Source: Hydrogenophaga aromaticivorans
GTDB taxonomy: Bacteria > Pseudomonadota > Gammaproteobacteria > Burkholderiales > Burkholderiaceae_C
Reading direction: 5' to 3'
DNA length: 64,000 bases
NCBI RefSeq assembly: GCF_013387465.1
Contig: NZ_VYGV01000028.1
Coordinates: 1-64,000, forward strand
The position numbers and the translations under genes were made by a program. Within the stretch, counting starts at the first letter, position 1. The number at the start of each line of letters is the position of its first letter. Of the stretch, positions 1-64,000 are shown one piece after another. A model generated the notes under the pieces. The model made no database searches. It worked only from the letters and a program-made list of their open reading frames with translations, and had not been told where the DNA came from.

Positions 1-1
1 G

Positions 2-820
2 ACCGCCGTGCTGGCCGCCCGCGCCGGCGATGGTGCGGGTGCGCCCGAAAGCTACCGGCCGCATGCCGCCGCGGGCGCCTATGTGCCGACCGCCTTGCCG
101 GCCGTGCCCCAGTGGGCGCAGCGAAAACCCTGGCTGATGTCGGGCGCGGCGCAGTTCCGCCCCGGGCCGCCGCCGGCGCTGACCAGCGATCAATGGGCGC
201 GTGACTACAACGAGGTGAAGTCGCTGGGCGAGCGCTCGGGCGGCCGGCGCAGCGCCGAGCAGACCGAGGCCGCGCGCTTCTGGGCCTATTCGATGCCTGC
301 GATCTACCACGGTGTCGTGCGGTCGGCCGCCGACCAGCCCGGGCGCGATCCGGCCCGCAATGCCCGCCTGTTCGCCGCGGTCGCGCAGGCCATGGACGAC
401 GCCGTGATCGGCGTGATCGACGCCAAGTACCACCACCATTTCTGGCGCCCCGTCACCGCGATCCGCAATGGCGATACGGACGGCCACGCGGCAACCGAGC
501 GCGTGGCCGCCTGGACGTCGCTCATCGACACACCGATGCACCCCGAGTACCCGAGTGCCCACAGCAGCCTCGCCAGCGCGGTCGGCACGGTGCTCGACGC
601 CGAGTTCGGTGCCGGTACGTTGCCCGTTCTGAGCACCACCAGCCCGAGCGCCAAGGGCGCGGTGCGGCAATGGAAGCGCACCGACGATTTCATTCGCGAG
701 GTCTCGGAAGCCCGCATCCACGGCGGTCTGCACTACCGCTTCTCCACCGATGCCGGCGAGGCCCTGGGCCGCCAGGTGGGCCGGCTGGCGGTCGAACAAT
801 TGCTGCGGGAGGCGCCGTGA
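2..820 (+). CDS. vanadium-dependent haloperoxidase / PAP2-family protein (5' truncated)
   Basis: The gene runs in from the left edge, so its N-terminus (including any signal peptide) is missing and about 270 residues are visible. The family is the vanadium haloperoxidase / type 2 phosphatidic-acid-phosphatase fold. Three signature blocks are seen: a basic block HHHFWRPVTAIRNGD around residues 140-155, a PSAHSS block around 182-187, and GGLHYRFSTDAG near the C-terminus, which together supply the vanadate or phosphate pocket. Family members are usually exported and oxidise halides with H2O2, or act as phosphatases; sequence alone does not decide which. The stop codon overlaps an ATG (TGATG) that opens a 14-codon frame at 820-864, and the next gene follows after 45 bp, so the pair is probably co-transcribed. 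Confidence 0.8.
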   Translation, partial: TAVLAARAGDGAGAPESYRPHAAAGAYVPTALPAVPQWAQRKPWLMSGAAQFRPGPPPALTSDQWARDYNEVKSLGERSGGRRSAEQTEAARFWAYSMPAIYHGVVRSAADQPGRDPARNARLFAAVAQAMDDAVIGVIDAKYHHHFWRPVTAIRNGDTDGHAATERVAAWTSLIDTPMHPEYPSAHSSLASAVGTVLDAEFGAGTLPVLSTTSPSAKGAVRQWKRTDDFIREVSEARIHGGLHYRFSTDAGEALGRQVGRLAVEQLLREAP

Positions 821-865
821 TGAACCGGCTGTTCGTGAACCCGTCTTCACCCGAGGAGCGCTGAC

Positions 866-2329
866 ATGCACCACCACACCATCGAGACCGATTACCTCGT
901 CGTGGGCGCGGGCGCCATGGGCATGGCCTTTGTCGACACCCTGATCGATCAATCCGACGCCACCGTGCTGATGGTGGACCCGCACCCGCAGCCCGGTGGC
1001 CACTGGAACGACGCCTACCCGTTCGTTCGGTTGCACCAGCCCTCGGCCTGGTACGGCGTCGCTTCGACCCCGGTGGACGAGGCGGTGCCCGACCCGTCCG
1101 GCTACGGTCGCGGCGCCACCGGCGCCGAGGTGCTGGCCTATTTCGGGCGGCTGATGCGCGAGCGCTTCCTGCCGACCGGCCGGGTGCGCTGGTTCCCGGG
1201 CCACGCCTACCGCCTGGGGGACGACGGCTCGCACCGCCTGGTGTGCCTCGCTACCGGGGCGGAACAGGTGGTGACGGTGCGCCGCAAGCGGGTGGATGCC
1301 ACCCACGCCCGCACCGAGGTGCCGTCGGTCCGCCGGCCCGCCTACGCGCTTGAAAACGGTGTGGACTGCATCGCGCCGGGCCAACTGCCGCAGCTGCAGC
1401 GGTCTTACGCCCACCACACCGTGGTCGGATCGGGCAAGACGGGCATGGACAGCTGCCTGTGGTTGCTGGACGCTGGGGTGCCGGCCTCGCGCATCCGCTG
1501 GATCATGCCGCGCGACGCCTGGGTGCAGGACCGCGCCAACATCCTGACCGGCGCAGAGCACTTCGCCCACAGCGTGCGCCGCACCATCGACCAGTTCGAG
1601 GCGATCGCCGAAGCCAGCTCGGTGCCCGACCTGTTTGCGCGCCTGGAGCAGCGTGGCGTGCTGATGCGTCTGGACCGGGCTGTGGAGCCCAGCACCTACC
1701 GCTGCGCCATCGCCTCGCGCGAAGAGCTGGCCCGGCTGCGGCGCATCGCCGACGTGGTGCGGCTCGGGCGGCTGCGTTCGGTCGAGCGCTCGCACCTGGT
1801 GCTGGACCAGGGCGTGATCGGCGCCCATGCGGACACGCTGTACATCGACTGCAGCGCCGCGGCCCTGCACCCCGCCCCACCGGTGCCGGTGTTCGATGGC
1901 GACCGGATCAACCTGCTGATGGTCAGCTGGTGCCGGCCGCTGTTCAGCGCGGCCCTGATCGCGCACATCGAATCCACCCTGAGCAACGAAGCCGAGATGA
2001 ACCGCCTGTGTGAACCGGTGCCGGTGCCCGAGCGGCCCATCGACTGGCTGAGCGGGTGGGCCGTGACACTGGCAAACGCCCAGCGCTGGCGGCAGAGCCC
2101 AACCGTCGAGACCTGGCTGAAAGCGAGCCGGCTCAACACCGCGGCGGTGCTGCTGGACGGTGCGCGGTCGGACGACCCGGCCCATCTGGCGCTGTTGCGG
2201 GCCAGTGGTGCCAAGGCCCAGGCGGCGGTGCCGAACCTGAACCGGCTTCTGACCAGCCTGCAGCCGCCTCCAGCAACCCGCGAGGTCAGCGCCGGACGGC
2301 TGGCATGCCCGGACCGGGCTGTCCCGTGA
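866..2329 (+). CDS. FAD/NAD(P)-dependent oxidoreductase, flavin monooxygenase-like
   Basis: A 487-residue two-dinucleotide-binding-domain flavoprotein. The N-terminal FAD site reads VVGAGAMGMAF at residues 12-22, followed by an acidic strand end and a PGGHW stretch typical of flavin monooxygenase-like proteins. A second Rossmann motif, VVGSGKTGMDS, lies near residue 186 and should bind NAD(P)H. The start is supported by a GAGGAG ribosome-binding site 7-8 bases upstream. It sits 45 bp after the haloperoxidase gene. The substrate is unknown; a role in oxidising a small organic compound together with the upstream enzyme is inference from position only. There is no signal peptide, so a cytoplasmic location is likely. 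Confidence 0.75.
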   Translation: MHHHTIETDYLVVGAGAMGMAFVDTLIDQSDATVLMVDPHPQPGGHWNDAYPFVRLHQPSAWYGVASTPVDEAVPDPSGYGRGATGAEVLAYFGRLMRERFLPTGRVRWFPGHAYRLGDDGSHRLVCLATGAEQVVTVRRKRVDATHARTEVPSVRRPAYALENGVDCIAPGQLPQLQRSYAHHTVVGSGKTGMDSCLWLLDAGVPASRIRWIMPRDAWVQDRANILTGAEHFAHSVRRTIDQFEAIAEASSVPDLFARLEQRGVLMRLDRAVEPSTYRCAIASREELARLRRIADVVRLGRLRSVERSHLVLDQGVIGAHADTLYIDCSAAALHPAPPVPVFDGDRINLLMVSWCRPLFSAALIAHIESTLSNEAEMNRLCEPVPVPERPIDWLSGWAVTLANAQRWRQSPTVETWLKASRLNTAAVLLDGARSDDPAHLALLRASGAKAQAAVPNLNRLLTSLQPPPATREVSAGRLACPDRAVP

Positions 2330-2359
2330 ACACGGGCCCTCGCCACGCGTGGTCCGCGC

Positions 2360-2674
2360 TCAGCGCACGGTGCGGCCGGTCCAGCCGTCGGTCGGGCGCG
2401 CGCCGCCGGCGCGCTGTTCGGCGTAGGTGCGGATGTGGGCGGGCAGGCGCGCGAGCAGCCAGCGCAGCGCCAGCGGCACGATGACCAGGTCGTCCAGCAC
2501 GCCGATCACCGGCAGCATGTCGGGAATGAAGTCGATCGGCGAAACGAGGTAGAGCACCAGCGCCGCCGCACCGGCCTTGAGCCAGCCCGGCGATTCGGGA
2601 TGGCCCAGCGCATACCAGAGCCGTTTCGCATCACCGCGCACAGCGAGCCAGATCACCGAGAGTCGTTTCCACAT
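2360..2674 (-). CDS. YkvA-like DUF1232 membrane protein
   Basis: A 104-residue protein with the DUF1232 core: a hydrophobic stretch followed by the diagnostic LVSPIDFIPDMLPVIGVLDD segment, then a second hydrophobic segment. Members are small predicted membrane proteins of unknown function. The ATG at 2674 is chosen because AAGGAGAA lies 7 bases upstream; a longer frame reaching 2815 has no such site and would run through the intergenic repeat. It lies downstream of viaA on the same strand, separated by 192 bp that include a GC-rich repeat, so it may have its own promoter. It ends 30 bp from the convergent flavoprotein gene. Confidence 0.8.
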   Translation of the reverse strand: MWKRLSVIWLAVRGDAKRLWYALGHPESPGWLKAGAAALVLYLVSPIDFIPDMLPVIGVLDDLVIVPLALRWLLARLPAHIRTYAEQRAGGARPTDGWTGRTVR

Positions 2675-2790
2675 CGAAGCTTCTCCTTGGGTTGTCCGAG
2701 TGTTTCTGACACCGGAAATCTCCCAAAGTTCTCTGCGAGCCAAGAGCAGATGCCAAACAGGAAGCGGTGGCGCGTGAACCCAGCACACGC

Positions 2791-2866
2791 CGTGGAACCG
2801 GCTTTGCCGGGCCACAGGGCGTGGTCCCCCCGCCGGGGGGAAGCCGCGCAGCGGCGCAGGGGGGCC
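2791..2866 (-). repeat. stop-linked GC-rich hairpin repeat, copy 1
   Basis: First of eight related intergenic repeats. On the plus strand it holds GGAACCGGCTTTGCCGGGCC (5-bp stem, TTT loop), then a CCCCCC-GCC-GGGGGG hairpin, then a GCGCAGCGGCGCAGGGGGG arm. It ends at the base before the stop codon of viaA, so in viaA mRNA it is the first thing after the stop. Confidence 0.8.
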
Positions 2867-4405
2867 TCACCTTCTGATTGCGTTGGGGAAATACAGGGCC
2901 GTCAGGCTGCGGCTGTGCACCGGCGAAAAGTCGTCGGCCACCGCGCTGGCGCCACTGCCGTAGCGGCGCCACTCGCGCACCCAGTACAGGTGGTCGCAGA
3001 CCTCCAGCAGGCCGATGGTCTCGCGGTCGCCGATCAGGATGCCGTGCGCGCGCAGGGCCAGGCGCTCCTTGGCCTCGCGCAGCTGCTGCAACGTGGCGGG
3101 GGTGACGCCGAACTCGCCGTCGCTCACCACCAGCAGGTCGGCCTCGTGCCAGCCGGCGGTCTGCACGAGGGCGATGGCGCGCTCGATCGGCGTCTGCACG
3201 TCGGTGCCGCCGTCGAAACTCTGGCCCATCAGGTCGAGCAGGTGCTCCAGCCCGGTGGCGTCGAGCGTCAGGTCGCGCTCCAGCAACTCGCTGGGGCCGC
3301 CAAAAGCCAGCAGCCGGCAGCGGCGCTGGCCGGCGTGGGCGCTGCGCAGCGCCTGCAGCACGCAGGCCTTGGCCACGCTTTCCGGCGCGCCGCGCATGGA
3401 GCCCGAGGTGTCGAGGCAGATGATCAGCGGGCCGCGCCCGGCGTGGGTGGGCGCCTGCCGGTGGGGCCGGTGTTCGGGCAACGGCAGCGGCCGCCGCGAA
3501 GTTTCGCGGGCGCGGTCGTCGTAGGTCAGCAGTTGCGCTTCGGCGAAGCGCGCGCGCCAGAGTCGGTGCAGCACCGGGTGGGTCAGGTTCAGGCTCTCGC
3601 TGCCGGCCATGCGCGCGAGGTTGCGCGAGCGGCGCACGCCGTCCACCGCGGTGGGCTCGGGGCGTCGTTCTTCTTCGTCGGCCTGGCGTTGCGCGGCCTG
3701 CGCATCGGGCGCCGGATCGGGTCGGACGGTGCGCGCCGGCGGGCGTTGCCGGTCGGTGTCGCGGCGGCCCACGCCGTCGATGAAGCTGGCCAGCGCCGGC
3801 AGGCGCTGCAGCAGCTGGCCGATGCGCCGCGCCTCCTGCCACTCGCGCCGGTTGAGCTGGCCGGCGAGGTCGTCCCAGCGCAGGTGCGCCAGGTCGCCGA
3901 GCGACTGCAGCAGCGCCAGCACCTCGTCCCAGCCCTGGCGCTGCACGTCCCAGCTGTCGCGGAAGCTGGCCTGCATGCGGGCCACCGCCTGCGCGCGCGG
4001 TTCATCGGCCGGGCGGTCGATCAGGCTGTCCAGGTGCCACAGCAGGCTCTGCAGCACCTGTCGGGTGAGCGGCGCACTCTGGCGTGTGAGGGTGAGCAGG
4101 TCCAGCTCGGCGAGCAGCGGACGCAGCGCCTGCGTGGCGGCGGCGTCGCCGAAGTCGTGCGCCGGGTCGGGCAGGGTGCCCACCATGAGCGCACGCACCC
4201 AGTGCGCCAGTTCGGGCAGACGGCGCGTAGCCGGGCCGCTGCTGCACACCACGGCCCAGCGCCAGAGTTCGCGTGGCAGGGCGTTCAGGTGGTGGTAGGG
4301 CCGGTCGGGCAAGCTCAGCCCTTCGACGGGCTCAAGGGGAACGGTGGCCGTTGGCGCGGTGTCGACCGACCCGCCCGTCCGGGCCGAGCCTGTCGACGCC
4401 TTCAT
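2867..4405 (-). CDS. viaA: vWA-domain protein, ViaA-like partner of RavA
   Basis: A 512-residue protein close in length to E. coli ViaA (483). The C-terminal half is a von Willebrand A domain with the MIDAS motif DTSGSMRG, preceded by LIICL, and a later VVSDGEFG segment. The N-terminal half is helical and charged, as in ViaA. Its start overlaps the ravA stop by four bases (ATGA), which supports both the start and translational coupling. RavA-ViaA is a MoxR AAA+/vWA chaperone pair, linked in E. coli to respiratory complexes and to stress and aminoglycoside responses. Unusually, codons 3-32 lie in a REP-like inverted repeat (see 4317-4396), giving an N-terminal extension I do not expect in the family. 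Confidence 0.8.
   Translation of the reverse strand: MKASTGSARTGGSVDTAPTATVPLEPVEGLSLPDRPYHHLNALPRELWRWAVVCSSGPATRRLPELAHWVRALMVGTLPDPAHDFGDAAATQALRPLLAELDLLTLTRQSAPLTRQVLQSLLWHLDSLIDRPADEPRAQAVARMQASFRDSWDVQRQGWDEVLALLQSLGDLAHLRWDDLAGQLNRREWQEARRIGQLLQRLPALASFIDGVGRRDTDRQRPPARTVRPDPAPDAQAAQRQADEEERRPEPTAVDGVRRSRNLARMAGSESLNLTHPVLHRLWRARFAEAQLLTYDDRARETSRRPLPLPEHRPHRQAPTHAGRGPLIICLDTSGSMRGAPESVAKACVLQALRSAHAGQRRCRLLAFGGPSELLERDLTLDATGLEHLLDLMGQSFDGGTDVQTPIERAIALVQTAGWHEADLLVVSDGEFGVTPATLQQLREAKERLALRAHGILIGDRETIGLLEVCDHLYWVREWRRYGSGASAVADDFSPVHSRSLTALYFPNAIRR
4317..4396. repeat. REP-like inverted pair inside the 5' end of viaA
   Basis: Two copies, facing each other, of a motif of the widespread type CTTCGACAGGCTCAGCCCGAACGG: one at 4317-4344 on the plus strand and one at 4375-4396 on the minus strand, separated by about 30 bp. 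The pair falls wholly within the first codons of viaA and stays in frame. Interspersed REP-type elements are normally intergenic. Confidence 0.6.
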
Positions 4406-5787
4406 GGGGATTCCCAGTGCACCGGCGCCGGTGCGTTGTCAGTGGCCTTTGCGTCCACCGGCAGGTCTGCAAAACCGTTGCGCGTGGACTGGTGCTGCGC
4501 GCACAGGCCCGCCAGCTGACCGCAGCGTTCGGCGTGCGCGGCTTCGATCTGCAGCAGCCAGCTCGGGGGCAGCCAGTCGTGCGACCGGGCTTCGGCCAGC
4601 ACCGCGTGCGCCACCGCCAGCCACTCGCCGTGCAGCGCCAGCAGCCGCTCCAGCAACTCATCACATTGCGCCACGCGGGCAGCGATGTGCACGGGGCTGT
4701 AGTGACGCTGGGCGCGCGCGCTGGTGATGCGCACCATCTCGCTTTCTTCGCCCGGGCGGGTGATGGCGCGCGCCAGCGCCAGCTTGCCGGCGCTGTCGTC
4801 CTGCGCGTCGGGCGGAGCGCGGCGCTCGGTGTCGAGCTGCGACTCAAAGGCCTGCACCGCGCGCTCCAGCCCGTCGATCGGCAGTGGTGCGGTCTGGGCG
4901 ACCCGGTGCAGGAACAGTGTGGTCCAGGCTGGCACCTGTGCCGGGTCGGCGGCCAGCGCACAGGGCAGCAGCCAGAGGTCCCAGGGGCTGACCTCGACGG
5001 CCCCGCGGCTGGCGGCCTGCAGCTGCAGCAAGGCCACGAGCTGGCGCCAGCGGCGGTCCGACACGGTCTGTGCGGTCTGGCTCGCGTGCTGCCGGGCCTG
5101 CAGCAGCAGCGCCAGCGCGGGTTCACCCAGCGGGACATGCGGCGCGCGCTCGCGCAGGGCCTGCACCCCGGCCGGGTCGATCAGCGCGTCGGCCGGGGTG
5201 TCGCCCGCGGCTGTCGCGTCGGTCAGCAGCAGGGCCGTGAAGTGTTGGTCGTCCACCGGCTGCACCGGCACGCGCAGCAGGAAACGGTCGTAGAAGGCGA
5301 GCAGGCTGTCGTCCTGCGGCTGTTCGTTGCTGGCGCCGACGAGGCACACCAGCGGCACCGGCAGGCGTTGGCTGCCGTTGTCGAACTGGCGTTCGTGCAG
5401 CAGGCCGAGCAGGGTGTTGAGGATGGCGGAGTTGGCCTTGAACACCTCGTCGAGAAACGCCACTTCGGCGCTGGGCAGGTAGCCCTCGGTCAGGCGCTCG
5501 TAGCGGTCGTCTTCCAGCGCGCGCAGCGAGAGCGGACCGAACAGCTCTTCGGGCACGGTGAAGCGGGTGAGCAGGCGCTCGAAATAGTGCGCACCGGGCA
5601 GCAGGCGCTGCAGGCGGCGCGCGAGTTCGCTCTTGGCCGTGCCGGGCGGGCCGAGCAGCAGCACGTGCTCGCCCGCGAGCGCCGCCAGCAGCAGCGCACG
5701 GGCGGCCACGTCGCGCTGCAGCAGGCCGCGCTCCAGTTCGGCCAGCATGGGCGCCCAGGTGGCGCCAGTGGTGTGTTCACGCGTCAT
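4402..5787 (-). CDS. ravA: MoxR-family AAA+ ATPase, RavA-like
   Basis: A 461-residue ATPase. Walker A is GPPGTAKSELARRL around residues 45-58, with a Walker B/FLDEVFKAN segment and sensor-1 GASNE, the pattern of the RavA branch of MoxR proteins rather than of short MoxR ATPases. The C-terminal part contains the long helical arm region typical of RavA. The ATG at 5787 is chosen; a TTG nine codons upstream (5814) would also be open, and neither has a strong ribosome-binding site. It is followed by viaA with a 4-base overlap. The role is to remodel protein complexes together with ViaA in the cytoplasm. Confidence 0.8.
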   Translation of the reverse strand: MTREHTTGATWAPMLAELERGLLQRDVAARALLLAALAGEHVLLLGPPGTAKSELARRLQRLLPGAHYFERLLTRFTVPEELFGPLSLRALEDDRYERLTEGYLPSAEVAFLDEVFKANSAILNTLLGLLHERQFDNGSQRLPVPLVCLVGASNEQPQDDSLLAFYDRFLLRVPVQPVDDQHFTALLLTDATAAGDTPADALIDPAGVQALRERAPHVPLGEPALALLLQARQHASQTAQTVSDRRWRQLVALLQLQAASRGAVEVSPWDLWLLPCALAADPAQVPAWTTLFLHRVAQTAPLPIDGLERAVQAFESQLDTERRAPPDAQDDSAGKLALARAITRPGEESEMVRITSARAQRHYSPVHIAARVAQCDELLERLLALHGEWLAVAHAVLAEARSHDWLPPSWLLQIEAAHAERCGQLAGLCAQHQSTRNGFADLPVDAKATDNAPAPVHWESP

Positions 5788-5904
5788 GGGGTGCGGCAGA
5801 AATTGGAAATACAAAGGGCACCAGTGTTGACGGCACCAGCGCCCCAGTCAAGACACACAAGGGAGAGCAAACAGTCTCCGGAGCGCGGGCCCCACCCAGA
5901 ACGC

Positions 5905-5974
5905 GGCGGAACCGGCTTTGCCGGGCCGCACCGCGTTGCCCCCTGGGGGGTGACGCCGAAGGCGGCGCGGGGGG
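5905..5974 (-). repeat. stop-linked GC-rich hairpin repeat, copy 2
   Basis: Same family as 2791-2866. The plus strand shows GGAACCGGCTTTGCCGGGCC, a CCCCCTGGGGGG hairpin and a GCCGAAGGCGGCGCGGGGGG arm. It ends exactly at the base before the bktB stop codon and lies between bktB and ravA. Confidence 0.8.
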
Positions 5975-7159
5975 TCACATTTTTTCGAATACCGCGGCGA
6001 TGCCCTGGCCGCCGCCGATGCACATCGTGACCAGCGCGTAGCGGCCGTTGATGCGCTCCAGCTCGTACAGCGCCTTCACCGTGATCAGCGCACCGGTGGC
6101 ACCGATGGGGTGGCCGAGCGAAATGCCCGAGCCGTTGGGGTTGACCTTGGCCGGGTCCAGGCCGAGCTCTTTCGTCACGGCGCAGGCCTGGGCGGCAAAG
6201 GCTTCGTTGGCTTCGATCACGTCCATGTCGTTGACGGTGAGGCCGGCTTTCTGCAGCGCCAGGCGCGAGGCCGACACCGGGCCGATGCCCATGATCTTGG
6301 GGTCCACGCCGGTGTGGGCGTAGCCGACCAGGCGCGCCAACGGCTTCGCGCCACGCGCCTTGGCCACACCGGCTTCCATCAGCACCACGGCCGCGGCGGC
6401 GTCGTTGATGCCCGAGGCGTTGCCGGCGGTCACGGTGCCGTTTTCCTTCACGAACACGGGCTTGAGCTTGGCCATGTCTTCGAGCTTGCAGTTGGGGCGG
6501 AAGTGCTCGTCGGTGGCGTAGGCCACCTCACCCTTCTTGCTCTTGAGCATGACCGGCACGATCTGGTCCTTGAAGTACCCGGCTTCGGTGGCGCGCTGGG
6601 CGCGGTTGTGGCTCTCGACGGCCAGCGCGTCCTGCATCTCGCGCGTGATGCCGAATTTTGCGGCCACGTTTTCGGCCGTCACGCCCATGTGGATGGTGTG
6701 GAAGGGGTCGTGCAGCGCGCCGACCACCATGTCGACCATCTTGGTGTCGCCCATGCGGGCGCCCCAGCGGGCCGAGAGGCTGGCGTAAGGGCCTCGGCTC
6801 ATGTTCTCGGCACCGCCGCCGATGGCGATGTCGCAGTCACCGAGCATGATCGCCTGGCTGGCCGAAATGATGGCCTGCAGGCCCGAGCCGCACAGGCGGT
6901 TGACGTTGAACGCGGGCGTGCCTTCGGCGCAACCGCCGTTGACCGCGGCGACGCGGGAGAGGTACATGTCCTTGGGTTCGGTGTTGACCACGTGGCCGAA
7001 CACCACATGGCCGACGTCCTTGCCGTCCACGCCGGCACGCGCCAGCGTTTCCTTGACGACCAGGGCTGCCAGTTCGGTGGGCGGCGTGTCCTTGAGGCTG
7101 CCGCCGTAGGTACCAATGGCGGTTCGGGCGGCGCTGACGACAACAACTTCTCGGCTCAT
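5975..7159 (-). CDS. bktB: acetyl-CoA C-acyltransferase (beta-ketothiolase, BktB type)
   Basis: A 394-residue thiolase, the same length as BktB of Cupriavidus and strikingly similar along its whole length. Catalytic residues are visible: nucleophile Cys90 in NRLCGSG, His350 in GHPIGATGA and Cys380 in MCIGGGQG. It condenses or cleaves 3-ketoacyl-CoA in fatty-acid or branched-chain breakdown and in polyhydroxyalkanoate precursor supply. AGGAG abuts an upstream ATG (7165) directly but is 6 bases from the ATG at 7159, so the latter is taken as the start. On the minus strand a TTGACA (7281-7276) upstream could be a -35 element. The stop is followed at once by a GC-rich repeat. Confidence 0.92.
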   Translation of the reverse strand: MSREVVVVSAARTAIGTYGGSLKDTPPTELAALVVKETLARAGVDGKDVGHVVFGHVVNTEPKDMYLSRVAAVNGGCAEGTPAFNVNRLCGSGLQAIISASQAIMLGDCDIAIGGGAENMSRGPYASLSARWGARMGDTKMVDMVVGALHDPFHTIHMGVTAENVAAKFGITREMQDALAVESHNRAQRATEAGYFKDQIVPVMLKSKKGEVAYATDEHFRPNCKLEDMAKLKPVFVKENGTVTAGNASGINDAAAAVVLMEAGVAKARGAKPLARLVGYAHTGVDPKIMGIGPVSASRLALQKAGLTVNDMDVIEANEAFAAQACAVTKELGLDPAKVNPNGSGISLGHPIGATGALITVKALYELERINGRYALVTMCIGGGQGIAAVFEKM

Positions 7160-7307
7160 GTTCATCTCCTGATTGTGGTGGGGGTGTGATGGGTGGTGAC
7201 CCGCGCCGTGAGGGCGGTGATCGCCGGATCAACAACACATGGTATGCGCGGCAGGCTTACACCGGGCTTGTCGGCTGTCAACTCGGGCGCACCGCCCGTT
7301 GCGAGCG
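7160..7307 (-). promoter_or_regulatory. bktB upstream region with candidate sigma-70 promoter
   Basis: Together with the MITE-like element at 7308-7474 this fills the 311-bp gap between bktB and the phosphatase gene. On the minus strand a perfect TTGACA (7281-7276) is followed after 16 bases by TAAGCC, a weak -10 match. The 95-bp leader it would imply contains no recognised riboswitch. No other structure is seen. Confidence 0.3.
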
Positions 7308-7474
7308 CTCAGAGGCTGAGAGCTTTTCGGGCGTGACCGAGTAACGCGCCAGAACGTGCCCAATCAAGGCGCAAAGCACAGCCATAGCTTTGGCTATGGC
7401 GCGCATTTGCAACGCCGAGTGGGTGCGTTCTGGCGTGGTGAGCGAGCATGAGCGAAAGACTCTCAGCCTCTCAG
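7308..7474 (-). repeat. 166-bp palindromic MITE-like element, copy A
   Basis: Bounded by terminal inverted repeats CTGAGAGGCTGAGAG and CTCTCAGCCTCTGAG (14 of 15 bases complementary). Inside are nested inverted arms, CGCCAGAACG with CGTTCTGGCG and a central GCCATAGC/GCTATGGC, so the whole element can fold into one long hairpin. Reading on the minus strand it begins at the last base of the final sense codon of the histidine phosphatase and supplies its TGA stop. It differs from copy B (14060-14225) at about six positions. No transposase gene and no clear target duplication are seen. Confidence 0.85.
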
Positions 7475-8049
7475 AACACCTGGCGTGCCAGCACCGGCAG
7501 GCGGTCGCCGGCAGCGGGCCGGGTGACGAAGACCTCGCCCATGGCCAGAGTCGCTCCCGTGAGTGCCGAGATGTTGACCTGGTGCGTCACCAGCATGAGG
7601 TTCTTCGGTGCCGCCAGCCCGCGAACCGCGCGCAACACCTCGAGGGTCTGTGCCGGGCCGGTGGCGTCGTTGAAAAAGGAATTGATCGGCGCCCAGACCG
7701 TGTGGCGGCCAAAGGCGAGTTCGGCGGTTTCGGTGCAACGGCACCAGGCGCTGGAGCGCACTTCGTCGATTGGCACGCTTTCGCGGGTGAACGCCGCGCC
7801 GATCCGGCGCGCCTGCTCGCGGCCGGCTTCACTCAGGTTTCGCTGGGTGTTGCACTGGTCGAGTCGGAAGCCCGGCGGGTCGCCGATGCCGGGTTCGGTG
7901 AGTGCGTGGCGCATGAGCACCACGCAACCACCGCGGCGCAGCAGGGCCCAGAAGTCGCCGCTGCCTTGTGCGGCGGCCCCCATCGGCAAGCTGGCGGCGC
8001 CCAAGCTGAGCAGTGAGCCGGTGAACTGGCGACGTGACAAATGGGCCAT
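7471..8049 (-). CDS. histidine phosphatase family protein, exported
   Basis: A 192-residue member of the phosphoglycerate-mutase-like histidine phosphatases. The phospho-acceptor is His48 in LMRHA (the usual RHG is RHA here) and the second catalytic His is His156 in VTHQVN. The N-terminus SRRQFTGSLLSLGAAS looks like a Tat-type signal followed by an Ala-rich cleavage region, so a periplasmic location is likely. The substrate is unknown. Its TGA stop lies in the terminal repeat of the adjacent 166-bp element, so the original C-terminus may have been changed by insertion. It is last in a minus-strand run after the SDR gene, 32 bp away. Confidence 0.8.
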   Translation of the reverse strand: MAHLSRRQFTGSLLSLGAASLPMGAAAQGSGDFWALLRRGGCVVLMRHALTEPGIGDPPGFRLDQCNTQRNLSEAGREQARRIGAAFTRESVPIDEVRSSAWCRCTETAELAFGRHTVWAPINSFFNDATGPAQTLEVLRAVRGLAAPKNLMLVTHQVNISALTGATLAMGEVFVTRPAAGDRLPVLARQVF

Positions 8050-8081
8050 GGGGGCTCCCGGCAGGGCGGCCGCTGGGGGAG

Positions 8082-8849
8082 TCAGTCCCGCACGTCGGCC
8101 ACCGGTTGGTCTCCGAAGTCGGGCCGCTGGAGCCAGGCCAGGACCTGGCGGGCGGCGTCCGGTGGACTTGAGAGCTGGCCCTGGCGCTGGAGTTCCACGA
8201 AGCGCTGCAGGTCGGGGAAGGCGGCGGGGTCACCGGCGCGCAGCTGCACCTGCATGTCGGTGTCGATCACGCCGGGCGCCAGCGAGACCAGTTTCGCGCC
8301 GTGTTCGCGCTGCGCTTCGTCGAGCGCGCTGCAGCGGGTGAAGTGGTCCAGCCCGGCCTTGGCGGCGCAATACGGCGCCTGCGCGGCCATGGGGCGGCGG
8401 CCCAGGCCGGACGAGATGTTGAGCACCTTGCGCGGGCCGCGCCAGCCGCCTTCGACCCAGGCGCCGGTGGCGCGCAGGAAGGCCGCGGTGAGTTGCATGG
8501 GGGCTTCGAGCCCGACGCGCAGCGCATTGGCCAGTTGATCGGGCGGGCAGGCGTCCAGCGGCCCGATGGGCGGGATGACGCCGGCGTTGTTGATCAGCGT
8601 GGCGCTGGCCAGGCTGGGCGCGTCGAGCTGCGCCAGCCAGTTTTGCAGGCGCTCGGCCGCGGCCAGGGTGTCGGCCAGGTCGATGCGCCATTGCAGCAGC
8701 GTGGCGCCGCGCTGGCCCGCGAGTTCGGTGAGTTCGGCGCTGGACTGGCGCGACAGGCACAGCAGCACCCGACCCGGTGCGATGAGTTGTCGGGCCATGG
8801 CCAGGCCCATGCCGCGCGAGGCGCCGGTGAGGATGAAGAGGTCGTGCAT
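8082..8849 (-). CDS. SDR family oxidoreductase, sepiapterin-reductase-like
   Basis: A 255-residue classical short-chain dehydrogenase. The cofactor motif TGASRGMG is at residues 8-15, NNAGV follows in the middle, and the catalytic Ser (NISSG), Tyr160 and Lys164 (YCAAK) are present. The ATG at 8849 is used; an upstream in-frame TTG (8864) would overlap the rluA stop. It starts 11 bp after rluA, so it is probably in the same transcript. The pattern resembles the sepiapterin/benzil-reductase type of NADPH-dependent carbonyl reductases, but the substrate cannot be assigned. Confidence 0.8.
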   Translation of the reverse strand: MHDLFILTGASRGMGLAMARQLIAPGRVLLCLSRQSSAELTELAGQRGATLLQWRIDLADTLAAAERLQNWLAQLDAPSLASATLINNAGVIPPIGPLDACPPDQLANALRVGLEAPMQLTAAFLRATGAWVEGGWRGPRKVLNISSGLGRRPMAAQAPYCAAKAGLDHFTRCSALDEAQREHGAKLVSLAPGVIDTDMQVQLRAGDPAAFPDLQRFVELQRQGQLSSPPDAARQVLAWLQRPDFGDQPVADVRD

Positions 8850-8860
8850 GGCAAGGCGCC

Positions 8861-9562
8861 TCAAAAGGGGCAGGTGGATTGGAAACGCATCTCGGCGCCG
8901 GTGACCGGGTGCGGGATGCGCAGTGCCTGCGCGTGCAGCAGCATGCGATCCACCGCCCCGGTGGGCGCAGCGTAGAGCGGGTCGCCGACGATGGGGTGGT
9001 CAATCGCCTGCAGGTGCACGCGCAGCTGGTGCGAGCGGCCGGTGACGGGCTCCAGGTCGAGTCGGGTGGTGCCCGGCAGGGGTGCCGGCTCGGTGGCGAG
9101 GCGCCAGTGCGTCACGCTGGGTTTGCCGAGTTGATGGTTGACCGCGCTGCGCGGGCGGTTGAGCCAGTCCAGCAGCAGCGGCAGGTCGATCGTGTTCCAG
9201 CCGTTGTCCGGTTGGGGGTTGGCCAGCAGGCCGTTGACCACGGCCATGTAGCGCTTGTGCACGCGCCGTTGCTCGAACGCCAGGCTGAGGGCGCGCTGGG
9301 CTTCGATGCCCCGCCCCATGACCACGAGGCCGGAGGTGGCCATGTCCAGCCGGTGCACCACCAGCGCGTCGGGGTAGGCGGCCTGCGCGCGCGCGCTCAG
9401 GCAGTCCTGCTTGTCTTCGCCGCGCCCGGGAACGGCCAGCAGCCCGGCGGGCTTGTTCAGCACCAGCAGGGCCTCGTCGGCGTACAGCACCTGCAGCCCG
9501 GCCGGGATCGCCGCCGGCGTGGCTTGCGGGCCGGGTGGCTGCGCGGTGGCGGTGTCGCTCAC
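8861..9562 (-). CDS. rluA: RluA-family pseudouridine synthase
   Basis: A 233-residue enzyme with the RluA active-site motif VVHRLDMATSGL; Asp73 is the catalytic aspartate. Later LEPVTGRSHQLRVH and HPIVGDPLYA complete the family pattern. It has no S4 RNA-binding domain and its length matches E. coli RluA (219), which modifies 23S rRNA U746 and several tRNAs at U32. The start is a GTG that overlaps the stop of the upstream PNPOx-like gene by four bases (GTGA). The assignment to RluA rather than another short RluA-family paralogue is likely but not certain. Confidence 0.82.
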   Translation of the reverse strand: MSDTATAQPPGPQATPAAIPAGLQVLYADEALLVLNKPAGLLAVPGRGEDKQDCLSARAQAAYPDALVVHRLDMATSGLVVMGRGIEAQRALSLAFEQRRVHKRYMAVVNGLLANPQPDNGWNTIDLPLLLDWLNRPRSAVNHQLGKPSVTHWRLATEPAPLPGTTRLDLEPVTGRSHQLRVHLQAIDHPIVGDPLYAAPTGAVDRMLLHAQALRIPHPVTGAEMRFQSTCPF

Positions 9563-10047
9563 GGCGCGGGGCCAAGCGCCTGGCGCAACTCGTCGGCGTC
9601 GATGCTGCGCGCGGCGCCGAAACCGGCCACCTGGCGCGCGCCGCCCGGCACCAGGCGCAGGAAGCGGAAATCGCCCAGTGCCGTCATGGGTTCGGCCTCG
9701 GGAAAGCGCGTCAGGTAGGCCTCTCGTGCGGCCCCGTGCGCAGCGCTGCCGGGCTCGCAGGGCAGGGCGTTCACGTCCAGCGTCACGCGGGGCAGCGCAT
9801 GCACCGGTTCGCCCGCGACTTCGGCCTGGCAGACCATGAGCGAGGCGCGTGGCTGGCGCTGCAGGTTGCGCGTGTGTGCGGCCAGGCCGCTGACGTGGAT
9901 CACCAGTTCGCCGGCCAGCGGCAACACGGCGAACGGCACCATGGACACGAAGGGTGCGCCGGTCTCGTCGAGCGTGCCGAGCGCGGCGACGCGCTGCGAG
10001 GCGAGCAGTTCGCGCAGCGCGGCGGTGAGGCGGGGTTCGTGCGCCAT
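9559..10047 (-). CDS. pyridoxamine 5'-phosphate oxidase-like FMN-binding protein (HugZ-like)
   Basis: A 162-residue split-barrel protein. The sequence GTLDETGAPFVSMVPFAVLP and the later HTRNLQRQPRASLMV are typical of PNPOx-like or haem-utilisation HugZ-type FMN-binding domains. It lacks the extra C-terminal DUF2470 domain of full-length HugZ. The ATG at 10047 lies 7 bp after the stop of the OmpA-type lipoprotein gene, and the gene overlaps rluA by four bases, so it is the middle of an operon. The function is unknown; flavin or haem binding is inferred from the family. Confidence 0.75.
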   Translation of the reverse strand: MAHEPRLTAALRELLASQRVAALGTLDETGAPFVSMVPFAVLPLAGELVIHVSGLAAHTRNLQRQPRASLMVCQAEVAGEPVHALPRVTLDVNALPCEPGSAAHGAAREAYLTRFPEAEPMTALGDFRFLRLVPGGARQVAGFGAARSIDADELRQALGPAP

Positions 10048-10054
10048 GGTCGGG

Positions 10055-10666
10055 TCAGCGCACCTCGATGTCGGCGCGCCGGTTGCGCGGTTCGACCACG
10101 TCGTCGTCGGTGGGCACCAGGGGCTCGCGTTCACCGCGGCCCACGGCCTCGATCCGGTCAGCGTTGAAGCCCCGCTCGACCAGCAACGCGCGCACCGCCT
10201 GAGCACGTTCCAGCGAGAGCCTGTCGTTGGCATCGTCGGCGCCCTGTCGATCGGTGTGGCCCGTGACCACGATTTCACCGCCCGGGCGCGCGCTGGCGCG
10301 TTCGATGATGGCGGGCAGCTGGGCCGCCGAAGTGCTGGTCAGCACCGAGGTGCCAGGCTCGAACTCCAGCGCGAACTTTTCCAGGGGCTGCTGTTCGAGC
10401 GCGAGCAGCCGCGGGTGGTCCTTGCGCACCTGGTCTGCGGTGGTGGTGCCGGGTGTGATGGCGCCGCTGCGGTCGACATCGGCGACCTGATAGGGCTGGT
10501 TCAGCGGTTGCGTCTGCCGGGCGGTGCGCACGTCCACCGCGCTCGGTGCGCCATGGGCCTGCGGCAGCAGGATGACCCGGGTGGCGGGAGCACAGGCGCC
10601 GAGCAGGGCGGTCAGCACCAGGCCTGCGGCCCGGATGGGGGTGTTCAATGCGGTCTTCTGTTTCAT
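10055..10666 (-). CDS. OmpA-family lipoprotein
   Basis: A 203-residue outer-membrane lipoprotein candidate. The N-terminus MKQKTALNTP and hydrophobic stretch end in the lipobox LLGAC with lipidated Cys25. The C-terminal third is an OmpA/MotB peptidoglycan-binding domain: VVTGHTDRQG, an ERAQAVRALL helix and the closing NRRADIEVR. It should anchor the outer membrane to peptidoglycan. The start at 10666 follows a purine-rich GGAAAG stretch. Upstream, between it and the FecR-domain gene, is a strong hairpin, so the two are probably separately transcribed. Confidence 0.82.
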   Translation of the reverse strand: MKQKTALNTPIRAAGLVLTALLGACAPATRVILLPQAHGAPSAVDVRTARQTQPLNQPYQVADVDRSGAITPGTTTADQVRKDHPRLLALEQQPLEKFALEFEPGTSVLTSTSAAQLPAIIERASARPGGEIVVTGHTDRQGADDANDRLSLERAQAVRALLVERGFNADRIEAVGRGEREPLVPTDDDVVEPRNRRADIEVR

Positions 10667-10690
10667 GAAAGCGGGGAAAGAAGAAAGACC

Positions 10691-10718
10691 CATCCCCGTG
10701 CGAAATTGCACGGGGATG
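10691..10718 (-). terminator. hairpin terminator between fecR-like and OmpA-like genes
   Basis: A perfect 11-bp stem CATCCCCGTGC / GCACGGGGATG with a 6-base AT-rich loop. Reading on the minus strand it is followed by GGTCTTTCTTCTTT, a U-rich tail in the RNA. It lies 24 bp after the fecR-like stop codon and 24 bp before the ompA-like start. It fits an intrinsic terminator for the FecR-domain gene. Confidence 0.65.
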
Positions 10719-10742
10719 AGGCGCCACTTTAACAGTCTGAGC

Positions 10743-11270
10743 TCAGGTGGCCGGTGCCTTGAGCGGGCCGTTCCTTGTGCGCGGAGGTGGCACCTGAGGG
10801 GGTGGAGCGGCCTCCACGATGAAGTCGGTGCCGCGCACGCCGACCACCGAAGTGGGCGTGGACACCTTGAAGAGGTCGGGGTTGATCTTCGCCAGCAGAC
10901 CGGTGATGACCCGCACGGAACCCTGCAGCAGATCGAGCGCGAAGTGGCCTTTCTGGGTGGTCGTGTCGAACTGGAAGCGCGTCAGATCCACCGTGGTGTC
11001 GGGCCCCATCACGAGCACGGTGCCATCCTTGAGCGTGAGGCTGGCTGCGCCGTTGCGGCCGGTGCGGATGCGGTCGGTCTCGCGCACGCCTTCGCCCGGT
11101 GCGGGGGTGCGCGTCGCGTCGGCCCGGCCGATCCGGGTGTCCCCCTCGACGTGTTTGAAGGTGCCGATGCGAGCGCTGCCGGTGGCGTTGGTGGTCGTGG
11201 TCTGCCCGATGGCGAGTGACGTGGTCAGGGCCAGTGCAGCGACCAGGGAAACACGGGAAAACAGGTACAT
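10743..11270 (-). CDS. FecR-domain periplasmic protein
   Basis: A 175-residue protein with a clear signal peptide (MYLFSRVSLVAALALTTSLA, then an AIGQ cleavage region) and a FecR domain: GEGVRETDRIRTGRNGAASL, then TSVVGVRGTDF near the C-terminus. There is no transmembrane anti-sigma part, so it is a stand-alone periplasmic FecR protein rather than a sigma regulator. The start at 11270 is preceded by GGAGACG. It is transcribed divergently from dusC across about 160 bp. The tail is proline-rich. Its function is unknown; similar proteins often sit near OmpA-type genes, as here. Confidence 0.78.
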   Translation of the reverse strand: MYLFSRVSLVAALALTTSLAIGQTTTTNATGSARIGTFKHVEGDTRIGRADATRTPAPGEGVRETDRIRTGRNGAASLTLKDGTVLVMGPDTTVDLTRFQFDTTTQKGHFALDLLQGSVRVITGLLAKINPDLFKVSTPTSVVGVRGTDFIVEAAPPPQVPPPRTRNGPLKAPAT

Positions 11271-11428
11271 GGTCGTCTCCGGGAACGCGGTGAAAGCGGG
11301 TGAACAAAACATGCTATCGGACCCCCACGGGGGCCACAAGCCGCCGCCGGACGGGGCCGGCCGGTAAAATGCAGGCCCTGCCTGCTTGCCGGGCGCGGCC
11401 TTTGTTGTGGCCTTTTTCCTCCCCCCAG

Positions 11429-12469
11429 ATGACCCTTTTGCTCGCGCCCATGGAAGGCTTGCTCGACGCGACGCTGCGCGATGTGCTGACGCGCACGGGC
11501 GGTATCGACCGCTGTGTGAGCGAATTCATCCGCGTGACCAACACGCTGCTGCCCGAGCGCGCCTTCGTGCGGGTGGTGCCCGAGCTGCTCAACGGGGGGC
11601 GCACACGCTCAGGGGTGCCGGTGCGGCCGCAGCTGCTGGGTTCCGATCCGGTCTGCCTGGCCGACAACGCCGCCCGGCTCGCCGGGCTGAGCCCGTTCGG
11701 GGTGGACCTCAATTTCGGCTGCCCGGCCAAGACGGTGAACCAGAGCCGCGGCGGCGCGGTGTTGCTGGACGAACCCGAACTGATCGGCCGCATCGTGTCT
11801 GCGGTGCGCCGGGCCGTGCCGGCCCACGTGCCGGTGTCGGCCAAGATGCGCCTGGGCTTCAACGACGACCAGCGCGCCGAGGATTGTGCGCAGGCGATCG
11901 CCGAAGCCGGTGCCGACGAACTGGTGATCCACGCCCGCACCAAGGCCCATGGCTACCGGCCCCCGGCTTACTGGGAGCGCATCGCCCAGGTGCAGGAATC
12001 GCTGCCCTCGGGGGCCATGCAGGTGATCGCCAACGGCGAAATCTGGAGCGTTGCCGAAGCGCTGCGCTGCCGCGAAGTGAGCGGGTGTGATGCGCTCATG
12101 ATCGGCCGCGGCATGGTGACCGATCCGGGCCTGGCGCTGGCCATCAAGGGGCAGGGCGGCGTGCCCTGGGGCGAGGTGGCGCCTCTGCTGGCGGTGTTCT
12201 GGCAGCAGGTGAGCGGCCGTGTCGAGCGCCGCCACCGCGCCGGGCGCCTGAAGCAGTGGCTCAACTACCTGCGCAAGCGTTATCCCGAGGCCCAGACCGC
12301 GTTCGACGAGCTGCGCTGCTGCAACGAGCCGCCGCAGATCGATGCCTGGTTGCACGCCAGCACGGGGCTGGCCGCGGCGCGGGAGACCCCCGTCGCGCCG
12401 GTGGCGCGCCGTTTCCTACCCGAGAACCGCATGCCCGTGCCGCCAGCGGAAATGGCCCAGCCGTGTTAA
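11429..12469 (+). CDS. dusC: tRNA-dihydrouridine(16) synthase DusC
   Basis: A 346-residue FMN enzyme that reduces a uridine in the tRNA D-loop with NADPH. The start at 11429 gives MTLLLAPMEGLLD, aligning with E. coli DusC (MRVLLAPMEGVLD). Catalytic Cys98 lies in NFGCPAKTVN, and HARTKAHGY plus NGEIW match the DusC branch. Upstream is a TAAAAT hexamer (11365-11370) that could be a -10 box but lacks a good -35. gshA follows after 33 bp on the same strand. Confidence 0.9.
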   Translation: MTLLLAPMEGLLDATLRDVLTRTGGIDRCVSEFIRVTNTLLPERAFVRVVPELLNGGRTRSGVPVRPQLLGSDPVCLADNAARLAGLSPFGVDLNFGCPAKTVNQSRGGAVLLDEPELIGRIVSAVRRAVPAHVPVSAKMRLGFNDDQRAEDCAQAIAEAGADELVIHARTKAHGYRPPAYWERIAQVQESLPSGAMQVIANGEIWSVAEALRCREVSGCDALMIGRGMVTDPGLALAIKGQGGVPWGEVAPLLAVFWQQVSGRVERRHRAGRLKQWLNYLRKRYPEAQTAFDELRCCNEPPQIDAWLHASTGLAAARETPVAPVARRFLPENRMPVPPAEMAQPC

Positions 12470-12502
12470 GTTCCGGCCCCGGACCCGATAACCACCCCCT
12501 GT

Positions 12503-14062
12503 ATGACTTCACTGGAACAACGGCTGCAAGCGCTTGGCACCGAGCGCCTGCGTGGCATGCGCCGCGGTCTTGAAAAAGAGAGCCTGCGCGCCCAGCCCGA
12601 CGGCAAGCTGGCCCTCACGCCACACCCGGTGGCGCTGGGCAGCGCGCTCACGCACCCGCACATCACCACGGACTACAGCGAGTCGCAGCTGGAGCTGATC
12701 ACGGGGGTGCACGACAGCGTCGAAACCTGTCTGCAACAGCTCACCGAAATCCACCAGTACACGGTGCGCAGCCTGAAGGCGGCCGGGGACGAAATGCTCT
12801 GGGCCTCCAGCATGCCCTGCGGCCTGCCGACCGACGAGACCATTCCGCTGGGCCGTTATGGGTCGTCCAACGTCGGGCGCGCCAAGAGCGTCTACCGCAT
12901 GGGCCTGGGCCACCGCTACGGCCGGCGCATGCAGACGATCTCGGGCATCCACTACAACTGGTCGCTGCCGGGCGTGGACAACGATGGGTATTTCGCGCTC
13001 ATCCGCAACTTCCGCCGCCACGCCTTTTTGCTGCTCGCGCTGTTCGGGGCCTCGCCCGCCCTGTGTTCCAGCTTCGTCGAAGGCCGCCAGCACGAGTTGC
13101 TGCCGCTGGGCAGCAGCGGCAGCCTGCACATGCCCTACGGCACCTCGCTGCGCATGGGTCGCCTGGGCTACCAGAGCGAGGCGCAGGCCACGCTGGACGT
13201 GAGCTACAACGGGCTCGAAGGTTATGCCGCCTCACTGCACGATGCACTCACCCGGCCCTGGCCGGCCTACGAAGCGGTGGGCATCCGCAACCCGGGTGGC
13301 GACTACAACCAGCTTGCCACCACCTTGCTGCAGATCGAAAACGAGTTCTACGGCACGATCCGGCCCAAGCGCGTGATCTACCCCGGCGAACGCCCGCTGC
13401 ACGCGCTGCGCGAACGCGGCGTGGAATACGTCGAGGTGCGGCTGATGGACCTTGACCCGTTCGAGCCCATCGGCATCGGCGCACCCACCTTGCGCTTTCT
13501 CGACGTGTTCCTGATGCACTGCCTGCTCAGCGACAGCCCGCCCGACACGCCGGACGAAATCCACGAGCTCAAGTACAACCAGCACCTCACCGCCGCGCGC
13601 GGACGCGAGCCTGGCCTCTGTCTGTGGCGCAAAGGGGAAAGCGTGGGCCTGCAACACTGGGGCATCGAACTGATCGATCAGCTGGCGCCCATTGCTGCGA
13701 CCCTGGACGCGACCCACGGTGGCAGTGACCACCGTGATGCCGTGGCGCAGGCCCGTGCCTCGCTGCTCGCACCCGAGACGCTGCCATCGGCCCGTGTGCT
13801 CGCTGCCATCCGGCAGGAGCACAACGATTCCTTCGTGGGCTTTGTGCGCGAGCAGTCGCAGCAGACCCATGCCCACCTGCTGGGTCTGCCCTGGAGCGCC
13901 AAGCAGCAGGCGCGGTTCGAGGCCATGGCCGCCCAGTCGTTCGAGGCCCAGCGCGCCATCGAAGCCGCGGACACCATGCCGTTCGAGGTGTACCGGCAGG
14001 AGTACACCTCACCCGCGCGCCTGGGGCGGCATCCCGACTGGTCCGCGATCGCGCCCGTCTGA
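12503..14062 (+). CDS. gshA: glutamate-cysteine ligase (type 1, gammaproteobacterial form)
   Basis: A 519-residue enzyme for the first step of glutathione synthesis: ATP-dependent joining of L-glutamate and L-cysteine. Recognised by GLEKESLRA at residues 22-30, TTDYSESQLELIT, SSMPCGLP, ISGIHYNWS and YIFP-like substrate-pocket stretches; its length equals E. coli GshA (518). It lies 33 bp after dusC. The TGA stop at 14060-14062 belongs to the terminal repeat of the adjacent 166-bp element, so the native 3' end may have been redefined by insertion of that element. Confidence 0.92.
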   Translation: MTSLEQRLQALGTERLRGMRRGLEKESLRAQPDGKLALTPHPVALGSALTHPHITTDYSESQLELITGVHDSVETCLQQLTEIHQYTVRSLKAAGDEMLWASSMPCGLPTDETIPLGRYGSSNVGRAKSVYRMGLGHRYGRRMQTISGIHYNWSLPGVDNDGYFALIRNFRRHAFLLLALFGASPALCSSFVEGRQHELLPLGSSGSLHMPYGTSLRMGRLGYQSEAQATLDVSYNGLEGYAASLHDALTRPWPAYEAVGIRNPGGDYNQLATTLLQIENEFYGTIRPKRVIYPGERPLHALRERGVEYVEVRLMDLDPFEPIGIGAPTLRFLDVFLMHCLLSDSPPDTPDEIHELKYNQHLTAARGREPGLCLWRKGESVGLQHWGIELIDQLAPIAATLDATHGGSDHRDAVAQARASLLAPETLPSARVLAAIRQEHNDSFVGFVREQSQQTHAHLLGLPWSAKQQARFEAMAAQSFEAQRAIEAADTMPFEVYRQEYTSPARLGRHPDWSAIAPV

Positions 14063-14225
14063 GAGGCTGAGAGTCTTTCGCTCATGCCCGCTCACCACGC
14101 CAGAACGCACCCACTCGGCTTTGCAAATGCGCGCCATAGCCCGAGCTATGGCTGTGCTTTGCGCCTTGATTGGGCACGTTCTGGCGCGTTGCTCGGTCAC
14201 GCCCGAAAAACTCTCAGCCTCTGAG
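14060..14225 (+). repeat. 166-bp palindromic MITE-like element, copy B
   Basis: About 96% identical to copy A (7308-7474) but in the opposite orientation on the chromosome. It has the same TIRs, the same nested CGCCAGAACG/CGTTCTGGCG arms and the central GCCATAGC/GCTATGGC stem. It starts at the last base of the final gshA sense codon and provides the stop codon, in the same phase as copy A does for its gene. The remaining 133 bp up to 14358 contain only the upstream region of the hydrolase gene. Confidence 0.85.
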
Positions 14226-14358
14226 CCGTCGGCTGCGCCGTGCCTGCGGCAGGCGGGTGTTGCGGCCGTTACCTCTGGAAACCCGCTCCCCCGTCAGGCG
14301 TATTCACCACCGGACGGGCTGGCGATAAGCTGCGGGCTTCCCATTCAAGGAGGCTGCC

Positions 14359-15252
14359 ATGGCACGTTTGACCGCTGCGGACTTTGACCAGGAACTGCTG
14401 ATCCTGTTTGATGCGTACGTACACGGAGACATCGATCGTCGCGGCTTTCTGGACCGTGCCGCGAAGTTCGCCGTCGGCGGCTTGACGGCAGCGGGCCTGC
14501 TGGCCGCGCTCAGCCCCGACTTCGCCATCGCGCAGGTGGTGCCCCAGGGCGATCCGCGCATCAGCACGCAGCGGGTGGAGCTTGCCTCGCCCTCGGGTTC
14601 CGGCTTGGTCAAGGCCTATGTGGCCAAACCCGCCGGCGCCAGCGGCCAGTTGCCGGGCGTGCTGGTGGTGCACGAGAACCGCGGCCTCAATCCCCACATC
14701 GAAGACATCGCCCGCCGCCTCGCCGTGGACGGCTACCTTGCGATGGCGCCCGATGCACTCACCCCGCTGGGCGGCTACCCTGGGGACGAAGACAAGGCCC
14801 GGGCCTTGTTTGCCCAGCTCGACCAGGGCAAGACCCGGCAGGACTTCATCGCCGCCGCGGGTACGCTCAAAGGCCGGCCCGACTGCTCCGGTCGCATCGG
14901 TGTGGTGGGTTTCTGTTACGGCGGCGGCGTGGCGCACCACCTGTCCACCCAGTTGCCCGATCTGGGCGCGGCGGTGCCGTTCTACGGCAACCACCCGCCC
15001 GCCGAAGACGCGGCCAAGGTGAAATCGCCGCTGCTGATCCACTTCGCCGGGATCGACGAGCGCATCAACGCCGCCTGGCCAACGTATGAAGCCGCGCTCA
15101 AGACCGCGGGCGTGCGCCACATCGCGCACCTGTACCCGGGTACCCAGCACGGTTTCAACAACGACACGACACCGCGTTACGACGCCAACGCCGCCCAGCT
15201 CGCCTGGGAGCGCACCCTCGGTTTCTTCAGGCAGCACCTGCAGGCGGGCTGA
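14359..15252 (+). CDS. dienelactone hydrolase family protein with Tat-like signal
   Basis: A 297-residue alpha/beta hydrolase. The nucleophile is Cys186 in GFCYGGG (cysteine instead of serine, as in dienelactone hydrolases); an Asp in GIDERINA and a His in GTQHGFNN complete the triad. The N-terminus has a helical leader followed by RRGFLDRAAKFAVGG and a hydrophobic Ala/Leu-rich stretch, a Tat-type signal seen in YghX-like members, so export to the periplasm is likely. The ribosome-binding site AAGGAGG is ideal. The substrate is unknown; it is probably a lactone or ester. It converges on the ferredoxin gene with 14 bp between stops. Confidence 0.85.
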   Translation: MARLTAADFDQELLILFDAYVHGDIDRRGFLDRAAKFAVGGLTAAGLLAALSPDFAIAQVVPQGDPRISTQRVELASPSGSGLVKAYVAKPAGASGQLPGVLVVHENRGLNPHIEDIARRLAVDGYLAMAPDALTPLGGYPGDEDKARALFAQLDQGKTRQDFIAAAGTLKGRPDCSGRIGVVGFCYGGGVAHHLSTQLPDLGAAVPFYGNHPPAEDAAKVKSPLLIHFAGIDERINAAWPTYEAALKTAGVRHIAHLYPGTQHGFNNDTTPRYDANAAQLAWERTLGFFRQHLQAG

Positions 15253-15253
15253 A

Positions 15254-15281
15254 GGTCCCGCCGCCCTCAGGCGCCGGGACC
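15254..15281. terminator. possible convergent hairpin between hydrolase and ferredoxin genes
   Basis: GGTCCCG and CGGGACC form a 7-bp stem with a 14-base GC-rich loop spanning both stop codons. There is no T-run on either side, so a classical intrinsic terminator is doubtful. Confidence 0.3.
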
Positions 15282-15563
15282 GCTCAGCTCCAGGTCTTCC
15301 AGCGGATAAGCGGCGCAAGGCAGCACGCAGCCGGCCGCCTTTTCTTCGGGCAGCAGACCCGGCCATTCGATCGCGTAGCGCACACGGCCCCGCACCAGCC
15401 GGCCGATGCAGACGCGGCAGCTGCCGTTGCGGCACGAGGCGGGCCAGGCCACGCCCGCGCGCAGCAGGGTCTGCAGCAGCGTCGCGTCAACCGGTGCTGA
15501 GAAGGACTCGCCGGTGTCGGACAGGTGCAAGCGGAAGGCCGTCGGTGCAGCTGGAGCGCTCAT
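15267..15563 (-). CDS. 2Fe-2S ferredoxin-type protein
   Basis: A 98-residue stand-alone plant-type ferredoxin domain. Cluster ligands are Cys44, Cys49 and Cys52 (C-x4-C-x2-C) and Cys83. It lacks a reductase domain, so it would act as a small electron carrier for a partner encoded elsewhere. The first codon is the ATG at 15563; a longer frame to 15668 is open but has no ribosome-binding site and runs into the repeat region. Upstream lies the unusual DnaA-box-like spacer. Confidence 0.8.
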   Translation of the reverse strand: MSAPAAPTAFRLHLSDTGESFSAPVDATLLQTLLRAGVAWPASCRNGSCRVCIGRLVRGRVRYAIEWPGLLPEEKAAGCVLPCAAYPLEDLELSGPGA

Positions 15564-15899
15564 GTGCACAAATCTAACCGCAATGCCGCGCCAACGGATG
15601 GTGCAGGGCTTGTGCAGACACTGCCTTCTGAACAGGCAATCTGAAGAACTCCATTGTGAAACAAGCACTTAGCTTGCCCGTACAAGGCTTGTCCTGACTT
15701 ATGCACAAGCTTGTCCAAGATTTTGATGGACAAGTGGATAACCACCGTTGTCCGGGTGCCTGTTTGCTGGGCAGATTGAAGAAGCACCTAGGGCCACAAG
15801 CACTTGCGCACCCCGTACACGGTTGACCCTGGGTTATGCACAAACTTATCCAGTGTTTCGCTGGACAACATCGCCGGGTGGGGAAGACCAGCGCAAACC
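15564..15899. other. 336-bp spacer: imperfect 135-bp-spaced tandem duplication with DnaA-box-like sites
   Basis: A sequence at about 15630-15735 recurs at about 15765-15870, with matching bases at a constant offset of 135: CAAGCACTT, TTATGCACAA and GGACAA occur in both. Each unit also carries an inverted repeat, CTTGTCCA/TGGACAAG in unit 1 and TTATCCAG/CTGGACAA in unit 2. Two sites match the DnaA consensus TTATNCACA exactly (15699-15707 and 15834-15842), with near matches at 15733-15741 (minus strand, TTATCCACT) and 15846-15854 (TTATCCAGT). No convincing gene is present. Confidence 0.65.
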
Positions 15900-16370
15900 T
15901 CAGGCTTCGCCGCCGAAGCGCAGGATCAGGTTGTCGATGTACTTCTCGACCAGTTTTTCAAACTCGCCTTCGACGATGGGCGCCACCACCATCTTCATCA
16001 GGCCCGGCAGCGGCACCTCGATCTCGCCCTGGATGGCCAGCGTCACGCCGGTGGACTTCTTGTTGTCCACGATCTTCCAGTGGCCGCCCACCAGCGCGTT
16101 GCCCACGCCCTTGACCGGTGTCCACTTCACCGTGCCCTTGGCCTTGTCGGAAACGTATTTGCTGGCGTAGATGGTCTGGATGTTGACCTGCGCCGTGCCC
16201 ACCTTTTCCATCTCCCATTTGTAGACGCCATCACCCAGGTCGGTGAGCTGTTCGACTTTGGGAAAATGGCTGACCGAGGTCGGCACGTCCGAGAGCACGT
16301 CGAACACCTCGGCGGCCTTGGCCTTGACGTCGAATTCGTAACCCAGATCGATCTTGACGGTGATGCTCAT
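15900..16370 (-). CDS. SRPBCC-fold protein (polyketide cyclase/dehydrase-like)
   Basis: A 156-residue single-domain START/SRPBCC protein. The pattern is an amphipathic strand (ITVKIDLGYEFDV), then the helix AAEVFDVLSDVPTSV, a FPKV segment, and a long C-terminal helix FEKLVEKYIDNLI that closes the ligand cavity. Members bind hydrophobic ligands; no catalytic residue can be named. The start at 16370 follows GAGGAGACAC. It is transcribed away from ylqF across a 112-bp divergent region. Confidence 0.75.
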   Translation of the reverse strand: MSITVKIDLGYEFDVKAKAAEVFDVLSDVPTSVSHFPKVEQLTDLGDGVYKWEMEKVGTAQVNIQTIYASKYVSDKAKGTVKWTPVKGVGNALVGGHWKIVDNKKSTGVTLAIQGEIEVPLPGLMKMVVAPIVEGEFEKLVEKYIDNLILRFGGEA

Positions 16371-16482
16371 GTGTCTCCTCTTGGGGTGTGGGGAATGAAA
16401 AACCATTGTGGCACGGCACCCCGCCGGGCCGATAGAGAAGACACCCCAGCGCACAATCCCGGTCTGACTGAAAGAACAAACA

Positions 16483-17457
16483 ATGAGCATCCAGTGGTTC
16501 CCCGGGCACATGCACCTCACTCGCAAGGCGATCGGCGAGCGCGTGAAAGAAATCGACGTCGTGATTGAAATGCTCGACGCGCGCCTGCCCGGCAGCAGCG
16601 CCAACCCGCTGATGGCCGAGCTCACCAGCGGCCGGCCCACGCTCAAGGTGCTGAACAAGCAGGACATGGCCGACCCCGCGCGCACCGCGCTCTGGCTCGC
16701 GCACTACAACGCGCAGCCCAACACGCAGGCCATCGCGCTGGACGCGAGCAACACCGCGCCCGCGCGCGCCATCATCGACGCCTGCCACCACCTCGCGCCC
16801 CGGCGCGGCGGCATGGTCAAGCCCATGCGCGTGCTGATCTGCGGCATTCCCAACGTGGGCAAGTCCACGCTGATCAACACGCTCAAGGGCAAGCGCGCCG
16901 CCAAGACCGGGGACGAGGCGGGCGTCACGCGCACCGAATCGCGCATCGCGCTGGCCGACGACTTCTACCTCTACGACACGCCGGGCATGCTCTGGCCGCG
17001 CATCGTGGTGCCCGAGAGCGGCTTCAACCTCGCCGCCAGTGGCGCGGTGGGCAAGAACGCCTACGACGAACAGGAAGTGGCCTACGAACTGCTGGCCCTG
17101 CTCAAGGCCGATTACCCGGCGCTGCTCGAAGCCCGCTACAAGCTCGGCCGCGCGCCCGAAGCCTACGCCCAGGCACACGAAGAAGAACTGATCGAAGCCA
17201 TCGGCCGCCAGCGTGGTGCGCTCGCGGGCGGTGGCAAGGTCAACATGCAGAAGGCCGCCGAACTGGTGATCGCCGACTTCCGTGCGCTGCACATCGGCCG
17301 CATCACGCTGGAAACGCCCGAGCAGTTCGGCCGCTGGATGAAGGCCGGCCTGAAATCCGACGCTGATCGCGCCGAGCGCAAGAAGTCGCTGCGCGAGCAG
17401 GGCCTCATCAGCCCGGAGCGCAAAGCCAAGGCGCCCAAGCCCGCCAAACCGCGTTGA
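16483..17457 (+). CDS. ylqF: ribosome biogenesis GTPase YlqF/RbgA
   Basis: A 324-residue circularly permuted GTPase that acts in maturation of the large ribosomal subunit. The motif order G4-G1-G3 shows the permutation: NKQD at residues 58-61, then the P-loop GIPNVGKST at 121-129, then DTPG near 165. The N-terminal MSIQWFPGHMHLTRKAI and the C-terminal helical ANTAR-like RNA-binding domain match the family. The tail is lysine- and proline-rich. It is followed after 31 bp by the AhpD-like gene. Confidence 0.92.
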   Translation: MSIQWFPGHMHLTRKAIGERVKEIDVVIEMLDARLPGSSANPLMAELTSGRPTLKVLNKQDMADPARTALWLAHYNAQPNTQAIALDASNTAPARAIIDACHHLAPRRGGMVKPMRVLICGIPNVGKSTLINTLKGKRAAKTGDEAGVTRTESRIALADDFYLYDTPGMLWPRIVVPESGFNLAASGAVGKNAYDEQEVAYELLALLKADYPALLEARYKLGRAPEAYAQAHEEELIEAIGRQRGALAGGGKVNMQKAAELVIADFRALHIGRITLETPEQFGRWMKAGLKSDADRAERKKSLREQGLISPERKAKAPKPAKPR

Positions 17458-17488
17458 CCGCGCTGAGCCCATCCCCAGGAGACCCCGC

Positions 17489-17890
17489 ATGTCCACCGTT
17501 GCGCCCCTCGACAACCCCGAAGCCGATCCGCGCGTGAAAGCCGTGTTCGACGACATCCGCGCCACGCGCAAGACCGATTTCATCAACAACATGTGGCGTT
17601 ACCTGGCGTTTGATGCGGCGCTGCTGGAGCAGACCTGGGCCGAGGTCAAGCGGATCATGGCCACACCGTCAGCGCTCGATCCGCTCACCAAGGAGCTGGT
17701 CTACATCACCGCGTCCATCATCAACGGCTGCAGCTACTGCGTGCACTCGCACACCGCCGCGGCCACCGCCAAGGGCATGACGCGCGAGCAGCACGCCGAG
17801 CTGCTGTCCATCGTGGCGCTGGCGGCCAAGACCAACCAGCTCGCCACCGCGCTGCAGGTGCCGGTGGATCCGGTGTTCGACAAAGGCTGA
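17489..17890 (+). CDS. carboxymuconolactone decarboxylase family protein (AhpD-like)
   Basis: A 133-residue AhpD-fold protein. It has the redox-type motif C-x2-C-x3-H, Cys81, Cys84 and His88 in NGCSYCVHSH, found in peroxidase-related members rather than in true decarboxylases. It may reduce peroxides or act as a thiol-disulphide carrier; no partner peroxiredoxin gene is adjacent. AGGAGA lies upstream of the ATG. Confidence 0.82.
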   Translation: MSTVAPLDNPEADPRVKAVFDDIRATRKTDFINNMWRYLAFDAALLEQTWAEVKRIMATPSALDPLTKELVYITASIINGCSYCVHSHTAAATAKGMTREQHAELLSIVALAAKTNQLATALQVPVDPVFDKG

Positions 17891-17975
17891 AGCCCGCCCG
17901 GCCCGGGATTGACGCGGCTCAAACCGCCCGCGCCGCCGCGGTGCCAGCATGGCGTCATTTCACCGGAGCCCTGCC

Positions 17976-18569
17976 ATGACCGAACCGCGCCGCATCCTGC
18001 TCGTCAACGGCCACCCCGATGCCGGGGAGCACCACCTGATCCACACGCTGATCGAAGCCTACGCCGAAGGCGCGCAGGCGGCCGGGCATGCGCTGCGCCG
18101 GGTGGACGTGGCCGCACTCGACTTTCCGCTGCTCCGGAGCCAGCACGACTGGGAACACGGCGCGCTGCCGCCCTCGCTGCAGAGCGCCCAGGACGACATC
18201 GCCTGGGCGCAGCACCTGGTGCTGTTCTTTCCGCTCTGGCTGGGCGACATGCCGGCTGTGCTCAAGGGGTTTCTGGAACAGGTGGCGCGGCCCGGATTCG
18301 CCTTCAAGAAGGGCGGTGACAACCCGTTTGGCCACAAGGGGCTCACCGGTCGCTCGGCCCGTGTGATCGTCACCATGGGCATGCCCGCGCTGCTCTACCG
18401 CTGGTACTTCCGCGCCCACAGCGTCAAATCGCTGGAGCGCAACATCCTGGGGTTTGTCGGCATCGCCCCGGTCCATCAAACCCTGATCGGGATGGTGGAG
18501 CAGTTGGGCGAGGCGGGTGTGGCGAAGTGGCGGGCCCGGTTGCGGCGGCTGGGCGAGCAGGCTGCTTGA
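17976..18569 (+). CDS. NAD(P)H-dependent quinone reductase, flavodoxin fold
   Basis: A 197-residue protein of the NQO1/MdaB/KefF-type flavodoxin-fold family. The N-terminal RRILLVNGHPDAGEHH forms the FMN phosphate loop; FFPLWLGDMPAVLKGFLEQV is the family hallmark in the middle and HKGLTGRSARVIVTMGMP follows. It should carry out two-electron reduction of quinones or related acceptors in the cytoplasm. The ATG at 17976 is chosen because GGAG lies upstream; an ATG nine codons earlier is less well placed. It converges on the transglutaminase gene with 4 bp between stops. Confidence 0.85.
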   Translation: MTEPRRILLVNGHPDAGEHHLIHTLIEAYAEGAQAAGHALRRVDVAALDFPLLRSQHDWEHGALPPSLQSAQDDIAWAQHLVLFFPLWLGDMPAVLKGFLEQVARPGFAFKKGGDNPFGHKGLTGRSARVIVTMGMPALLYRWYFRAHSVKSLERNILGFVGIAPVHQTLIGMVEQLGEAGVAKWRARLRRLGEQAA

Positions 18570-18573
18570 GGGC

Positions 18574-19578
18574 TCAGGTGTCGAGCTGGTCCGCGACTTC
18601 GTCGGGTGGCGCGACGGTGACCGCCACGCTGAGTTTGTGCCGCGCGCCGCCCTGGATCACACCGCGCATGGGGGAGACATCGGAGAAGTCGCGTCCGGTG
18701 GCCAGGGTCACGTAGTCTTCGCCGGGGCTGCCCCAGCCGCAGCGGTTGTTGGTCGGGTCGAAGTCGAACCAGGCGCCGCCGGGTGCGGCGGTGTCGTCGG
18801 CCTCCGTCGATTCAGGCGTTTCATCGGACGCGTCGTCCTCACCGTTGCGGAGGTCGGCCAGCGGCGGAACGTAGACCGACACCCAGGCGTGTGAGGCGTC
18901 GGCACCGATCAGGCGGGGCTTGCCCGGTGGCGGCTGGGTGAGCAGGTAGCCGCTCACATAACGCGCGGGCAGGCCCAGGCTGCGCAGACAGCCGATCATG
19001 ATGTGGGCAAAGTCCTGGCACACACCTTTGCCCTGTTCCAGCGCCTGCAGCGCCGGGGTGTTGACCTCGGTGCTGTCTGTTTCGTAGGTCAGTTCGGTGT
19101 GGATGCGCTCCATCAGCGCGCGCGTGGCTTCCAGCACCGGCAGACCCGCCTTGAAGGCCGGACGCGCGAAGGCCGCGAAGGCGTCGTCGCGCGGCACATA
19201 GGGGGACGCAAACAGGAATTCGCTCGCCGGATCGTAGGGCGCATGGGCGCGGTAGCGGAAGTGCCGGCGAACCTCTTCCCAGTGCAGCAGCTGCCACGCC
19301 GCGCTGTCGGGCAGCGCCTGCGGGGCCTCGGTCTGCACCAGGCTGTCGGCTTCGACGGTGAGGGTTTCGTGTGGCGCCTGCAATGAGAAAAAGGTGCGCA
19401 GGTTGCCGAACACGTCGATGGTCTGGCTGCGTGCCGCCGGTTCGGGCTGGATGCGCAGGCTGTGCTCGATCAGTTGTTGCGTTGCGGTGTCCTTCGGCGA
19501 CAGGTGCACCATGTGCTGTGCCATGTCGATGCTGCCGTGGTAGCGGTAGCGGGTGCGGTGAAGGATGCGAAGCAACAC
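18574..19578 (-). CDS. transglutaminase-like cysteine protease-fold protein (locus A)
   Basis: A 334-residue protein with the bacterial transglutaminase N-terminal beta region (MLLRILHRTRYRY) and a papain-like core. The triad is intact: Cys187 in GKGVCQDFAH, His230 in DASHAWVSV and Asp274 in FDFDPTNN. An acidic low-complexity insertion (residues about 246-266) separates His and Asp. The start is a GTG two bases after the stop of the ATP-grasp:alpha-E fusion, so the genes are tightly coupled. In this family neighbourhood the transglutaminase is predicted to cleave or transfer peptide amide bonds linked to an ATP-grasp ligase product. No signal peptide is seen. Confidence 0.85.
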   Translation of the reverse strand: MLLRILHRTRYRYHGSIDMAQHMVHLSPKDTATQQLIEHSLRIQPEPAARSQTIDVFGNLRTFFSLQAPHETLTVEADSLVQTEAPQALPDSAAWQLLHWEEVRRHFRYRAHAPYDPASEFLFASPYVPRDDAFAAFARPAFKAGLPVLEATRALMERIHTELTYETDSTEVNTPALQALEQGKGVCQDFAHIMIGCLRSLGLPARYVSGYLLTQPPPGKPRLIGADASHAWVSVYVPPLADLRNGEDDASDETPESTEADDTAAPGGAWFDFDPTNNRCGWGSPGEDYVTLATGRDFSDVSPMRGVIQGGARHKLSVAVTVAPPDEVADQLDT

Positions 19579-19580
19579 GG

Positions 19581-22268
19581 TCAGGCGCCCAGGGTCTGGT
19601 TGCGCCGGTCGGCGTGGCTGAAATGCAGGCGCGTGATTTCTTCTGAAAGCTCACCCGCGGCGGCTTCGCAGTCGTCGAGCAGGGTCTCCAGCTCGCCCCA
19701 GTGGCGCTCGCCCACGGGGTTGCGCTGCCAGTTGCTGAGGTCGGCGAGCACCCAGGTGTCGGGGTCGGGCAGGCCCATGGCCAGCTCGGCGTCTTGCGGC
19801 GTGGCGCTCTGCGAGAGCTTGGCCAGGCGCGATCTCAATGTCTGCACGACCCAGGCGAGTGAGCGCGGGTTGTCGCGGTTCATCACCAGCAGGTCGATCA
19901 ACGCGACCATGTCGCGGCGCTGCTGGTACTGGGCGTGGAAAGTGATGGTGCTGTCGAACAGCGCCACCACGGCCTCGAAGCCCGCCTGATCGTGCAGGCA
20001 GCCGTGTTCGAGGCTGAGCGTGAGCGCGCGCGACAGCGTGATCAGGCGCTCGATGTGGCGGCCGATCGACAGCAGGCGCCAGCCGTTGTCGCGCACCATG
20101 CGGTCGGTCTGCGCACCGGTGATGGCGGCCAGCAGCTCGCTGGCGTTCTGCAGCGCGGCGAGGGCTTCGGTGGTGGCGTATTCGGCATCGGCGGCCATGT
20201 TGGCGCAATCGATCGCGAAGCCGGCTTCGGTGCGTTCGATCAGGTTCCAGTGTTCCTGCGAGAGGCGCTCGCGCACCTGCGCGGCCGAGGCCTTGAGCGC
20301 GCGCAGGTTGAAACCCACGCTGTACGACTGTTCGGCCAGCGGCGTGCCGGGCACGGGCGAGAGGCCGGCCATGAGCGAGCGCGCAAACACGCGCGCCGAC
20401 TGTTCGGCGGCGGGCACGCCGGACAGCACCAGCGAGTCTTCCTGGGCGGTGGCCGAGAGCCAGGCCATGAGCGGGCGCGAGTTGGGCTCTTCGCCGCCCA
20501 CGTGGTTGAGCACGATCTGCGCGAGCCGGATGCTGTTTTCAGCGCGTTCGGTGTAGCGGCCCAGCCAGAACAGGTTTTCGGCCGCGCGGCTGGTCACCGG
20601 GCGGGTCTGGTGCGCCAGCGCCATGGTGCTGGGGGCCGACTGCAACAGGCTGGTGTGGTCGACCTCGCCTTTGGTGAGCACCCAGCAGTCGGCGCTGCTG
20701 CCGCCGCGCTGCATGGCGGCGATGAGCTGGCCGCGCGGCGCGAGGCGAACCAGGCCGCCGGGCAGCATGCGCCAGGACTGCGGACCATCGGCCAGCGCAA
20801 ACACGCGCAGCATGGCCGAGCGCGGGAGCAGGCGCTCGCCGGTCCAGGTGGGGGTCTGCGACAGCGGCAGCCAGGACTGCACGGTGTAGTCGTCCGGGTG
20901 GCGCACCATGCGGCCGGCCCATTCGTCGAGCTCCCGCTTGTTGAGGCTTTGCCCCATGGCGGTGTCGAGGCCCGAACTGGGGTAGGTGGGCTTGATCACG
21001 CTGCCCTTGAGCAGCGGCAGCACCTCGCGCAGCGCAGCGTCTTCGCCGCACCACCAGGTGGCGAGCGAGGGCAGGGCCAGCTCTTCTCCCAGCAGGTGGC
21101 GGCTGATGGCGGGCAGGAAGCCGAGCAGCGCGCTCGATTCGAGCGGGGCCGAGCCGGGCGCGTTGGCCAGCAGCAGGTTGCCCGCGCGCAGCACCTGCAG
21201 CAGGCCGGGCACACCGAGGCGCGAGTCGGAGCGCAGCTCCAGCGGGTCGAGCCACTCGTCGTCCAGCCGCTTGATCAGCGCGTGCACCGGTTCCAGACCG
21301 CTGAGTGTTTTCAGGTACAGGCGCTGGTCGCGCACGGTGAGGTCGTTGCCCTCCACCAGCGTGAGGCCGAGGTAACGCGCGAGGTAGGCGTGTTCGAAAT
21401 AGGTTTCGTTGTAAGGGCCGGGCGTGAGCAGGGCGATGCGCGCGTTCTCGCCTTCGGGCGCCATGGCCTTGATGCCGTCCATGAGCGCGCGGTAGCTCGC
21501 GGCCAGGCGCTGCACCTTCATGCCGGCGAAGGCCTTGGGGAACTGGCGCGCGATGGCGATGCGGTTTTCCAGCAGGTAGCCCAGGCCCGAGGGCGCCTGC
21601 GTGCGCTGGCCGACCACCCACCAGCGGCCGTCGGGTCCGTGGGCGAGATCAAAGGCCACGATGTGCAGCCAGGTGCCGCCCGCGGGCTGCACGCCCTGCA
21701 TGGCGCGCAGGTAACCCGGATGGCCCTGCACCAGCGCGGCCGGCAGCAGGGCGCGCTTGAGCAGCTCGCGCTCGCCGTACAGGTCGGCCATCATGGCGTT
21801 GAGCAGGCGGGTGCGCTGCAGCACGCCGGTTTCGATGTGGGCCCAGTCTTCCGGGCCGATCACCATCGGGAACAGGTCCAGCGCCCAGGGGCGTTGCTGG
21901 CCGGAGGATTCGGCGTAGACGTTGTAGGTGACGCCGTTGTCGCGGATCTGGCGCTGCAGGTTGTCGTTGCGGCGGTTCAGGTCGGCCAGGCCATCGGTTC
22001 CGACGTGCTCAAAAAAGCTCGACCAGGTCGGCGCCAGCGTGTCGGCGTTCTCGGCACCGGGCGCTGGGGGGCCGCGCAACTCGTCCCGGTGCCCGGTGTC
22101 GGCGGGCACCGAAAGCGACAGCGCCCAGTCACCGGGGGAATCCGGGCTGAGCTCGTCGAAGAGGGAGTCGGAGGCTTCTTGGGTCACGGGTTCCGAGTAT
22201 GCCTTCGCTTCCTTCTCGGGCACTTGGGGCGAAACCCGATCCGCGGGAGGGCGTGTGCCGTCCTTCAC
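19581..22268 (-). CDS. fusion of circularly permuted ATP-grasp ligase and alpha-E domain (locus A)
   Basis: An 895-residue fusion. The first about 500 residues form the DUF404/407 circularly permuted ATP-grasp domain (LTPGPYNETYFEHAYLA, RLDDEWLDPLEL, KPTYPSSGLDT), predicted to form an amide or peptide bond with ATP. After a linker, SRAAENLFWLGRYTERAEN opens the all-helical alpha-E domain (DUF403). The same two domains are separate genes at 28670-31074, and fused homologues are known in actinobacteria (Rv2567). Start choice: no early ATG exists; a GTG at 22268 with AGG upstream is used, while a TTG at 22346 would add 26 residues reaching towards the repeat. It lies between the DUF2126 gene and the small transglutaminase gene. 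Confidence 0.85.
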   Translation of the reverse strand: MKDGTRPPADRVSPQVPEKEAKAYSEPVTQEASDSLFDELSPDSPGDWALSLSVPADTGHRDELRGPPAPGAENADTLAPTWSSFFEHVGTDGLADLNRRNDNLQRQIRDNGVTYNVYAESSGQQRPWALDLFPMVIGPEDWAHIETGVLQRTRLLNAMMADLYGERELLKRALLPAALVQGHPGYLRAMQGVQPAGGTWLHIVAFDLAHGPDGRWWVVGQRTQAPSGLGYLLENRIAIARQFPKAFAGMKVQRLAASYRALMDGIKAMAPEGENARIALLTPGPYNETYFEHAYLARYLGLTLVEGNDLTVRDQRLYLKTLSGLEPVHALIKRLDDEWLDPLELRSDSRLGVPGLLQVLRAGNLLLANAPGSAPLESSALLGFLPAISRHLLGEELALPSLATWWCGEDAALREVLPLLKGSVIKPTYPSSGLDTAMGQSLNKRELDEWAGRMVRHPDDYTVQSWLPLSQTPTWTGERLLPRSAMLRVFALADGPQSWRMLPGGLVRLAPRGQLIAAMQRGGSSADCWVLTKGEVDHTSLLQSAPSTMALAHQTRPVTSRAAENLFWLGRYTERAENSIRLAQIVLNHVGGEEPNSRPLMAWLSATAQEDSLVLSGVPAAEQSARVFARSLMAGLSPVPGTPLAEQSYSVGFNLRALKASAAQVRERLSQEHWNLIERTEAGFAIDCANMAADAEYATTEALAALQNASELLAAITGAQTDRMVRDNGWRLLSIGRHIERLITLSRALTLSLEHGCLHDQAGFEAVVALFDSTITFHAQYQQRRDMVALIDLLVMNRDNPRSLAWVVQTLRSRLAKLSQSATPQDAELAMGLPDPDTWVLADLSNWQRNPVGERHWGELETLLDDCEAAAGELSEEITRLHFSHADRRNQTLGA

Positions 22269-22358
22269 GCTAGTGAACCTGCCTGTGTGCGAGGCCGCAG
22301 CTTGCTGCAGCCGGAGCACGATCCGGAACGAACGACGCAGCGCCAACCCAGGGCCAGC

Positions 22359-22436
22359 GCGGAACCGGCTTTGCCGGGCCGCTGCTGGCGCCCCCCTGGA
22401 CGGGTGACGGCGGAGCCGGCGCGGGGGTGCTGCAGA
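22359..22436 (-). repeat. stop-linked GC-rich hairpin repeat, copy 3
   Basis: Same family as the other seven. GGAACCGGCTTTGCCGGGCC is followed by a C6/G-rich hairpin (CCCCCCTGGACGGG) and a GGAGCCGGCGCGGGGG arm. It ends at the stop codon of the DUF2126 gene and separates it from the fusion gene in the same operon. Confidence 0.75.
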
Positions 22437-25400
22437 TCAATGCCGCAAATCCAGCGTGAACGGGAACTCGCGGCTTGGCGTTGCCGGCGCCACCACCATC
22501 TTGCCCGCCGTGTGGCCCATCTGGAAGAAGCGCGACATGCGGCGGCTCTCGGCTTCGTAGGCGTTGATCGGGAAGGTGTCGTAGTTGCGGCCGCCGGGGT
22601 GGGCCACGTGGTACTGACAACCGCCCAGCGAGCGCTGCATCCAGGTGTCCACGATGTCAAACGTGAGCGGTGCGTGTGAGGGAATCGACGGGTGCAGCGC
22701 CGACGGCGGGCTCCAGGCCTTGTAGCGCACGCCCGAGACGAATTCGCCCACGGTGCCGGTGCTTTGCATGGGAATGGCGCGGCCATTGCAGGTGATGACG
22801 TAACGGCTGTCGTTGTAGCCACTCACGCGCACCTCGATGCGCTCCAGCGACGAATCGACATAGCGCACGGTGCCTCCGGGCGCGCCTTCTTCGCCCATCA
22901 CATGCCAGGGCTCCAGCGCGCTGCGCAGCGTGAGCTCGATGCCACGCGCCGAGACCTCGCCCACCAGTGGGAAGCGGAACTCGAAGTGCGGCTCGAACCA
23001 GGCCATGTCCAGCGGGTAGCCGAACTCGGCCAGCTCGGCCAGCACGTCTTCGAAGTCCATGCGGATGAAGGTGGGCAGCAGGTAGCGGTCGTGCAGCTCG
23101 GTGCCCCAGCGCGTGAGCTTGCCGCTCCAGGGTTTCTGCCAGAAGCGCGAGACCATGGCGCGCAGCAGCAACTGTTGGGCGATGCTCATGCGGGCGTGCG
23201 GCGGCATTTCAAACGCGCGCAGTTCCAGCAGGCCCAGGCGGCCGGTGGGCGAGTCGGGCGAGAACAGCTTGTCGATGCAGAACTCGCTGCGGTGTGTGTT
23301 GCCGGTGACGTCGATCAGGATGTTGCGCAGCGTGCGGTCGACCAGCCAGGGGGGCATGTCCTGACCGTGGGTCTGGCGGTTCTTTTCGATTTCCTGCAGC
23401 GCGATTTCGAGCTCATAGAGCTGGTCGTTGCGCGCTTCGTCCACGCGCGGGGCCTGGCTGGTCGGGCCGATGAAAAGGCCACTGAACAGGTAGGACAGCG
23501 AGGGGTGGTTGTGCCAGTAAGCCACCAGGCTGCCCAGCAGCTCGGGGCGGCGCAGGAAGGGCGAATCGGCCGGCGTGGCGCCACCGAGCACGAAATGGTT
23601 GCCGCCGCCGGTGCCGGTGTGGCGGCCGTCGGTCATGAACTTCTCGGCGCACAGGCGCGTTTCAAACGCCGCGTCGTACAGGAACTCGGTGCGCTCGACC
23701 AGCTCGGGCCAGCTGCTGCTGGGGTGGATGTTGACCTCGATGACGCCGGGGTCGGGCGTGACCTGCAGCATCTTCAGGCGCGGGTCGCGCGGGGGTGGGT
23801 AGCCTTCGAGCACGATGGTCATGCCCAGCTGGTCGGCCGTGGCTTCCACGGCGGAGAGCAGGTCCAGGTAGTCTTCGAGCCGTTGCATCGGCGGCATGAA
23901 CACGTAGAGGTGTTGGTTCTTGCCGCCACCGGCCTTTTCGGCCTTGGGGCCGTTGGCGCGGTGCGGGTCACGGGCTTCCACCACCAGGGCGGTGCGCGTG
24001 AGCCAGGCGGCCGACTCGTTGCGCTGCGGGAACCTGGACGACAGCGCCTGGGCGGGTGTGGGGCCCAGGCCGGATCGACCCGCACCCTGGCCGTCCATGG
24101 CCGGTCCACCGGCCGGGTCGAAGTCCGTGCCCTGCAGCGACACGGTGCCGCCCTCGGCGAAACCGCCACCGATGCTGTGCGGCGAGACCTGGTGCTTGAG
24201 CACCGCGCCCGCGGGCAGCGGGTCGCGTGGTGTGTGCGGGTCCTGCTCGATGTGGTACGGGTAGTCGGCGGCCGAGACCCAGGGCAGCGAATCCAGCGGC
24301 AGGCGGTAGCCCATGGGCGAATCGCCGGGCACCAGGTACATGCGCTCGTCGCGGAAGAACCAGGGGCCGGTGGACCAGACCGTGCCCGAGACGCGGTGGT
24401 AGCCCTCGCCCCCTTTGCCGTTGCCCGACAGCGGGATGTGGTCGTTGGCCATCAGTGGCAGCACATAGCCCACCGTCGCGTCCAGTCCTTGCGTGAACAC
24501 GCGGCGCAGGCGCGCCCGCTCCAGCTCGTCGTCGAGCTTGGCGTCGAACGGGTCCACGTTCACCGGCAGGCGGCGTTCGCGCCAGAGGTAGTACCAGGTG
24601 TCCTCAAAGCCGGGGGTGATGAATTGCGTGGACAGGCCGAGCTGGCGCGCCAGCGCCTGTGTGAAGCGGCTCGCGTCTTCGCTGTCGTATTTCGCGGCGT
24701 CGCGTTCGTCGGCCAGCAGGGCCGGGTTGTTCCAGCAGGGCTCGCCGTCGGCGCGCCAGAAGATCGAAAGCGCCCAGCGAGGCAGCTGTTCACCCGGGTA
24801 CCACTTGCCCTGGCCCATGTGCACAAAACCGCCCACGCCGTAGCGCTCGCGCAGCCGGCCCAGCAGCTCGGTGGCGTAACCGCGTTTGGTGGGGCCGAGG
24901 GCGTCGGTGTTCCACTCGGCGGCGTCGCGGTCGGCCGTGGCGACGTAGGTCGGCTCACCGCCCATGGTCAGGCGCACGTCGTGCTTCTCCAGGTCGGCGT
25001 CGACCTTCTCGCCCAGCGCCACCACACCCGCCCACTGTTCTTCGGTATAGGGCTTGGTCACGCGCGGCGATTCGTAGACGCGCGTCACACCCATGTGGTG
25101 CTCGAACTCGACCTCGCACTTGTCCATCGCGCCTTCCACCGGCGCGGCGCTCGAGGGCTGCGGCGTGCAGGCCAGCGGAATGTGGCCTTCACCGGCGAGC
25201 AGGCCCGAGGTCGGGTCCAGGCCGATCCAGCCGGCGCCGGGCAGAAACACCTCGCACCAGGCGTGCAGGTCGGTGAAGTCCTTTTCGGGGCCGCTCGGGC
25301 CGTCGATGGCTTTCACGTCCGGGGTCAGCTGGATCAGGTAGCCCGAGACGAAGCGCGCGGCCAGACCGAGGTGGCGCAGCATCTGCACCAGCAGCCAGCC

Positions 25401-25949
25401 GGTGTCGCGGCAGGAGCCGCTTTTGAGCTTGAGCGTTTCTTCGGGCGTCTGCACGCCCGGCTCCATGCGGATGGTGTACGAGATGTCGCGCTGGAGCATC
25501 TGGTTCACGTCGACCAGGAAGTCGATGGTGCGGCGCTTCTTCATGTCCACCCGGGCGAGGTAGGCCTTGAGCTCTTCGGTGAGCGGCGCGGTGGCCAGGT
25601 AGGGCGCGAGTTCCTGCAGCTGCGAGGCGTCGTAGCTGAACGGGAATTCTTCGGCGCGCGGCTCCAGGAAAAAGTCAAAGGGGTTGTGCACCGCCATCTC
25701 GACCACCAGGTCGATCGTGACCTTGAACTCGGTGGTGGGTTCGGGGAACACCAGGCGGGCCTGGTAGTTGGCAAACGGGTCCTGCTGCCAGTTGATGAAG
25801 TGGCCCGCCGGTTCGATCTTCTGCGAGTACGACAGCACCTTGGTGCGGCTGTGTGGCGCCGGGCGCAGACGCACCACCTGGGGACCGAGTTTGACCAGGC
25901 GGTCGTACCGATAATGGGTGATGTGGCTCAGGGCAACATGAATGGCCAT
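22437..25949 (-). CDS. large transglutaminase / DUF2126 protein (locus A)
   Basis: A 1170-residue protein. Residues 1-300 form a transglutaminase module with the triad Cys180 (KSGSCRDTGW), His229 (DLHAWCEVF) and Asp245 (GLDPTSG). The remaining about 850 residues are the DUF2126 region, of unknown fold but full of conserved-looking blocks such as GGEPTYVA, GQGKWYPGEQLPRW, NIHPSSSWPEL and DGRHTGTGGGNHFVLGG. Its ligase-like feel is an impression only. The start ATG at 25949 gives the conserved MAIHVALSHITHYRYD; an open frame continues far upstream but lacks gene character and lies over comEC. It is first gene of a three-gene operon comparable with Rv2566-Rv2567-Rv2569c. Confidence 0.87.
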   Translation of the reverse strand: MAIHVALSHITHYRYDRLVKLGPQVVRLRPAPHSRTKVLSYSQKIEPAGHFINWQQDPFANYQARLVFPEPTTEFKVTIDLVVEMAVHNPFDFFLEPRAEEFPFSYDASQLQELAPYLATAPLTEELKAYLARVDMKKRRTIDFLVDVNQMLQRDISYTIRMEPGVQTPEETLKLKSGSCRDTGWLLVQMLRHLGLAARFVSGYLIQLTPDVKAIDGPSGPEKDFTDLHAWCEVFLPGAGWIGLDPTSGLLAGEGHIPLACTPQPSSAAPVEGAMDKCEVEFEHHMGVTRVYESPRVTKPYTEEQWAGVVALGEKVDADLEKHDVRLTMGGEPTYVATADRDAAEWNTDALGPTKRGYATELLGRLRERYGVGGFVHMGQGKWYPGEQLPRWALSIFWRADGEPCWNNPALLADERDAAKYDSEDASRFTQALARQLGLSTQFITPGFEDTWYYLWRERRLPVNVDPFDAKLDDELERARLRRVFTQGLDATVGYVLPLMANDHIPLSGNGKGGEGYHRVSGTVWSTGPWFFRDERMYLVPGDSPMGYRLPLDSLPWVSAADYPYHIEQDPHTPRDPLPAGAVLKHQVSPHSIGGGFAEGGTVSLQGTDFDPAGGPAMDGQGAGRSGLGPTPAQALSSRFPQRNESAAWLTRTALVVEARDPHRANGPKAEKAGGGKNQHLYVFMPPMQRLEDYLDLLSAVEATADQLGMTIVLEGYPPPRDPRLKMLQVTPDPGVIEVNIHPSSSWPELVERTEFLYDAAFETRLCAEKFMTDGRHTGTGGGNHFVLGGATPADSPFLRRPELLGSLVAYWHNHPSLSYLFSGLFIGPTSQAPRVDEARNDQLYELEIALQEIEKNRQTHGQDMPPWLVDRTLRNILIDVTGNTHRSEFCIDKLFSPDSPTGRLGLLELRAFEMPPHARMSIAQQLLLRAMVSRFWQKPWSGKLTRWGTELHDRYLLPTFIRMDFEDVLAELAEFGYPLDMAWFEPHFEFRFPLVGEVSARGIELTLRSALEPWHVMGEEGAPGGTVRYVDSSLERIEVRVSGYNDSRYVITCNGRAIPMQSTGTVGEFVSGVRYKAWSPPSALHPSIPSHAPLTFDIVDTWMQRSLGGCQYHVAHPGGRNYDTFPINAYEAESRRMSRFFQMGHTAGKMVVAPATPSREFPFTLDLRH

Positions 25950-26093
25950 GCTGGTGTCTTTCAACAGGGGGGAATAAACGATGGGACCGCGGACAAGCGC
26001 ATTGTCATCGCGGCTTGCTGCCATGCTAGCAAGTCTTGCGCCACAGCTGTGTGACAGCACCGCCGTGTGCGGACCCAGAGAGCTGACCTGAGC

Positions 26094-28592
26094 ATGGCGG
26101 TTCTGGCGCTGGCCTGGCTGCCCGGGTGGGTGCTCGGGGTCGCCTGGCAGTTGCAGCAGGCCTCCCTCTGGCCCTGGCAAGGGTATGCGGCGCTGCTGCT
26201 GGCCAGCGGGCTGCTGATGGCCGGGCTGCTCTGGCGCGGCGCCAGGGGTGGGCACCAGGCCGCGTGGCTTCTGGTGCTGGCCATGGCCGCCGGTGCGTGG
26301 GCGGGCGCGGGCATGACCGGCGTGCGGGCGGCGCACTTTGCCTCGCAGGCGCTGGACCCGGCCCTGCAAGGCCTTGACGTCGTGGTCACCGGGCGCATCG
26401 ACTCGATGCCACGGCGCCATGCCGAAGGTGCCCGTTTCGAACTGGCGGTGGAGTCGGCCGCCCACCATGGCCGACCGGTGCGCTTGCCCCCATTGCTGCA
26501 GCTGGCCTGGTACAGCCGGGTGGTGGCCGCGGGTGGTGGGCCTGCCTCCGGCCCCGACTGGCGAGCGGGTGAGCACTGGCGCTTGACGGTGCGGCTGAGC
26601 GCGCCCCACGGCAACGCCAATCCGCACGGCTTCGACCGCGAGCGCTGGCTCTGGGAAAACGGCATCGGCGCCACCGGCTACGTGCGCAACGGACCACGCG
26701 ATCCGCTCCCACAGCGGCTGGCGGGCCAGGGCTGGTACCCGTTGGAAGCCATGCGCCAGACGGTCGGCGAGCGCATCGCCGGCCGGGTGGATGATCCCCG
26801 CAGCGCTGGCGTGCTCGCCGCCCTCGTGGTGGGCGATCAGAGTGCCATTGAGCGCTCTGACTGGGACCTCTTCCGGACCACGGGTGTGGCCCACCTCATG
26901 AGCATCTCGGGTCTGCACGTGACCATGTTCGCCTGGCTCGCGATCTGGCTGGTGGGTGGCCTCTGGCGCCGTCTGGCGTTTGTCTGGCCGCAGGCCCTGC
27001 TGGCGGTGCCCGTGCCCTGGGCCGCGGGCTTGGGCGGTGTGGCGCTGGCGGCGGCGTATGCCCTGTTTTCGGGCTGGGGCGTGCCCTCGCAGCGCACCGT
27101 TCTGATGCTGGCGGTGGTGGTGGGTCTGCGCCTGCTGGCCCGCCAGTGGCCATGGCCCGTGGTCTGGCTGTTGGCCATGGCCGCTGTGTTGCTGCTCGAT
27201 CCCTGGGCGCTGTTGCAGCCCGGTTTCTGGCTCAGCTTCGTGGCCGTGGCGATCCTGTTTGCGACCGACCCGGGGCGGCGCATCCGCCACGAAAGCGCAC
27301 CGTTTGACGGGCACGAGGTGCCCACCCGCACCCGGCGGCTGATGGCCGCGTCGCTGGGCATGCTGCGCGAACAATCGGTGGTCACGGTGGCCCTGGCGCC
27401 ACTCTCGCTGTTGCTGTTTGGCCAGTTTTCGCTCGTCAGCCTGGTGGCCAACCTGCTGGCAATCCCGTGGGTCACGCTGGTGATCACACCGCTGGCAGTG
27501 CTGGGGGTGGCGGTGCCGGCCTTCTGGGATCTGGCCGCGCTGGCGGTGCAGGGGCTGGGCGGCTGGCTGGCCTGGCTCGCGCAATGGCCATCTGCCGCCG
27601 TGTTCCGGCCCATACCGCCTTTGCCGCTGGCGCTGGCCGGCGTGCTGGGCGGCGCCCTGCTGGTGATGCGCTGGCCCTGGGCCACCCGGCTGGCCGGACT
27701 GGTGCTGTTGTGGCCGGTGCTGAGCTGGCAACCGCCGCGCCCGGCGCCGGGGGAGTTTGATGTGATGGCGCTCGACGTGGGGCAGGGCAGCGCGGTGCTG
27801 GTGCGCACGTCCGGGCACAGCCTGCTGTACGACACCGGGCCCCGCTATTCGCCCTCCAGCGACGCCGGGCAGCGCATCGTGGTGCCGCTGCTGCGCGCGC
27901 TGGGTGAGCGGCCCGACACGGTGGTGGTGAGCCACCGCGACAGCGACCACGCCGGCGGCTCCGCAGCGGTGCAGACCGAATGGCCCGAAGCCCGCTGGCT
28001 GTCGTCCTTCGATGCCGACCCGGCCCGGCGCTGCACCGCAGGACAACGCTGGACCTGGGAGGGGGTGGACTTCGAAATCCTCCACCCGTCCCCCGAAGAC
28101 TTCGGCCCCGACGGCGCCGGGCGCTTGCCGAGCAACGCCATGTCCTGCGTGCTGCGGGTCGGTCACGCGCGCCAGAGCGTCTGGCTGAGCGGCGATCTGG
28201 ACGCCGATCGCGAAACCCGGCTGGCGCTGGCGCGACCGGACCTGAGGGTGACCCTGCTGCTGGCGCCGCACCACGGCAGCCTCACGTCCAGCAGCCCCGC
28301 GCTGCTCAACACGCTGGCGCCGGCGTGGGCGCTGGTGCAGGCGGGCTACCGCAACCGATTCAACCATCCCGCGCCCGCGGTGCTGGCGCGCTACCGCGAG
28401 CGGGGCATGCGCTGGGTCGCAACGCCGGACTGTGGTGCCGCCACCTGGCGCAGCGACGTGCCCGGCACCGTGGTTTGCCAGCGCGAAGCGGCACGCCGGT
28501 ACTGGCACCACCGCGGCGAGGCCAGCCAACCGGCCGAACCGGTCCTGGCGCCGGTGCCCGAAGGCGATCGCGGTTCGGCACCCGCGCACTGA
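26094..28592 (+). CDS. comEC: ComEC/Rec2 DNA-uptake channel protein
   Basis: An 832-residue integral membrane protein of natural transformation, passing single-stranded DNA across the inner membrane. It has N-terminal membrane helices, then a DUF4131 OB-fold part (GLDVVVTGRIDSMPRRH), then the competence domain with LMSISGLHVTMFAW and many transmembrane segments, and a C-terminal metallo-beta-lactamase domain with VVSHRDSDHAGG and APHHGS. All three expected domains are present and full length. The ATG at 26094 is used; a GTG nine codons upstream is an alternative. It sits between the two transglutaminase/ATP-grasp loci and is transcribed away from the DUF2126 gene. The C-terminal tail after the MBL domain is short. 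Confidence 0.9.
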   Translation: MAVLALAWLPGWVLGVAWQLQQASLWPWQGYAALLLASGLLMAGLLWRGARGGHQAAWLLVLAMAAGAWAGAGMTGVRAAHFASQALDPALQGLDVVVTGRIDSMPRRHAEGARFELAVESAAHHGRPVRLPPLLQLAWYSRVVAAGGGPASGPDWRAGEHWRLTVRLSAPHGNANPHGFDRERWLWENGIGATGYVRNGPRDPLPQRLAGQGWYPLEAMRQTVGERIAGRVDDPRSAGVLAALVVGDQSAIERSDWDLFRTTGVAHLMSISGLHVTMFAWLAIWLVGGLWRRLAFVWPQALLAVPVPWAAGLGGVALAAAYALFSGWGVPSQRTVLMLAVVVGLRLLARQWPWPVVWLLAMAAVLLLDPWALLQPGFWLSFVAVAILFATDPGRRIRHESAPFDGHEVPTRTRRLMAASLGMLREQSVVTVALAPLSLLLFGQFSLVSLVANLLAIPWVTLVITPLAVLGVAVPAFWDLAALAVQGLGGWLAWLAQWPSAAVFRPIPPLPLALAGVLGGALLVMRWPWATRLAGLVLLWPVLSWQPPRPAPGEFDVMALDVGQGSAVLVRTSGHSLLYDTGPRYSPSSDAGQRIVVPLLRALGERPDTVVVSHRDSDHAGGSAAVQTEWPEARWLSSFDADPARRCTAGQRWTWEGVDFEILHPSPEDFGPDGAGRLPSNAMSCVLRVGHARQSVWLSGDLDADRETRLALARPDLRVTLLLAPHHGSLTSSSPALLNTLAPAWALVQAGYRNRFNHPAPAVLARYRERGMRWVATPDCGAATWRSDVPGTVVCQREAARRYWHHRGEASQPAEPVLAPVPEGDRGSAPAH

Positions 28593-28669
28593 AAGAAGCA
28601 CCTGTTTGGTGCCGAAAGTGGTGTCCCTGGCCCAGTCCTTGCTATGCTGTGATCAGGAGAAAAAAGCCC

Positions 28670-30109
28670 ATGAGCCGACCCATGTTTGACGAAATGAACG
28701 CCACGCCCACCGAGGTGCGGGCCCACTATGAAAACTACGCTCGCTGGCTGGCGCAGCAACCCCCGGAGGTGATGGCCGCTCGACGGGAAGAAGCTGAGAT
28801 GATCTTCCGCCGCGTCGGCATCACCTTCGCGGTGTACGGCGCCAAGGACGAAGACGGCTCGGGCACCGAGCGCCTGATTCCCTTCGACCTGATCCCGCGC
28901 ATCATTCCCGCCCATGAGTGGCGCACCATGGAAGAAGGTCTGGTGCAACGCGTGAACGCGCTCAACCGCTTCATCCACGACGTCTACCACGACCAGGAAA
29001 TCATCAAGGCGGGCATCGTGCCGGCCGACCAGATCTTCCAGAACGCGCAGTTCCGCCCCGAGATGATGGGCGTGGACGTGCCCGGCGGCGTGTACTCGCA
29101 CATTTCCGGTGTGGATATCGTGCGTGCGCCCAATGCGCAGGGTGAGGGCGAGTACTACGTGCTCGAAGACAACCTGCGCGTGCCCAGCGGCGTGAGCTAC
29201 ATGCTCGAAGACCGCAAGATGATGATGAGGCTCTTCCCCGACCTGTTCGGCCAGAACCGTGTGGCACCGGTCGCGCACTACCCCGACCTGCTGCTGGAAA
29301 CGCTGCGCGCCGTGAGCCCGGCCACCACCGCCGAGCCGACGGTGGTGGTGCTCACGCCCGGCATGTACAACAGCGCCTACTTCGAACACGCCTTCCTCGC
29401 CCAGCAGATGGGCGTGGAACTGGTTGAAGGCCAGGACCTGTTCGTCAAGGACAACTTCGTCTACATGCGCACCACCAAGGGACCCAAGCGCGTGGACGTG
29501 ATCTACCGCCGTGTGGACGACGACTTCCTCGATCCGCTGGTGTTCCGCCCCACGTCCACGCTGGGCTGCGCCGGCCTGCTGGGCGTGTACCGCAGCGGCA
29601 ACGTGACCATCTGCAACGCGGTGGGCACCGGTATTGCGGATGACAAGTCGATCTACCCCTACGTGCCCAAGATGATCGAGTTCTACCTGGGCCAGAAGCC
29701 GATCCTGAACAACGTGCCGACCTTCATGGGGCGCAATCCGGACGATCTGAAATACATGCTTGACAACATGGCCGAGCTGGTGGTCAAAGAGGTGCACGGT
29801 GCCGGCGGCTACGGCATGCTGGTGGGGCCGGCGTCCACCAAGGCCGAGGTCGAAGAGTTCCGCGCCGTGGTGAGGGCCAAGCCCGAAGGCTACATCGCAC
29901 AACCCACGCTCAGCCTCTCGACCTGCCCGACCTATGTGGAGAGCGGCGTGGCGCCGCGCCACATCGACCTGCGTCCCTTCGTGCTGAGTGGCAAGGAGGT
30001 GCAGATGGTGCCCGGCGGCCTGACCCGCGTGGCGCTGAAAGAAGGCTCGCTCGTCGTCAACTCGTCACAGGGCGGCGGTACAAAAGACACTTGGATACTG
30101 GAAGACTGA
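28670..30109 (+). CDS. circularly permuted ATP-grasp protein (locus B)
   Basis: A 479-residue stand-alone DUF404/DUF407-type ATP-grasp ligase. Family blocks are visible: GITFAVYG, LIPFDLIPRIIPAHEW, VLEDNLRVPSGVSYMLEDR, LTPGMYNSAYFEHAFLA, RRVDDDFLDPL and KEVHGAGGYGMLVGP. It is homologous to the first half of the fusion at 19581-22268 but clearly diverged. The start ATG at 28670 lies downstream of AGGAG; a TATGCT hexamer at 28643-28648 may be a -10 box. The alpha-E gene follows with a 2-bp gap, so the pair is translationally close. The predicted activity is amide-bond ligation; the substrate is unknown. Confidence 0.87.
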   Translation: MSRPMFDEMNATPTEVRAHYENYARWLAQQPPEVMAARREEAEMIFRRVGITFAVYGAKDEDGSGTERLIPFDLIPRIIPAHEWRTMEEGLVQRVNALNRFIHDVYHDQEIIKAGIVPADQIFQNAQFRPEMMGVDVPGGVYSHISGVDIVRAPNAQGEGEYYVLEDNLRVPSGVSYMLEDRKMMMRLFPDLFGQNRVAPVAHYPDLLLETLRAVSPATTAEPTVVVLTPGMYNSAYFEHAFLAQQMGVELVEGQDLFVKDNFVYMRTTKGPKRVDVIYRRVDDDFLDPLVFRPTSTLGCAGLLGVYRSGNVTICNAVGTGIADDKSIYPYVPKMIEFYLGQKPILNNVPTFMGRNPDDLKYMLDNMAELVVKEVHGAGGYGMLVGPASTKAEVEEFRAVVRAKPEGYIAQPTLSLSTCPTYVESGVAPRHIDLRPFVLSGKEVQMVPGGLTRVALKEGSLVVNSSQGGGTKDTWILED

Positions 30110-30111
30110 TC

Positions 30112-31074
30112 ATGCTTTCACGCACCGCCGACCACCTTTTCTGGATGTCCCGCTACACCGAGCGCGCCGAAAACACCGCACGCATGCTCGACATCAACTA
30201 CCAGACCTCGCTGCTGCCGCAGTCGGCTGCCGTGGCCCAGGTGGGCTGGGAAGGGCTGCTGGTCATCAGCGAGCTGCTGCCCACCTACACCGCCAAGTAC
30301 GGCAAGGACATCACGCCGCGCAACGTCATGGATTTCATGGTGCGCGACGAGTCCAACCCGTCGAGCATCTGCTCCTGCCTGCGCGCGGCCCGCGAAAACG
30401 CGCGGGCCGTGCGCGGCGCGCTGACCACCGAGCTGTGGGAAACGCAGAACGCCACCTGGCTCAAACTGGCGGGTTACCTCAAGACCAAGGAGTTCGAACG
30501 CGATCCGGGCGCTTTCTTCGAATGGGTCAAGCACCGCTCGCACCTTTCGCGCGGCGTGGCCGTGGGCACCATGCTGCAGGACGAGGCCTTCCACTTCTAC
30601 CGCATGGGTTCGTTCCTGGAGCGGGCCGACAACACGGCGCGCCTGCTCGACGTGAAGTTCCACGCCGTGCAGAGCGACTTTTTTGGTGCCGCCAGCGCGC
30701 AGGATCAGGAGTACGATTTCTACCACTGGAGCGCGATCCTGCGCTCGGTGTCCGGCTTCGAGGTCTACCGCAAGGTCTACCGCGACGTGATCACGCCCGA
30801 GCGCGTCGCCGAGCTGCTGATCCTGCGCCCCGACATGCCGCGCAGTCTGGCCGCCAGCCTGAACGAGGTGGTGAGCAATCTCGCTGTGGTGGCCAACGAC
30901 ACCTCGGGCGAGACCCTGCGCCGTGCTGGCAAGCTCAAGGCCGACCTGCAATATGCCCGCATCGACGAGATCCTTTCCACCGGCCTGCACGCCTTCCTGA
31001 CGCAGTTCCTGGACCGCGTGAACGAACTCGGGGGGCGGATCAGCCAGGACTTCCTGGTGCCGACGGTGCACTGA
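30112..31074 (+). CDS. alpha-E domain protein (locus B)
   Basis: A 320-residue all-helical DUF403 protein. It opens with MLSRTADHLFWMSRYTERAE, the signature shared with the C-terminal part of the locus A fusion, and carries FYRMGSFLERADNTARLLD later. The function of alpha-E domains is not known; they almost always accompany circularly permuted ATP-grasp and transglutaminase genes and may bind the ligase or its product. It starts 2 bp after the ATP-grasp stop. The transglutaminase gene follows after 181 bp containing a repeat and a strong hairpin. Confidence 0.87.
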   Translation: MLSRTADHLFWMSRYTERAENTARMLDINYQTSLLPQSAAVAQVGWEGLLVISELLPTYTAKYGKDITPRNVMDFMVRDESNPSSICSCLRAARENARAVRGALTTELWETQNATWLKLAGYLKTKEFERDPGAFFEWVKHRSHLSRGVAVGTMLQDEAFHFYRMGSFLERADNTARLLDVKFHAVQSDFFGAASAQDQEYDFYHWSAILRSVSGFEVYRKVYRDVITPERVAELLILRPDMPRSLAASLNEVVSNLAVVANDTSGETLRRAGKLKADLQYARIDEILSTGLHAFLTQFLDRVNELGGRISQDFLVPTVH

Positions 31075-31075
31075 A

Positions 31076-31152
31076 GCCCCCACACTCCACCGCTGCGCGG
31101 GTCGTTGCCCCCCGAGGGGGCTGATCCGCCTTGGGGCGGCCCGGCGGCGGAT
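31076..31152 (+). repeat. stop-linked GC-rich hairpin repeat, copy 4 (variant)
   Basis: The only copy following a plus-strand gene, and accordingly reversed: CCCCCACACTCCACCGC, then CCCCCCGAGGGGG, then a GCCTTGGGGCGGCCCGGCGG arm. It starts 1 base after the alpha-E stop. It is more diverged than the others, since the CCGGCAAAGCCGG stem is not intact. Confidence 0.6.
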
Positions 31153-31165
31153 CGGTCTCCCAAAG

Positions 31166-31193
31166 CCTGCCGACCGCCCCAGCGGTCGGCAGG
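31166..31193. terminator. 12-bp perfect GC hairpin upstream of transglutaminase gene
   Basis: CCTGCCGACCGC pairs with GCGGTCGGCAGG around a CCCA loop. It lies 92 bp after the alpha-E stop and 62 bp before the next start. There is no T-run, so it may be a processing or attenuation structure rather than a plain intrinsic terminator. Confidence 0.45.
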
Positions 31194-31255
31194 TACCATG
31201 CGGTTCGCTGGGATGACCGGGGGCATTTCCCCGGACCGATCCCGGGATCTTCCGC

Positions 31256-32122
31256 ATGAAACTCGTCATTCACCACAACACCCGCTTCACCTACAGCCAG
31301 CCGCTGCTCTACACGGTGCAGACCCTGCATTTGTGGCCCGTCAGCAGCGTCTGCCAGACGGTGGAGTTCTGGGACATCCGCACCCCGGGCACACTGCACA
31401 GCCAGCCCGACGCCGAGGGCAACCGGGTGCACAGCTTCAGCCTCGTCGCCCGACCCGAGCAGGGGCTGCGGGACAACAGCATCGTGGCCTGGGGCACGGT
31501 GTCCACCCACGGCGTGGCCGAATTCACGGACACCGGGTTGTTGCCGCACCCGGCCTTTTACCTGCGCTCCACGGCGCTGGCCGAACCCCACCCGCGCCTG
31601 GCGGCCTGGGCGCGCTCGGTGGTGCCTTCGTTGACCGCGACACTGGATGCCGGGCGGTTGCCCGCCGTGGCCGATCTGGTGGCGCTCGCGGGGGCGGTCG
31701 CCGACCGGGTGCGCTACCGCAAGGGATCGACCAACGTGGAGACCACCGCGCTGGAAGCCTTTGACTGGGAACTCGGCGTGTGCCAGGACCAGGCGCATGT
31801 GATGGTGGCGGTGTGCCGCAGCATCGGCCTGCCGGCGCGTTACGTGAGTGGCTATTTTTACGCGGCCAATGAGCCCGATCTGGCCAGCCACGCCTGGGCC
31901 GACGTGTGTCTCGATCCCGCGACCCGCCGCTGGATCAGCCTGGACGTGACCCACCGCTGCCCCACCGATCAGCGCCACATCCGCCTGGCCGCCGCAACCG
32001 ACTACACCGCCTGCCTGCCCGTCAAGGGCCTGCGCCGCGGCGGTGGCGAAGAAAGCATGGCGGTGGACATCCGCATCGGGCCCTGGACCGACGCGGACGA
32101 GCCGGGCCGGTCTCAGGGCTGA
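31256..32122 (+). CDS. transglutaminase family protein (locus B)
   Basis: A 288-residue transglutaminase-like protein, shorter than its locus A counterpart and without the acidic insertion. The triad is intact: Cys176 in ELGVCQDQAH, His212 in ASHAWADV and Asp230 in WISLDVTH. The N-terminus MKLVIHHNTRFTYSQPL is the family-typical beta region and no signal peptide is seen. It completes a second ATP-grasp/alpha-E/transglutaminase set. Its 3' end overlaps the convergent DUF2062 gene by 10 bp. Confidence 0.85.
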   Translation: MKLVIHHNTRFTYSQPLLYTVQTLHLWPVSSVCQTVEFWDIRTPGTLHSQPDAEGNRVHSFSLVARPEQGLRDNSIVAWGTVSTHGVAEFTDTGLLPHPAFYLRSTALAEPHPRLAAWARSVVPSLTATLDAGRLPAVADLVALAGAVADRVRYRKGSTNVETTALEAFDWELGVCQDQAHVMVAVCRSIGLPARYVSGYFYAANEPDLASHAWADVCLDPATRRWISLDVTHRCPTDQRHIRLAAATDYTACLPVKGLRRGGGEESMAVDIRIGPWTDADEPGRSQG

Positions 32123-32706
32123 TCGGCCGACGGCTTCAACCGGGTGACCCGGTCCTTCAGGCGGCGCGAACGGCTCCAGCGCACGCGCAAGGTCCAGATC
32201 GCGCTGATGATGAAATACACCGCCAGGCCGCTCACGGTGGCCACGATGGCCAGGCCCACCACCAGCGGTTTGCCGACCGTCGCCAGCCGCCGCAGCGCAC
32301 CCTCCAGACGGTCTTTCCACCCTTCGGCCTGCTGTGTTTTCACGGCCCGCTCCAGCAAGGCGCTGGCTTGCGCTTCGGTGAGTGGCGGTTCGCCGAGCAC
32401 GGCCTTGCCGACGCGATAAGCCCCGTAGTAGACCGGGCCGAAGGTCACCGGGTTGGTCACCAGGGTGCTGGCCACGGCCATGGGCAGGTTGGCCCGCAGG
32501 ATGACGGCGGCGGCGGCCGACAGGGGCATCTGTGCCACCGGGACCAGCAGCCCGAAAAAGATGCCCAGCGCCAGCCCCATGGCAATGCCCTTGCGGCTGA
32601 AGTGCCACAGGCGGGGGTGGTGCAGGGTCGGCCCCAGCCAGCGCAACCAGCGGTTGTTGCGGATGCTGTCGGGGGAGGGCAGCCAGGCCTTGAGGCGCTT
32701 TTTCAT
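32113..32706 (-). CDS. DUF2062 membrane protein
   Basis: A 197-residue predicted inner-membrane protein of the DUF2062 family. A basic N-terminus is followed by ALGIFFGLLVPVAQMPLSAAAA and TLVTNPVTFGPVYYGAYRVG, the family core of two hydrophobic segments, and a third membrane segment near residues 145-165, ending in an Arg-rich cytoplasmic tail. The function is unknown. It shares 10 bp with the 3' end of the convergent transglutaminase gene and is 100 bp downstream of mltB on the same strand. Confidence 0.78.
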   Translation of the reverse strand: MKKRLKAWLPSPDSIRNNRWLRWLGPTLHHPRLWHFSRKGIAMGLALGIFFGLLVPVAQMPLSAAAAVILRANLPMAVASTLVTNPVTFGPVYYGAYRVGKAVLGEPPLTEAQASALLERAVKTQQAEGWKDRLEGALRRLATVGKPLVVGLAIVATVSGLAVYFIISAIWTLRVRWSRSRRLKDRVTRLKPSADQP

Positions 32707-32806
32707 GGGGGGCCGGTGTGGGCGTCAGGTGAATGGGTGAGAGTCGGGCAAGCCGGAATGGTTTCACGCTCCGGTGGTCCCCGCTCGGGCTGACCGGACC
32801 ACCCTG

Positions 32807-33913
32807 TCAGCGCCAGGGCAGACCGGCCTGCACCGCTTCACCCAGTTCGATCACCGCCAGGGCGTAGTAGCTGCTCCAGTTGTAGCGGGTGACGGTGTAG
32901 AAGTTGTCGGTGCCCGCCACGTAGCTGGGCGGGCCACCGCCGTTGGCGGGGTCGCCGTTCTGCAGCTCGACGAGCGCGAGTTTGCCGGTGTGTTCAAGCG
33001 CCGCACCTTCGAGCACGGCGCCCTTGGCGGTGAAGCTCTCGACGCTGAAGCTGGGCAGGATGTCGGGCGCGAGCAGGGTGTCCAGGTCGACGCCCTGGCC
33101 CGCGAGCGTGACGGGGTAGTGCGTGGGCATGCCGGGCAACCAGCCGAAGGTCTTAAAGTAGTTGGCCACGGAACCGATCACGTCGCTCGTGCTGTTGAAC
33201 AGGTCGATCCGGTCGTCGCGGTCGTAGTCGATGGCGTATTTTACCCAGCTGCTGGGCATGAACTGGGGCCAGCCCATGGCACCGGCGTAGCTGCCGCGGG
33301 CGCTCTGCGGGTCCATGCCGGTGCGGTGCGCCAGGCTGAGGAATTGCTCCAGCTCGGCGCGGAAAAACTCGGTGCGCGCCTGGGCGCGCGGGTGGCTGGC
33401 CGGGAAGTCGAACGCCAGCGTGGTGAGGCTGTCGATCACGCGGAAGGTGCCCGTGTGGCGGCCGTAGAGCGTCTCCACACCGATCACGCCGACGATCAGG
33501 CTGGCGGGCACGCCGAACTCGGCTTCGGCCCGCTCCAGCGTCTCGCGGTTGGCCAGCCAGAACTGGCGGCCGGCCTCAATGCGGATCGGTTCGACAAAGC
33601 GGGCGCGGTAGACCGACCAGTTTTTGGGCGTTCCCGTCGGGGCGGGGGCCATGAGGCGCACCGCCTGGGGCAGGTGCTGCGCCTGCCCGATCTGTTGCCG
33701 GACCCAGTCGGGGTCGAGGTTGCGCCGCTGCGCCAGGTCGGTGGCAAAAGCCATCGCAGCTTCATGGTTGGCGTAAAAAAAGACGGGTGCGGCCGCCAGG
33801 GCCAGCGACGCCGGTCGCCGTTTGGCGGCGCTGGAAGCCGCCACGCCGAACGGCAACAGCAGCAGGCTCAGCGCGAGCCCGGCCAGGGCACCGTGGCCGA
33901 GACCACCGGACAT
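32807..33913 (-). CDS. mltB: lytic murein transglycosylase B
   Basis: A 368-residue periplasmic peptidoglycan-cleaving enzyme of the MltB (SltB) family. The catalytic Glu is in VIGVETLYGRHTG; GSYAGAMGWPQFMPSSW and the SVANYFKTFGW block are diagnostic. The N-terminus has a hydrophobic signal ending in an Ala-rich region; no lipobox Cys is seen, so it is soluble rather than a lipoprotein. The ATG at 33913 is used, but a TTG at 33937 overlaps the upstream tgpA-like stop as TTGA with AAGG before it, so a coupled non-ATG start is possible. It is probably the last gene of the moxR-DUF58-tgpA run. Confidence 0.85.
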   Translation of the reverse strand: MSGGLGHGALAGLALSLLLLPFGVAASSAAKRRPASLALAAAPVFFYANHEAAMAFATDLAQRRNLDPDWVRQQIGQAQHLPQAVRLMAPAPTGTPKNWSVYRARFVEPIRIEAGRQFWLANRETLERAEAEFGVPASLIVGVIGVETLYGRHTGTFRVIDSLTTLAFDFPASHPRAQARTEFFRAELEQFLSLAHRTGMDPQSARGSYAGAMGWPQFMPSSWVKYAIDYDRDDRIDLFNSTSDVIGSVANYFKTFGWLPGMPTHYPVTLAGQGVDLDTLLAPDILPSFSVESFTAKGAVLEGAALEHTGKLALVELQNGDPANGGGPPSYVAGTDNFYTVTRYNWSSYYALAVIELGEAVQAGLPWR

Positions 33914-33933
33914 CGAAAAAACAGACTTGAAGA

Positions 33934-35952
33934 TCAACGGGGGGAGCCTTTCTGGGGCCAGGCAAGCTGGCGGAATTCGCGTTGCAGTGTAGCCAGCGTC
34001 CCGGCGGGCTGGCGGCTGTAGCGCTGGGCTTCCAGCCGCAACAGCCACAAGCGCAGGCTGTGGGCGAATGCCGTGTCGCCAAAATGCCGCTCGACCTGCT
34101 GGGCGAGTTCGCGTGGGGGTGTGTGATCGCCGCTGTCCAGCCCCAGGCGGCGCAGGCGCTGGCGGCTGCGCTGCAGCAGGCGCAACCAGGGGTCGTGTTG
34201 CTGACGCTCCCACAGCGTCCAGCCGGCGCCCACCAGACTGACCAGCACCACCACGCCGATGAGCACGTAGGCCAGGTCGGTCCAGCTGGGGCTGGAGAAG
34301 CCCAGGTTCTTCAGCAGGTCGAGCTGTTTGCCCTGGGTGTAGTTGAGCACCCACTGGTTCCAGCGGTTGTTCACCGCCTCCCACGCCGCGCGCAGCTGGG
34401 CCGTGAGCGTGGGGCTGAGGTTGAGGATGGCCCCTGCGATGGCGCCCTCGGGCGGGCGCAGGCGTTCGAACGAGCCGATGCGGCCCGGCGACACCGCCGA
34501 GGTCGGGTCCACCCGCACCCAGCCCCGGCCCTGCAGCCAGACCTCGGCCCAGGCGTGGGCGTCTTGCTGGCGCACCGTCCAGTAACCGTCCACGGCGTTG
34601 AGCTCGCCGCCCTGGTAGCCGGTGACGATGCGCGCCGGGATGTCGAGAGCGCGCATCAGGATCACGAAGCTGGACGCGATGTGCTCGCAAAAGCCTTCGC
34701 GTCTGTCGAACCAGAATTCGTCGGCCGTGTGCTGGCCGTACACACCGGGATCAAGGGTGTAGGTGTAGCCGCCGGTGCGCAGGCGCTCCATCACCGCATC
34801 GACCAGCGCTGCGTTGGACCGCGGTCCGCTGCCGTGCTCGCGACGCAGCGCCAGCGCCAGCGCCAGCGTGCGCGGGTTGTAGCCGCCCGGCAGCTCGATG
34901 TGGTCCTGCAGGGCCAGCACCGGGGTGAGCGGGCCGTGGCGGAAGTTCACGTAGCTCTCGGCCCGGTAACGCACCAGGGTGTCCATGGGCCGCATGGTGA
35001 GCCACTGCAGATCGCTGTTCATGCGCGCGCGCGTGCCGGGCACCTCGGGGATCTGCGTGGCGGCTTCCAGCACGAACAGCCAGGGGCGGCGATTCGGTTC
35101 CATGGTGACTTCGTAGCGCACCGGTGGGCCGGAGACGCTGAGGTCCGTCGGCAGCGCCATGGACGGAGGAAAGCCCGAACGCAGCGCGCGCCATTCGATG
35201 CCGTTGAAATCGCTGAGCACCGGGCCACGGAAATACATCTGAGCCTGGGGCGGTGGTGCCTCGTCGAACCGGATGCGCAGCGCGATGCTGTCGTCCAGCA
35301 CCAGATCCGCGAACTGGCCCACCCGCATGCTGCTTGACAGGCCGCTGCGGCCGGTCTCGTCCTGGCCGGGCATGCCCCAGAGTGGTGCCATGCGGGGGAA
35401 CAACAGGAACAGCACCAGCATGATGGGGGCGCCCAGTGCCGCCATGCCCGCAGCGATGCGGGCGACCTGCGCCAGGGGAGGCCGCCCCACGGGCATGTGG
35501 GCATTGACCAGCGCGGTCAGCAGACCCATCAGCGCGATCAGGATGCCGGCGGCGGTGAGCAGCGACTGCGAATAGAAGAAGTGGGTGAGCAGCGTGAAGA
35601 AGGCGAGGAAGAACACCACAAAGGCGTCGCGTCGCGCACGCAGTTCCAGGGTCTTGAGCGCCAGCAACACCACGATGAGCGTCACGCCCGCATCGCGCCC
35701 CAGAAGGGTGCTGTGTGTCATCCAGGTCGCACCCAAAGTCAGCGCGAGCAGGCCCACGCGCCAGATCCAGCCCGGCAGGGGCAGGCCACGCAGGGTCAAG
35801 GTGGTGCGCCAGGCCAGCACGGCGGCCGCGAGCGCGCTGCACCACCAGGGGATGTTTCCGACCTGCATGGCCACCACCCAGGCGATGACGGCCAGCAGGA
35901 ACAGCGTGTCGCGCGTGTCACGTGGCAGGGATGACAGAGATATCGCAGCCAT
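33934..35952 (-). CDS. tgpA: TgpA-type membrane transglutaminase (DUF3488)
   Basis: A 672-residue protein like the TgpA of Pseudomonas. About six membrane segments lie in residues 15-195, followed by a periplasmic transglutaminase core with Cys422 in REGFCEHIASS, His466 in DAHAWAEVW and Asp482 in RVDPTSA, then one more membrane helix near 560 and a C-terminal cytoplasmic DUF4129-like tail. The predicted role is in envelope or peptidoglycan-related processing. It sits in the conserved order MoxR, DUF58, TgpA, and mltB follows directly, strengthening a cell-wall link. No clear ribosome-binding site is seen before its ATG. Confidence 0.87.
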   Translation of the reverse strand: MAAISLSSLPRDTRDTLFLLAVIAWVVAMQVGNIPWWCSALAAAVLAWRTTLTLRGLPLPGWIWRVGLLALTLGATWMTHSTLLGRDAGVTLIVVLLALKTLELRARRDAFVVFFLAFFTLLTHFFYSQSLLTAAGILIALMGLLTALVNAHMPVGRPPLAQVARIAAGMAALGAPIMLVLFLLFPRMAPLWGMPGQDETGRSGLSSSMRVGQFADLVLDDSIALRIRFDEAPPPQAQMYFRGPVLSDFNGIEWRALRSGFPPSMALPTDLSVSGPPVRYEVTMEPNRRPWLFVLEAATQIPEVPGTRARMNSDLQWLTMRPMDTLVRYRAESYVNFRHGPLTPVLALQDHIELPGGYNPRTLALALALRREHGSGPRSNAALVDAVMERLRTGGYTYTLDPGVYGQHTADEFWFDRREGFCEHIASSFVILMRALDIPARIVTGYQGGELNAVDGYWTVRQQDAHAWAEVWLQGRGWVRVDPTSAVSPGRIGSFERLRPPEGAIAGAILNLSPTLTAQLRAAWEAVNNRWNQWVLNYTQGKQLDLLKNLGFSSPSWTDLAYVLIGVVVLVSLVGAGWTLWERQQHDPWLRLLQRSRQRLRRLGLDSGDHTPPRELAQQVERHFGDTAFAHSLRLWLLRLEAQRYSRQPAGTLATLQREFRQLAWPQKGSPR

Positions 35953-35996
35953 GTCAGAGGAGATGGTGGAGCGAGGGGGCGCATGCCAGGGCAGCC

Positions 35997-36078
35997 GTGG
36001 AACCGGCTCTGCCGGGCCACAGGCTGTGTCCCCCTCCCGCAGGAGAGGGGGACGACGCGAAGCGGCGCAGGGGGTGCT
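35997..36078 (-). repeat. stop-linked GC-rich hairpin repeat, copy 5
   Basis: GGAACCGGCTCTGCCGGGCC, then CCCCCTC..GAGAGGGGG, then GCGAAGCGGCGCAGGGGG. It ends directly before the DUF58 stop codon and separates that gene from tgpA within the operon. Confidence 0.8.
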
Positions 36079-37137
36079 TCATGCCAGTGCCAAGGCTTCC
36101 AGGCAGCGTGCCCGATGGGTCGGCCCCTGGTCGGGCGGGAGTTCGCGTCCGGGCAGGCGCAAGCCGTAGTCAAGCCCCAGCCGGTCGGCCATCAGCACCC
36201 AGGTCGCCAGTCTCGACAGACGCGCCTCCAGGTCGCTGGCGCCGGTGTGTGCGAAGTCCAGCCAGAGCTGCTGGCGCTGGGTGGACAGGGCGTCGCGGCT
36301 GACCAGGTCGTCGCGGCCGGCGGCGAAGGCCTGGGCGGCCTTTTTCCAGACCACGGTTTTCTGCGGGTCACCGCGGCGGTAGGCGCGCACGCCGTCGAAC
36401 TCGCCGGTGCTCTGCACGCGTGCGCTGCCCGAGCTGCCGGCCTGGGGTTCACCGGGCGGCAGCGGCGGCGGATGGGTCTCGGTGGCCGGGTACACCAGCA
36501 CCTGCGCGGCCGGGCGCCAGACGGTCCAGACGCGGAAGGTGCCGAGCGGGAACAGGGTGAGCGCCGTCAGCGGGGGCAGTTCGTGCTGGCCGCGGCGGGG
36601 CGCTGCCCAGGTCACCTGCAGCACCGCGCTGCCCCGGGCGGGCACGTCGGTCCAGGCCAGGTGGGCGTCGCCCGGCCGGCTGTCGGCGATCACGCCCAGG
36701 CCGATGCCGTAGCGCGGACGCGATCGTTCGCTGGCGAGCCGGATGTCCAGCGCCACCGCCTGGCCGGCGTGCACCGGTGCGGGCGCAGCCAGGTGCAGCG
36801 TGAGCCCGCGCAGGTTGCTGTGGCACACGTGCATGCCCACGACCGCGCTGCCGGCCAGCAAAAAAGTGAGCAGGTAGCCCAGGTTGAGCTGGTAGTTGAT
36901 GCTGCCGACCAGCAGCAGCAGCAGGGTGAGCCCCAGCATCCAGCCCGCGCGCGTGGGCAGGATGTAGACGTTGCGTTGCGTCAGGGTGAGCGTGTCGGTG
37001 CGCGGCGCGCGGCTGTGGAACCAGCGCTGGACACGGCCGCGCAGGTGGCGCACCGGGTGGCGCCAACTGGAGGCCACAGACGCTTGGGAAGGTTGCGACT
37101 CGCGGGAACGCTCTGAAGCCGACGTCATGGCCACCAT
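36079..37137 (-). CDS. DUF58 domain protein
   Basis: A 352-residue protein. Two adjacent membrane helices near residues 60-105 (GWMLGLTLLLLLVGSINYQL, then YLLTFLLAGSAVVGM) anchor it; the C-terminal part holds the DUF58 block GEFDGVRAYRRGDPQKTVVW, an unconventional vWA-like domain. The universal partners are a MoxR ATPase (upstream) and a TgpA transglutaminase (downstream), both present here. Two in-frame ATGs (37137, 37128) are possible and neither has a strong ribosome-binding site. Its function is unknown; an assembly role with MoxR at the membrane is inferred from family context. Confidence 0.8.
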   Translation of the reverse strand: MVAMTSASERSRESQPSQASVASSWRHPVRHLRGRVQRWFHSRAPRTDTLTLTQRNVYILPTRAGWMLGLTLLLLLVGSINYQLNLGYLLTFLLAGSAVVGMHVCHSNLRGLTLHLAAPAPVHAGQAVALDIRLASERSRPRYGIGLGVIADSRPGDAHLAWTDVPARGSAVLQVTWAAPRRGQHELPPLTALTLFPLGTFRVWTVWRPAAQVLVYPATETHPPPLPPGEPQAGSSGSARVQSTGEFDGVRAYRRGDPQKTVVWKKAAQAFAAGRDDLVSRDALSTQRQQLWLDFAHTGASDLEARLSRLATWVLMADRLGLDYGLRLPGRELPPDQGPTHRARCLEALALA

Positions 37138-37169
37138 GTTGGCGTGAGATGGCTGTTGACGGGAACACC

Positions 37170-37240
37170 GCGGAACTGGCTTTGCCAGGCCGCTGGTGTT
37201 GCCCCCTTGAGGGGGTCGCGCACAGTGCGGCGGGGGTGGT
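37170..37240 (-). repeat. stop-linked GC-rich hairpin repeat, copy 6
   Basis: GGAACTGGCTTTGCCAGGCC (compensated stem change, CTGGC with GCCAG), then CCCCCTTGAGGGGG, then GCACAGTGCGGCGGGGG. It ends at the moxR stop codon. The paired base changes keep the stem intact. Confidence 0.8.
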
Positions 37241-38161
<921 letters not shown>

Positions 38162-38187
38162 GCCGTGAACCTTAACGTAAAAATGTG

Positions 38188-39141
38188 ATGAGCCAGGCAA
38201 CAGGTTATTTCACCCACAAGGATTGCTGGAGACACGAAATGGGCGCGGGGCACCCCGAATGCCCGGCGCGGCTCGATGCGATCGAGGACCGTCTGCTGAT
38301 CACCGGGCTCGACACCGCGCTGGAGCGGCGCGAGGCCACGGCGGCTTCGCTGGCCGACATGGAACTGGCCCACGGCCGCATGCACCTGGCGTCGCTGCGC
38401 GGCCTGTCCGACGGCTTGCGCGACGAGATCGCGGCCGGCGGCCCGACCCATGCGCAGGTGGACCCGGACACGTCCATCAACATCCACTCCTGGGATGCGA
38501 TCCTGGTGGCGGCGGGCGCCGCCATCGACGCCACCGACGCCGTGATGGCCGGTGAACTGGCCAACGCCTTCTGCGCCGTGCGCCCGCCGGGCCACCACGC
38601 CACACGCAACCAGGCCATGGGCTTCTGTTTCGTGAACAACGTGGCGGTGGCGGCGAAGTACGCGCTGGAGCGCCACGGCCTCAAGCGCGTGGCCATCGTC
38701 GATTTCGACGTGCACCACGGCAACGGCACCGAAGACATCGTGGCCGGTGATGAACGCATCCTCATGTGCAGCTTCTACCAGCACCCGTTCTACCCGCCCT
38801 GCGAACATTCGACGGCGACGAACCTGGTGAACCTGCCCGTGCCGGCCTACACCAAGGGCATGGACGTGCGCGAGCTGATCGACATGATGTGGCTGCCCCG
38901 GCTGGACGCCCACAAGCCGCAGATGATCTTCATCAGCGCCGGCTTTGACGCCCACCGCGAAGACGACATGGGCCAGCTCGGTCTGGTGGAAAACGACTAC
39001 GCGTGGATCACGCAGCGCATCAAGGAAGTGGCGCAGCGCCACGCCAAAGGCCGCATCGTGAGCTGCCTCGAAGGCGGCTACGACCTGAGCGCGCTCGCGC
39101 GCAGCGTGGAAGCGCATCTGAGGGTGCTGGCCGATGTCTGA
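38188..39141 (+). CDS. histone deacetylase family protein (acetylpolyamine/acetyl-lysine amidohydrolase type)
   Basis: A 317-residue zinc-dependent deacetylase-fold enzyme. The active-site blocks are complete: RPPGHHATR (general base histidines), VDFDVHHGNGTED (Asp and His zinc ligands) and SAGFDAH (third ligand Asp). The likely reaction is hydrolysis of an acetyl-amide, on acetyl-polyamines, acetyl-lysine or another small molecule; the true substrate is unknown. The ATG at 38188 follows a GTG at 38185. Its stop overlaps the enoyl-CoA hydratase start by 8 bp, implying co-expression with fatty-acid-type metabolism. Confidence 0.85.
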   Translation: MSQATGYFTHKDCWRHEMGAGHPECPARLDAIEDRLLITGLDTALERREATAASLADMELAHGRMHLASLRGLSDGLRDEIAAGGPTHAQVDPDTSINIHSWDAILVAAGAAIDATDAVMAGELANAFCAVRPPGHHATRNQAMGFCFVNNVAVAAKYALERHGLKRVAIVDFDVHHGNGTEDIVAGDERILMCSFYQHPFYPPCEHSTATNLVNLPVPAYTKGMDVRELIDMMWLPRLDAHKPQMIFISAGFDAHREDDMGQLGLVENDYAWITQRIKEVAQRHAKGRIVSCLEGGYDLSALARSVEAHLRVLADV

Positions 39142-39919
39142 AACCCCGAACACCGATCTGCTGTTGAGCCACCGCGATGCGCGTGGCGTGCACACGCTCA
39201 CGCTGAACGCACCACGCAGTTTCAATGTGCTGAGCGAAGCCATGATGGGCGCGCTGCAGGCCGCGCTGGACGCGGTGGCGGCCGACCCGCAAGCGCGCGC
39301 CGTGGTGATCGCGGCCAACGGCCGTGCCTTCTGCGCCGGGCACGACCTGAAGGAAATGAAGGCCCGGCCCGAGCTGGCGTATTACCAGGCGCTGTTCGCC
39401 ACCTGCTCGAAGCTGATGATGAGCATCCGCAAGCTGGAGGTGCCGGTGATCGCGCGGGTGCAGGGCCTGGCCACGGCGGCGGGCTGCCAGATGGTGGCGC
39501 AGTGCGACCTGGCGGTGGCCGTGCAGGCCGCCACGTTCGGCGTCAATGGCATCGACGTCGGCCTGTTCTGCGCCACGCCCAGCGTGGCCCTGTCGCGCAA
39601 CATGCTGCCCAAGCAGGCGATGGAAATGCTGCTCACCGGCGATTTCATTTCAGCCGACGAAGCGAAGACCCGTGGCCTGGTGAACCGGGTGGTGGCGGCC
39701 GAGGCGCTGGACGCCGAAGTGGCCGCGCTGGTGGACCGCATCGTGGCCAAGCCGCGCGAGGCCATCGCCATGGGCAAGGCGCTGTTCTACCGCCAGCTCG
39801 AAACCGGCATGGAATCGGCCTACCAGCTCGCGGGCCAGACCATGGCCTGCAACATGGCGCACGACGTGGCCCAGGAGGGCGTGCAGGCTTTCATCGAGAA
39901 GCGCGCGCCGAACTGGTAG
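39134..39919 (+). CDS. enoyl-CoA hydratase/isomerase family protein
   Basis: A 261-residue crotonase-fold enzyme. The oxyanion-hole segments are visible: FCAGHDLKEM near residue 60 and the VQGLATAAGCQMVAQCDLAV block. In the second block the usual catalytic Glu positions read differently (ATAAGCQM), so a simple hydratase assignment is uncertain. It overlaps the deacetylase-family gene by 8 bp. It probably acts on an acyl-CoA intermediate in the cytoplasm. Confidence 0.8.
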   Translation: MSETPNTDLLLSHRDARGVHTLTLNAPRSFNVLSEAMMGALQAALDAVAADPQARAVVIAANGRAFCAGHDLKEMKARPELAYYQALFATCSKLMMSIRKLEVPVIARVQGLATAAGCQMVAQCDLAVAVQAATFGVNGIDVGLFCATPSVALSRNMLPKQAMEMLLTGDFISADEAKTRGLVNRVVAAEALDAEVAALVDRIVAKPREAIAMGKALFYRQLETGMESAYQLAGQTMACNMAHDVAQEGVQAFIEKRAPNW

Positions 39920-40068
39920 CCCCGGTGCTGGTTCGCTGCGCCCCGGATTGCCGCGTCAAACCGGCAATACACCCAGCCGCACAGCCCACCACGGGGTAAC
40001 GCCTGCGGCCTGGCAATATCGGTTCCGCGGCGTTCTGGGATCGGACATTTCTCCTTCAGTGACATTGC
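39920..40068. other. 149-bp spacer before the MscS gene
   Basis: It contains one 7-bp stem ATTGCCG/CGGCAAT with an 8-base loop (39945-39966) and a CTCCTTC stretch close to the next start. No T-run follows the stem, so terminator activity is doubtful. Nothing else is recognised. Confidence 0.25.
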
Positions 40069-41370
40069 ATGACTTCCACCGTCTCTCCCCCCGCCTCGCC
40101 ACCCCCCATCGACGACCTGCAGGCCTGGCTGGCCGGCTTCACCCAGACCACGGTGTGGTTTGAGTTCGCCGCGCTGGCGTTCTGTGTGTTGCTGGCCTGG
40201 GGGCTGGCGTCGGGTTTGCGTCGGGCCCTGGGTATGCGGGACGAAAAATCGTCGGTGCTGTTTGGCCGCAAGCTGTTCGACGGCGCGATGTTCCCGCTGC
40301 TGCTGCTCGTGCTGGGGTACATCGCGCGCGCGCTGTTGTTGACCGTGGTGCCGCTGGCGGTGTTCAAGGTGGCGATCCCGGTGCTGGTCTCGCTGGTGGT
40401 CATCCGCGTCGGCGTCAAGGTGTTGCAGGTGGCATTTGGCAGCACGCCCTGGGTGCGCTTGCTGGAGCGCACCATTTCCTGGCTGGCCTGGCTGGCCATG
40501 GTGCTCTGGGTCAGCGGACTGCTGCCCCTGGTGCTGAGCGAACTCGATGCCATCCACTGGAAGATGGGTGCATCCACGCTGAGCCTGCGCACGCTGATCG
40601 AAGGGGCGCTCACCGCGGGCGCGGTGCTGATCGTCACCCTCTGGATTTCGGCCGCCATCGAGGCGCGCCTGCTCAAGTCGGCCGTGGGCGGCCAGCTCTC
40701 CTTGCGCAAGGCCGTCAGCAACGCCACGCGCGCCGTGCTCATGTTCCTCGGCCTGATCTTCGCACTCTCGGCCGTGGGCATCGACCTCACCGCGCTCTCG
40801 GTGCTGGGTGGCGCGATCGGCGTGGGCATCGGTCTGGGTCTGCAGAAGCTGGCGTCCAACTACGTGAGCGGTTTCGTGATCCTGGCCGAGCAGAGCATGC
40901 GCATCGGCGACAACGTGAAGGTGGACAACTTCGAGGGCCGCATCAGCGACATCAAGGCGCGCTACACCCTGATCCGCTCGGCGACGGGGCGCGAGTCCAT
41001 CGTGCCCAACGAGATCCTGATCACCAACCGGGTGGAGAACCTGTCCCTCGCCGACGCCCGGGTCTGGCAGTCCACCACCGTGTCGGTGGCCTATGACAGC
41101 GACGTGGAGCTGGTGCGGCGCCTGCTGGCGGATGCGGCGGTGGCACAGCCGCGGGTGCTTCAGGACCCGGCGCCCAGTGCCGCACTCTCGGCCTTTGGCG
41201 CCGACGGGCTGGAGTTCACGCTGGGCTACTGGATCGCCGACCCCGAAAACGGTCAGCTCAATCTGCGTTCGGACGTCAACATGGCGATCCTGCGTTCACT
41301 GCGCGAGCACGGCATCGAGATCCCGTACCCGCAACGCGTCTTGCACCTGAAGCGCCGTCCTGAAGCCTAG
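40069..41370 (+). CDS. MscS-family mechanosensitive ion channel
   Basis: A 433-residue channel protein, longer than E. coli MscS (286) through extra N-terminal membrane helices (hydrophobic segments near residues 25-45, 65-90, 95-115, 135-160, 180-200). The pore-lining helix and beta domain are clear: SVLGGAIGVGIGLGLQKLAS, then NYVSGFVILAEQSMRIGDNV and IVPNEILITNRVENLS. It should open under membrane tension and release solutes on hypo-osmotic shock. It is convergent with the TRAP permease gene; both stop codons lie in one hairpin. Confidence 0.88.
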   Translation: MTSTVSPPASPPPIDDLQAWLAGFTQTTVWFEFAALAFCVLLAWGLASGLRRALGMRDEKSSVLFGRKLFDGAMFPLLLLVLGYIARALLLTVVPLAVFKVAIPVLVSLVVIRVGVKVLQVAFGSTPWVRLLERTISWLAWLAMVLWVSGLLPLVLSELDAIHWKMGASTLSLRTLIEGALTAGAVLIVTLWISAAIEARLLKSAVGGQLSLRKAVSNATRAVLMFLGLIFALSAVGIDLTALSVLGGAIGVGIGLGLQKLASNYVSGFVILAEQSMRIGDNVKVDNFEGRISDIKARYTLIRSATGRESIVPNEILITNRVENLSLADARVWQSTTVSVAYDSDVELVRRLLADAAVAQPRVLQDPAPSAALSAFGADGLEFTLGYWIADPENGQLNLRSDVNMAILRSLREHGIEIPYPQRVLHLKRRPEA

Positions 41371-41393
41371 GCGCCTGCGCGGCAGGCTCCTAG
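41367..41393. terminator. bidirectional hairpin spanning both convergent stop codons
   Basis: CTAGGCGCCTGC pairs with GCAGGCTCCTAG (11 of 12) around a GCG loop. The left arm contains the mscS TAG stop and the right arm contains the dctM-like TAG stop. No T-runs follow, so it may block read-through by structure or protect both mRNA ends. Confidence 0.5.
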
Positions 41394-42682
41394 CCCATGA
41401 ACCCCGGCAGCCACAGCGCAATGGCCGGGAATGCGATCAGGATGCCCAGCCGGACAATGTCGGCCGCCACAAACGGCCAGACACCGCGGTACATGGTGCC
41501 CAGGTTGACGTTGGGCAGCAGCGAGCTGATGACGAAGAGGTTGAGGCCCACCGGCGGCGAGATCATGCCGATCTCGACGATGGTCACGATCAGGATGCCG
41601 AACCAGATCGGGTCGAAGCCCAGACCCGTGATCACCGGGAAAAACACCGGAATCGTCAGCAGCACGATGGCCAGTTCTTCCATCACCATGCCCAGCAGCA
41701 GGTAGATGCCCATCATCATCACCACCACCATGATGGGGTGGGGGCTGAACTGCAGCACGAAGTCGCGCAGGTCGCCCGGCATGCTGGTGAAGTTGATGAA
41801 GTTGGTGAAGATCATCGCGCCGATCAGGATCATGAACAGCATGGCGGTGGTGCGGGTGCTCTCCACCAGGATGTCCAGCAGCACACGCGGGCGCAGCGTG
41901 CCGCGCAGCAGCGCGAACAGGAAGGCACCCGCCGCACCCACGCCGGCCCCTTCGGTCGCGGTGAACACACCACCGTAGATGCCCCCGATGACGAGGCCGA
42001 ACAGCATGGCCACGCCCCAGATGCCGCGGATGGCCGCGAAGCGTTGCGCCCAGGTGAAGCGCTCGGCCGGTGGTCCGGCCGCGGGATCGCGCCAGGTCAC
42101 GAAGACCACGCCCAGGCACAGGCAGGTGATGGCCACGATGCCGGGCAGGATGCCCGCGATGAACAGCTTGCCGATGTCGGTCTCGGTGATGATCCCGTAG
42201 ATCACGAGGATGGTGGACGGCGGAATCAGGATGCCCAGCGTACCGCCGGAGGCGATGGCGCCGGTGGCCAGCGTGTCCTTGTAGCCGTGGGCCTTCATCT
42301 CCGGGTAGGCCACGCGTGTCATGGTGGCCGCGGTCGCGATGGACGAGCCGCAGATCGAACCGAAACCGCCCGAGGCGATGATGCTCGCCATGGCGAGGCC
42401 ACCGCGCTTGTGGCCCACAAAGGCGTTGGCGGCGGTGAACAGTTCCTTGGCCATGCCGGCGCGGGCGACGAAATTGCCCATCAACACAAACAGCGGGATC
42501 ACCGACAGCACGTAGTGGAAGCCGGTCTCGAAAATCACCTGGCTGGTGCTGGCGTAGGCCGGCTGCCAGCCTCGCATCAGACCCAATCCGACGAGGCCGG
42601 CGATGGACATCGCCACGGCCAGCGGCACACGCAGGAAGGCGAGGCCAAAGACGCCCAGAAAACCCAGCAACGCTTCGATCAT
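41390..42682 (-). CDS. dctM: TRAP transporter large permease (DctM)
   Basis: A 430-residue, 12-helix inner-membrane permease of the DctM family: FLRVPLAVAMSIAGLVGLG at the N-terminus, GGFGSICGSSIATAATMTRV and a GTLGILIPPSTI loop are diagnostic. It carries the substrate together with sodium or protons once delivered by the periplasmic DctP. Its ATG overlaps the dctQ stop by four bases (ATGA). Together with dctQ and dctP it forms one minus-strand operon. The substrate cannot be told from sequence; carboxylic acids are the family norm. Confidence 0.9.
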   Translation of the reverse strand: MIEALLGFLGVFGLAFLRVPLAVAMSIAGLVGLGLMRGWQPAYASTSQVIFETGFHYVLSVIPLFVLMGNFVARAGMAKELFTAANAFVGHKRGGLAMASIIASGGFGSICGSSIATAATMTRVAYPEMKAHGYKDTLATGAIASGGTLGILIPPSTILVIYGIITETDIGKLFIAGILPGIVAITCLCLGVVFVTWRDPAAGPPAERFTWAQRFAAIRGIWGVAMLFGLVIGGIYGGVFTATEGAGVGAAGAFLFALLRGTLRPRVLLDILVESTRTTAMLFMILIGAMIFTNFINFTSMPGDLRDFVLQFSPHPIMVVVMMMGIYLLLGMVMEELAIVLLTIPVFFPVITGLGFDPIWFGILIVTIVEIGMISPPVGLNLFVISSLLPNVNLGTMYRGVWPFVAADIVRLGILIAFPAIALWLPGFMG

Positions 42683-43188
42683 GTGGACGCTCCTTGGGCT
42701 TCAACCGGCACGTGACCACTGGTGGGCGCACGCACGAACACGAGCAGCAGATGGGCCAGTCCGGTGAGCATGAGCAGGCCCGCCATCAGCCAGGCCACCG
42801 GGGCGATGGACATCGCGAGGTGCACCGTGGTGTCGCCGTATTCGGCAAAGCGCTCGGCCCGCATCACCATGAGCCGGCCCAGAAAGGCGAACGTGCCGGC
42901 GCAGATCAGGTGGATCACGCGGGCCTGTATCGAGCGCAGCCAGTCCGGAATCAGCGCGTCGAGCGTGTCAAAGACCACGTGCTCGCCGCGCCAGGAGACG
43001 AGCGGCATGGCAGCGAATATCACCACCACCATGAGCATTTCGGTGAGCTCCAGCCCGCCGGGCACCGAGTTGTCGAAAAACTTGCGACCGATCACGTCGA
43101 TCACCGTGAGCCACATGATGGAGAACAGCGCCATGGCTGCCATGACGCCGGTGGACCAGTACAGCAACCGGTCGAGGGTTTTGTGCAT
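42679..43188 (-). CDS. dctQ: TRAP transporter small permease (DctQ)
   Basis: A 169-residue, four-helix membrane protein. DVIGRKFFDNSVPGGLELTE is the typical DctQ block linking helices 1 and 2. The start at 43188 gives MHKTLDRLLYWSTG; the longer open frame has no extra homology. It is located between dctP (100-bp spacer) and dctM (4-base overlap). The dctP-dctQ spacer holds a CCGGCC/GGCCGG mini-hairpin (about 43259-43278) that could reduce expression of the permease genes relative to the abundant binding protein; that is inference. Confidence 0.87.
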   Translation of the reverse strand: MHKTLDRLLYWSTGVMAAMALFSIMWLTVIDVIGRKFFDNSVPGGLELTEMLMVVVIFAAMPLVSWRGEHVVFDTLDALIPDWLRSIQARVIHLICAGTFAFLGRLMVMRAERFAEYGDTTVHLAMSIAPVAWLMAGLLMLTGLAHLLLVFVRAPTSGHVPVEAQGAST

Positions 43189-43288
43189 GTTGTGCTTTCT
43201 GCATGTGAAGTGGGCCGATGGGCAGCAGGGTAGCTGTTCCATCGGCCCACGGGGGCTGACCGGCCATTTCCGGCCGGCTGACCGGGAT

Positions 43289-44305
43289 TTACTTCACCTT
43301 GGCGATTTCAGCACGGAATTCGGCCAGCACCTGCTTCGGATCTTTGAGCCCTTTGACCTGCGCGCTCGCGGCCCACTTTGTTTCCAGGTAGTCCTGCTTG
43401 TCCATGACGGCCTTGACGAAGGCCTGGTCGGCCTTGATGCGGCTCACGCCCTGGGCCTTCTGGGCGCCGTCGCGGCTGGCCGCGTCCACCTTGTCCCAGC
43501 CTTCGCCGAACATGCGTGCGGCCACTTCACCCGAGAGCTTGTCGACCACGGCCTTGTCCTGCGGCGACAGTGCCTTGTATTTGCCCTCGTTCATCATGAA
43601 CACGAAACTGGTGTTGTAGAGGCCGCCGGGGAAGGTGGTGGCGTGCTTGATCATGCTGAGCTTGAACGAGGCCACCGATTCGTCGGGGAAGAAGGTGCCG
43701 TCCATCACGCCGGTGGACAGCAGCTCGAACGACTCGGGCGCCGCCTTGAGCGTGGTGTTCCAGCCCATGGCCTTGGAGAGTTCGTTGATGTTGCCGCCAC
43801 CGATGCGGAACTTCAGCGATGCCGCGTCGGCGGCGCTGGTGACCGGTTTCTTGCTGTTGAAGATGATGCCGGGGCCGTGCGTGAAAACGGCCAGGGCTTT
43901 CACGCCGCGGTGTTCACCCAGCGGGGCGAAGTATTTGCTGTAGATGCGCTGGTAGGCCACCGAGGTCTGCACCGCGTTGTCGCCCAGGAAGGGGAATTCG
44001 GCCACCTGGGTGTTGATGAAGCGGCCCGGGGTGTAGCCGTCCACGGTGTAGGAAATGTCGGCCAGGCCGTCGCGCACGGCATCAAAGGTGCCCGGCGCCG
44101 CCACCACACCCTTGGGCAGGATGTTGCACTTCATGCGGCCGGTGCTTTCTTTTTCCAGCATGTCGCACCAGTTCTTTTGCACCGTGGACAGGGTGTGGGT
44201 GGGTGGCAGCCAGCTGGACACGGTGAACACGGTCTGGGCGGAAACCAGGCCGCTGGACAGCAGTGTGGTGGACAGGGCGGCAGCGAACACGTGGCGAAGT
44301 TTCAT
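43289..44305 (-). CDS. dctP: TRAP transporter substrate-binding protein (DctP family)
   Basis: A 338-residue periplasmic receptor. The signal peptide is MKLRHVFAAALSTTLLSSG with cleavage after VSAQ. The mature part shows the DctP pattern with FRIGGGNINELSKAMGW and a LLSTGVMDGTFFPDESVASF block; a conserved Arg (KFRIGG) usually pairs with the ligand carboxylate. GAGGAAACG lies upstream of the ATG. It is first gene of the dctPQM operon, divergent from etfB across 363 bp. The ligand is unknown. Confidence 0.88.
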   Translation of the reverse strand: MKLRHVFAAALSTTLLSSGLVSAQTVFTVSSWLPPTHTLSTVQKNWCDMLEKESTGRMKCNILPKGVVAAPGTFDAVRDGLADISYTVDGYTPGRFINTQVAEFPFLGDNAVQTSVAYQRIYSKYFAPLGEHRGVKALAVFTHGPGIIFNSKKPVTSAADAASLKFRIGGGNINELSKAMGWNTTLKAAPESFELLSTGVMDGTFFPDESVASFKLSMIKHATTFPGGLYNTSFVFMMNEGKYKALSPQDKAVVDKLSGEVAARMFGEGWDKVDAASRDGAQKAQGVSRIKADQAFVKAVMDKQDYLETKWAASAQVKGLKDPKQVLAEFRAEIAKVK

Positions 44306-44668
44306 GAAACGTTTCCTCGGGCGGTGGGTGAATATGGTTTCGAAATATAAGTAAATCACTCAGAATTCACTATAGGCGAAGACCCGGCTTTCTCTTCTCC
44401 AGACTTACCCGGATTAGCCGACCGTCTGGTTGGTTAATCGCCCGGGCGACGCTGGCGAGCGGTCTGTGGGGGTTTTGGGTAGGCGGCGCTGGAAGGCTCG
44501 CCTATAATCCAGAAAAAGCACGATCGTTCGTTTTTTGACGGTGCAGCGTTCTTTTCTGCGTCCGGGCGGCCCGTTGGCGGGGCGGGCATACAATCCTTTG
44601 ATTGACGTATACGTCAACTTGAATCTCTTTTTTCCTTTCGTTCTCACAACCATCAGGAGCAACCGAAT
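44306..44668. promoter_or_regulatory. dctP-etfB divergent control region
   Basis: A 363-bp gene-free region, AT-richer near dctP. Towards dctP on the minus strand a TATATT (44349-44344) is a -10 candidate with a poor -35. Towards etfB there are TATAAT (44503-44508) and TACAAT (44589-44594), neither with a convincing -35 at 16-18 bp. The perfect palindrome at 44602-44617 is listed separately. No riboswitch or small RNA is recognised. Confidence 0.4.
44602..44617 (+). promoter_or_regulatory. perfect 16-bp palindromic operator upstream of etfBA
   Basis: TTGACGTATACGTCAA is a perfect inverted repeat centred 59 bp before the etfB ATG and 8 bp after a TACAAT hexamer. Its ACGT-n2-ACGT half-site design recalls operators predicted for regulators of branched-chain amino-acid and fatty-acid breakdown (the MerR-type LiuR group), whose regulons often include etf genes. 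Identification of the regulator is inference. Confidence 0.6.
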
Positions 44669-45418
44669 ATGAAGGTCATCGTCCCCGTCAAACGCGTGGT
44701 GGACTACAACGTCAAGGTGCGCGTCAAGGCAGACCAGTCCGGCATGGACCTGGCCAACGTCAAGATGAGCATGAACCCGTTTGACGAGATCGCGGTCGAG
44801 GAAGCCGTGCGCCTGAAAGAGAAGGGTGTCGTCACCGAAGTCATCGCCGTGTCCTGCGGCGTCACGCAGTGCCAGGAAACCCTGCGCACCGCCATGGCCA
44901 TCGGCGCCGACCGCGCCATCCTTGTTGAGACGTCTGAAGAATTGCAGCCCCTGGCCGTGGCCAAGCTGCTCAAGGCGCTGATGGACAAGGAACAGCCCGG
45001 CCTCGTGATCCTGGGCAAACAGGCGATCGACGACGACTGCAACCAGACCGGTCAGATGCTCGCCGCGCTGGCGGGTCTGCCGCAAGGCACCTTCGCCTCC
45101 AAGGTCGAAGTCGTGGACGGCAAGGTCAACGTGACCCGCGAAGTCGACGGCGGCCTGGAAACCCTGAGCCTCACGCTGCCCGCCATCGTCACCACCGACC
45201 TGCGCCTGAACGAGCCGCGTTACGTGACGCTGCCCAACATCATGAAGGCCAAGAAGAAGCAGATGGACATCGTCAAGCCCGAAGATCTCGGTGTGGACGT
45301 GAGCCCGCGCCTCAAGACCCTGAAGGTCAGCGAGCCGCCCAAGCGCGGTGCGGGCATCAAGGTGCCGGACGTCGCAACGCTCGTCGAAAAACTCAAGAAC
45401 GAAGCCAAGGTCATCTGA
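44669..45418 (+). CDS. etfB: electron transfer flavoprotein beta subunit
   Basis: A 249-residue EtfB/FixA protein. It starts [20 protein letters not shown] and contains the AMP-binding [20 protein letters not shown] segment and the [20 protein letters not shown] recognition-loop region that contacts acyl-CoA dehydrogenases. It forms a dimer with EtfA to carry electrons from acyl-CoA dehydrogenases to ETF-ubiquinone oxidoreductase. AGGAG lies 10 bases before the ATG. A perfect palindrome sits 51 bp upstream. etfA follows after 37 bp. Confidence 0.93.
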
Positions 45419-45455
45419 AGACCGCTGACATCAACGATCCAGAGGAACACAGAAC

Positions 45456-46388
45456 ATGACCGCACTCGTCATTGCCGAACACGACAACGCCAGCCTCAAG
45501 GGCGCCACGCTCAACACCGTCGCCGCCGCCGCCCAGTGCGGGGGTGAAGTGCACGTGCTCATCGCTGGCCACAACGCGGGCCCGGCCGCCGCAGCCGCCG
45601 CCCAGATCGCCGGCGTGTCCAAAGTCATCCACGCCGACGCCGAGTACCTGGCCCACGGCCTGGCCGAGAACATGGCCGCCCAGGTGCTGGCCATCGCCTC
45701 GAACTACAGCCACATCCTGTTCCCGGCCACCGCCAGCGGCAAGAACATCGCCCCGCGCGTGGCCGCCCAGCTCGACGTGGGCCAGATCAGCGACATCACC
45801 AAGGTGATCGCCGCCGACACGTTTGAACGCCCGATCTACGCCGGCAACGCGATTGCCACCGTGCAGAGCACCGACGCCACCAAGGTCATCACCGTGCGCA
45901 CCACCGGTTTCGACCCGGCCGCTGCCACCGGTGGCAGCGCCGCCGTGGAAACCCAGGCAGCGCAAGCCGACAGCGGCAAGAGCGCCTTCCTGGGCAGCGA
46001 GATCGCCAAGAGCGACCGCCCCGAACTCACCGCCGCCAAGATCATCGTCTCGGGTGGCCGCGCGCTGGGCAGCGCCGAGAAGTTCAACGAAGTCATGACC
46101 CCGTTGGCCGACAAGCTCGGTGCCGCCCTGGGCGCGAGCCGCGCCGCGGTCGATGCGGGCTACGCCCCGAACGACTGGCAGGTCGGCCAGACCGGCAAGA
46201 TCGTCGCGCCGCAGCTGTACGTGGCCTGCGGCATCTCGGGCGCCATCCAGCACCTGGCCGGCATGAAGGATTCCAAGGTGATCGTGGCGATCAACAAGGA
46301 CCCCGAGGCCCCGATCTTCTCGGTGGCCGACTACGGGCTGGAGGCCGATCTGTTCACCGCAGTGCCCGAGCTGATCAAGGCGCTGTAA
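45456..46388 (+). CDS. etfA: electron transfer flavoprotein alpha subunit
   Basis: A 310-residue EtfA/FixB protein with the FAD-binding C-terminal domain: [34 protein letters not shown], then [18 protein letters not shown] and [16 protein letters not shown]. It carries the FAD of the ETF heterodimer. Its start is preceded by AGAGGAA. It is followed by a UUCG-loop hairpin, then the acyl-CoA dehydrogenase gene, so expression of etfBA may partly end before that gene. Confidence 0.93.
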
Positions 46389-46403
46389 GCACCGCATCAC
46401 CGG

Positions 46404-46429
46404 CAAGGGCATCGTTCGCGATGCCCTTG
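46404..46429 (+). terminator. 11-bp hairpin with UUCG tetraloop after etfA
   Basis: CAAGGGCATCG pairs with CGATGCCCTTG around TTCG, followed by TTGTATCTGT. It is a very stable stem with a weak U-tail in the 81-bp etfA to acyl-CoA dehydrogenase gap. Partial termination or mRNA 3'-end protection is likely. Confidence 0.6.
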
Positions 46430-46469
46430 TTGTATCTGTACTTCCCGAAGAACCTCTGGAGACATTCGA

Positions 46470-48260
46470 ATGAGTTACGTCGCACCCCTCAAAGACATGC
46501 TGTTCAACATCGAACACCTGGCGCGCATCGACCAGGTGTCCGCGTTGCCCGGTTTTGAAGACGCTGGCCTGGACACCGCGCAGGCCGTGCTGGAGGAGTG
46601 CGCCAAGCTCAACGAGGGGGTGATCGCGCCGCTGAACTGGGAGGGCGACAAGTACCCGTCTTCCTTCCACGACGGCAAGGTCACCACGACGCCCGGTTTC
46701 AAGGAAGCCTTCAAACAGTACGCCGAAGGCGGCTGGCAGGGCCTGCAGCACCCGGTGGACTTCGGCGGTCAGGGCCTGCCCAAGACCATCGGTGCGGCCT
46801 GCGGTGAAATCCTCAACAGCGCCAACATGAGCTTCGCGCTCTGCCCGCTGCTGACCGATGGCGCCATCGAGGCGCTGATCACCGCGGGCAGCGACGAGCT
46901 CAAAGCCGTCTATCTGGAGAAGCTGGTGAGCGGCGAATGGACCGGCACCATGAACCTGACCGAGCCGCAGGCCGGCAGCGATCTGGCCGCCGTGCGCAGC
47001 CGCGCCGAGCCGCAGCCCGACGGCACCTACAAGGTCTTCGGCACCAAGATCTTCATCACCTACGGTGAGCACGACATGGCCGAGAACATCGTGCACCTCG
47101 TGCTGGCCCGCGTGACCGGCGCGCCCGAGGGCGTGAAGGGCATCAGCCTGTTCGTGGTGCCGAAGTTCATGGTGAACAAAGACGGCTCGCTGGGCGCGCG
47201 CAACGACGTGCATTGCGTGAGCATCGAACACAAGATGGGCATCAAGGCCAGTCCGACCGCCGTGCTGCAGTACGGCGACCATGGCGGCGCCGTCGGCTAC
47301 CTCGTGGGCCAGGAGAACCGTGGCCTTGAATACATGTTCATCATGATGAACGCCGCGCGCTACGCCGTGGGCGTGCAGGGCATCGCGATCGCCGAGCGCG
47401 CCTACCAGAAGGCCGTGGGCTATGCGAAGGACCGCGTGCAGAGCCGCCCGGTCGACGGCTCCCTGAGCGCCGCCGCGCCCATCATCCACCACCCCGATGT
47501 GAAGCGCATGCTCATGACCATGCGCGCCAGCACCGAAGGTTGCCGCGCCATGGCCGCCGTGGCTGCCGCCGCCTACGACGCGGCCCACCACCACCCGGAT
47601 GCCGAAGCCCGCAAGGACAACGCCGCTTTCTACGAATTCCTGGTGCCGCTGGTCAAGGGCTACAGCACCGAGATGAGCCTGGAAGTGACCTCGCTGGGCG
47701 TGCAGGTGCACGGCGGCATGGGTTTCATCGAAGAAACCGGCGCCGCCCAGTACTACCGCGACGCCAAGATCCTCACGATCTACGAAGGCACGACCGCGAT
47801 CCAGGCCAACGACCTCGTGGGCCGCAAGACCTCGCGCGACGGCGGCACCAACGCCAAGGCCATCGCGGCACAGATTCAGAAGACCGAAGCCGAGCTGGTG
47901 CAGCGCGGCAGCGTGAATGCGCTGGTCGTGGCCAAGCGCCTCTCGGCCGCGCGTCAGGCCTTCGTGGACGTGGTCGAGTTCATCGCTGCCAACACCCGGA
48001 GCAACCCCAACGCCGCCTTCGCCGGCAGCGTGCCCTACCTCATGCTCGCGGGCAACGTGGTGGCGGGCTGGCAGCTGGCGCGCGCGCTGCTGGTGGCCGA
48101 AGACCAGCTGGCCGCCGGCACCGACGCCGCCTTCATGCAGGCCAAGATCACCACCGCACGTTTCTACGCCGACCACATCCTGAGCCGTGTTCCAGGTGTG
48201 CGCGACAGCATCTGTGAAGGTGCCGACGCAGTCACTGCCATGGCGGTCGACGCGTTCTAA
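46470..48260 (+). CDS. acyl-CoA dehydrogenase, long C-terminal-domain type
   Basis: A 596-residue acyl-CoA dehydrogenase of the longer class (typical medium-chain enzymes have about 390 residues), resembling the DmdC/FadE-like group. The FAD and substrate motifs TMNLTEPQAGSDLAAVRS and FITYGEHD are present, and QVHGGMGFIEETGAAQYYRD carries the conserved cofactor-contact region with catalytic base near YEGTTAIQANDL. An extra helical C-terminal domain follows. It passes electrons to the EtfBA encoded just upstream. GGAGA precedes the ATG. The chain-length preference is unknown. Confidence 0.88.
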   Translation: MSYVAPLKDMLFNIEHLARIDQVSALPGFEDAGLDTAQAVLEECAKLNEGVIAPLNWEGDKYPSSFHDGKVTTTPGFKEAFKQYAEGGWQGLQHPVDFGGQGLPKTIGAACGEILNSANMSFALCPLLTDGAIEALITAGSDELKAVYLEKLVSGEWTGTMNLTEPQAGSDLAAVRSRAEPQPDGTYKVFGTKIFITYGEHDMAENIVHLVLARVTGAPEGVKGISLFVVPKFMVNKDGSLGARNDVHCVSIEHKMGIKASPTAVLQYGDHGGAVGYLVGQENRGLEYMFIMMNAARYAVGVQGIAIAERAYQKAVGYAKDRVQSRPVDGSLSAAAPIIHHPDVKRMLMTMRASTEGCRAMAAVAAAAYDAAHHHPDAEARKDNAAFYEFLVPLVKGYSTEMSLEVTSLGVQVHGGMGFIEETGAAQYYRDAKILTIYEGTTAIQANDLVGRKTSRDGGTNAKAIAAQIQKTEAELVQRGSVNALVVAKRLSAARQAFVDVVEFIAANTRSNPNAAFAGSVPYLMLAGNVVAGWQLARALLVAEDQLAAGTDAAFMQAKITTARFYADHILSRVPGVRDSICEGADAVTAMAVDAF

Positions 48261-48349
48261 GGACACCCGGCCCTGTTGCTGCGGCGACAGGGCTCCCGGG
48301 CTCGCTGACCCAGAATCCAGCCAGCTTTTCGATCCAAAACGGAGACACC

Positions 48350-49330
48350 ATGACGACCCGTCAACGCTACCTGCCCCCGGTGCTGAAGAACATCCAGTTC
48401 CCGGTGATCGGCTCGCCGCTGTTCATCATCAGCAACCCCAAGCTCGTCATTGCCCAGTGCAAGGCCGGCGTGGTCGGCTCGATGCCCGCGCTCAACGCGC
48501 GCCCGGCCGCGCAGCTGGAAGACTGGCTGGCCGAGATCACCGAGGCCCTGGCCGCGCACGATGCAGCGAACCCGGACAACAAGGCAGCACCGTTTGCCAT
48601 CAACCAGATCGTGCACAAGAGCAACGACCGGCTGGAGCACGACATGGGCCTGTGCGCCAAGTACAAGGTGCCGATCATCATCACCAGCCTGGGCGCGCGC
48701 GAAGACGTGAACCAGGCCGTGCACAGCTGGGGCGGCGTGGTGCTGCACGACGTGATCAACAACGTGTTCGCGCACAAGGCGATCGAGAAAGGCGCCGACG
48801 GCCTGATCCCGGTGGCCGCGGGTGCCGGCGGCCACGCCAGCGTGAAGAGCCCGTTTGCCATGGTGCAGGAGATCCGCGAGTGGTTCGACGGCCCGGTGGC
48901 GCTCTCAGGCTCCATCGCCTCGGGCGGCGCCATCCTGGCCGCGCAGGCCATGGGCGCCGACTTCGCCTACATCGGTTCGGCCTTCATTGCCACCGAAGAG
49001 GCGCGCGCGGTGGACGGCTACAAGCAGATGATCACCGAGAGCAACTCGGACGACATCGTCTACAGCAACTTCTACACCGGCATCCACGGCAACTACCTCA
49101 AGGGCAGCATCAAAAACGCTGGCATGGACCCTGAGAATCTTCCGCAGAGCGACCCGAGCAAGATGAACTTCTCCACCGGCGAAGGCGCCAACGCGGCCAA
49201 GGCCTGGAAAGACATCTGGGGTTGCGGCCAGGGCATCGGTGCGATCCGCGAGGTGATGCCGGCGGCCGATCTGGTGGCGCGCTTCAAGCGCGAATACGCC
49301 GAGGCCAAGGCGCGCATCTGCATGGGCTGA
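48350..49330 (+). CDS. nitronate monooxygenase / NAD(P)H-dependent flavin oxidoreductase
   Basis: A 326-residue TIM-barrel FMN protein of the 2-nitropropane-dioxygenase family. Blocks seen are PVIGSPLFIISNPKLV, AAGAGGHAS with the conserved His in the middle, and ALSGSIASGGAILAAQAMGA with an FAYIGSAF follow-up, which bind FMN phosphate. The long C-terminal part (YKQMITESNSDDIVYS onward) matches the enoyl-reductase-like branch, so a role on acyl-CoA-linked substrates near the etf genes is possible. GGAG lies upstream of the ATG. It is last gene of the run and followed by a strong terminator. Confidence 0.85.
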   Translation: MTTRQRYLPPVLKNIQFPVIGSPLFIISNPKLVIAQCKAGVVGSMPALNARPAAQLEDWLAEITEALAAHDAANPDNKAAPFAINQIVHKSNDRLEHDMGLCAKYKVPIIITSLGAREDVNQAVHSWGGVVLHDVINNVFAHKAIEKGADGLIPVAAGAGGHASVKSPFAMVQEIREWFDGPVALSGSIASGGAILAAQAMGADFAYIGSAFIATEEARAVDGYKQMITESNSDDIVYSNFYTGIHGNYLKGSIKNAGMDPENLPQSDPSKMNFSTGEGANAAKAWKDIWGCGQGIGAIREVMPAADLVARFKREYAEAKARICMG

Positions 49331-49343
49331 ACCCCGGGGCACC

Positions 49344-49375
49344 AAAAAAAAGGCCGACTGCAGAGTCGGCCTTTT
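49344..49375. terminator. bidirectional intrinsic terminator
   Basis: An A8 tract, then AGGCCGACT, a GCAG loop, AGTCGGCCT and TTTT. The 9- to 10-bp perfect stem has A-runs on the left and T-runs on the right. It lies between the convergent nitronate monooxygenase and penicillin-binding protein genes and should stop transcription from both sides. Confidence 0.9.
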
Positions 49376-49399
49376 GCATGCAGCGAACGCTTGACCTGA

Positions 49400-51709
49400 T
49401 CAGGGCTTGATCGCGTTCTGGATCAGCTCCAGCAAGGACGATGGACGGAACGATTCGAGCAAACCCGGTGGCTGCGCGTATTGCACGCCGGTGTCGTCGG
49501 CGATGCGTTCGGCCCAGCCGCCGTTGCTCCATTCGCTGTAGAGCCAGTCCCCGTTCTCGTACACCAGCCCGGCCGGGGTCTCGGCCGGCGCCGTCTCCGG
49601 CACGCTCTTGAGCGCCGCACCCATGTAGTCCATCCAGATCGGCAGGGCGGCCCGGCCCCCCGATTCGCGGCCGCCCAGGCTGCGCGGTTTGTCGTAGCCC
49701 ATCCACACGGCCGTGGCCAGCGTGGGGTGGTAACCGGTGAACCAGGCGTCCACGGCATCGTCGGTGGTGCCGGTCTTGCCGTAGACGTCGTTGCGCTTGA
49801 GCTGCGCCTGGGCGCGGGCCGCGGTGCCGGTGCGCGTCACGTCGTTCAGCAGGCTGCCCATCACGAAGGCGTTGCGCTGCGGGATCGCGCGGCTCTCGTC
49901 GGTCAGCGCTGCCGGCGGTGGCGCTTCAAACAGCACCTTGCCGTGCGCGTCGGTGATCTTCTCCACCACCACCGGTTCCACGCGCCAGCCACCGTTGGCC
50001 AGCGTGGCGTAGGCCCGCGCCATCTGCAGCGGCGTCACGAGGCCGGTGCCCAGCGCCAGCGTCAGGTTGTCGGGCTGGCGGTTGGCGTCCAGGCCGAAGC
50101 GGGTGGTCCAGTCGCGTGCACGCTGGGTGCCCACATGCTGCAACACGCGCACGCTCACCAGGTTGCTCGATTTCGCCAGGCCTTCGCGCAGCGTGATCGG
50201 GCCGCTGTAGTTGCCGCTGCTGTTGTCCGGGCTCCAGCCGTTGGCTGCGGTGAAGGGCAGGTCGTCCACGATGGTGGCGGGCATCACGCGCTCTTCGAGC
50301 GCGGCCGACACCAGCAGCGGCTTGATCGCCGATCCCGGCTGGCGCCAGCCCTGGGTGACGTGGTTGAAGGGTTGGCGCGTGAAGTCGAAACCACCGACCA
50401 GCGCGCGCACCCGCCCGGTGCGGGTGTCCAGCGCCACCAGCGCCGCCTCGGCTTCGGGCCATTGCGAGATCGCCCAGTTCTTGCCGTTCTTGACCACCCG
50501 CACCACCGAGCCCCGCTGCAGCTTCAGCGGGGCCTTGGCCGCGGGCTGGAGCGCGCGCTGCGCCCAGCGCAGGCCTTCGCCCTGGAGGGTGATGCGCTCG
50601 CCCGTGGCCAGCTGGGCACGCACCTCTTTCGCGCTGGCCGTCACAACGATGGCCACACGCAGCGTTTCGTCGTCGTGGTGGTCCTTCAGCGCTTCGGCCG
50701 CGGCACGTTCCAGCTCGGCGCCGTTGCCGGACGGCAGGGTTTCCTGGCCTTCCGGTCCGCGCCAGCTGCCGCGCCGGTCGAACGCCAGCACGCCGCGCTG
50801 CACCGCGTCGTGCGCCGCGCGCTGGTCGGCCGCACGCAACGAGGTCGTGACCCGCAGACCGGTGGAATAGGCCTCGGTGCCAAAGCGCTCCACCACCACG
50901 CGGCGCGCCATTTCGGCCACGTGGGCGGCGTGCACGCTGCGTTGCCCGGGCGACCGCAAGCTCAGTTTTTCGGCGCGGGCGGCGGCCAGCTGCTGCTCGG
51001 TGATGGCGCCCACGGCGAGCATGCGCTGCAGCACCACGCGCTGGCGCTGCACGGCGCGCTCGAAGTTCGCCACCGGGTTCGCGTAATAAGGGTTCTGGGG
51101 CAGGCCCGCGAGCATCGCGGTTTCGGCCAGCGAGAGCTGGTCCATGGACTTGCCGAAGTAGGTCTGTGCGGCGGCAGCGAAACCATAGGCGCGCTGGCCC
51201 AGGAAGATCTCGTTGAGGTAGATCTCCAGGATGCGGTCTTTCGAGAGCGCGTCTTCCACCTTGAAGGCGAGCACGATTTCCTTGGCCTTGCGCTCGACCG
51301 AAAACTCGCGCGTGAGCAGCATGGTGCGCACGAGCTGCTGCGTGATGGTGCTGGCGCCCTGCCGGCGACCCCCGGTCAGCGCCGCCACCACCGCACGCGC
51401 CATGCCCTTCGGGTCAACGCCCGAGTGTTCGCGAAAACGAGCGTCCTCCACCGCCAGCACGGCGTCCTGCAGCCGCTTGGGCGTGCGGGAAAGCGGCACG
51501 TATTCGCGCCGTTCGGCACCGAATTGCGCCAGTTCCACGCCGTCGGCGGTGAACACCTGCAGCGGCAGTTTGGGCTGGTAATTGACGATCCGGTCGATCG
51601 GCGGCAGATCGAAAGTGGACGCTTGAACCACCGACGCGGTCAGCAGCAGCGGGGCAGGGATGATGAGCGCCAGGCTGAGAAACAGGCGGCGCGAATGACG
51701 CAATGACAT
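49400..51709 (-). CDS. class A penicillin-binding protein (PBP1A/1C-like)
   Basis: A 769-residue bifunctional peptidoglycan synthase. One signal-anchor helix lies at the N-terminus. The GT51 transglycosylase domain has the catalytic Glu in AVEDARFREHSG and ASTITQQLVR; the transpeptidase domain has SAIKP (active-site Ser), SSN and KTGTTD. All motifs are intact. The start at 51709 is an ATG without a strong ribosome-binding site. It is divergent from a second, unusual class A PBP gene (132 bp apart), so the pair may share regulatory DNA. Confidence 0.88.
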   Translation of the reverse strand: MSLRHSRRLFLSLALIIPAPLLLTASVVQASTFDLPPIDRIVNYQPKLPLQVFTADGVELAQFGAERREYVPLSRTPKRLQDAVLAVEDARFREHSGVDPKGMARAVVAALTGGRRQGASTITQQLVRTMLLTREFSVERKAKEIVLAFKVEDALSKDRILEIYLNEIFLGQRAYGFAAAAQTYFGKSMDQLSLAETAMLAGLPQNPYYANPVANFERAVQRQRVVLQRMLAVGAITEQQLAAARAEKLSLRSPGQRSVHAAHVAEMARRVVVERFGTEAYSTGLRVTTSLRAADQRAAHDAVQRGVLAFDRRGSWRGPEGQETLPSGNGAELERAAAEALKDHHDDETLRVAIVVTASAKEVRAQLATGERITLQGEGLRWAQRALQPAAKAPLKLQRGSVVRVVKNGKNWAISQWPEAEAALVALDTRTGRVRALVGGFDFTRQPFNHVTQGWRQPGSAIKPLLVSAALEERVMPATIVDDLPFTAANGWSPDNSSGNYSGPITLREGLAKSSNLVSVRVLQHVGTQRARDWTTRFGLDANRQPDNLTLALGTGLVTPLQMARAYATLANGGWRVEPVVVEKITDAHGKVLFEAPPPAALTDESRAIPQRNAFVMGSLLNDVTRTGTAARAQAQLKRNDVYGKTGTTDDAVDAWFTGYHPTLATAVWMGYDKPRSLGGRESGGRAALPIWMDYMGAALKSVPETAPAETPAGLVYENGDWLYSEWSNGGWAERIADDTGVQYAQPPGLLESFRPSSLLELIQNAIKP

Positions 51710-51842
51710 GGGAAGGATTATCCTGTGCCCGGGTATGCCGCTGATGAACGGGGCGTAACCGAATGTGCCATCATGGTTTTCGACACACTGGTTTCTCGCT
51801 TGACGGCCCACAATTGCTGCAATGCAGCAGATCGAGCCCCCC

Positions 51843-54800
51843 ATGACCGAAAAACCCTTGAGGGAGAACGGCCACAAGGCCTCCAGCGACCACATCCCCG
51901 AACCCGGGCGACGTGGGCGCTTTCGCCTGTGGTGGCTGGGCGTTGCCGCGGTGCTCGTGCTGGGCACCACGGCCGCCGTGCTGTTGCCCTTTGAGGCGCG
52001 CACATCCCGTCTGCAGGCCTGGGTGCTGGGCCGCTACGCCGCACCGCTCGGTTTCGAGGTGGCTTCCGGGCCCAGCGACCACATCCGGTTTCCGAAACAA
52101 GGCCCGTTCGACGAACGCCTGGGTTACACCCGCATTCCCGCCTTTGTCGCCAGCCTCCAGGCCCGCGGTTTTGAAGTCACCGCGCAGGCCCGGCACAACC
52201 AGGCCCTGCTCGCGTACCAGGACCGTGGCCTGTACGCCCCGTACGCCGAGAAGGCCCAGGCCGGCCTGACCGTGCTTGACTGCCACCGCACGCCGATCCA
52301 CAGCTTCAGCTACCCCTACCGCCAGTTCGATCGCCTGGGGAGCGTGCCCCCGGTGGTCGCGCAGGCGCTGCTGTTCATCGAAAACCGCGACCTGCTCGAT
52401 CCCGACCGGCCGCAGATGAACCCGGCCGTTGACTGGGTGCGCTTCACGCGCGCCGTGCTCGGGCAACTCGGCAGCCGGATCGACGCCGAGTTCGACACAC
52501 CCGGCGGCAGCACCCTGGCCACGCAGATCGAAAAATTCCGCCATTCGCCCGGGGGCATCACCCACAACGAGCGCGAGAAGCTGCACCAGATGGTGTCGGC
52601 CGCGGTGCGCGCCTACCAGCAGGGACAGGACACGCTGCCGGTGCGGCGCCAGATCCTGCTCGACTACCTCAACACCGTTCCGCTGTCGGCCGCGCCGCGC
52701 CACGGCGAGGTGCACGGGCTGGCCGATGGCTTGTGGGTGTGGTTCGGGACCGAGCTCGACCGCGCGCGCTTCCTGCTCACGCCCGGGCCGGGCCTGAACG
52801 AGAACCAGACCGAGCGTGGCCAGGTCCTGCGCCAGGTGGTGGCCCTCATGGTGGCGCACCGCCGCCCCTCCTGGTACCTCGCCCAGGGGCGCAAGGACCT
52901 CGACGAAACCACCGACGCCTACCTGCGCCTGCTGGCCGCCGAAGGCCTCATCGACACCGGCTGGCGCGACGCCGCCCTGCGGCAGCGGCTGGTGTTCCGC
53001 GACATGGTCCGCCACCCACCGCTGATGCCGACCAGCCATGGCAAGGGCAGCACCGCCGCGCGCAGCCGCCTGGCCGGGTGGCTGGACACCTCGCTCTACA
53101 GCCTCGACCGGATTGACGCCACCCTCGACACCACGCTGCACGGCGAGCTGCAGGACACCGTCAGCGCCTACCTGGGTCGCCTCACCGATCCGGCCTTTGC
53201 CCGCTCGCAGGGCCTCATGGGCGAGCGCCTGCTGCAGCCCGCATCGCTGGGCGCGGTGCGTTACAGCTTCACCCTGCTGGAGCGCACGCCCCAGGGCAAT
53301 CTGGTGCGCGTGCAGACCGACACCACGACACAGCCGCTGGACATCAACGAAGGCAGCAAGCTCGAACTCGGCTCCACCGCCAAGCTGCGTGTGCTGGCCA
53401 CCTACCTGGAACTGGTGGCCGGGCTGCACGCGCGCCTGGCCCCGCTGGAGCCGAAGGCCCTGCGCGCCACCGCTTTCGACCGGCAGGACACGCTCACCCG
53501 CTGGGCCGTGCAGCACCTCGCCAGTGCCAAGGACCGCAGCCTCGACGCCATGCTGCTCGCCGCCCTGGAGCGCCGCTTTTCGGCCGATCCCGGCGAGCGC
53601 TTCTTCACCGGTGGCGGCGTGCACAGCTTCAACAACTTCAACGACGACGACGACGCGCGCAGGCCCACCGTGCGCGAAGCCATGCAGGCCTCCATCAACC
53701 TGCCGTTCGTGCGCGTGCTGCGCGAAGTCGTGCGCCACACCATGTACCAGGTGCCCGGCAGCACCGCGCGGCTGCTCGAAGACGACAGCGACCCGCGCCG
53801 CGAGGCCTATCTCGCCCGCTTCGCCGACCGCGAAGGCCAGGCCTTCCTGCGCCGCTTCTGGCGCAAGACCGACCGGCGCAGCACCGACGAGCTGCGTTCG
53901 GTGCTGCTTGAAGGCCTGCGCCCCACGCCCGAGCGCCTCACCGCCGTGTTTCGCTACCTTGAACCCTCGGCAACGCCCGAAGCGCTGGGCCAGTTTCTGC
54001 GCGAGCGCATCGGCGAGAAAGCGCCCGACGCGACCCGCGTGCAAAGCCTCTACAGCCGCTACGCGCCCGATGCCCTCGATCTGCCCGACCGCGGTTATGT
54101 GGCCGGTGTGCACCCGCTCGAACTCTGGCTCGTCGCCTTTCGCCTGCAGCACCCGACGGCGACCCTGGGCGAGGCCATCAGCGCCAGCCAGAGCGAGCGC
54201 CAGGCGGTCTACGGCTGGCTCTTCCGCACCCGCGTCAAGAGTGCGCAGGACGACCGCATCTACACCCTGCTGGAAGTCGAGGCTTTCCTGGACATCCACC
54301 AGCACTGGGCCCGGCTGGGCTACCCGTTTGCCCACCTTGTGCCCTCGCTGGCCACGGCGCTGGGCAGCTCCGGCGACCGGCCCGCGGCGCTCGCCGAGCT
54401 GATGGGCATCATCCTCAACGACGGCGTGCGCCTGCCCACCCGCCACCTCACGGGGGTGCATTTCGCCAGCGGCACCCCCTGGTCCACCGCCCTGGGGAAC
54501 GCGCCCGTGAAGGGCGAACGCGTCATGACGCCCGAGGTGGCGCGGGCGCTGCAACAGGCCTTGTCCGAGGTGGTGGAGCGGGGCACCGCGCGCCGCCTGG
54601 CCGGCAGCTTCCGCACCCCGGGTGGCGAAGACCTGTCCCCGGGCGGCAAGACCGGCACCGGCGACAACCGCGTGGTCGTGCGCGGGCGCGCCACGCTGGC
54701 GCTCAACCGCACCGCCACCTTTGTCTTTCACCTCGGTCCGCGCTATTTCGGCAGCGTCACCGCCTATGTGGTGGGGCCCGATGCCGCGCGTTACCGCTTC

Positions 54801-54905
54801 ACCTCGGGCCTGCCGGTGCAGGTCCTGGGGTCGCTGGGGCCGACCCTGATGCCCTATCTGGATGCGGCGTCCGGCAACGGCTGCCCGATCGCACCGTCGT
54901 CCTGA
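51843..54905 (+). CDS. atypical large transglycosylase/transpeptidase (class A PBP-like)
   Basis: A 1020-residue protein, much larger than typical class A PBPs. A basic cytoplasmic tail and one membrane helix (residues about 30-52) lead to a GT51-like domain with the glutamate in LLFIENRDLLD and a GGSTLATQIEKFRHSP block. The transpeptidase region keeps candidate motifs in order, GSTAKLRV (SxxK), ASINLPF (SxN) and GGKTGTGDN (KTG), but they sit in poorly conserved surroundings and a long insertion of about 250 residues lies between SxN and KTG. An ATG seven codons upstream (51822) is possible. The 3' end overlaps the convergent receptor gene by 52 bp. Enzyme activity is likely but unproven. Confidence 0.75.
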   Translation: MTEKPLRENGHKASSDHIPEPGRRGRFRLWWLGVAAVLVLGTTAAVLLPFEARTSRLQAWVLGRYAAPLGFEVASGPSDHIRFPKQGPFDERLGYTRIPAFVASLQARGFEVTAQARHNQALLAYQDRGLYAPYAEKAQAGLTVLDCHRTPIHSFSYPYRQFDRLGSVPPVVAQALLFIENRDLLDPDRPQMNPAVDWVRFTRAVLGQLGSRIDAEFDTPGGSTLATQIEKFRHSPGGITHNEREKLHQMVSAAVRAYQQGQDTLPVRRQILLDYLNTVPLSAAPRHGEVHGLADGLWVWFGTELDRARFLLTPGPGLNENQTERGQVLRQVVALMVAHRRPSWYLAQGRKDLDETTDAYLRLLAAEGLIDTGWRDAALRQRLVFRDMVRHPPLMPTSHGKGSTAARSRLAGWLDTSLYSLDRIDATLDTTLHGELQDTVSAYLGRLTDPAFARSQGLMGERLLQPASLGAVRYSFTLLERTPQGNLVRVQTDTTTQPLDINEGSKLELGSTAKLRVLATYLELVAGLHARLAPLEPKALRATAFDRQDTLTRWAVQHLASAKDRSLDAMLLAALERRFSADPGERFFTGGGVHSFNNFNDDDDARRPTVREAMQASINLPFVRVLREVVRHTMYQVPGSTARLLEDDSDPRREAYLARFADREGQAFLRRFWRKTDRRSTDELRSVLLEGLRPTPERLTAVFRYLEPSATPEALGQFLRERIGEKAPDATRVQSLYSRYAPDALDLPDRGYVAGVHPLELWLVAFRLQHPTATLGEAISASQSERQAVYGWLFRTRVKSAQDDRIYTLLEVEAFLDIHQHWARLGYPFAHLVPSLATALGSSGDRPAALAELMGIILNDGVRLPTRHLTGVHFASGTPWSTALGNAPVKGERVMTPEVARALQQALSEVVERGTARRLAGSFRTPGGEDLSPGGKTGTGDNRVVVRGRATLALNRTATFVFHLGPRYFGSVTAYVVGPDAARYRFTSGLPVQVLGSLGPTLMPYLDAASGNGCPIAPSS

Positions 54906-56665
54906 CCCGGGGTTTCCGCCAGCGCCGGATTCACCGGCTGCTCGCGCGGCAGGTGCAACACCGCCTTGCGCGGGTCGTCGGCCAGTTCGTCCAGCGCGCG
55001 GTGCAGGCGCTGCAGCGTGCGCCGGGCCTCCACGCGCTCATCTTCCTCGGTGGCGATCTCGCGGTCGGCCGGCAGCAGGGTGGACACCAGGCGAAACCGC
55101 AGCGTGGCGTCGTCCGGCAATATGGACGCAGGCTCCAGCCCCTTGGCCACGATGTGCTGCGCCAGCAGCTTGAGGTGCTCCGGTCGCTGGGGTCCCTCCA
55201 CCAGGATCACAAAACGGGTGTTGGTCACGCGGCACACCGTGTCGACATCGCGCATCACGCGCGTGAGCCGCGCCGCCGCCAGCACCAGCGCGCGGTCGCC
55301 CGTGTCCTGCCCCAGGCGCAGGCGGAGGTCGGCGTGGTTGGACAGCTCCACCAGCAGCAGGGCGCAGTGGTGACCGTAGCGCCGCGCGCGGCGGATCGCG
55401 TCGCGCAGCCGCAGGTTCAGCACCGGCACGATGGTCAGACCGGTCAGCGGGTCGGTGGAATCGAGCGCACGCAGGCGCGCCCGGTTTTCGCTGAAGTCCT
55501 TCGCACGGCGGTGCAGGATGTAGAGCAGCAGCGGGATCTCGATCGCCGAACCGATCAGCACCGCGTACTGCGCGCCCCAGCTGTCGGGCAACACGCCGGC
55601 CGCACGCAGTGCCGGAAACGGGTAACCCAGGTGCACCGGCAGAAAACCCAGCGCCATCCAGCCCGCATACCGTTCACCCTGGCGCCAGGCCCACAGGCAC
55701 AGCCCGATGCTCAGCAACACCGAGAGCAGGCCGTAGAGGTTCAGCACGGCGAGCGCCGGCGCGCTCTGCAGCGTGAGGTAGGCCGCCGGGTACAGCAGGC
55801 CGAACACCGACCACGCCAGCGCCAGGCGGTCGAGCCCGCGGTGGTAACGCGACAGGGAGCACACCTCACGCACAAACCAGATCCCCGAGCCCGTGAGCCA
55901 GAGCATGAACACCGCCGGCGCTGCGTTGTTCCACGCCGCCCACTGCGGCCAGAAGAACAGGCCGCCCAGGCCGGTGAAGGCCGTCTGAAAACCCAGCATG
56001 CAGGCCACGTAGACCACGTAGGCCACAAAGGCGCGGTCGCCGTAGAGCCGCGCGTGCACCCAGCCCAGGAACATCACGAGCAAGCCAAAGCCGAGGTAGC
56101 CGCCCACCAGCAGAAAGGTCCAGGAGCGCTTGTGCTGCAACTCGTCGGCGGTCAACAGGTCGGTGCGCGGGCTCACCGGTGCCGGCTTGTTCGCCAGCCG
56201 CAGCCACACCGTGCGCGGCGCTGCCGTGTCGTTCAGCGCGAACACCGGCGACCGGTCGGGGATCGACCATTGCGCCACCGGCAGCCGGTCGCCCGCGTGC
56301 TGCGCCCGCCAGCCAGCGGCCGCATCGGACTGGAACAGGCTCGCCTGATCGGTGAAGGCCGCGCCATCGAGCATGAGCAACCAGCGCTGCGCCGGGTCCA
56401 GCGCGGGCAACTCCAGCCGCAGCCACAGCGCGCCGTCGCCGAGCGTGAAGCTGCGCTGCTGCGCCATGGGCAGGAACTGGTCCACCGGCAGCCGGACCAC
56501 GTCGTCCACGCTGGCCTGGCCGGTGGTGTCGATCCAGAAGCGGGATTGGGCGGTGGCGCCCCGCGTGTCCCCGGCCGCGCGTGCCGTTCCCAGCAACCCC
56601 ATGGCCAGCGCCAGCAGCAGCATCGAGCGCGCGAGGACATGGAGGAAAGGGGTCTGGAAGGACAT
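54854..56665 (-). CDS. 7TMR-DISM receptor with degenerate GGDEF domain
   Basis: A 603-residue membrane sensor. A signal peptide is followed by a 7TMR-DISMED2-like extracellular domain (residues about 35-165), seven hydrophobic helices between about 190 and 395, and a GGDEF-like domain starting at DSTDPLTGL. The catalytic GGDEF signature is replaced: the position reads RVTNTRFVIL, and the upstream metal-binding Asp is altered (VELSNHADL). It is therefore unlikely to make c-di-GMP and may act by binding or protein interaction. The ATG at 56665 gives a proper signal peptide. The last 52 bp overlap the convergent PBP gene. Confidence 0.8.
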   Translation of the reverse strand: MSFQTPFLHVLARSMLLLALAMGLLGTARAAGDTRGATAQSRFWIDTTGQASVDDVVRLPVDQFLPMAQQRSFTLGDGALWLRLELPALDPAQRWLLMLDGAAFTDQASLFQSDAAAGWRAQHAGDRLPVAQWSIPDRSPVFALNDTAAPRTVWLRLANKPAPVSPRTDLLTADELQHKRSWTFLLVGGYLGFGLLVMFLGWVHARLYGDRAFVAYVVYVACMLGFQTAFTGLGGLFFWPQWAAWNNAAPAVFMLWLTGSGIWFVREVCSLSRYHRGLDRLALAWSVFGLLYPAAYLTLQSAPALAVLNLYGLLSVLLSIGLCLWAWRQGERYAGWMALGFLPVHLGYPFPALRAAGVLPDSWGAQYAVLIGSAIEIPLLLYILHRRAKDFSENRARLRALDSTDPLTGLTIVPVLNLRLRDAIRRARRYGHHCALLLVELSNHADLRLRLGQDTGDRALVLAAARLTRVMRDVDTVCRVTNTRFVILVEGPQRPEHLKLLAQHIVAKGLEPASILPDDATLRFRLVSTLLPADREIATEEDERVEARRTLQRLHRALDELADDPRKAVLHLPREQPVNPALAETPGQDDGAIGQPLPDAASR

Positions 56666-56847
56666 TGCCGCTATGTTATCGGGATGGGGTCGGGGAGCAG
56701 GGCCTTCCATCGGCCACCAGCAGCCGTTGAACGTTGTGGCAGGATCATCCGTTGCGGGGCGCCGGCTTGGATCGTGCGTTCATCCCAGCCTCGCGCCGTC
56801 CACAACCGTCGTGCCATTCCCCCTCTGCTTCACCCGGCGCCTACCCG

Positions 56848-57726
56848 ATGATTTTTTCTCTCGCTACAGGCGGATCACTGGTGGTCGGCGCGGAATCGCC
56901 TGCGGTCGTTCCCTGGTGGAGCTTCACGAAAACGGTGCTCTCCGTTGCTGCTCTGTCGCTGGTCCGGGACGGCCAGGTGACGCTGGATGAATCGCTCTGG
57001 GGTGAGCCGTTCACACTGCGCCAGCTGTTGCGGCATGAGGCGGGGCTGGCGGACTACGGCGAACTCCCGGACTATCACCACGCAGTGGCCCGCCATGACA
57101 CGCCTTGGCCGGAAGAGGACTTGCTGAGGCGCCTCGATGCAGGCAAATTGCGATACCAGCCCGGTGCAGGCTGGCGGTACTCAAACCTTGGCTATCTGTA
57201 CGTCGCGAGGCTCATCGAACAGTTGACCGATCTCTCCCTGGAGGATGCCCTTGCCGAACGGGCATTCGCCCCGATCGGGCTGGGGCGCGTTCGGCTGGCG
57301 AGGACGCGCGCCGATTCTGACGATGTGGTCACCGGGATTGCGCCGGGTTACGACGCTGGATGGGTGTATCACGGTTTGCTGGTCGGTCCACTGTCCGACG
57401 CAGCGCTCTTTCTGGATCGCGTGATGATGGGGCAGCTGCTGCCAGAGACGCTGCTGCGCGAAATGCGTGCGAGGCGTATCGTCGCCGGCCCGATTCAGGG
57501 ACGACCCTGGGAGTCTCCCGGATATGGACTCGGGCTCATGGTGGGAACCGTGGAGAGTGGCATGACGTTGTACGGGCACACCGGTGCGGGCCCCGACAGC
57601 GTTGTCGCCATCTATCGCAGCGCCCACGACGTTGCGGCAACAACCTGTGCAGTCTTTCACGAGGGGTGTGATCAGGGACTGGTCGAAGCAAAGGCCGTGG
57701 AGCAGTTGCTTGCAGCCCGGTCCTGA
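56848..57726 (+). CDS. serine hydrolase, class C beta-lactamase-like family
   Basis: A 292-residue single-domain penicillin-recognising-fold hydrolase. The nucleophile is Ser25 in WWSFTK (SxxK with Lys28); Tyr111 in WRYSNLGYL gives the YxN motif; HTGAGPDS near the end is the third box. No signal peptide is seen, so it is probably a cytoplasmic esterase or D-amino-peptidase-like protein rather than a resistance enzyme. The start at 56848 is a choice among several; an open frame extends 38 codons upstream without family similarity. Base use looks more mixed at third positions than in neighbours, hinting at acquisition. Confidence 0.78.
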   Translation: MIFSLATGGSLVVGAESPAVVPWWSFTKTVLSVAALSLVRDGQVTLDESLWGEPFTLRQLLRHEAGLADYGELPDYHHAVARHDTPWPEEDLLRRLDAGKLRYQPGAGWRYSNLGYLYVARLIEQLTDLSLEDALAERAFAPIGLGRVRLARTRADSDDVVTGIAPGYDAGWVYHGLLVGPLSDAALFLDRVMMGQLLPETLLREMRARRIVAGPIQGRPWESPGYGLGLMVGTVESGMTLYGHTGAGPDSVVAIYRSAHDVAATTCAVFHEGCDQGLVEAKAVEQLLAARS

Positions 57727-57763
57727 GGCCCGCGACCCCTGGCTTTGCGGGGGGACGATTGGC

Positions 57764-59215
57764 TCAGGCCATTTCCGGGTACAGCGCCACGAACCGCGCA
57801 TGGCGCGCCTGCAGCGCCGCGTGCCGCGCGGCATCGGGCGTGAAGCGGTGCAGCACGGGCGGTGTGGTGCACACCGTTTCGACATCGCCGCCTGTGGCGA
57901 GCCAGGCCAGGCGGGCTGCGCCCATGGCGCCACCGCTTTCTGAGTCCTGGTGCACCTGCAGCGTGAGGCCGAAGGTGTCGGCCAGCAGCTGGGCCCACCA
58001 GGCGCTGCGCGAGCCGCCACCCACGAGCGACAGCGTGGTCAGCGGCGGCTCGGTGGCCGGGATGGTGCGCAGGCCGTCGAGCAAGCCGAAGCCCACGCCT
58101 TCGGCCACGGCGTAGGCCAGGTGTTCGCGGCCGTGTGGTGCGCGCAGGCCGGTCCACGCGCCACTGGCCAGCGGGTTGTTGTGCGGCGAGCGTTCACCGC
58201 TCAGGTAGGGCAGGAAGACCGGGGCGCCCTGCTGTTCATCGGCGCTCAGCGTGGCGGCGGCGGTCATCAGGGCGGCTTCGTTGTCGAAGCCGAGCATCTT
58301 CGTGGCCCAGGTGACGGCGCTGGCGGCGCTGAGCATCACGCTCATCACATGCCAGCGGCCGGGCAGGGCGTGGCAGAAAGCGTGCAGGGCTTGGGCCGGG
58401 TTGGGTTCGAAGGCCGCGCCACTGACGAACACCACGCCTGAGGTGCCGAGCGAGACGAAGCCCTGGCCGGGGCGCACCAGGCCCATGCCCACCGCGCTGG
58501 CGGCGTTGTCGCCCGCGCCGCCGGCCACGGGCAGTGGATCGGGCAGGCCCCAGCGTTCGCACAGCTCGGGCATCACATAGGCCGACACCTCGCTGCCCTC
58601 CACCAGGCGCGGCATGTGGTGCCGGGCGAGGCCGGTGGCGGCGAGCATCACGTCGGACCAGTCGCGTTGTCCCACGTCGAGCCACAGGGTGCCGGCGGCG
58701 TCGGACATCTCGCTCACGGCTTCGCCGGTGAGCATGAGGCGCAGCCAGTCCTTGGGCAGCAGCACGCGCCGGGTGTGGGCGAAGACCTCGGGTTCGTGCT
58801 CGCGCACCCACAACAGCTTGGGCGCGGTGAAGCCGGGCATGGCGAGGTTGCCGGTGATGGCGGCGAGATCGGGCACGTCGCGCGTGAGCTGCTGGCATTG
58901 CGCGCCGCTGCGGCCGTCGTTCCACAGGATGGCGGGGCGCAGCACGCTGTCGTGTTCGTCGAGCAAGGTGGCGCCGTGCATCTGGCCCGAGAGGCCGATG
59001 CCGCGCAGGCGGGCGAGGGCCTGCGGCTGTTCGCGCTGCAGCTGGTCCATCACGGCTTCGAGCGCCTGCCACCAGGCGGCCGGGTCCTGTTCGGACCACA
59101 GGGCTTGCGGTCGCTGCACGGTGAGCGGCGCGCGGGCGGTGGCGATGACTTCGTGCTGCTCGGACAGCAGCAGGGCTTTGAGTTCGGAGGTGCCGAGGTC
59201 GATACCGAGGTACAT
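57764..59215 (-). CDS. xylB: xylulokinase
   Basis: A 483-residue FGGY-family sugar kinase that closely follows E. coli XylB: MYLGIDLGTSELKALLLS at the start, GLSGQMHGATLLD, ILWNDGR, MPGFTAPKLLWV, PYLSGERSPHNNP and GGGSRSAWW. It phosphorylates D-xylulose to D-xylulose-5-phosphate, the end point of D-arabitol and related polyol breakdown. It is last gene of the polyol operon; a GC-rich repeat at 59320-59398 lies between it and the AraC gene. Confidence 0.93.
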   Translation of the reverse strand: MYLGIDLGTSELKALLLSEQHEVIATARAPLTVQRPQALWSEQDPAAWWQALEAVMDQLQREQPQALARLRGIGLSGQMHGATLLDEHDSVLRPAILWNDGRSGAQCQQLTRDVPDLAAITGNLAMPGFTAPKLLWVREHEPEVFAHTRRVLLPKDWLRLMLTGEAVSEMSDAAGTLWLDVGQRDWSDVMLAATGLARHHMPRLVEGSEVSAYVMPELCERWGLPDPLPVAGGAGDNAASAVGMGLVRPGQGFVSLGTSGVVFVSGAAFEPNPAQALHAFCHALPGRWHVMSVMLSAASAVTWATKMLGFDNEAALMTAAATLSADEQQGAPVFLPYLSGERSPHNNPLASGAWTGLRAPHGREHLAYAVAEGVGFGLLDGLRTIPATEPPLTTLSLVGGGSRSAWWAQLLADTFGLTLQVHQDSESGGAMGAARLAWLATGGDVETVCTTPPVLHRFTPDAARHAALQARHARFVALYPEMA

Positions 59216-59319
59216 GGTGGGTTTCGTGGGAGAAGAAGATCAATCCGGCGCCGGGCCGCCACAAGCCGGATCAGCCCTCTCGGGGACTTGCCCGGAGCGC
59301 GAGGTCCAACCCAGGGCAC

Positions 59320-59398
59320 CGCCGGGCCGGCTTTGCCGGACGGCCAGTGCCGCCCCCTTGGGGGAGGGTGACGCGAAGCGGCGCGGGGGGTGTTTCAT
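59320..59398 (-). repeat. stop-linked GC-rich hairpin repeat, copy 7
   Basis: GCCGGGCCGGCTTTGCCGGACGGC, then CCCCCTTGGGGG, then GCGAAGCGGCGCGGGGGG. It ends at the AraC-gene stop codon, between that gene and xylB. Confidence 0.75.
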
Positions 59399-60334
59399 CT
59401 ACGCCGCGCCGCGGAAGCGGTTGAGCGACTGCTTGCGGAACTCGCTCGGCGTCATGCCCTTGGATTCGAGGAAGCGGCGGTTGAAGTTGGCGACGTTGTT
59501 GAAGCCAACCTCGTAGCAGATGTGGGAGATCTGCTGGTCGCTGTCCATCAGCAGCTGGCAGGCGCGGCTGATGCGCACGCGGTTGACGAAATCGGTGAAG
59601 GTGTTGCCCGTGGCCTTGCGGAAGAAGCGGCTGAACTTGCTCTCGCTCATCCCCAGCTCGGCGGCGAGCGCGCCGGCGGAGTGTTCGTCGGCCAGGTGGT
59701 CGGTGATGCGGCTGACCACGTCGTGGATCTGGTCGATGGAGGCGTCGTCGTCGTCGCTTTGCAGCTGCACGCTGGAGAGCAGCCGGTAGTCGGTGCAGGC
59801 AGCGAGCTCGCTCAGGAAATCGCAGAACGCGATGAAGCGCTTGAGGCCACGCGCGCCCTTGACCTTGTGCCAGTGCTGTTCGGCGGACTCGGACAGGCCG
59901 AAGAATTCGATGCCGTGCTTGGCGCGCTCCAGCAGGGGCAGCACTTCCCGCAGTTCGGGAATGGTCTCCGACGCCTGCGCCAGCGGTTCATGGGTGAACT
60001 GGATCACCAGATCGCGCACGGGAACGCCGCCTTCGGGCATGTCCATGCTGACCCAGTTGTGCGGCAGCCGCGGCCCGGTGAGCACGAGCTGGCCGGCCTG
60101 GAACGGGCCGATCCAGTCGCCCACGAACAGCTTGCCGCTGGTGCTGGTGATCAGGTGCAGTTCGTACTCGTCGTGGTAGTGCCAGCGAGCCAGGGGCGTG
60201 GGGTAACCATGCGACAGGCAGCGCACGAAGCCCACCTCGGTCGATGACTCGTAGCCGAGGTTCGGCGAGCGGGCCAGCTCGTGTTCCAGCTCGGGCTTGA
60301 TCTGGCGTGGGATGGTGCGGCTGCGAACGGTCAT
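59399..60334 (-). CDS. AraC-family transcriptional regulator of the polyol operon
   Basis: A 311-residue regulator. An N-terminal cupin-like sensing domain (HYHDEYELHLITSTSG, GPRLPHNW) is followed by a C-terminal double helix-turn-helix: AGALAAELGMSESKFSRFF, then ISHICYEVGFNNVANFNRRF and GMTPSEFRK. It is encoded inside the operon, between the dehydrogenase and xylB genes. By position it should activate the polyol genes in response to a sugar alcohol. The last residues RFRGAA precede a TAG at the repeat boundary. Confidence 0.87.
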   Translation of the reverse strand: MTVRSRTIPRQIKPELEHELARSPNLGYESSTEVGFVRCLSHGYPTPLARWHYHDEYELHLITSTSGKLFVGDWIGPFQAGQLVLTGPRLPHNWVSMDMPEGGVPVRDLVIQFTHEPLAQASETIPELREVLPLLERAKHGIEFFGLSESAEQHWHKVKGARGLKRFIAFCDFLSELAACTDYRLLSSVQLQSDDDDASIDQIHDVVSRITDHLADEHSAGALAAELGMSESKFSRFFRKATGNTFTDFVNRVRISRACQLLMDSDQQISHICYEVGFNNVANFNRRFLESKGMTPSEFRKQSLNRFRGAA

Positions 60335-60355
60335 GGAAGTCCCCTGGTTGGCAGA

Positions 60356-61774
60356 TCAGGTGGACGCTGGGCGCACGCCGGTGTGGGCGGTGACGAAACG
60401 GCTCACCCGTTCGCTGGCCCGGCGCACCGCGTCCACCAGCCGCGCATCGCCGGCGAGTTCGCCCCACAGCGTGGTGTCGGCGCAGAACGCCGCCACCGGG
60501 TCGGGCGCTTCGCACATCGCGTGGGCGGCTTCGGGTTGCATCGCCTGGTCCTGGTAGGTGTAGGGAATCTGGCCGGTGTGCCAGCGCTGCAGGTAGGCCA
60601 GAAACAATGCGGGCAACAGGGCCACGCTGTCAATGGGTTCTCCGCGGGCGAGGCGTTCGCGGATGGTGGGGGCGATGAAGCCCGGGATCTTGCTGAACCC
60701 GTCCATGGCCACGCGCTGGTTGGTGTCGGCGATGGCCGGGTTGCCAAAGCGGTCGAGCACCACGTCGCGGTACCGGGGCAGGTGGATGGGGCAAGGGTGT
60801 TCCGGGGTATCCAGCACGGGGATCACGTCATCGGTGACGTAGTCGTAGGCGAACCGACGGATCACGTCGTGGTGGGTGCCTTCGTGGATGTAGCGGTAGC
60901 CGATCAGCGTGCCGGCCCAGGCGATGCAGCTGTGCGTGGCGTTGAGCAGGCGGATCTTGGCCTCCTCATAGGCATCGACCGAATCCACCATTTCCACACT
61001 GACCCGTTCCCACTCGGGGCGGCCGGCGATGAAGCGGTCTTCGATCACCCACTGGATGAAGCTCTCGCCCATGAGGGCGGCCGGGTCGTCCAGGCCGGTG
61101 GCCGCTTTCACGCGCTGGGCCACGTCGGGCGTGGGCCGTGGCGTGATGCGGTCCACCATGGCGTTGGGGCTGCTGGTGTGGGCCTGCACCCAGTCCTTCA
61201 AGGCGGTGTCGCCCACGGCATCGATGAACTGCAGCAGGCCACCGCGCGAGCGGTCGCCGTTGTGGCGCAGGTTGTCGCAGTTCATCAGCGTGACCGGGCC
61301 GGCGCCCGCGTTCATGCGCGCGCGCAGCATGGTGACGAGCGCGCCGTAGAGCGTGTGGCCGGCCTGCCCGGCTTTCACGGCGGCCAGATCGGCGCGCAGG
61401 TCGGGGAAGCTGGCCCAGTCCAGCTGGTTGCTGGCGTCGAGGTAATACCCGGCTTCGGTGACGGTGAAGCTGATGATGCGCGTGGCCGGGTCGGCGGCCA
61501 CCGCCACCAGCGGGGCCAGGTCCTCCTGGTAGGACAGCACGCGCTGGATGGACGTGATGCGTGTGTAGCTGCGCTCGCCTTGCGGTGTCACGGTTTCCAG
61601 CGTGTAGGCGCCGCCTTGCGCCTGCAGCGCGGCGATCGTGTCCAGCATGTCGGGACGCAGGTTGCCGCCGGCGATGCTCCAGCGGGTGTCACCCAGCTCA
61701 CGCAGCTGGTGGACATAGACGGCCTGGTGCGCGCGGTGGAACGAGCCCAGGCCCAGGTGCAGGATGGTGTTCAT
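60356..61774 (-). CDS. dalD: D-arabinitol 4-dehydrogenase
   Basis: A 472-residue long-chain polyol dehydrogenase of the mannitol dehydrogenase family. The N-terminal NAD motif LHLGLGSFHRAHQAVY is near identical to Klebsiella DalD, as is SFTVTEAGYYLD near residue 105; NCDNLRHNG supplies the substrate site and KIRLLNATHS follows. It oxidises D-arabitol to D-xylulose, which the XylB encoded in the same operon then phosphorylates. It lies 21 bp before the AraC gene and 21 bp after the SDR gene. Confidence 0.88.
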   Translation of the reverse strand: MNTILHLGLGSFHRAHQAVYVHQLRELGDTRWSIAGGNLRPDMLDTIAALQAQGGAYTLETVTPQGERSYTRITSIQRVLSYQEDLAPLVAVAADPATRIISFTVTEAGYYLDASNQLDWASFPDLRADLAAVKAGQAGHTLYGALVTMLRARMNAGAGPVTLMNCDNLRHNGDRSRGGLLQFIDAVGDTALKDWVQAHTSSPNAMVDRITPRPTPDVAQRVKAATGLDDPAALMGESFIQWVIEDRFIAGRPEWERVSVEMVDSVDAYEEAKIRLLNATHSCIAWAGTLIGYRYIHEGTHHDVIRRFAYDYVTDDVIPVLDTPEHPCPIHLPRYRDVVLDRFGNPAIADTNQRVAMDGFSKIPGFIAPTIRERLARGEPIDSVALLPALFLAYLQRWHTGQIPYTYQDQAMQPEAAHAMCEAPDPVAAFCADTTLWGELAGDARLVDAVRRASERVSRFVTAHTGVRPAST

Positions 61775-61795
61775 GGTGAGTGCTGAAAGACAGGG

Positions 61796-62530
61796 TCAGA
61801 GATCGAAGTTCGTGGGCATCATCACGACGTCGCGGATCGTCATGCCGCGCGGGCGGGTGAGCATGAAGAGCACGACATCGGCCACTTCCGAGGCCTCGAT
61901 CAGGCTGCCACTGGCCTTGGCTTCGGCCAGTTTTTCAGCCGGCCAGTCGGCCAGCAGCGAGGTGATCACCGGGCCGGGCGAGATGGCGCCGACGCGGATG
62001 CCGTGTTGGAACACCTGGCGGCGCACCGTCTGCACGAAGCAGTTGATGGCCCACTTCGAGGACGCGTAGACCGGCTCCCAGGGCGTGGGGAAATGCGCCG
62101 CCAGCGAGCTGGTCACGATGATGTCGCCGCGGCCGCGCGCGATCATGTGCGGCAGCACGCCGCGCACGTTCTTCATCACCACGTTGATGTTCAGGTTGAG
62201 CATGCGGTCGATGGCGTCGTCGTTGGCATCCACCAGATCGCCGCCCACGTAGAGCCCGGCGTTGGCGTGGAACACGTCGAGCCGGCCGCCCAGCGCGAGG
62301 ATGCGCTCGGGCATGGCGGCGCATTGAGCGGGGTCCAGCAGGTCGATCACCAGCGGCAGGGCGGCGGCGCCCAGCGTTGCGCAGGCCTTGGCCAGGGCTT
62401 GTGCATCGCGGTCGATCAGCACGACCATCGCGCCGGCTTGCACCATGGCCTGGGCACTGGCGAAACCGATGCCCGACGCCGCGCCGGTGACGGCGGCCAC
62501 CTGGCCGCTCAGAGGGAGGGGGGTGTTCAT
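61796..62530 (-). CDS. rbtD: ribitol 2-dehydrogenase-like SDR
   Basis: A 244-residue short-chain dehydrogenase matching the ribitol dehydrogenase subgroup almost along its length: VAAVTGAASGIGFA, LDVFHANAGLYVGG (HANAG instead of the usual NNAG), WEPVYASSKWAIN with catalytic Tyr and Lys, and MTIRDVVMMPTNFDL at the end. The expected reaction is ribitol to D-ribulose, with possible activity on other pentitols. The ATG at 62530 is preferred to an upstream TTG. No ribulokinase gene is visible in the window, so use of ribitol would need one elsewhere or a relaxed XylB. Confidence 0.83.
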   Translation of the reverse strand: MNTPLPLSGQVAAVTGAASGIGFASAQAMVQAGAMVVLIDRDAQALAKACATLGAAALPLVIDLLDPAQCAAMPERILALGGRLDVFHANAGLYVGGDLVDANDDAIDRMLNLNINVVMKNVRGVLPHMIARGRGDIIVTSSLAAHFPTPWEPVYASSKWAINCFVQTVRRQVFQHGIRVGAISPGPVITSLLADWPAEKLAEAKASGSLIEASEVADVVLFMLTRPRGMTIRDVVMMPTNFDL

Positions 62531-62558
62531 GTGGGGGGCTGGCAAGGGGTGCTGTGGG

Positions 62559-63602
<1,044 letters not shown>

Positions 63603-63669
63603 TTGGGTTGTCCTCAAAAATCCGTTGAACCTACAGAGCAGCGAATCGCGTGCCCAGTCCAGGGCTGCC

Positions 63670-63744
63670 GCGGAACCGGCTTTGCCGGGCCGCCAGCAGC
63701 CGCCCCCTGGAGGGGGTCGCGCGCAGCGCGGCGGGGGTGTGCCG
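63670..63744 (-). repeat. stop-linked GC-rich hairpin repeat, copy 8
   Basis: CGGAACCGGCTTTGCCGGGC, then CCCCCTGGAGGGGG, then GCGCAGCGCGGCGGGGG. It lies directly after the permease stop codon, inside the polyol operon between the permease and ATPase genes. Confidence 0.85.
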
Positions 63745-64000
63745 TCATTTGACGGCTCCGAAAGTCAAGCCCTGGACGAGTTGCTTCTGACTGAACCAGC
63801 CAAACACGACGATGGGGGCGATGGCCATGAGCGAGGCCGCGGACAGCTTGGCCCAGAACAGGCCTTCGGGGCTGGAGTAGCTGGCGATCAGCGTGGCCAG
63901 CGTGCCGGCCTTGGCGGAGCTGAGGTTGAGCGACCAGAAGGCCTCGTTCCAGCTCAGCACCAGGCACAGCAGGCCGGTGGAGGCCAGTCCGCCCATGCCC
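63745..64000 (-). CDS. carbohydrate ABC transporter permease, C-terminal part
   Basis: Only the last about 84 residues are inside the window; the gene continues past the right edge. Hydrophobic segments around SLMAIAPIVVFGWF and the closing QLVQGLTFGAVK are typical of MalG/SmoG-type inner-membrane permeases. It is first in the visible part of the minus-strand polyol operon, 142 bp before the ATPase gene. Confidence 0.8.
   Translation of the reverse strand, partial: GMGGLASTGLLCLVLSWNEAFWSLNLSSAKAGTLATLIASYSSPEGLFWAKLSAASLMAIAPIVVFGWFSQKQLVQGLTFGAVK

Follow-up and report, generated by a model that had tools for sequence, protein, structure and literature searches.

The intergenic stretch between a 2Fe-2S ferredoxin-type (Fer2) gene and an SRPBCC/CoxG-like gene contains two tandem units placed 135 bp apart, unit 1 at positions 15622-15741 and unit 2 at positions 15757-15868 of the window (the whole 64-kb stretch of Hydrogenophaga DNA that was analysed). 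Each unit carries one exact TTATNCACA box, and both have the same left-to-right layout: a TGCCTGTTnAACAGGCA-type palindrome, an IHF-type 13-mer, a CGTACA step, the exact box TTATGCACA (box III), a second box (box II) 3 bp farther on and an inverted box (box I) another 5 bp past that (Table 1). An extra inverted box, TTATCCACT, directly behind unit 1 has no counterpart behind unit 2. The spacer (15580-15900) has a GC content of 54%, compared with 68% for the window.

An initial annotation of this DNA described a constant 135-bp offset duplication with two exact DnaA boxes, and both observations hold. Between 15580 and 15900, 89 of 186 positions are identical at this offset, the sole one among 60-259 to exceed 42% identity, and local alignment of the two halves gave a score of 112 against a maximum of 71 among 500 single-base shuffles. 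A repeat finder at default settings did not pick up the 135-bp duplication. No other exact TTATNCACA is present in the window. Near-matches in themselves show no enrichment there: sites with at most one mismatch number seven, against 8.4 expected. The inverted repeat TTGTCCA/TGGACAA that had been assigned to every unit is present in unit 1, whereas unit 2 reads TTATCCA/TGGACAA, and the range originally given (15630-15870) misses the left end of unit 1. Enrichment of TTATNCACA across the genome, proposed as a check, was not observed (28 sites versus 23 for the reversed pattern), but the sites are strongly clustered, with seven pairs at most 400 bp apart versus ~0.05 expected under a uniform model.

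Table 1. Features of the two-unit element and its neighbours. Mismatches are to the DnaA-box consensus or, for IHF-type sites, to WATCAANNNNTTR; invariant positions refer to five aligned two-unit loci.
Feature	Position	Strand	Remarks
Unit 1 palindrome TGCCTTCTGAACAGGCA (consensus TGCCTGTTnAACAGGCA)	15622..15638	.	12/17 positions invariant
Unit 1 degenerate IHF-type site AAACAAGCACTTA	15659..15671	+	1 mismatch to WATCAANNNNTTR
Unit 1 box III-equivalent, exact DnaA box TTATGCACA	15699..15707	+	9/9 invariant
Unit 1 box II-equivalent TTGTCCAAG	15711..15719	+	3 mismatches; 7/9 invariant
Unit 1 box I-equivalent, inverted, TTGTCCATC	15725..15733	-	3 mismatches; 5/9 invariant
Unit 1 extra inverted DnaA box TTATCCACT	15733..15741	-	1 mismatch; 7/8 of 15734-15741 invariant
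Unit 2 palindrome TGCCTGTTTGCTGGGCA	15757..15773	.	11/17 invariant
Unit 2 IHF-type position CCACAAGCACTTG	15794..15806	+	3 mismatches, probably weak
Unit 2 box III-equivalent, exact DnaA box TTATGCACA	15834..15842	+	8/9 invariant
Unit 2 box II-equivalent TTATCCAGT	15846..15854	+	2 mismatches; 8/9 invariant
Unit 2 box I-equivalent, inverted, TTGTCCAGC	15860..15868	-	3 mismatches; 5/9 invariant
Neighbour: 2Fe-2S ferredoxin-type gene (Fer2, Pfam)	15267..15563	-	outside element
Neighbour: SRPBCC/CoxG-like gene	15900..16370	-	outside element

The arrangement box(9)-3-box(9)-5-inverted box(9) of both window units is identical to that of the E. coli DARS1 and DARS2 cores, which are described as sharing one spacing, with box I opposite to boxes II and III (PMC5742627). 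Read in the same direction, DARS1 of E. coli K-12 is TAATACACA-3-TTATCCACA-5-inverted TTATCCACT, and DARS2 is TTCTTCACA-3-CTATCCACA-5-inverted TTATTCACC. DARS1, located between bioD and uvrB, is likewise a short element, although it has better boxes, other neighbour genes and a single core; a search of a 3.5-kb DARS1 stretch for TGCC-N9-GGCA found no match. DARS2, located between rppH and mutH, resembles the Hydrogenophaga element in its core geometry. It has accessory sites for IHF, which its activity requires, and for Fis on the side of box III, where the Hydrogenophaga element has tentative counterparts. However, different genes surround it, and our scan placed its IHF-like sites, counted from box III, at -87 and -71 and a perfect Fis consensus at -125, whereas the Hydrogenophaga element has its IHF-type register at -40 and its palindrome at -77 to -61.

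The window departs from these loci in box quality. Mismatches to the E. coli consensus TTWTNCACA for boxes III/II/I are 0/3/3 in unit 1 and 0/2/3 in unit 2, as against 1/0/1 in DARS1 and 1/1/1 in DARS2, where each core box lies within one mismatch. The core sums of 5 and 6 in the window do not improve on what the 9-3-9-5-9 layout reaches at best in the E. coli datA region (6), and a sum of 5 is also reached by four other spacings in the window, so that the geometry could not be proved from the window by itself. Because its boxes are poor, the case rests on conservation and on other lineages in which true boxes occupy the same positions.

By BLASTN, 10 of 59 relatives have a match to the spacer (11 of 60 genomes when its own is counted), all of the same genus, which the named records identify as Hydrogenophaga. 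Sixteen units from 11 loci align without gaps, and unit spacing is exactly 135 bp in all five two-unit loci. Although 135 is divisible by three, no reading frame is open across all 16 units, and we rejected a coding repeat. A sequence model of 120 positions matched 35 of 67 genomes of the genus strongly (E < 1e-14), own included, while eight more had weak matches only; since this model was trained on 26 of 37 units after similar ones had been dropped, mostly from this genus and partly chosen via the core pattern, the 35 of 67 measures spread and not independence. The core is present in all 30 loci returned for the 35 strong-match genomes. Units number one to four per locus, and among 17 distances between neighbouring cores nine are 135 bp and the others 156 to 281 bp, plus one 379-bp step that passes over a unit detected by the model and missed by the pattern.

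The same gene set flanks the core on both sides in 28 of the 30 loci, with YlqF or SRPBCC on one side and Fer2, DLH or gshA on the other; the remaining two show one side within the stretch. In the 24 genomes checked among the 32 without a strong match, the SRPBCC gene is present and no core (up to three mismatches) occurs within ~1.5 kb of it. The shared flanks and these SRPBCC sites without a core indicate that the element belongs to one chromosomal place and is carried by about half of the genus, so the conservation in close relatives that the initial annotation had proposed to check extends to part of them. Additional 9-3-9-5-9 arrangements with a TGCC...GGCA-like palindrome were seen by eye at other places in Hydrogenophaga (loci L117, L118, L120, L124 and L129).

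Conservation within the units is concentrated in the boxes. An alignment of the five two-unit loci that made no use of a motif shows 42 invariant positions among the 54 of the boxes versus 32 among the 113 remaining (Fisher p ~1e-9), a test that is not fully independent because the box sites were defined after the units had been seen. The short spacers between boxes have 5 invariant positions out of 16, and the upstream part has 13 out of 57. The inverted repeats in each unit, with double changes in two of eight predicted pairs, might instead reflect a small structured RNA gene. However, the consensus fold reaches just -1.5 kcal/mol, an Rfam search up to E 5 gave no match overlapping 15564-15899, and the box geometry accounts for the spacing, which leaves an RNA gene highly improbable.

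Location of the element 5′ of the Fer2 gene would also be compatible with an operator or promoter of this or another neighbouring gene, bound by DnaA or by a different regulator. Three of the five aligned two-unit loci share the start-proximal sequence TGTGCACAAATC without change, and a fourth has one change in it. Against this, Fer2 was detected in 17 of the 30 loci and not in the stretches of the other 13, which mostly have gshA, and it is whole units that are multiplied. Moreover, the same core elsewhere adjoins priA or genes for a HemN_C radical-SAM protein, a class II tRNA synthetase, a UPF0004/TRAM radical-SAM protein or adenosine deaminase. An operator is decidedly unlikely because the adjacent gene varies while the element stays.

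The pattern used to collect further loci was written from Hydrogenophaga sequences alone, ahead of the comparison with E. coli. A contig scan with it returned 30 loci where ~0.1 would be expected (arithmetic, uniform base composition): 13 from Hydrogenophaga, ten from other betaproteobacteria, five from Pseudomonas/Pseudomonadales, one from an unplaced member of Pseudomonadota and one from Selenomonadales, the last inside a long open frame and perhaps a chance match. Four of the five Pseudomonas/Pseudomonadales loci (L024, L034, L035 and L053) read TTATCCACA-3-TTGTCCAC...GTGGACAA, and four of the five adjoin the same gene, adenosine deaminase (assigned by Pfam, with the family checked in one).

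Spacing preference was assessed in a survey in which both gaps floated over 9 by 13 = 117 combinations, with the reversed pattern as control; the combination 3/11 corresponds to 3 and 5 bp between the 9-mers. The survey of 399 genomes from the order yielded 46 matches in 37 genomes, 31 of them at 3/11, nine at 3/12 and six at others (control 0), and among 369 genomes of the class 24 of 32 matches fell at 3/11 (reversed control 5), where the order and class counts take in the own two matches and related genomes do not count as independent. Other classes of the phylum contributed 19 of 25 matches at 3/11, four at 3/9 and two at 3/12, with three control matches in the whole 249-genome draw. Variants of the triad were also seen: nine genomes from one family of the order (L167-L175) have one extra base (3/12), and two other genomes of the class have paired triads 380 bp (L070/L084) and 355 bp (L080) apart. 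Three genomes of one genus (L160-L162) have a 2/17 arrangement that may represent oriC, since L161 contains dnaA.

These distant matches bear on which protein recognizes the element. The TTGTCC arms in Hydrogenophaga fit a DnaA box poorly, and a motif list for E. coli DnaA, as excerpted from the literature (HHMTHCWVH), excludes the G of TTGTCC. A protein other than DnaA might recognize TTGTCC-N11-GGACAA. However, many of the other Pseudomonadota matches carry TTATCCACA (box II) and TGTGGATAA, which are true DnaA boxes, at those very positions. Hydrogenophaga DnaA may also accept TTGTCC boxes, because TTGTCCACA is found upstream of dnaA in all four regions printed of the six tried. We consider recognition by such a different protein very unlikely, and the DnaA of this organism (50% identity to E. 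coli DnaA, with the domain IV stretch GGRDHTTVLHA identical) is likely to bind at the locus.

Binding could serve titration, in which the boxes merely soak up DnaA and act by copy number while the bound nucleotide stays unchanged. Clusters of one to four units with one strong box each would suit this role, and for E. coli a published study supports DnaA titration through dispersed boxes (PMC12371093). Nonetheless, titration does not require a fixed orientation and spacing, yet the 3- and 5-bp spacing dominates among the 117 combinations, and sequence outside the boxes (the palindrome, the GTACA step and the IHF register) is conserved as well. As the sole role titration appears rather unlikely, although it could coexist with a DARS-type function.

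Tandem units are present in another genus of the same family, in one case three units at 134-138 bp and in another two at 135 bp, and all five have a perfect IHF consensus in the same register. Across 37 units this register is the sole one with a mean mismatch under 2.6, and it is perfect in ten. The palindromes of the window fall short of the Fis consensus GnnYAnnnnnTRnnC by two mismatches in unit 1 and one in unit 2. Of 39 cores outside Hydrogenophaga (the 3/11-spaced cores among the order and class matches listed), 16 have a perfect Fis consensus that begins exactly at -66 from box III, and no other single offset accounts for more than one core. The order and distance of the accessory IHF and Fis sites in E. 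coli DARS2 differ, by our scan, from those of the other-lineage cores, and the assignments of IHF and Fis sites in the window are tentative. A Fis homologue (48% identity over 71 residues) is encoded beside dusB, as in E. coli. Its presence argues against a strict reading of a published statement that limits the conservation of Fis to E. coli-related gammaproteobacteria (PMC4245941).

In three closed genomes the element lies 1.49-1.98 Mb from dnaA, at 0.60, 0.66 and 0.82 of the distance from dnaA to the opposite point of the chromosome, where oriC is assumed to be near dnaA. The same measure in E. coli gives 0.68 for DARS1, 0.39 for DARS2 and 0.22 for datA. The locus had been described as far from any replication gene, which holds for dnaA, this gene being on contig C25 and the window on C23. 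We also rejected oriC as an identity for the element: eight Hydrogenophaga dnaA loci have no such core, their best fits having at least eight mismatches, although two of them (L018 and L019) include little upstream DNA, since they begin no more than a few hundred bases from dnaA. Moreover, dnaA is found in two of 69 related loci (own two included), neither of them 3/11-spaced, with the reservation that oriC is not always beside dnaA.

The position of the element also bears on a function like that of datA, which speeds hydrolysis of DnaA-bound ATP together with IHF. An IHF-type register beside DnaA boxes resembles datA, whose DnaA boxes are described in excerpted accounts as acting with IHF, and the datA region contains one box-3-box step, TTGTAAACA-3-TTATCCACA. 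However, this region lacks a good inverted box at +5 (four mismatches), its function is opposite to that of DARS, and none of the three closed genomes places the element as near to the origin as datA; all lie closer to the value for DARS1. A datA-like role is accordingly quite unlikely.

Collectively, these findings favor a non-coding DnaA-binding control locus that works like E. coli DARS and is built from two tandem units, a reading to which we assign a probability of roughly 0.6. Among the three roles offered by the initial annotation (titration, reactivation or an operator), reactivation gains most, since the boxes match the E. coli DARS core in orientation and spacing, both of which are kept across relatives. 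Like the E. coli loci, the element is non-coding and away from dnaA and oriC. It lies neither between bioD and uvrB nor between rppH and mutH, being flanked instead by Fer2/gshA/DLH and SRPBCC/YlqF, and tblastn searches of the related loci for rppH, mutH, ygdQ, tas, bioD, uvrB, rsgA, orn and queG found none within the stretches. Because box quality and genomic place both differ from those of the known loci, we do not file the element as a DARS member; it is a DARS-like variant and not a proven DARS.

If the element functions as predicted, DnaA would occupy the exact box III and also boxes II and I, a weaker pair in facing orientation. Bending of the DNA by an IHF-type architectural protein would occur ~28-40 bp before box III, and the palindrome would be bound by another protein, for which the Fis homologue is a candidate. 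The DnaA molecules on boxes II and I would make head-to-head AAA+ contact, which could then loosen ADP, and the released apo-DnaA would take up ATP, yielding more ATP-DnaA ahead of the next initiation. On this evidence from sequence comparison, the Hydrogenophaga element is probably a replication-timing switch.

DARS loci have been described in E. coli and related gammaproteobacteria, including Vibrio cholerae (PMC4245941, PMC8682772, PMC6090056). PMC4585315 and PMC13220808 were consulted as well. The literature matches listed included no betaproteobacterial or Pseudomonas case, with most subscription papers outside the scope of the search. Bacillus subtilis resembles Hydrogenophaga in having DnaA-box clusters away from oriC, as a review describes, and the same review states that DARS loci are absent from that species. 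The wider pattern, comprising the triad spacing across Pseudomonadota and the tandem units of Comamonadaceae, is a more interesting result than the window locus itself.

Hydrogenophaga also has a second class of core, CTATCAACA-3-TTATCCACA-5-inverted box (two to four mismatches), which was found in 11 of the 12 genomes searched. Eleven of 12 copies are located between hemE and priA, and in six genomes (three with rounded genome lengths) they lie at 0.15-0.31 of the replichore from dnaA. An IHF consensus has a fixed place on each side of these cores, perfect upstream in five of 12 copies and with one mismatch in six, and perfect downstream in ten of 12. We tentatively propose, at somewhat less than even odds, that DARS-type cores form an old dispersed class in Pseudomonadota and are not a device of E. 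coli relatives; that the tandem units of Comamonadaceae (one to four, often 135 bp apart) tune the dose of DnaA recharging; and that Hydrogenophaga pairs a late-replichore array with the origin-nearer hemE-priA core. If betaproteobacteria, Pseudomonas and other classes share the core spacing, recharging of the DnaA nucleotide could be a widespread layer of cell-cycle control. The natural range of unit number and box quality would then provide a ready series for studying effects of dose and position on initiation timing.

The genome containing the window has two cores of this second class. One (L201, C24:268941) lies between hemE and priA, and the other (L190, C24:265578) lies 3.4 kb before it, with no HemE or PriA match within 1.5 kb. 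A further TTATGCACA is located ~175-187 bp upstream of each. Two additional clusters of exact TTATNCACA boxes were observed in the same genome, one with three boxes within 344 bp (C26:64539-64882) and one with two boxes 382 bp apart (C25:137784-138174).
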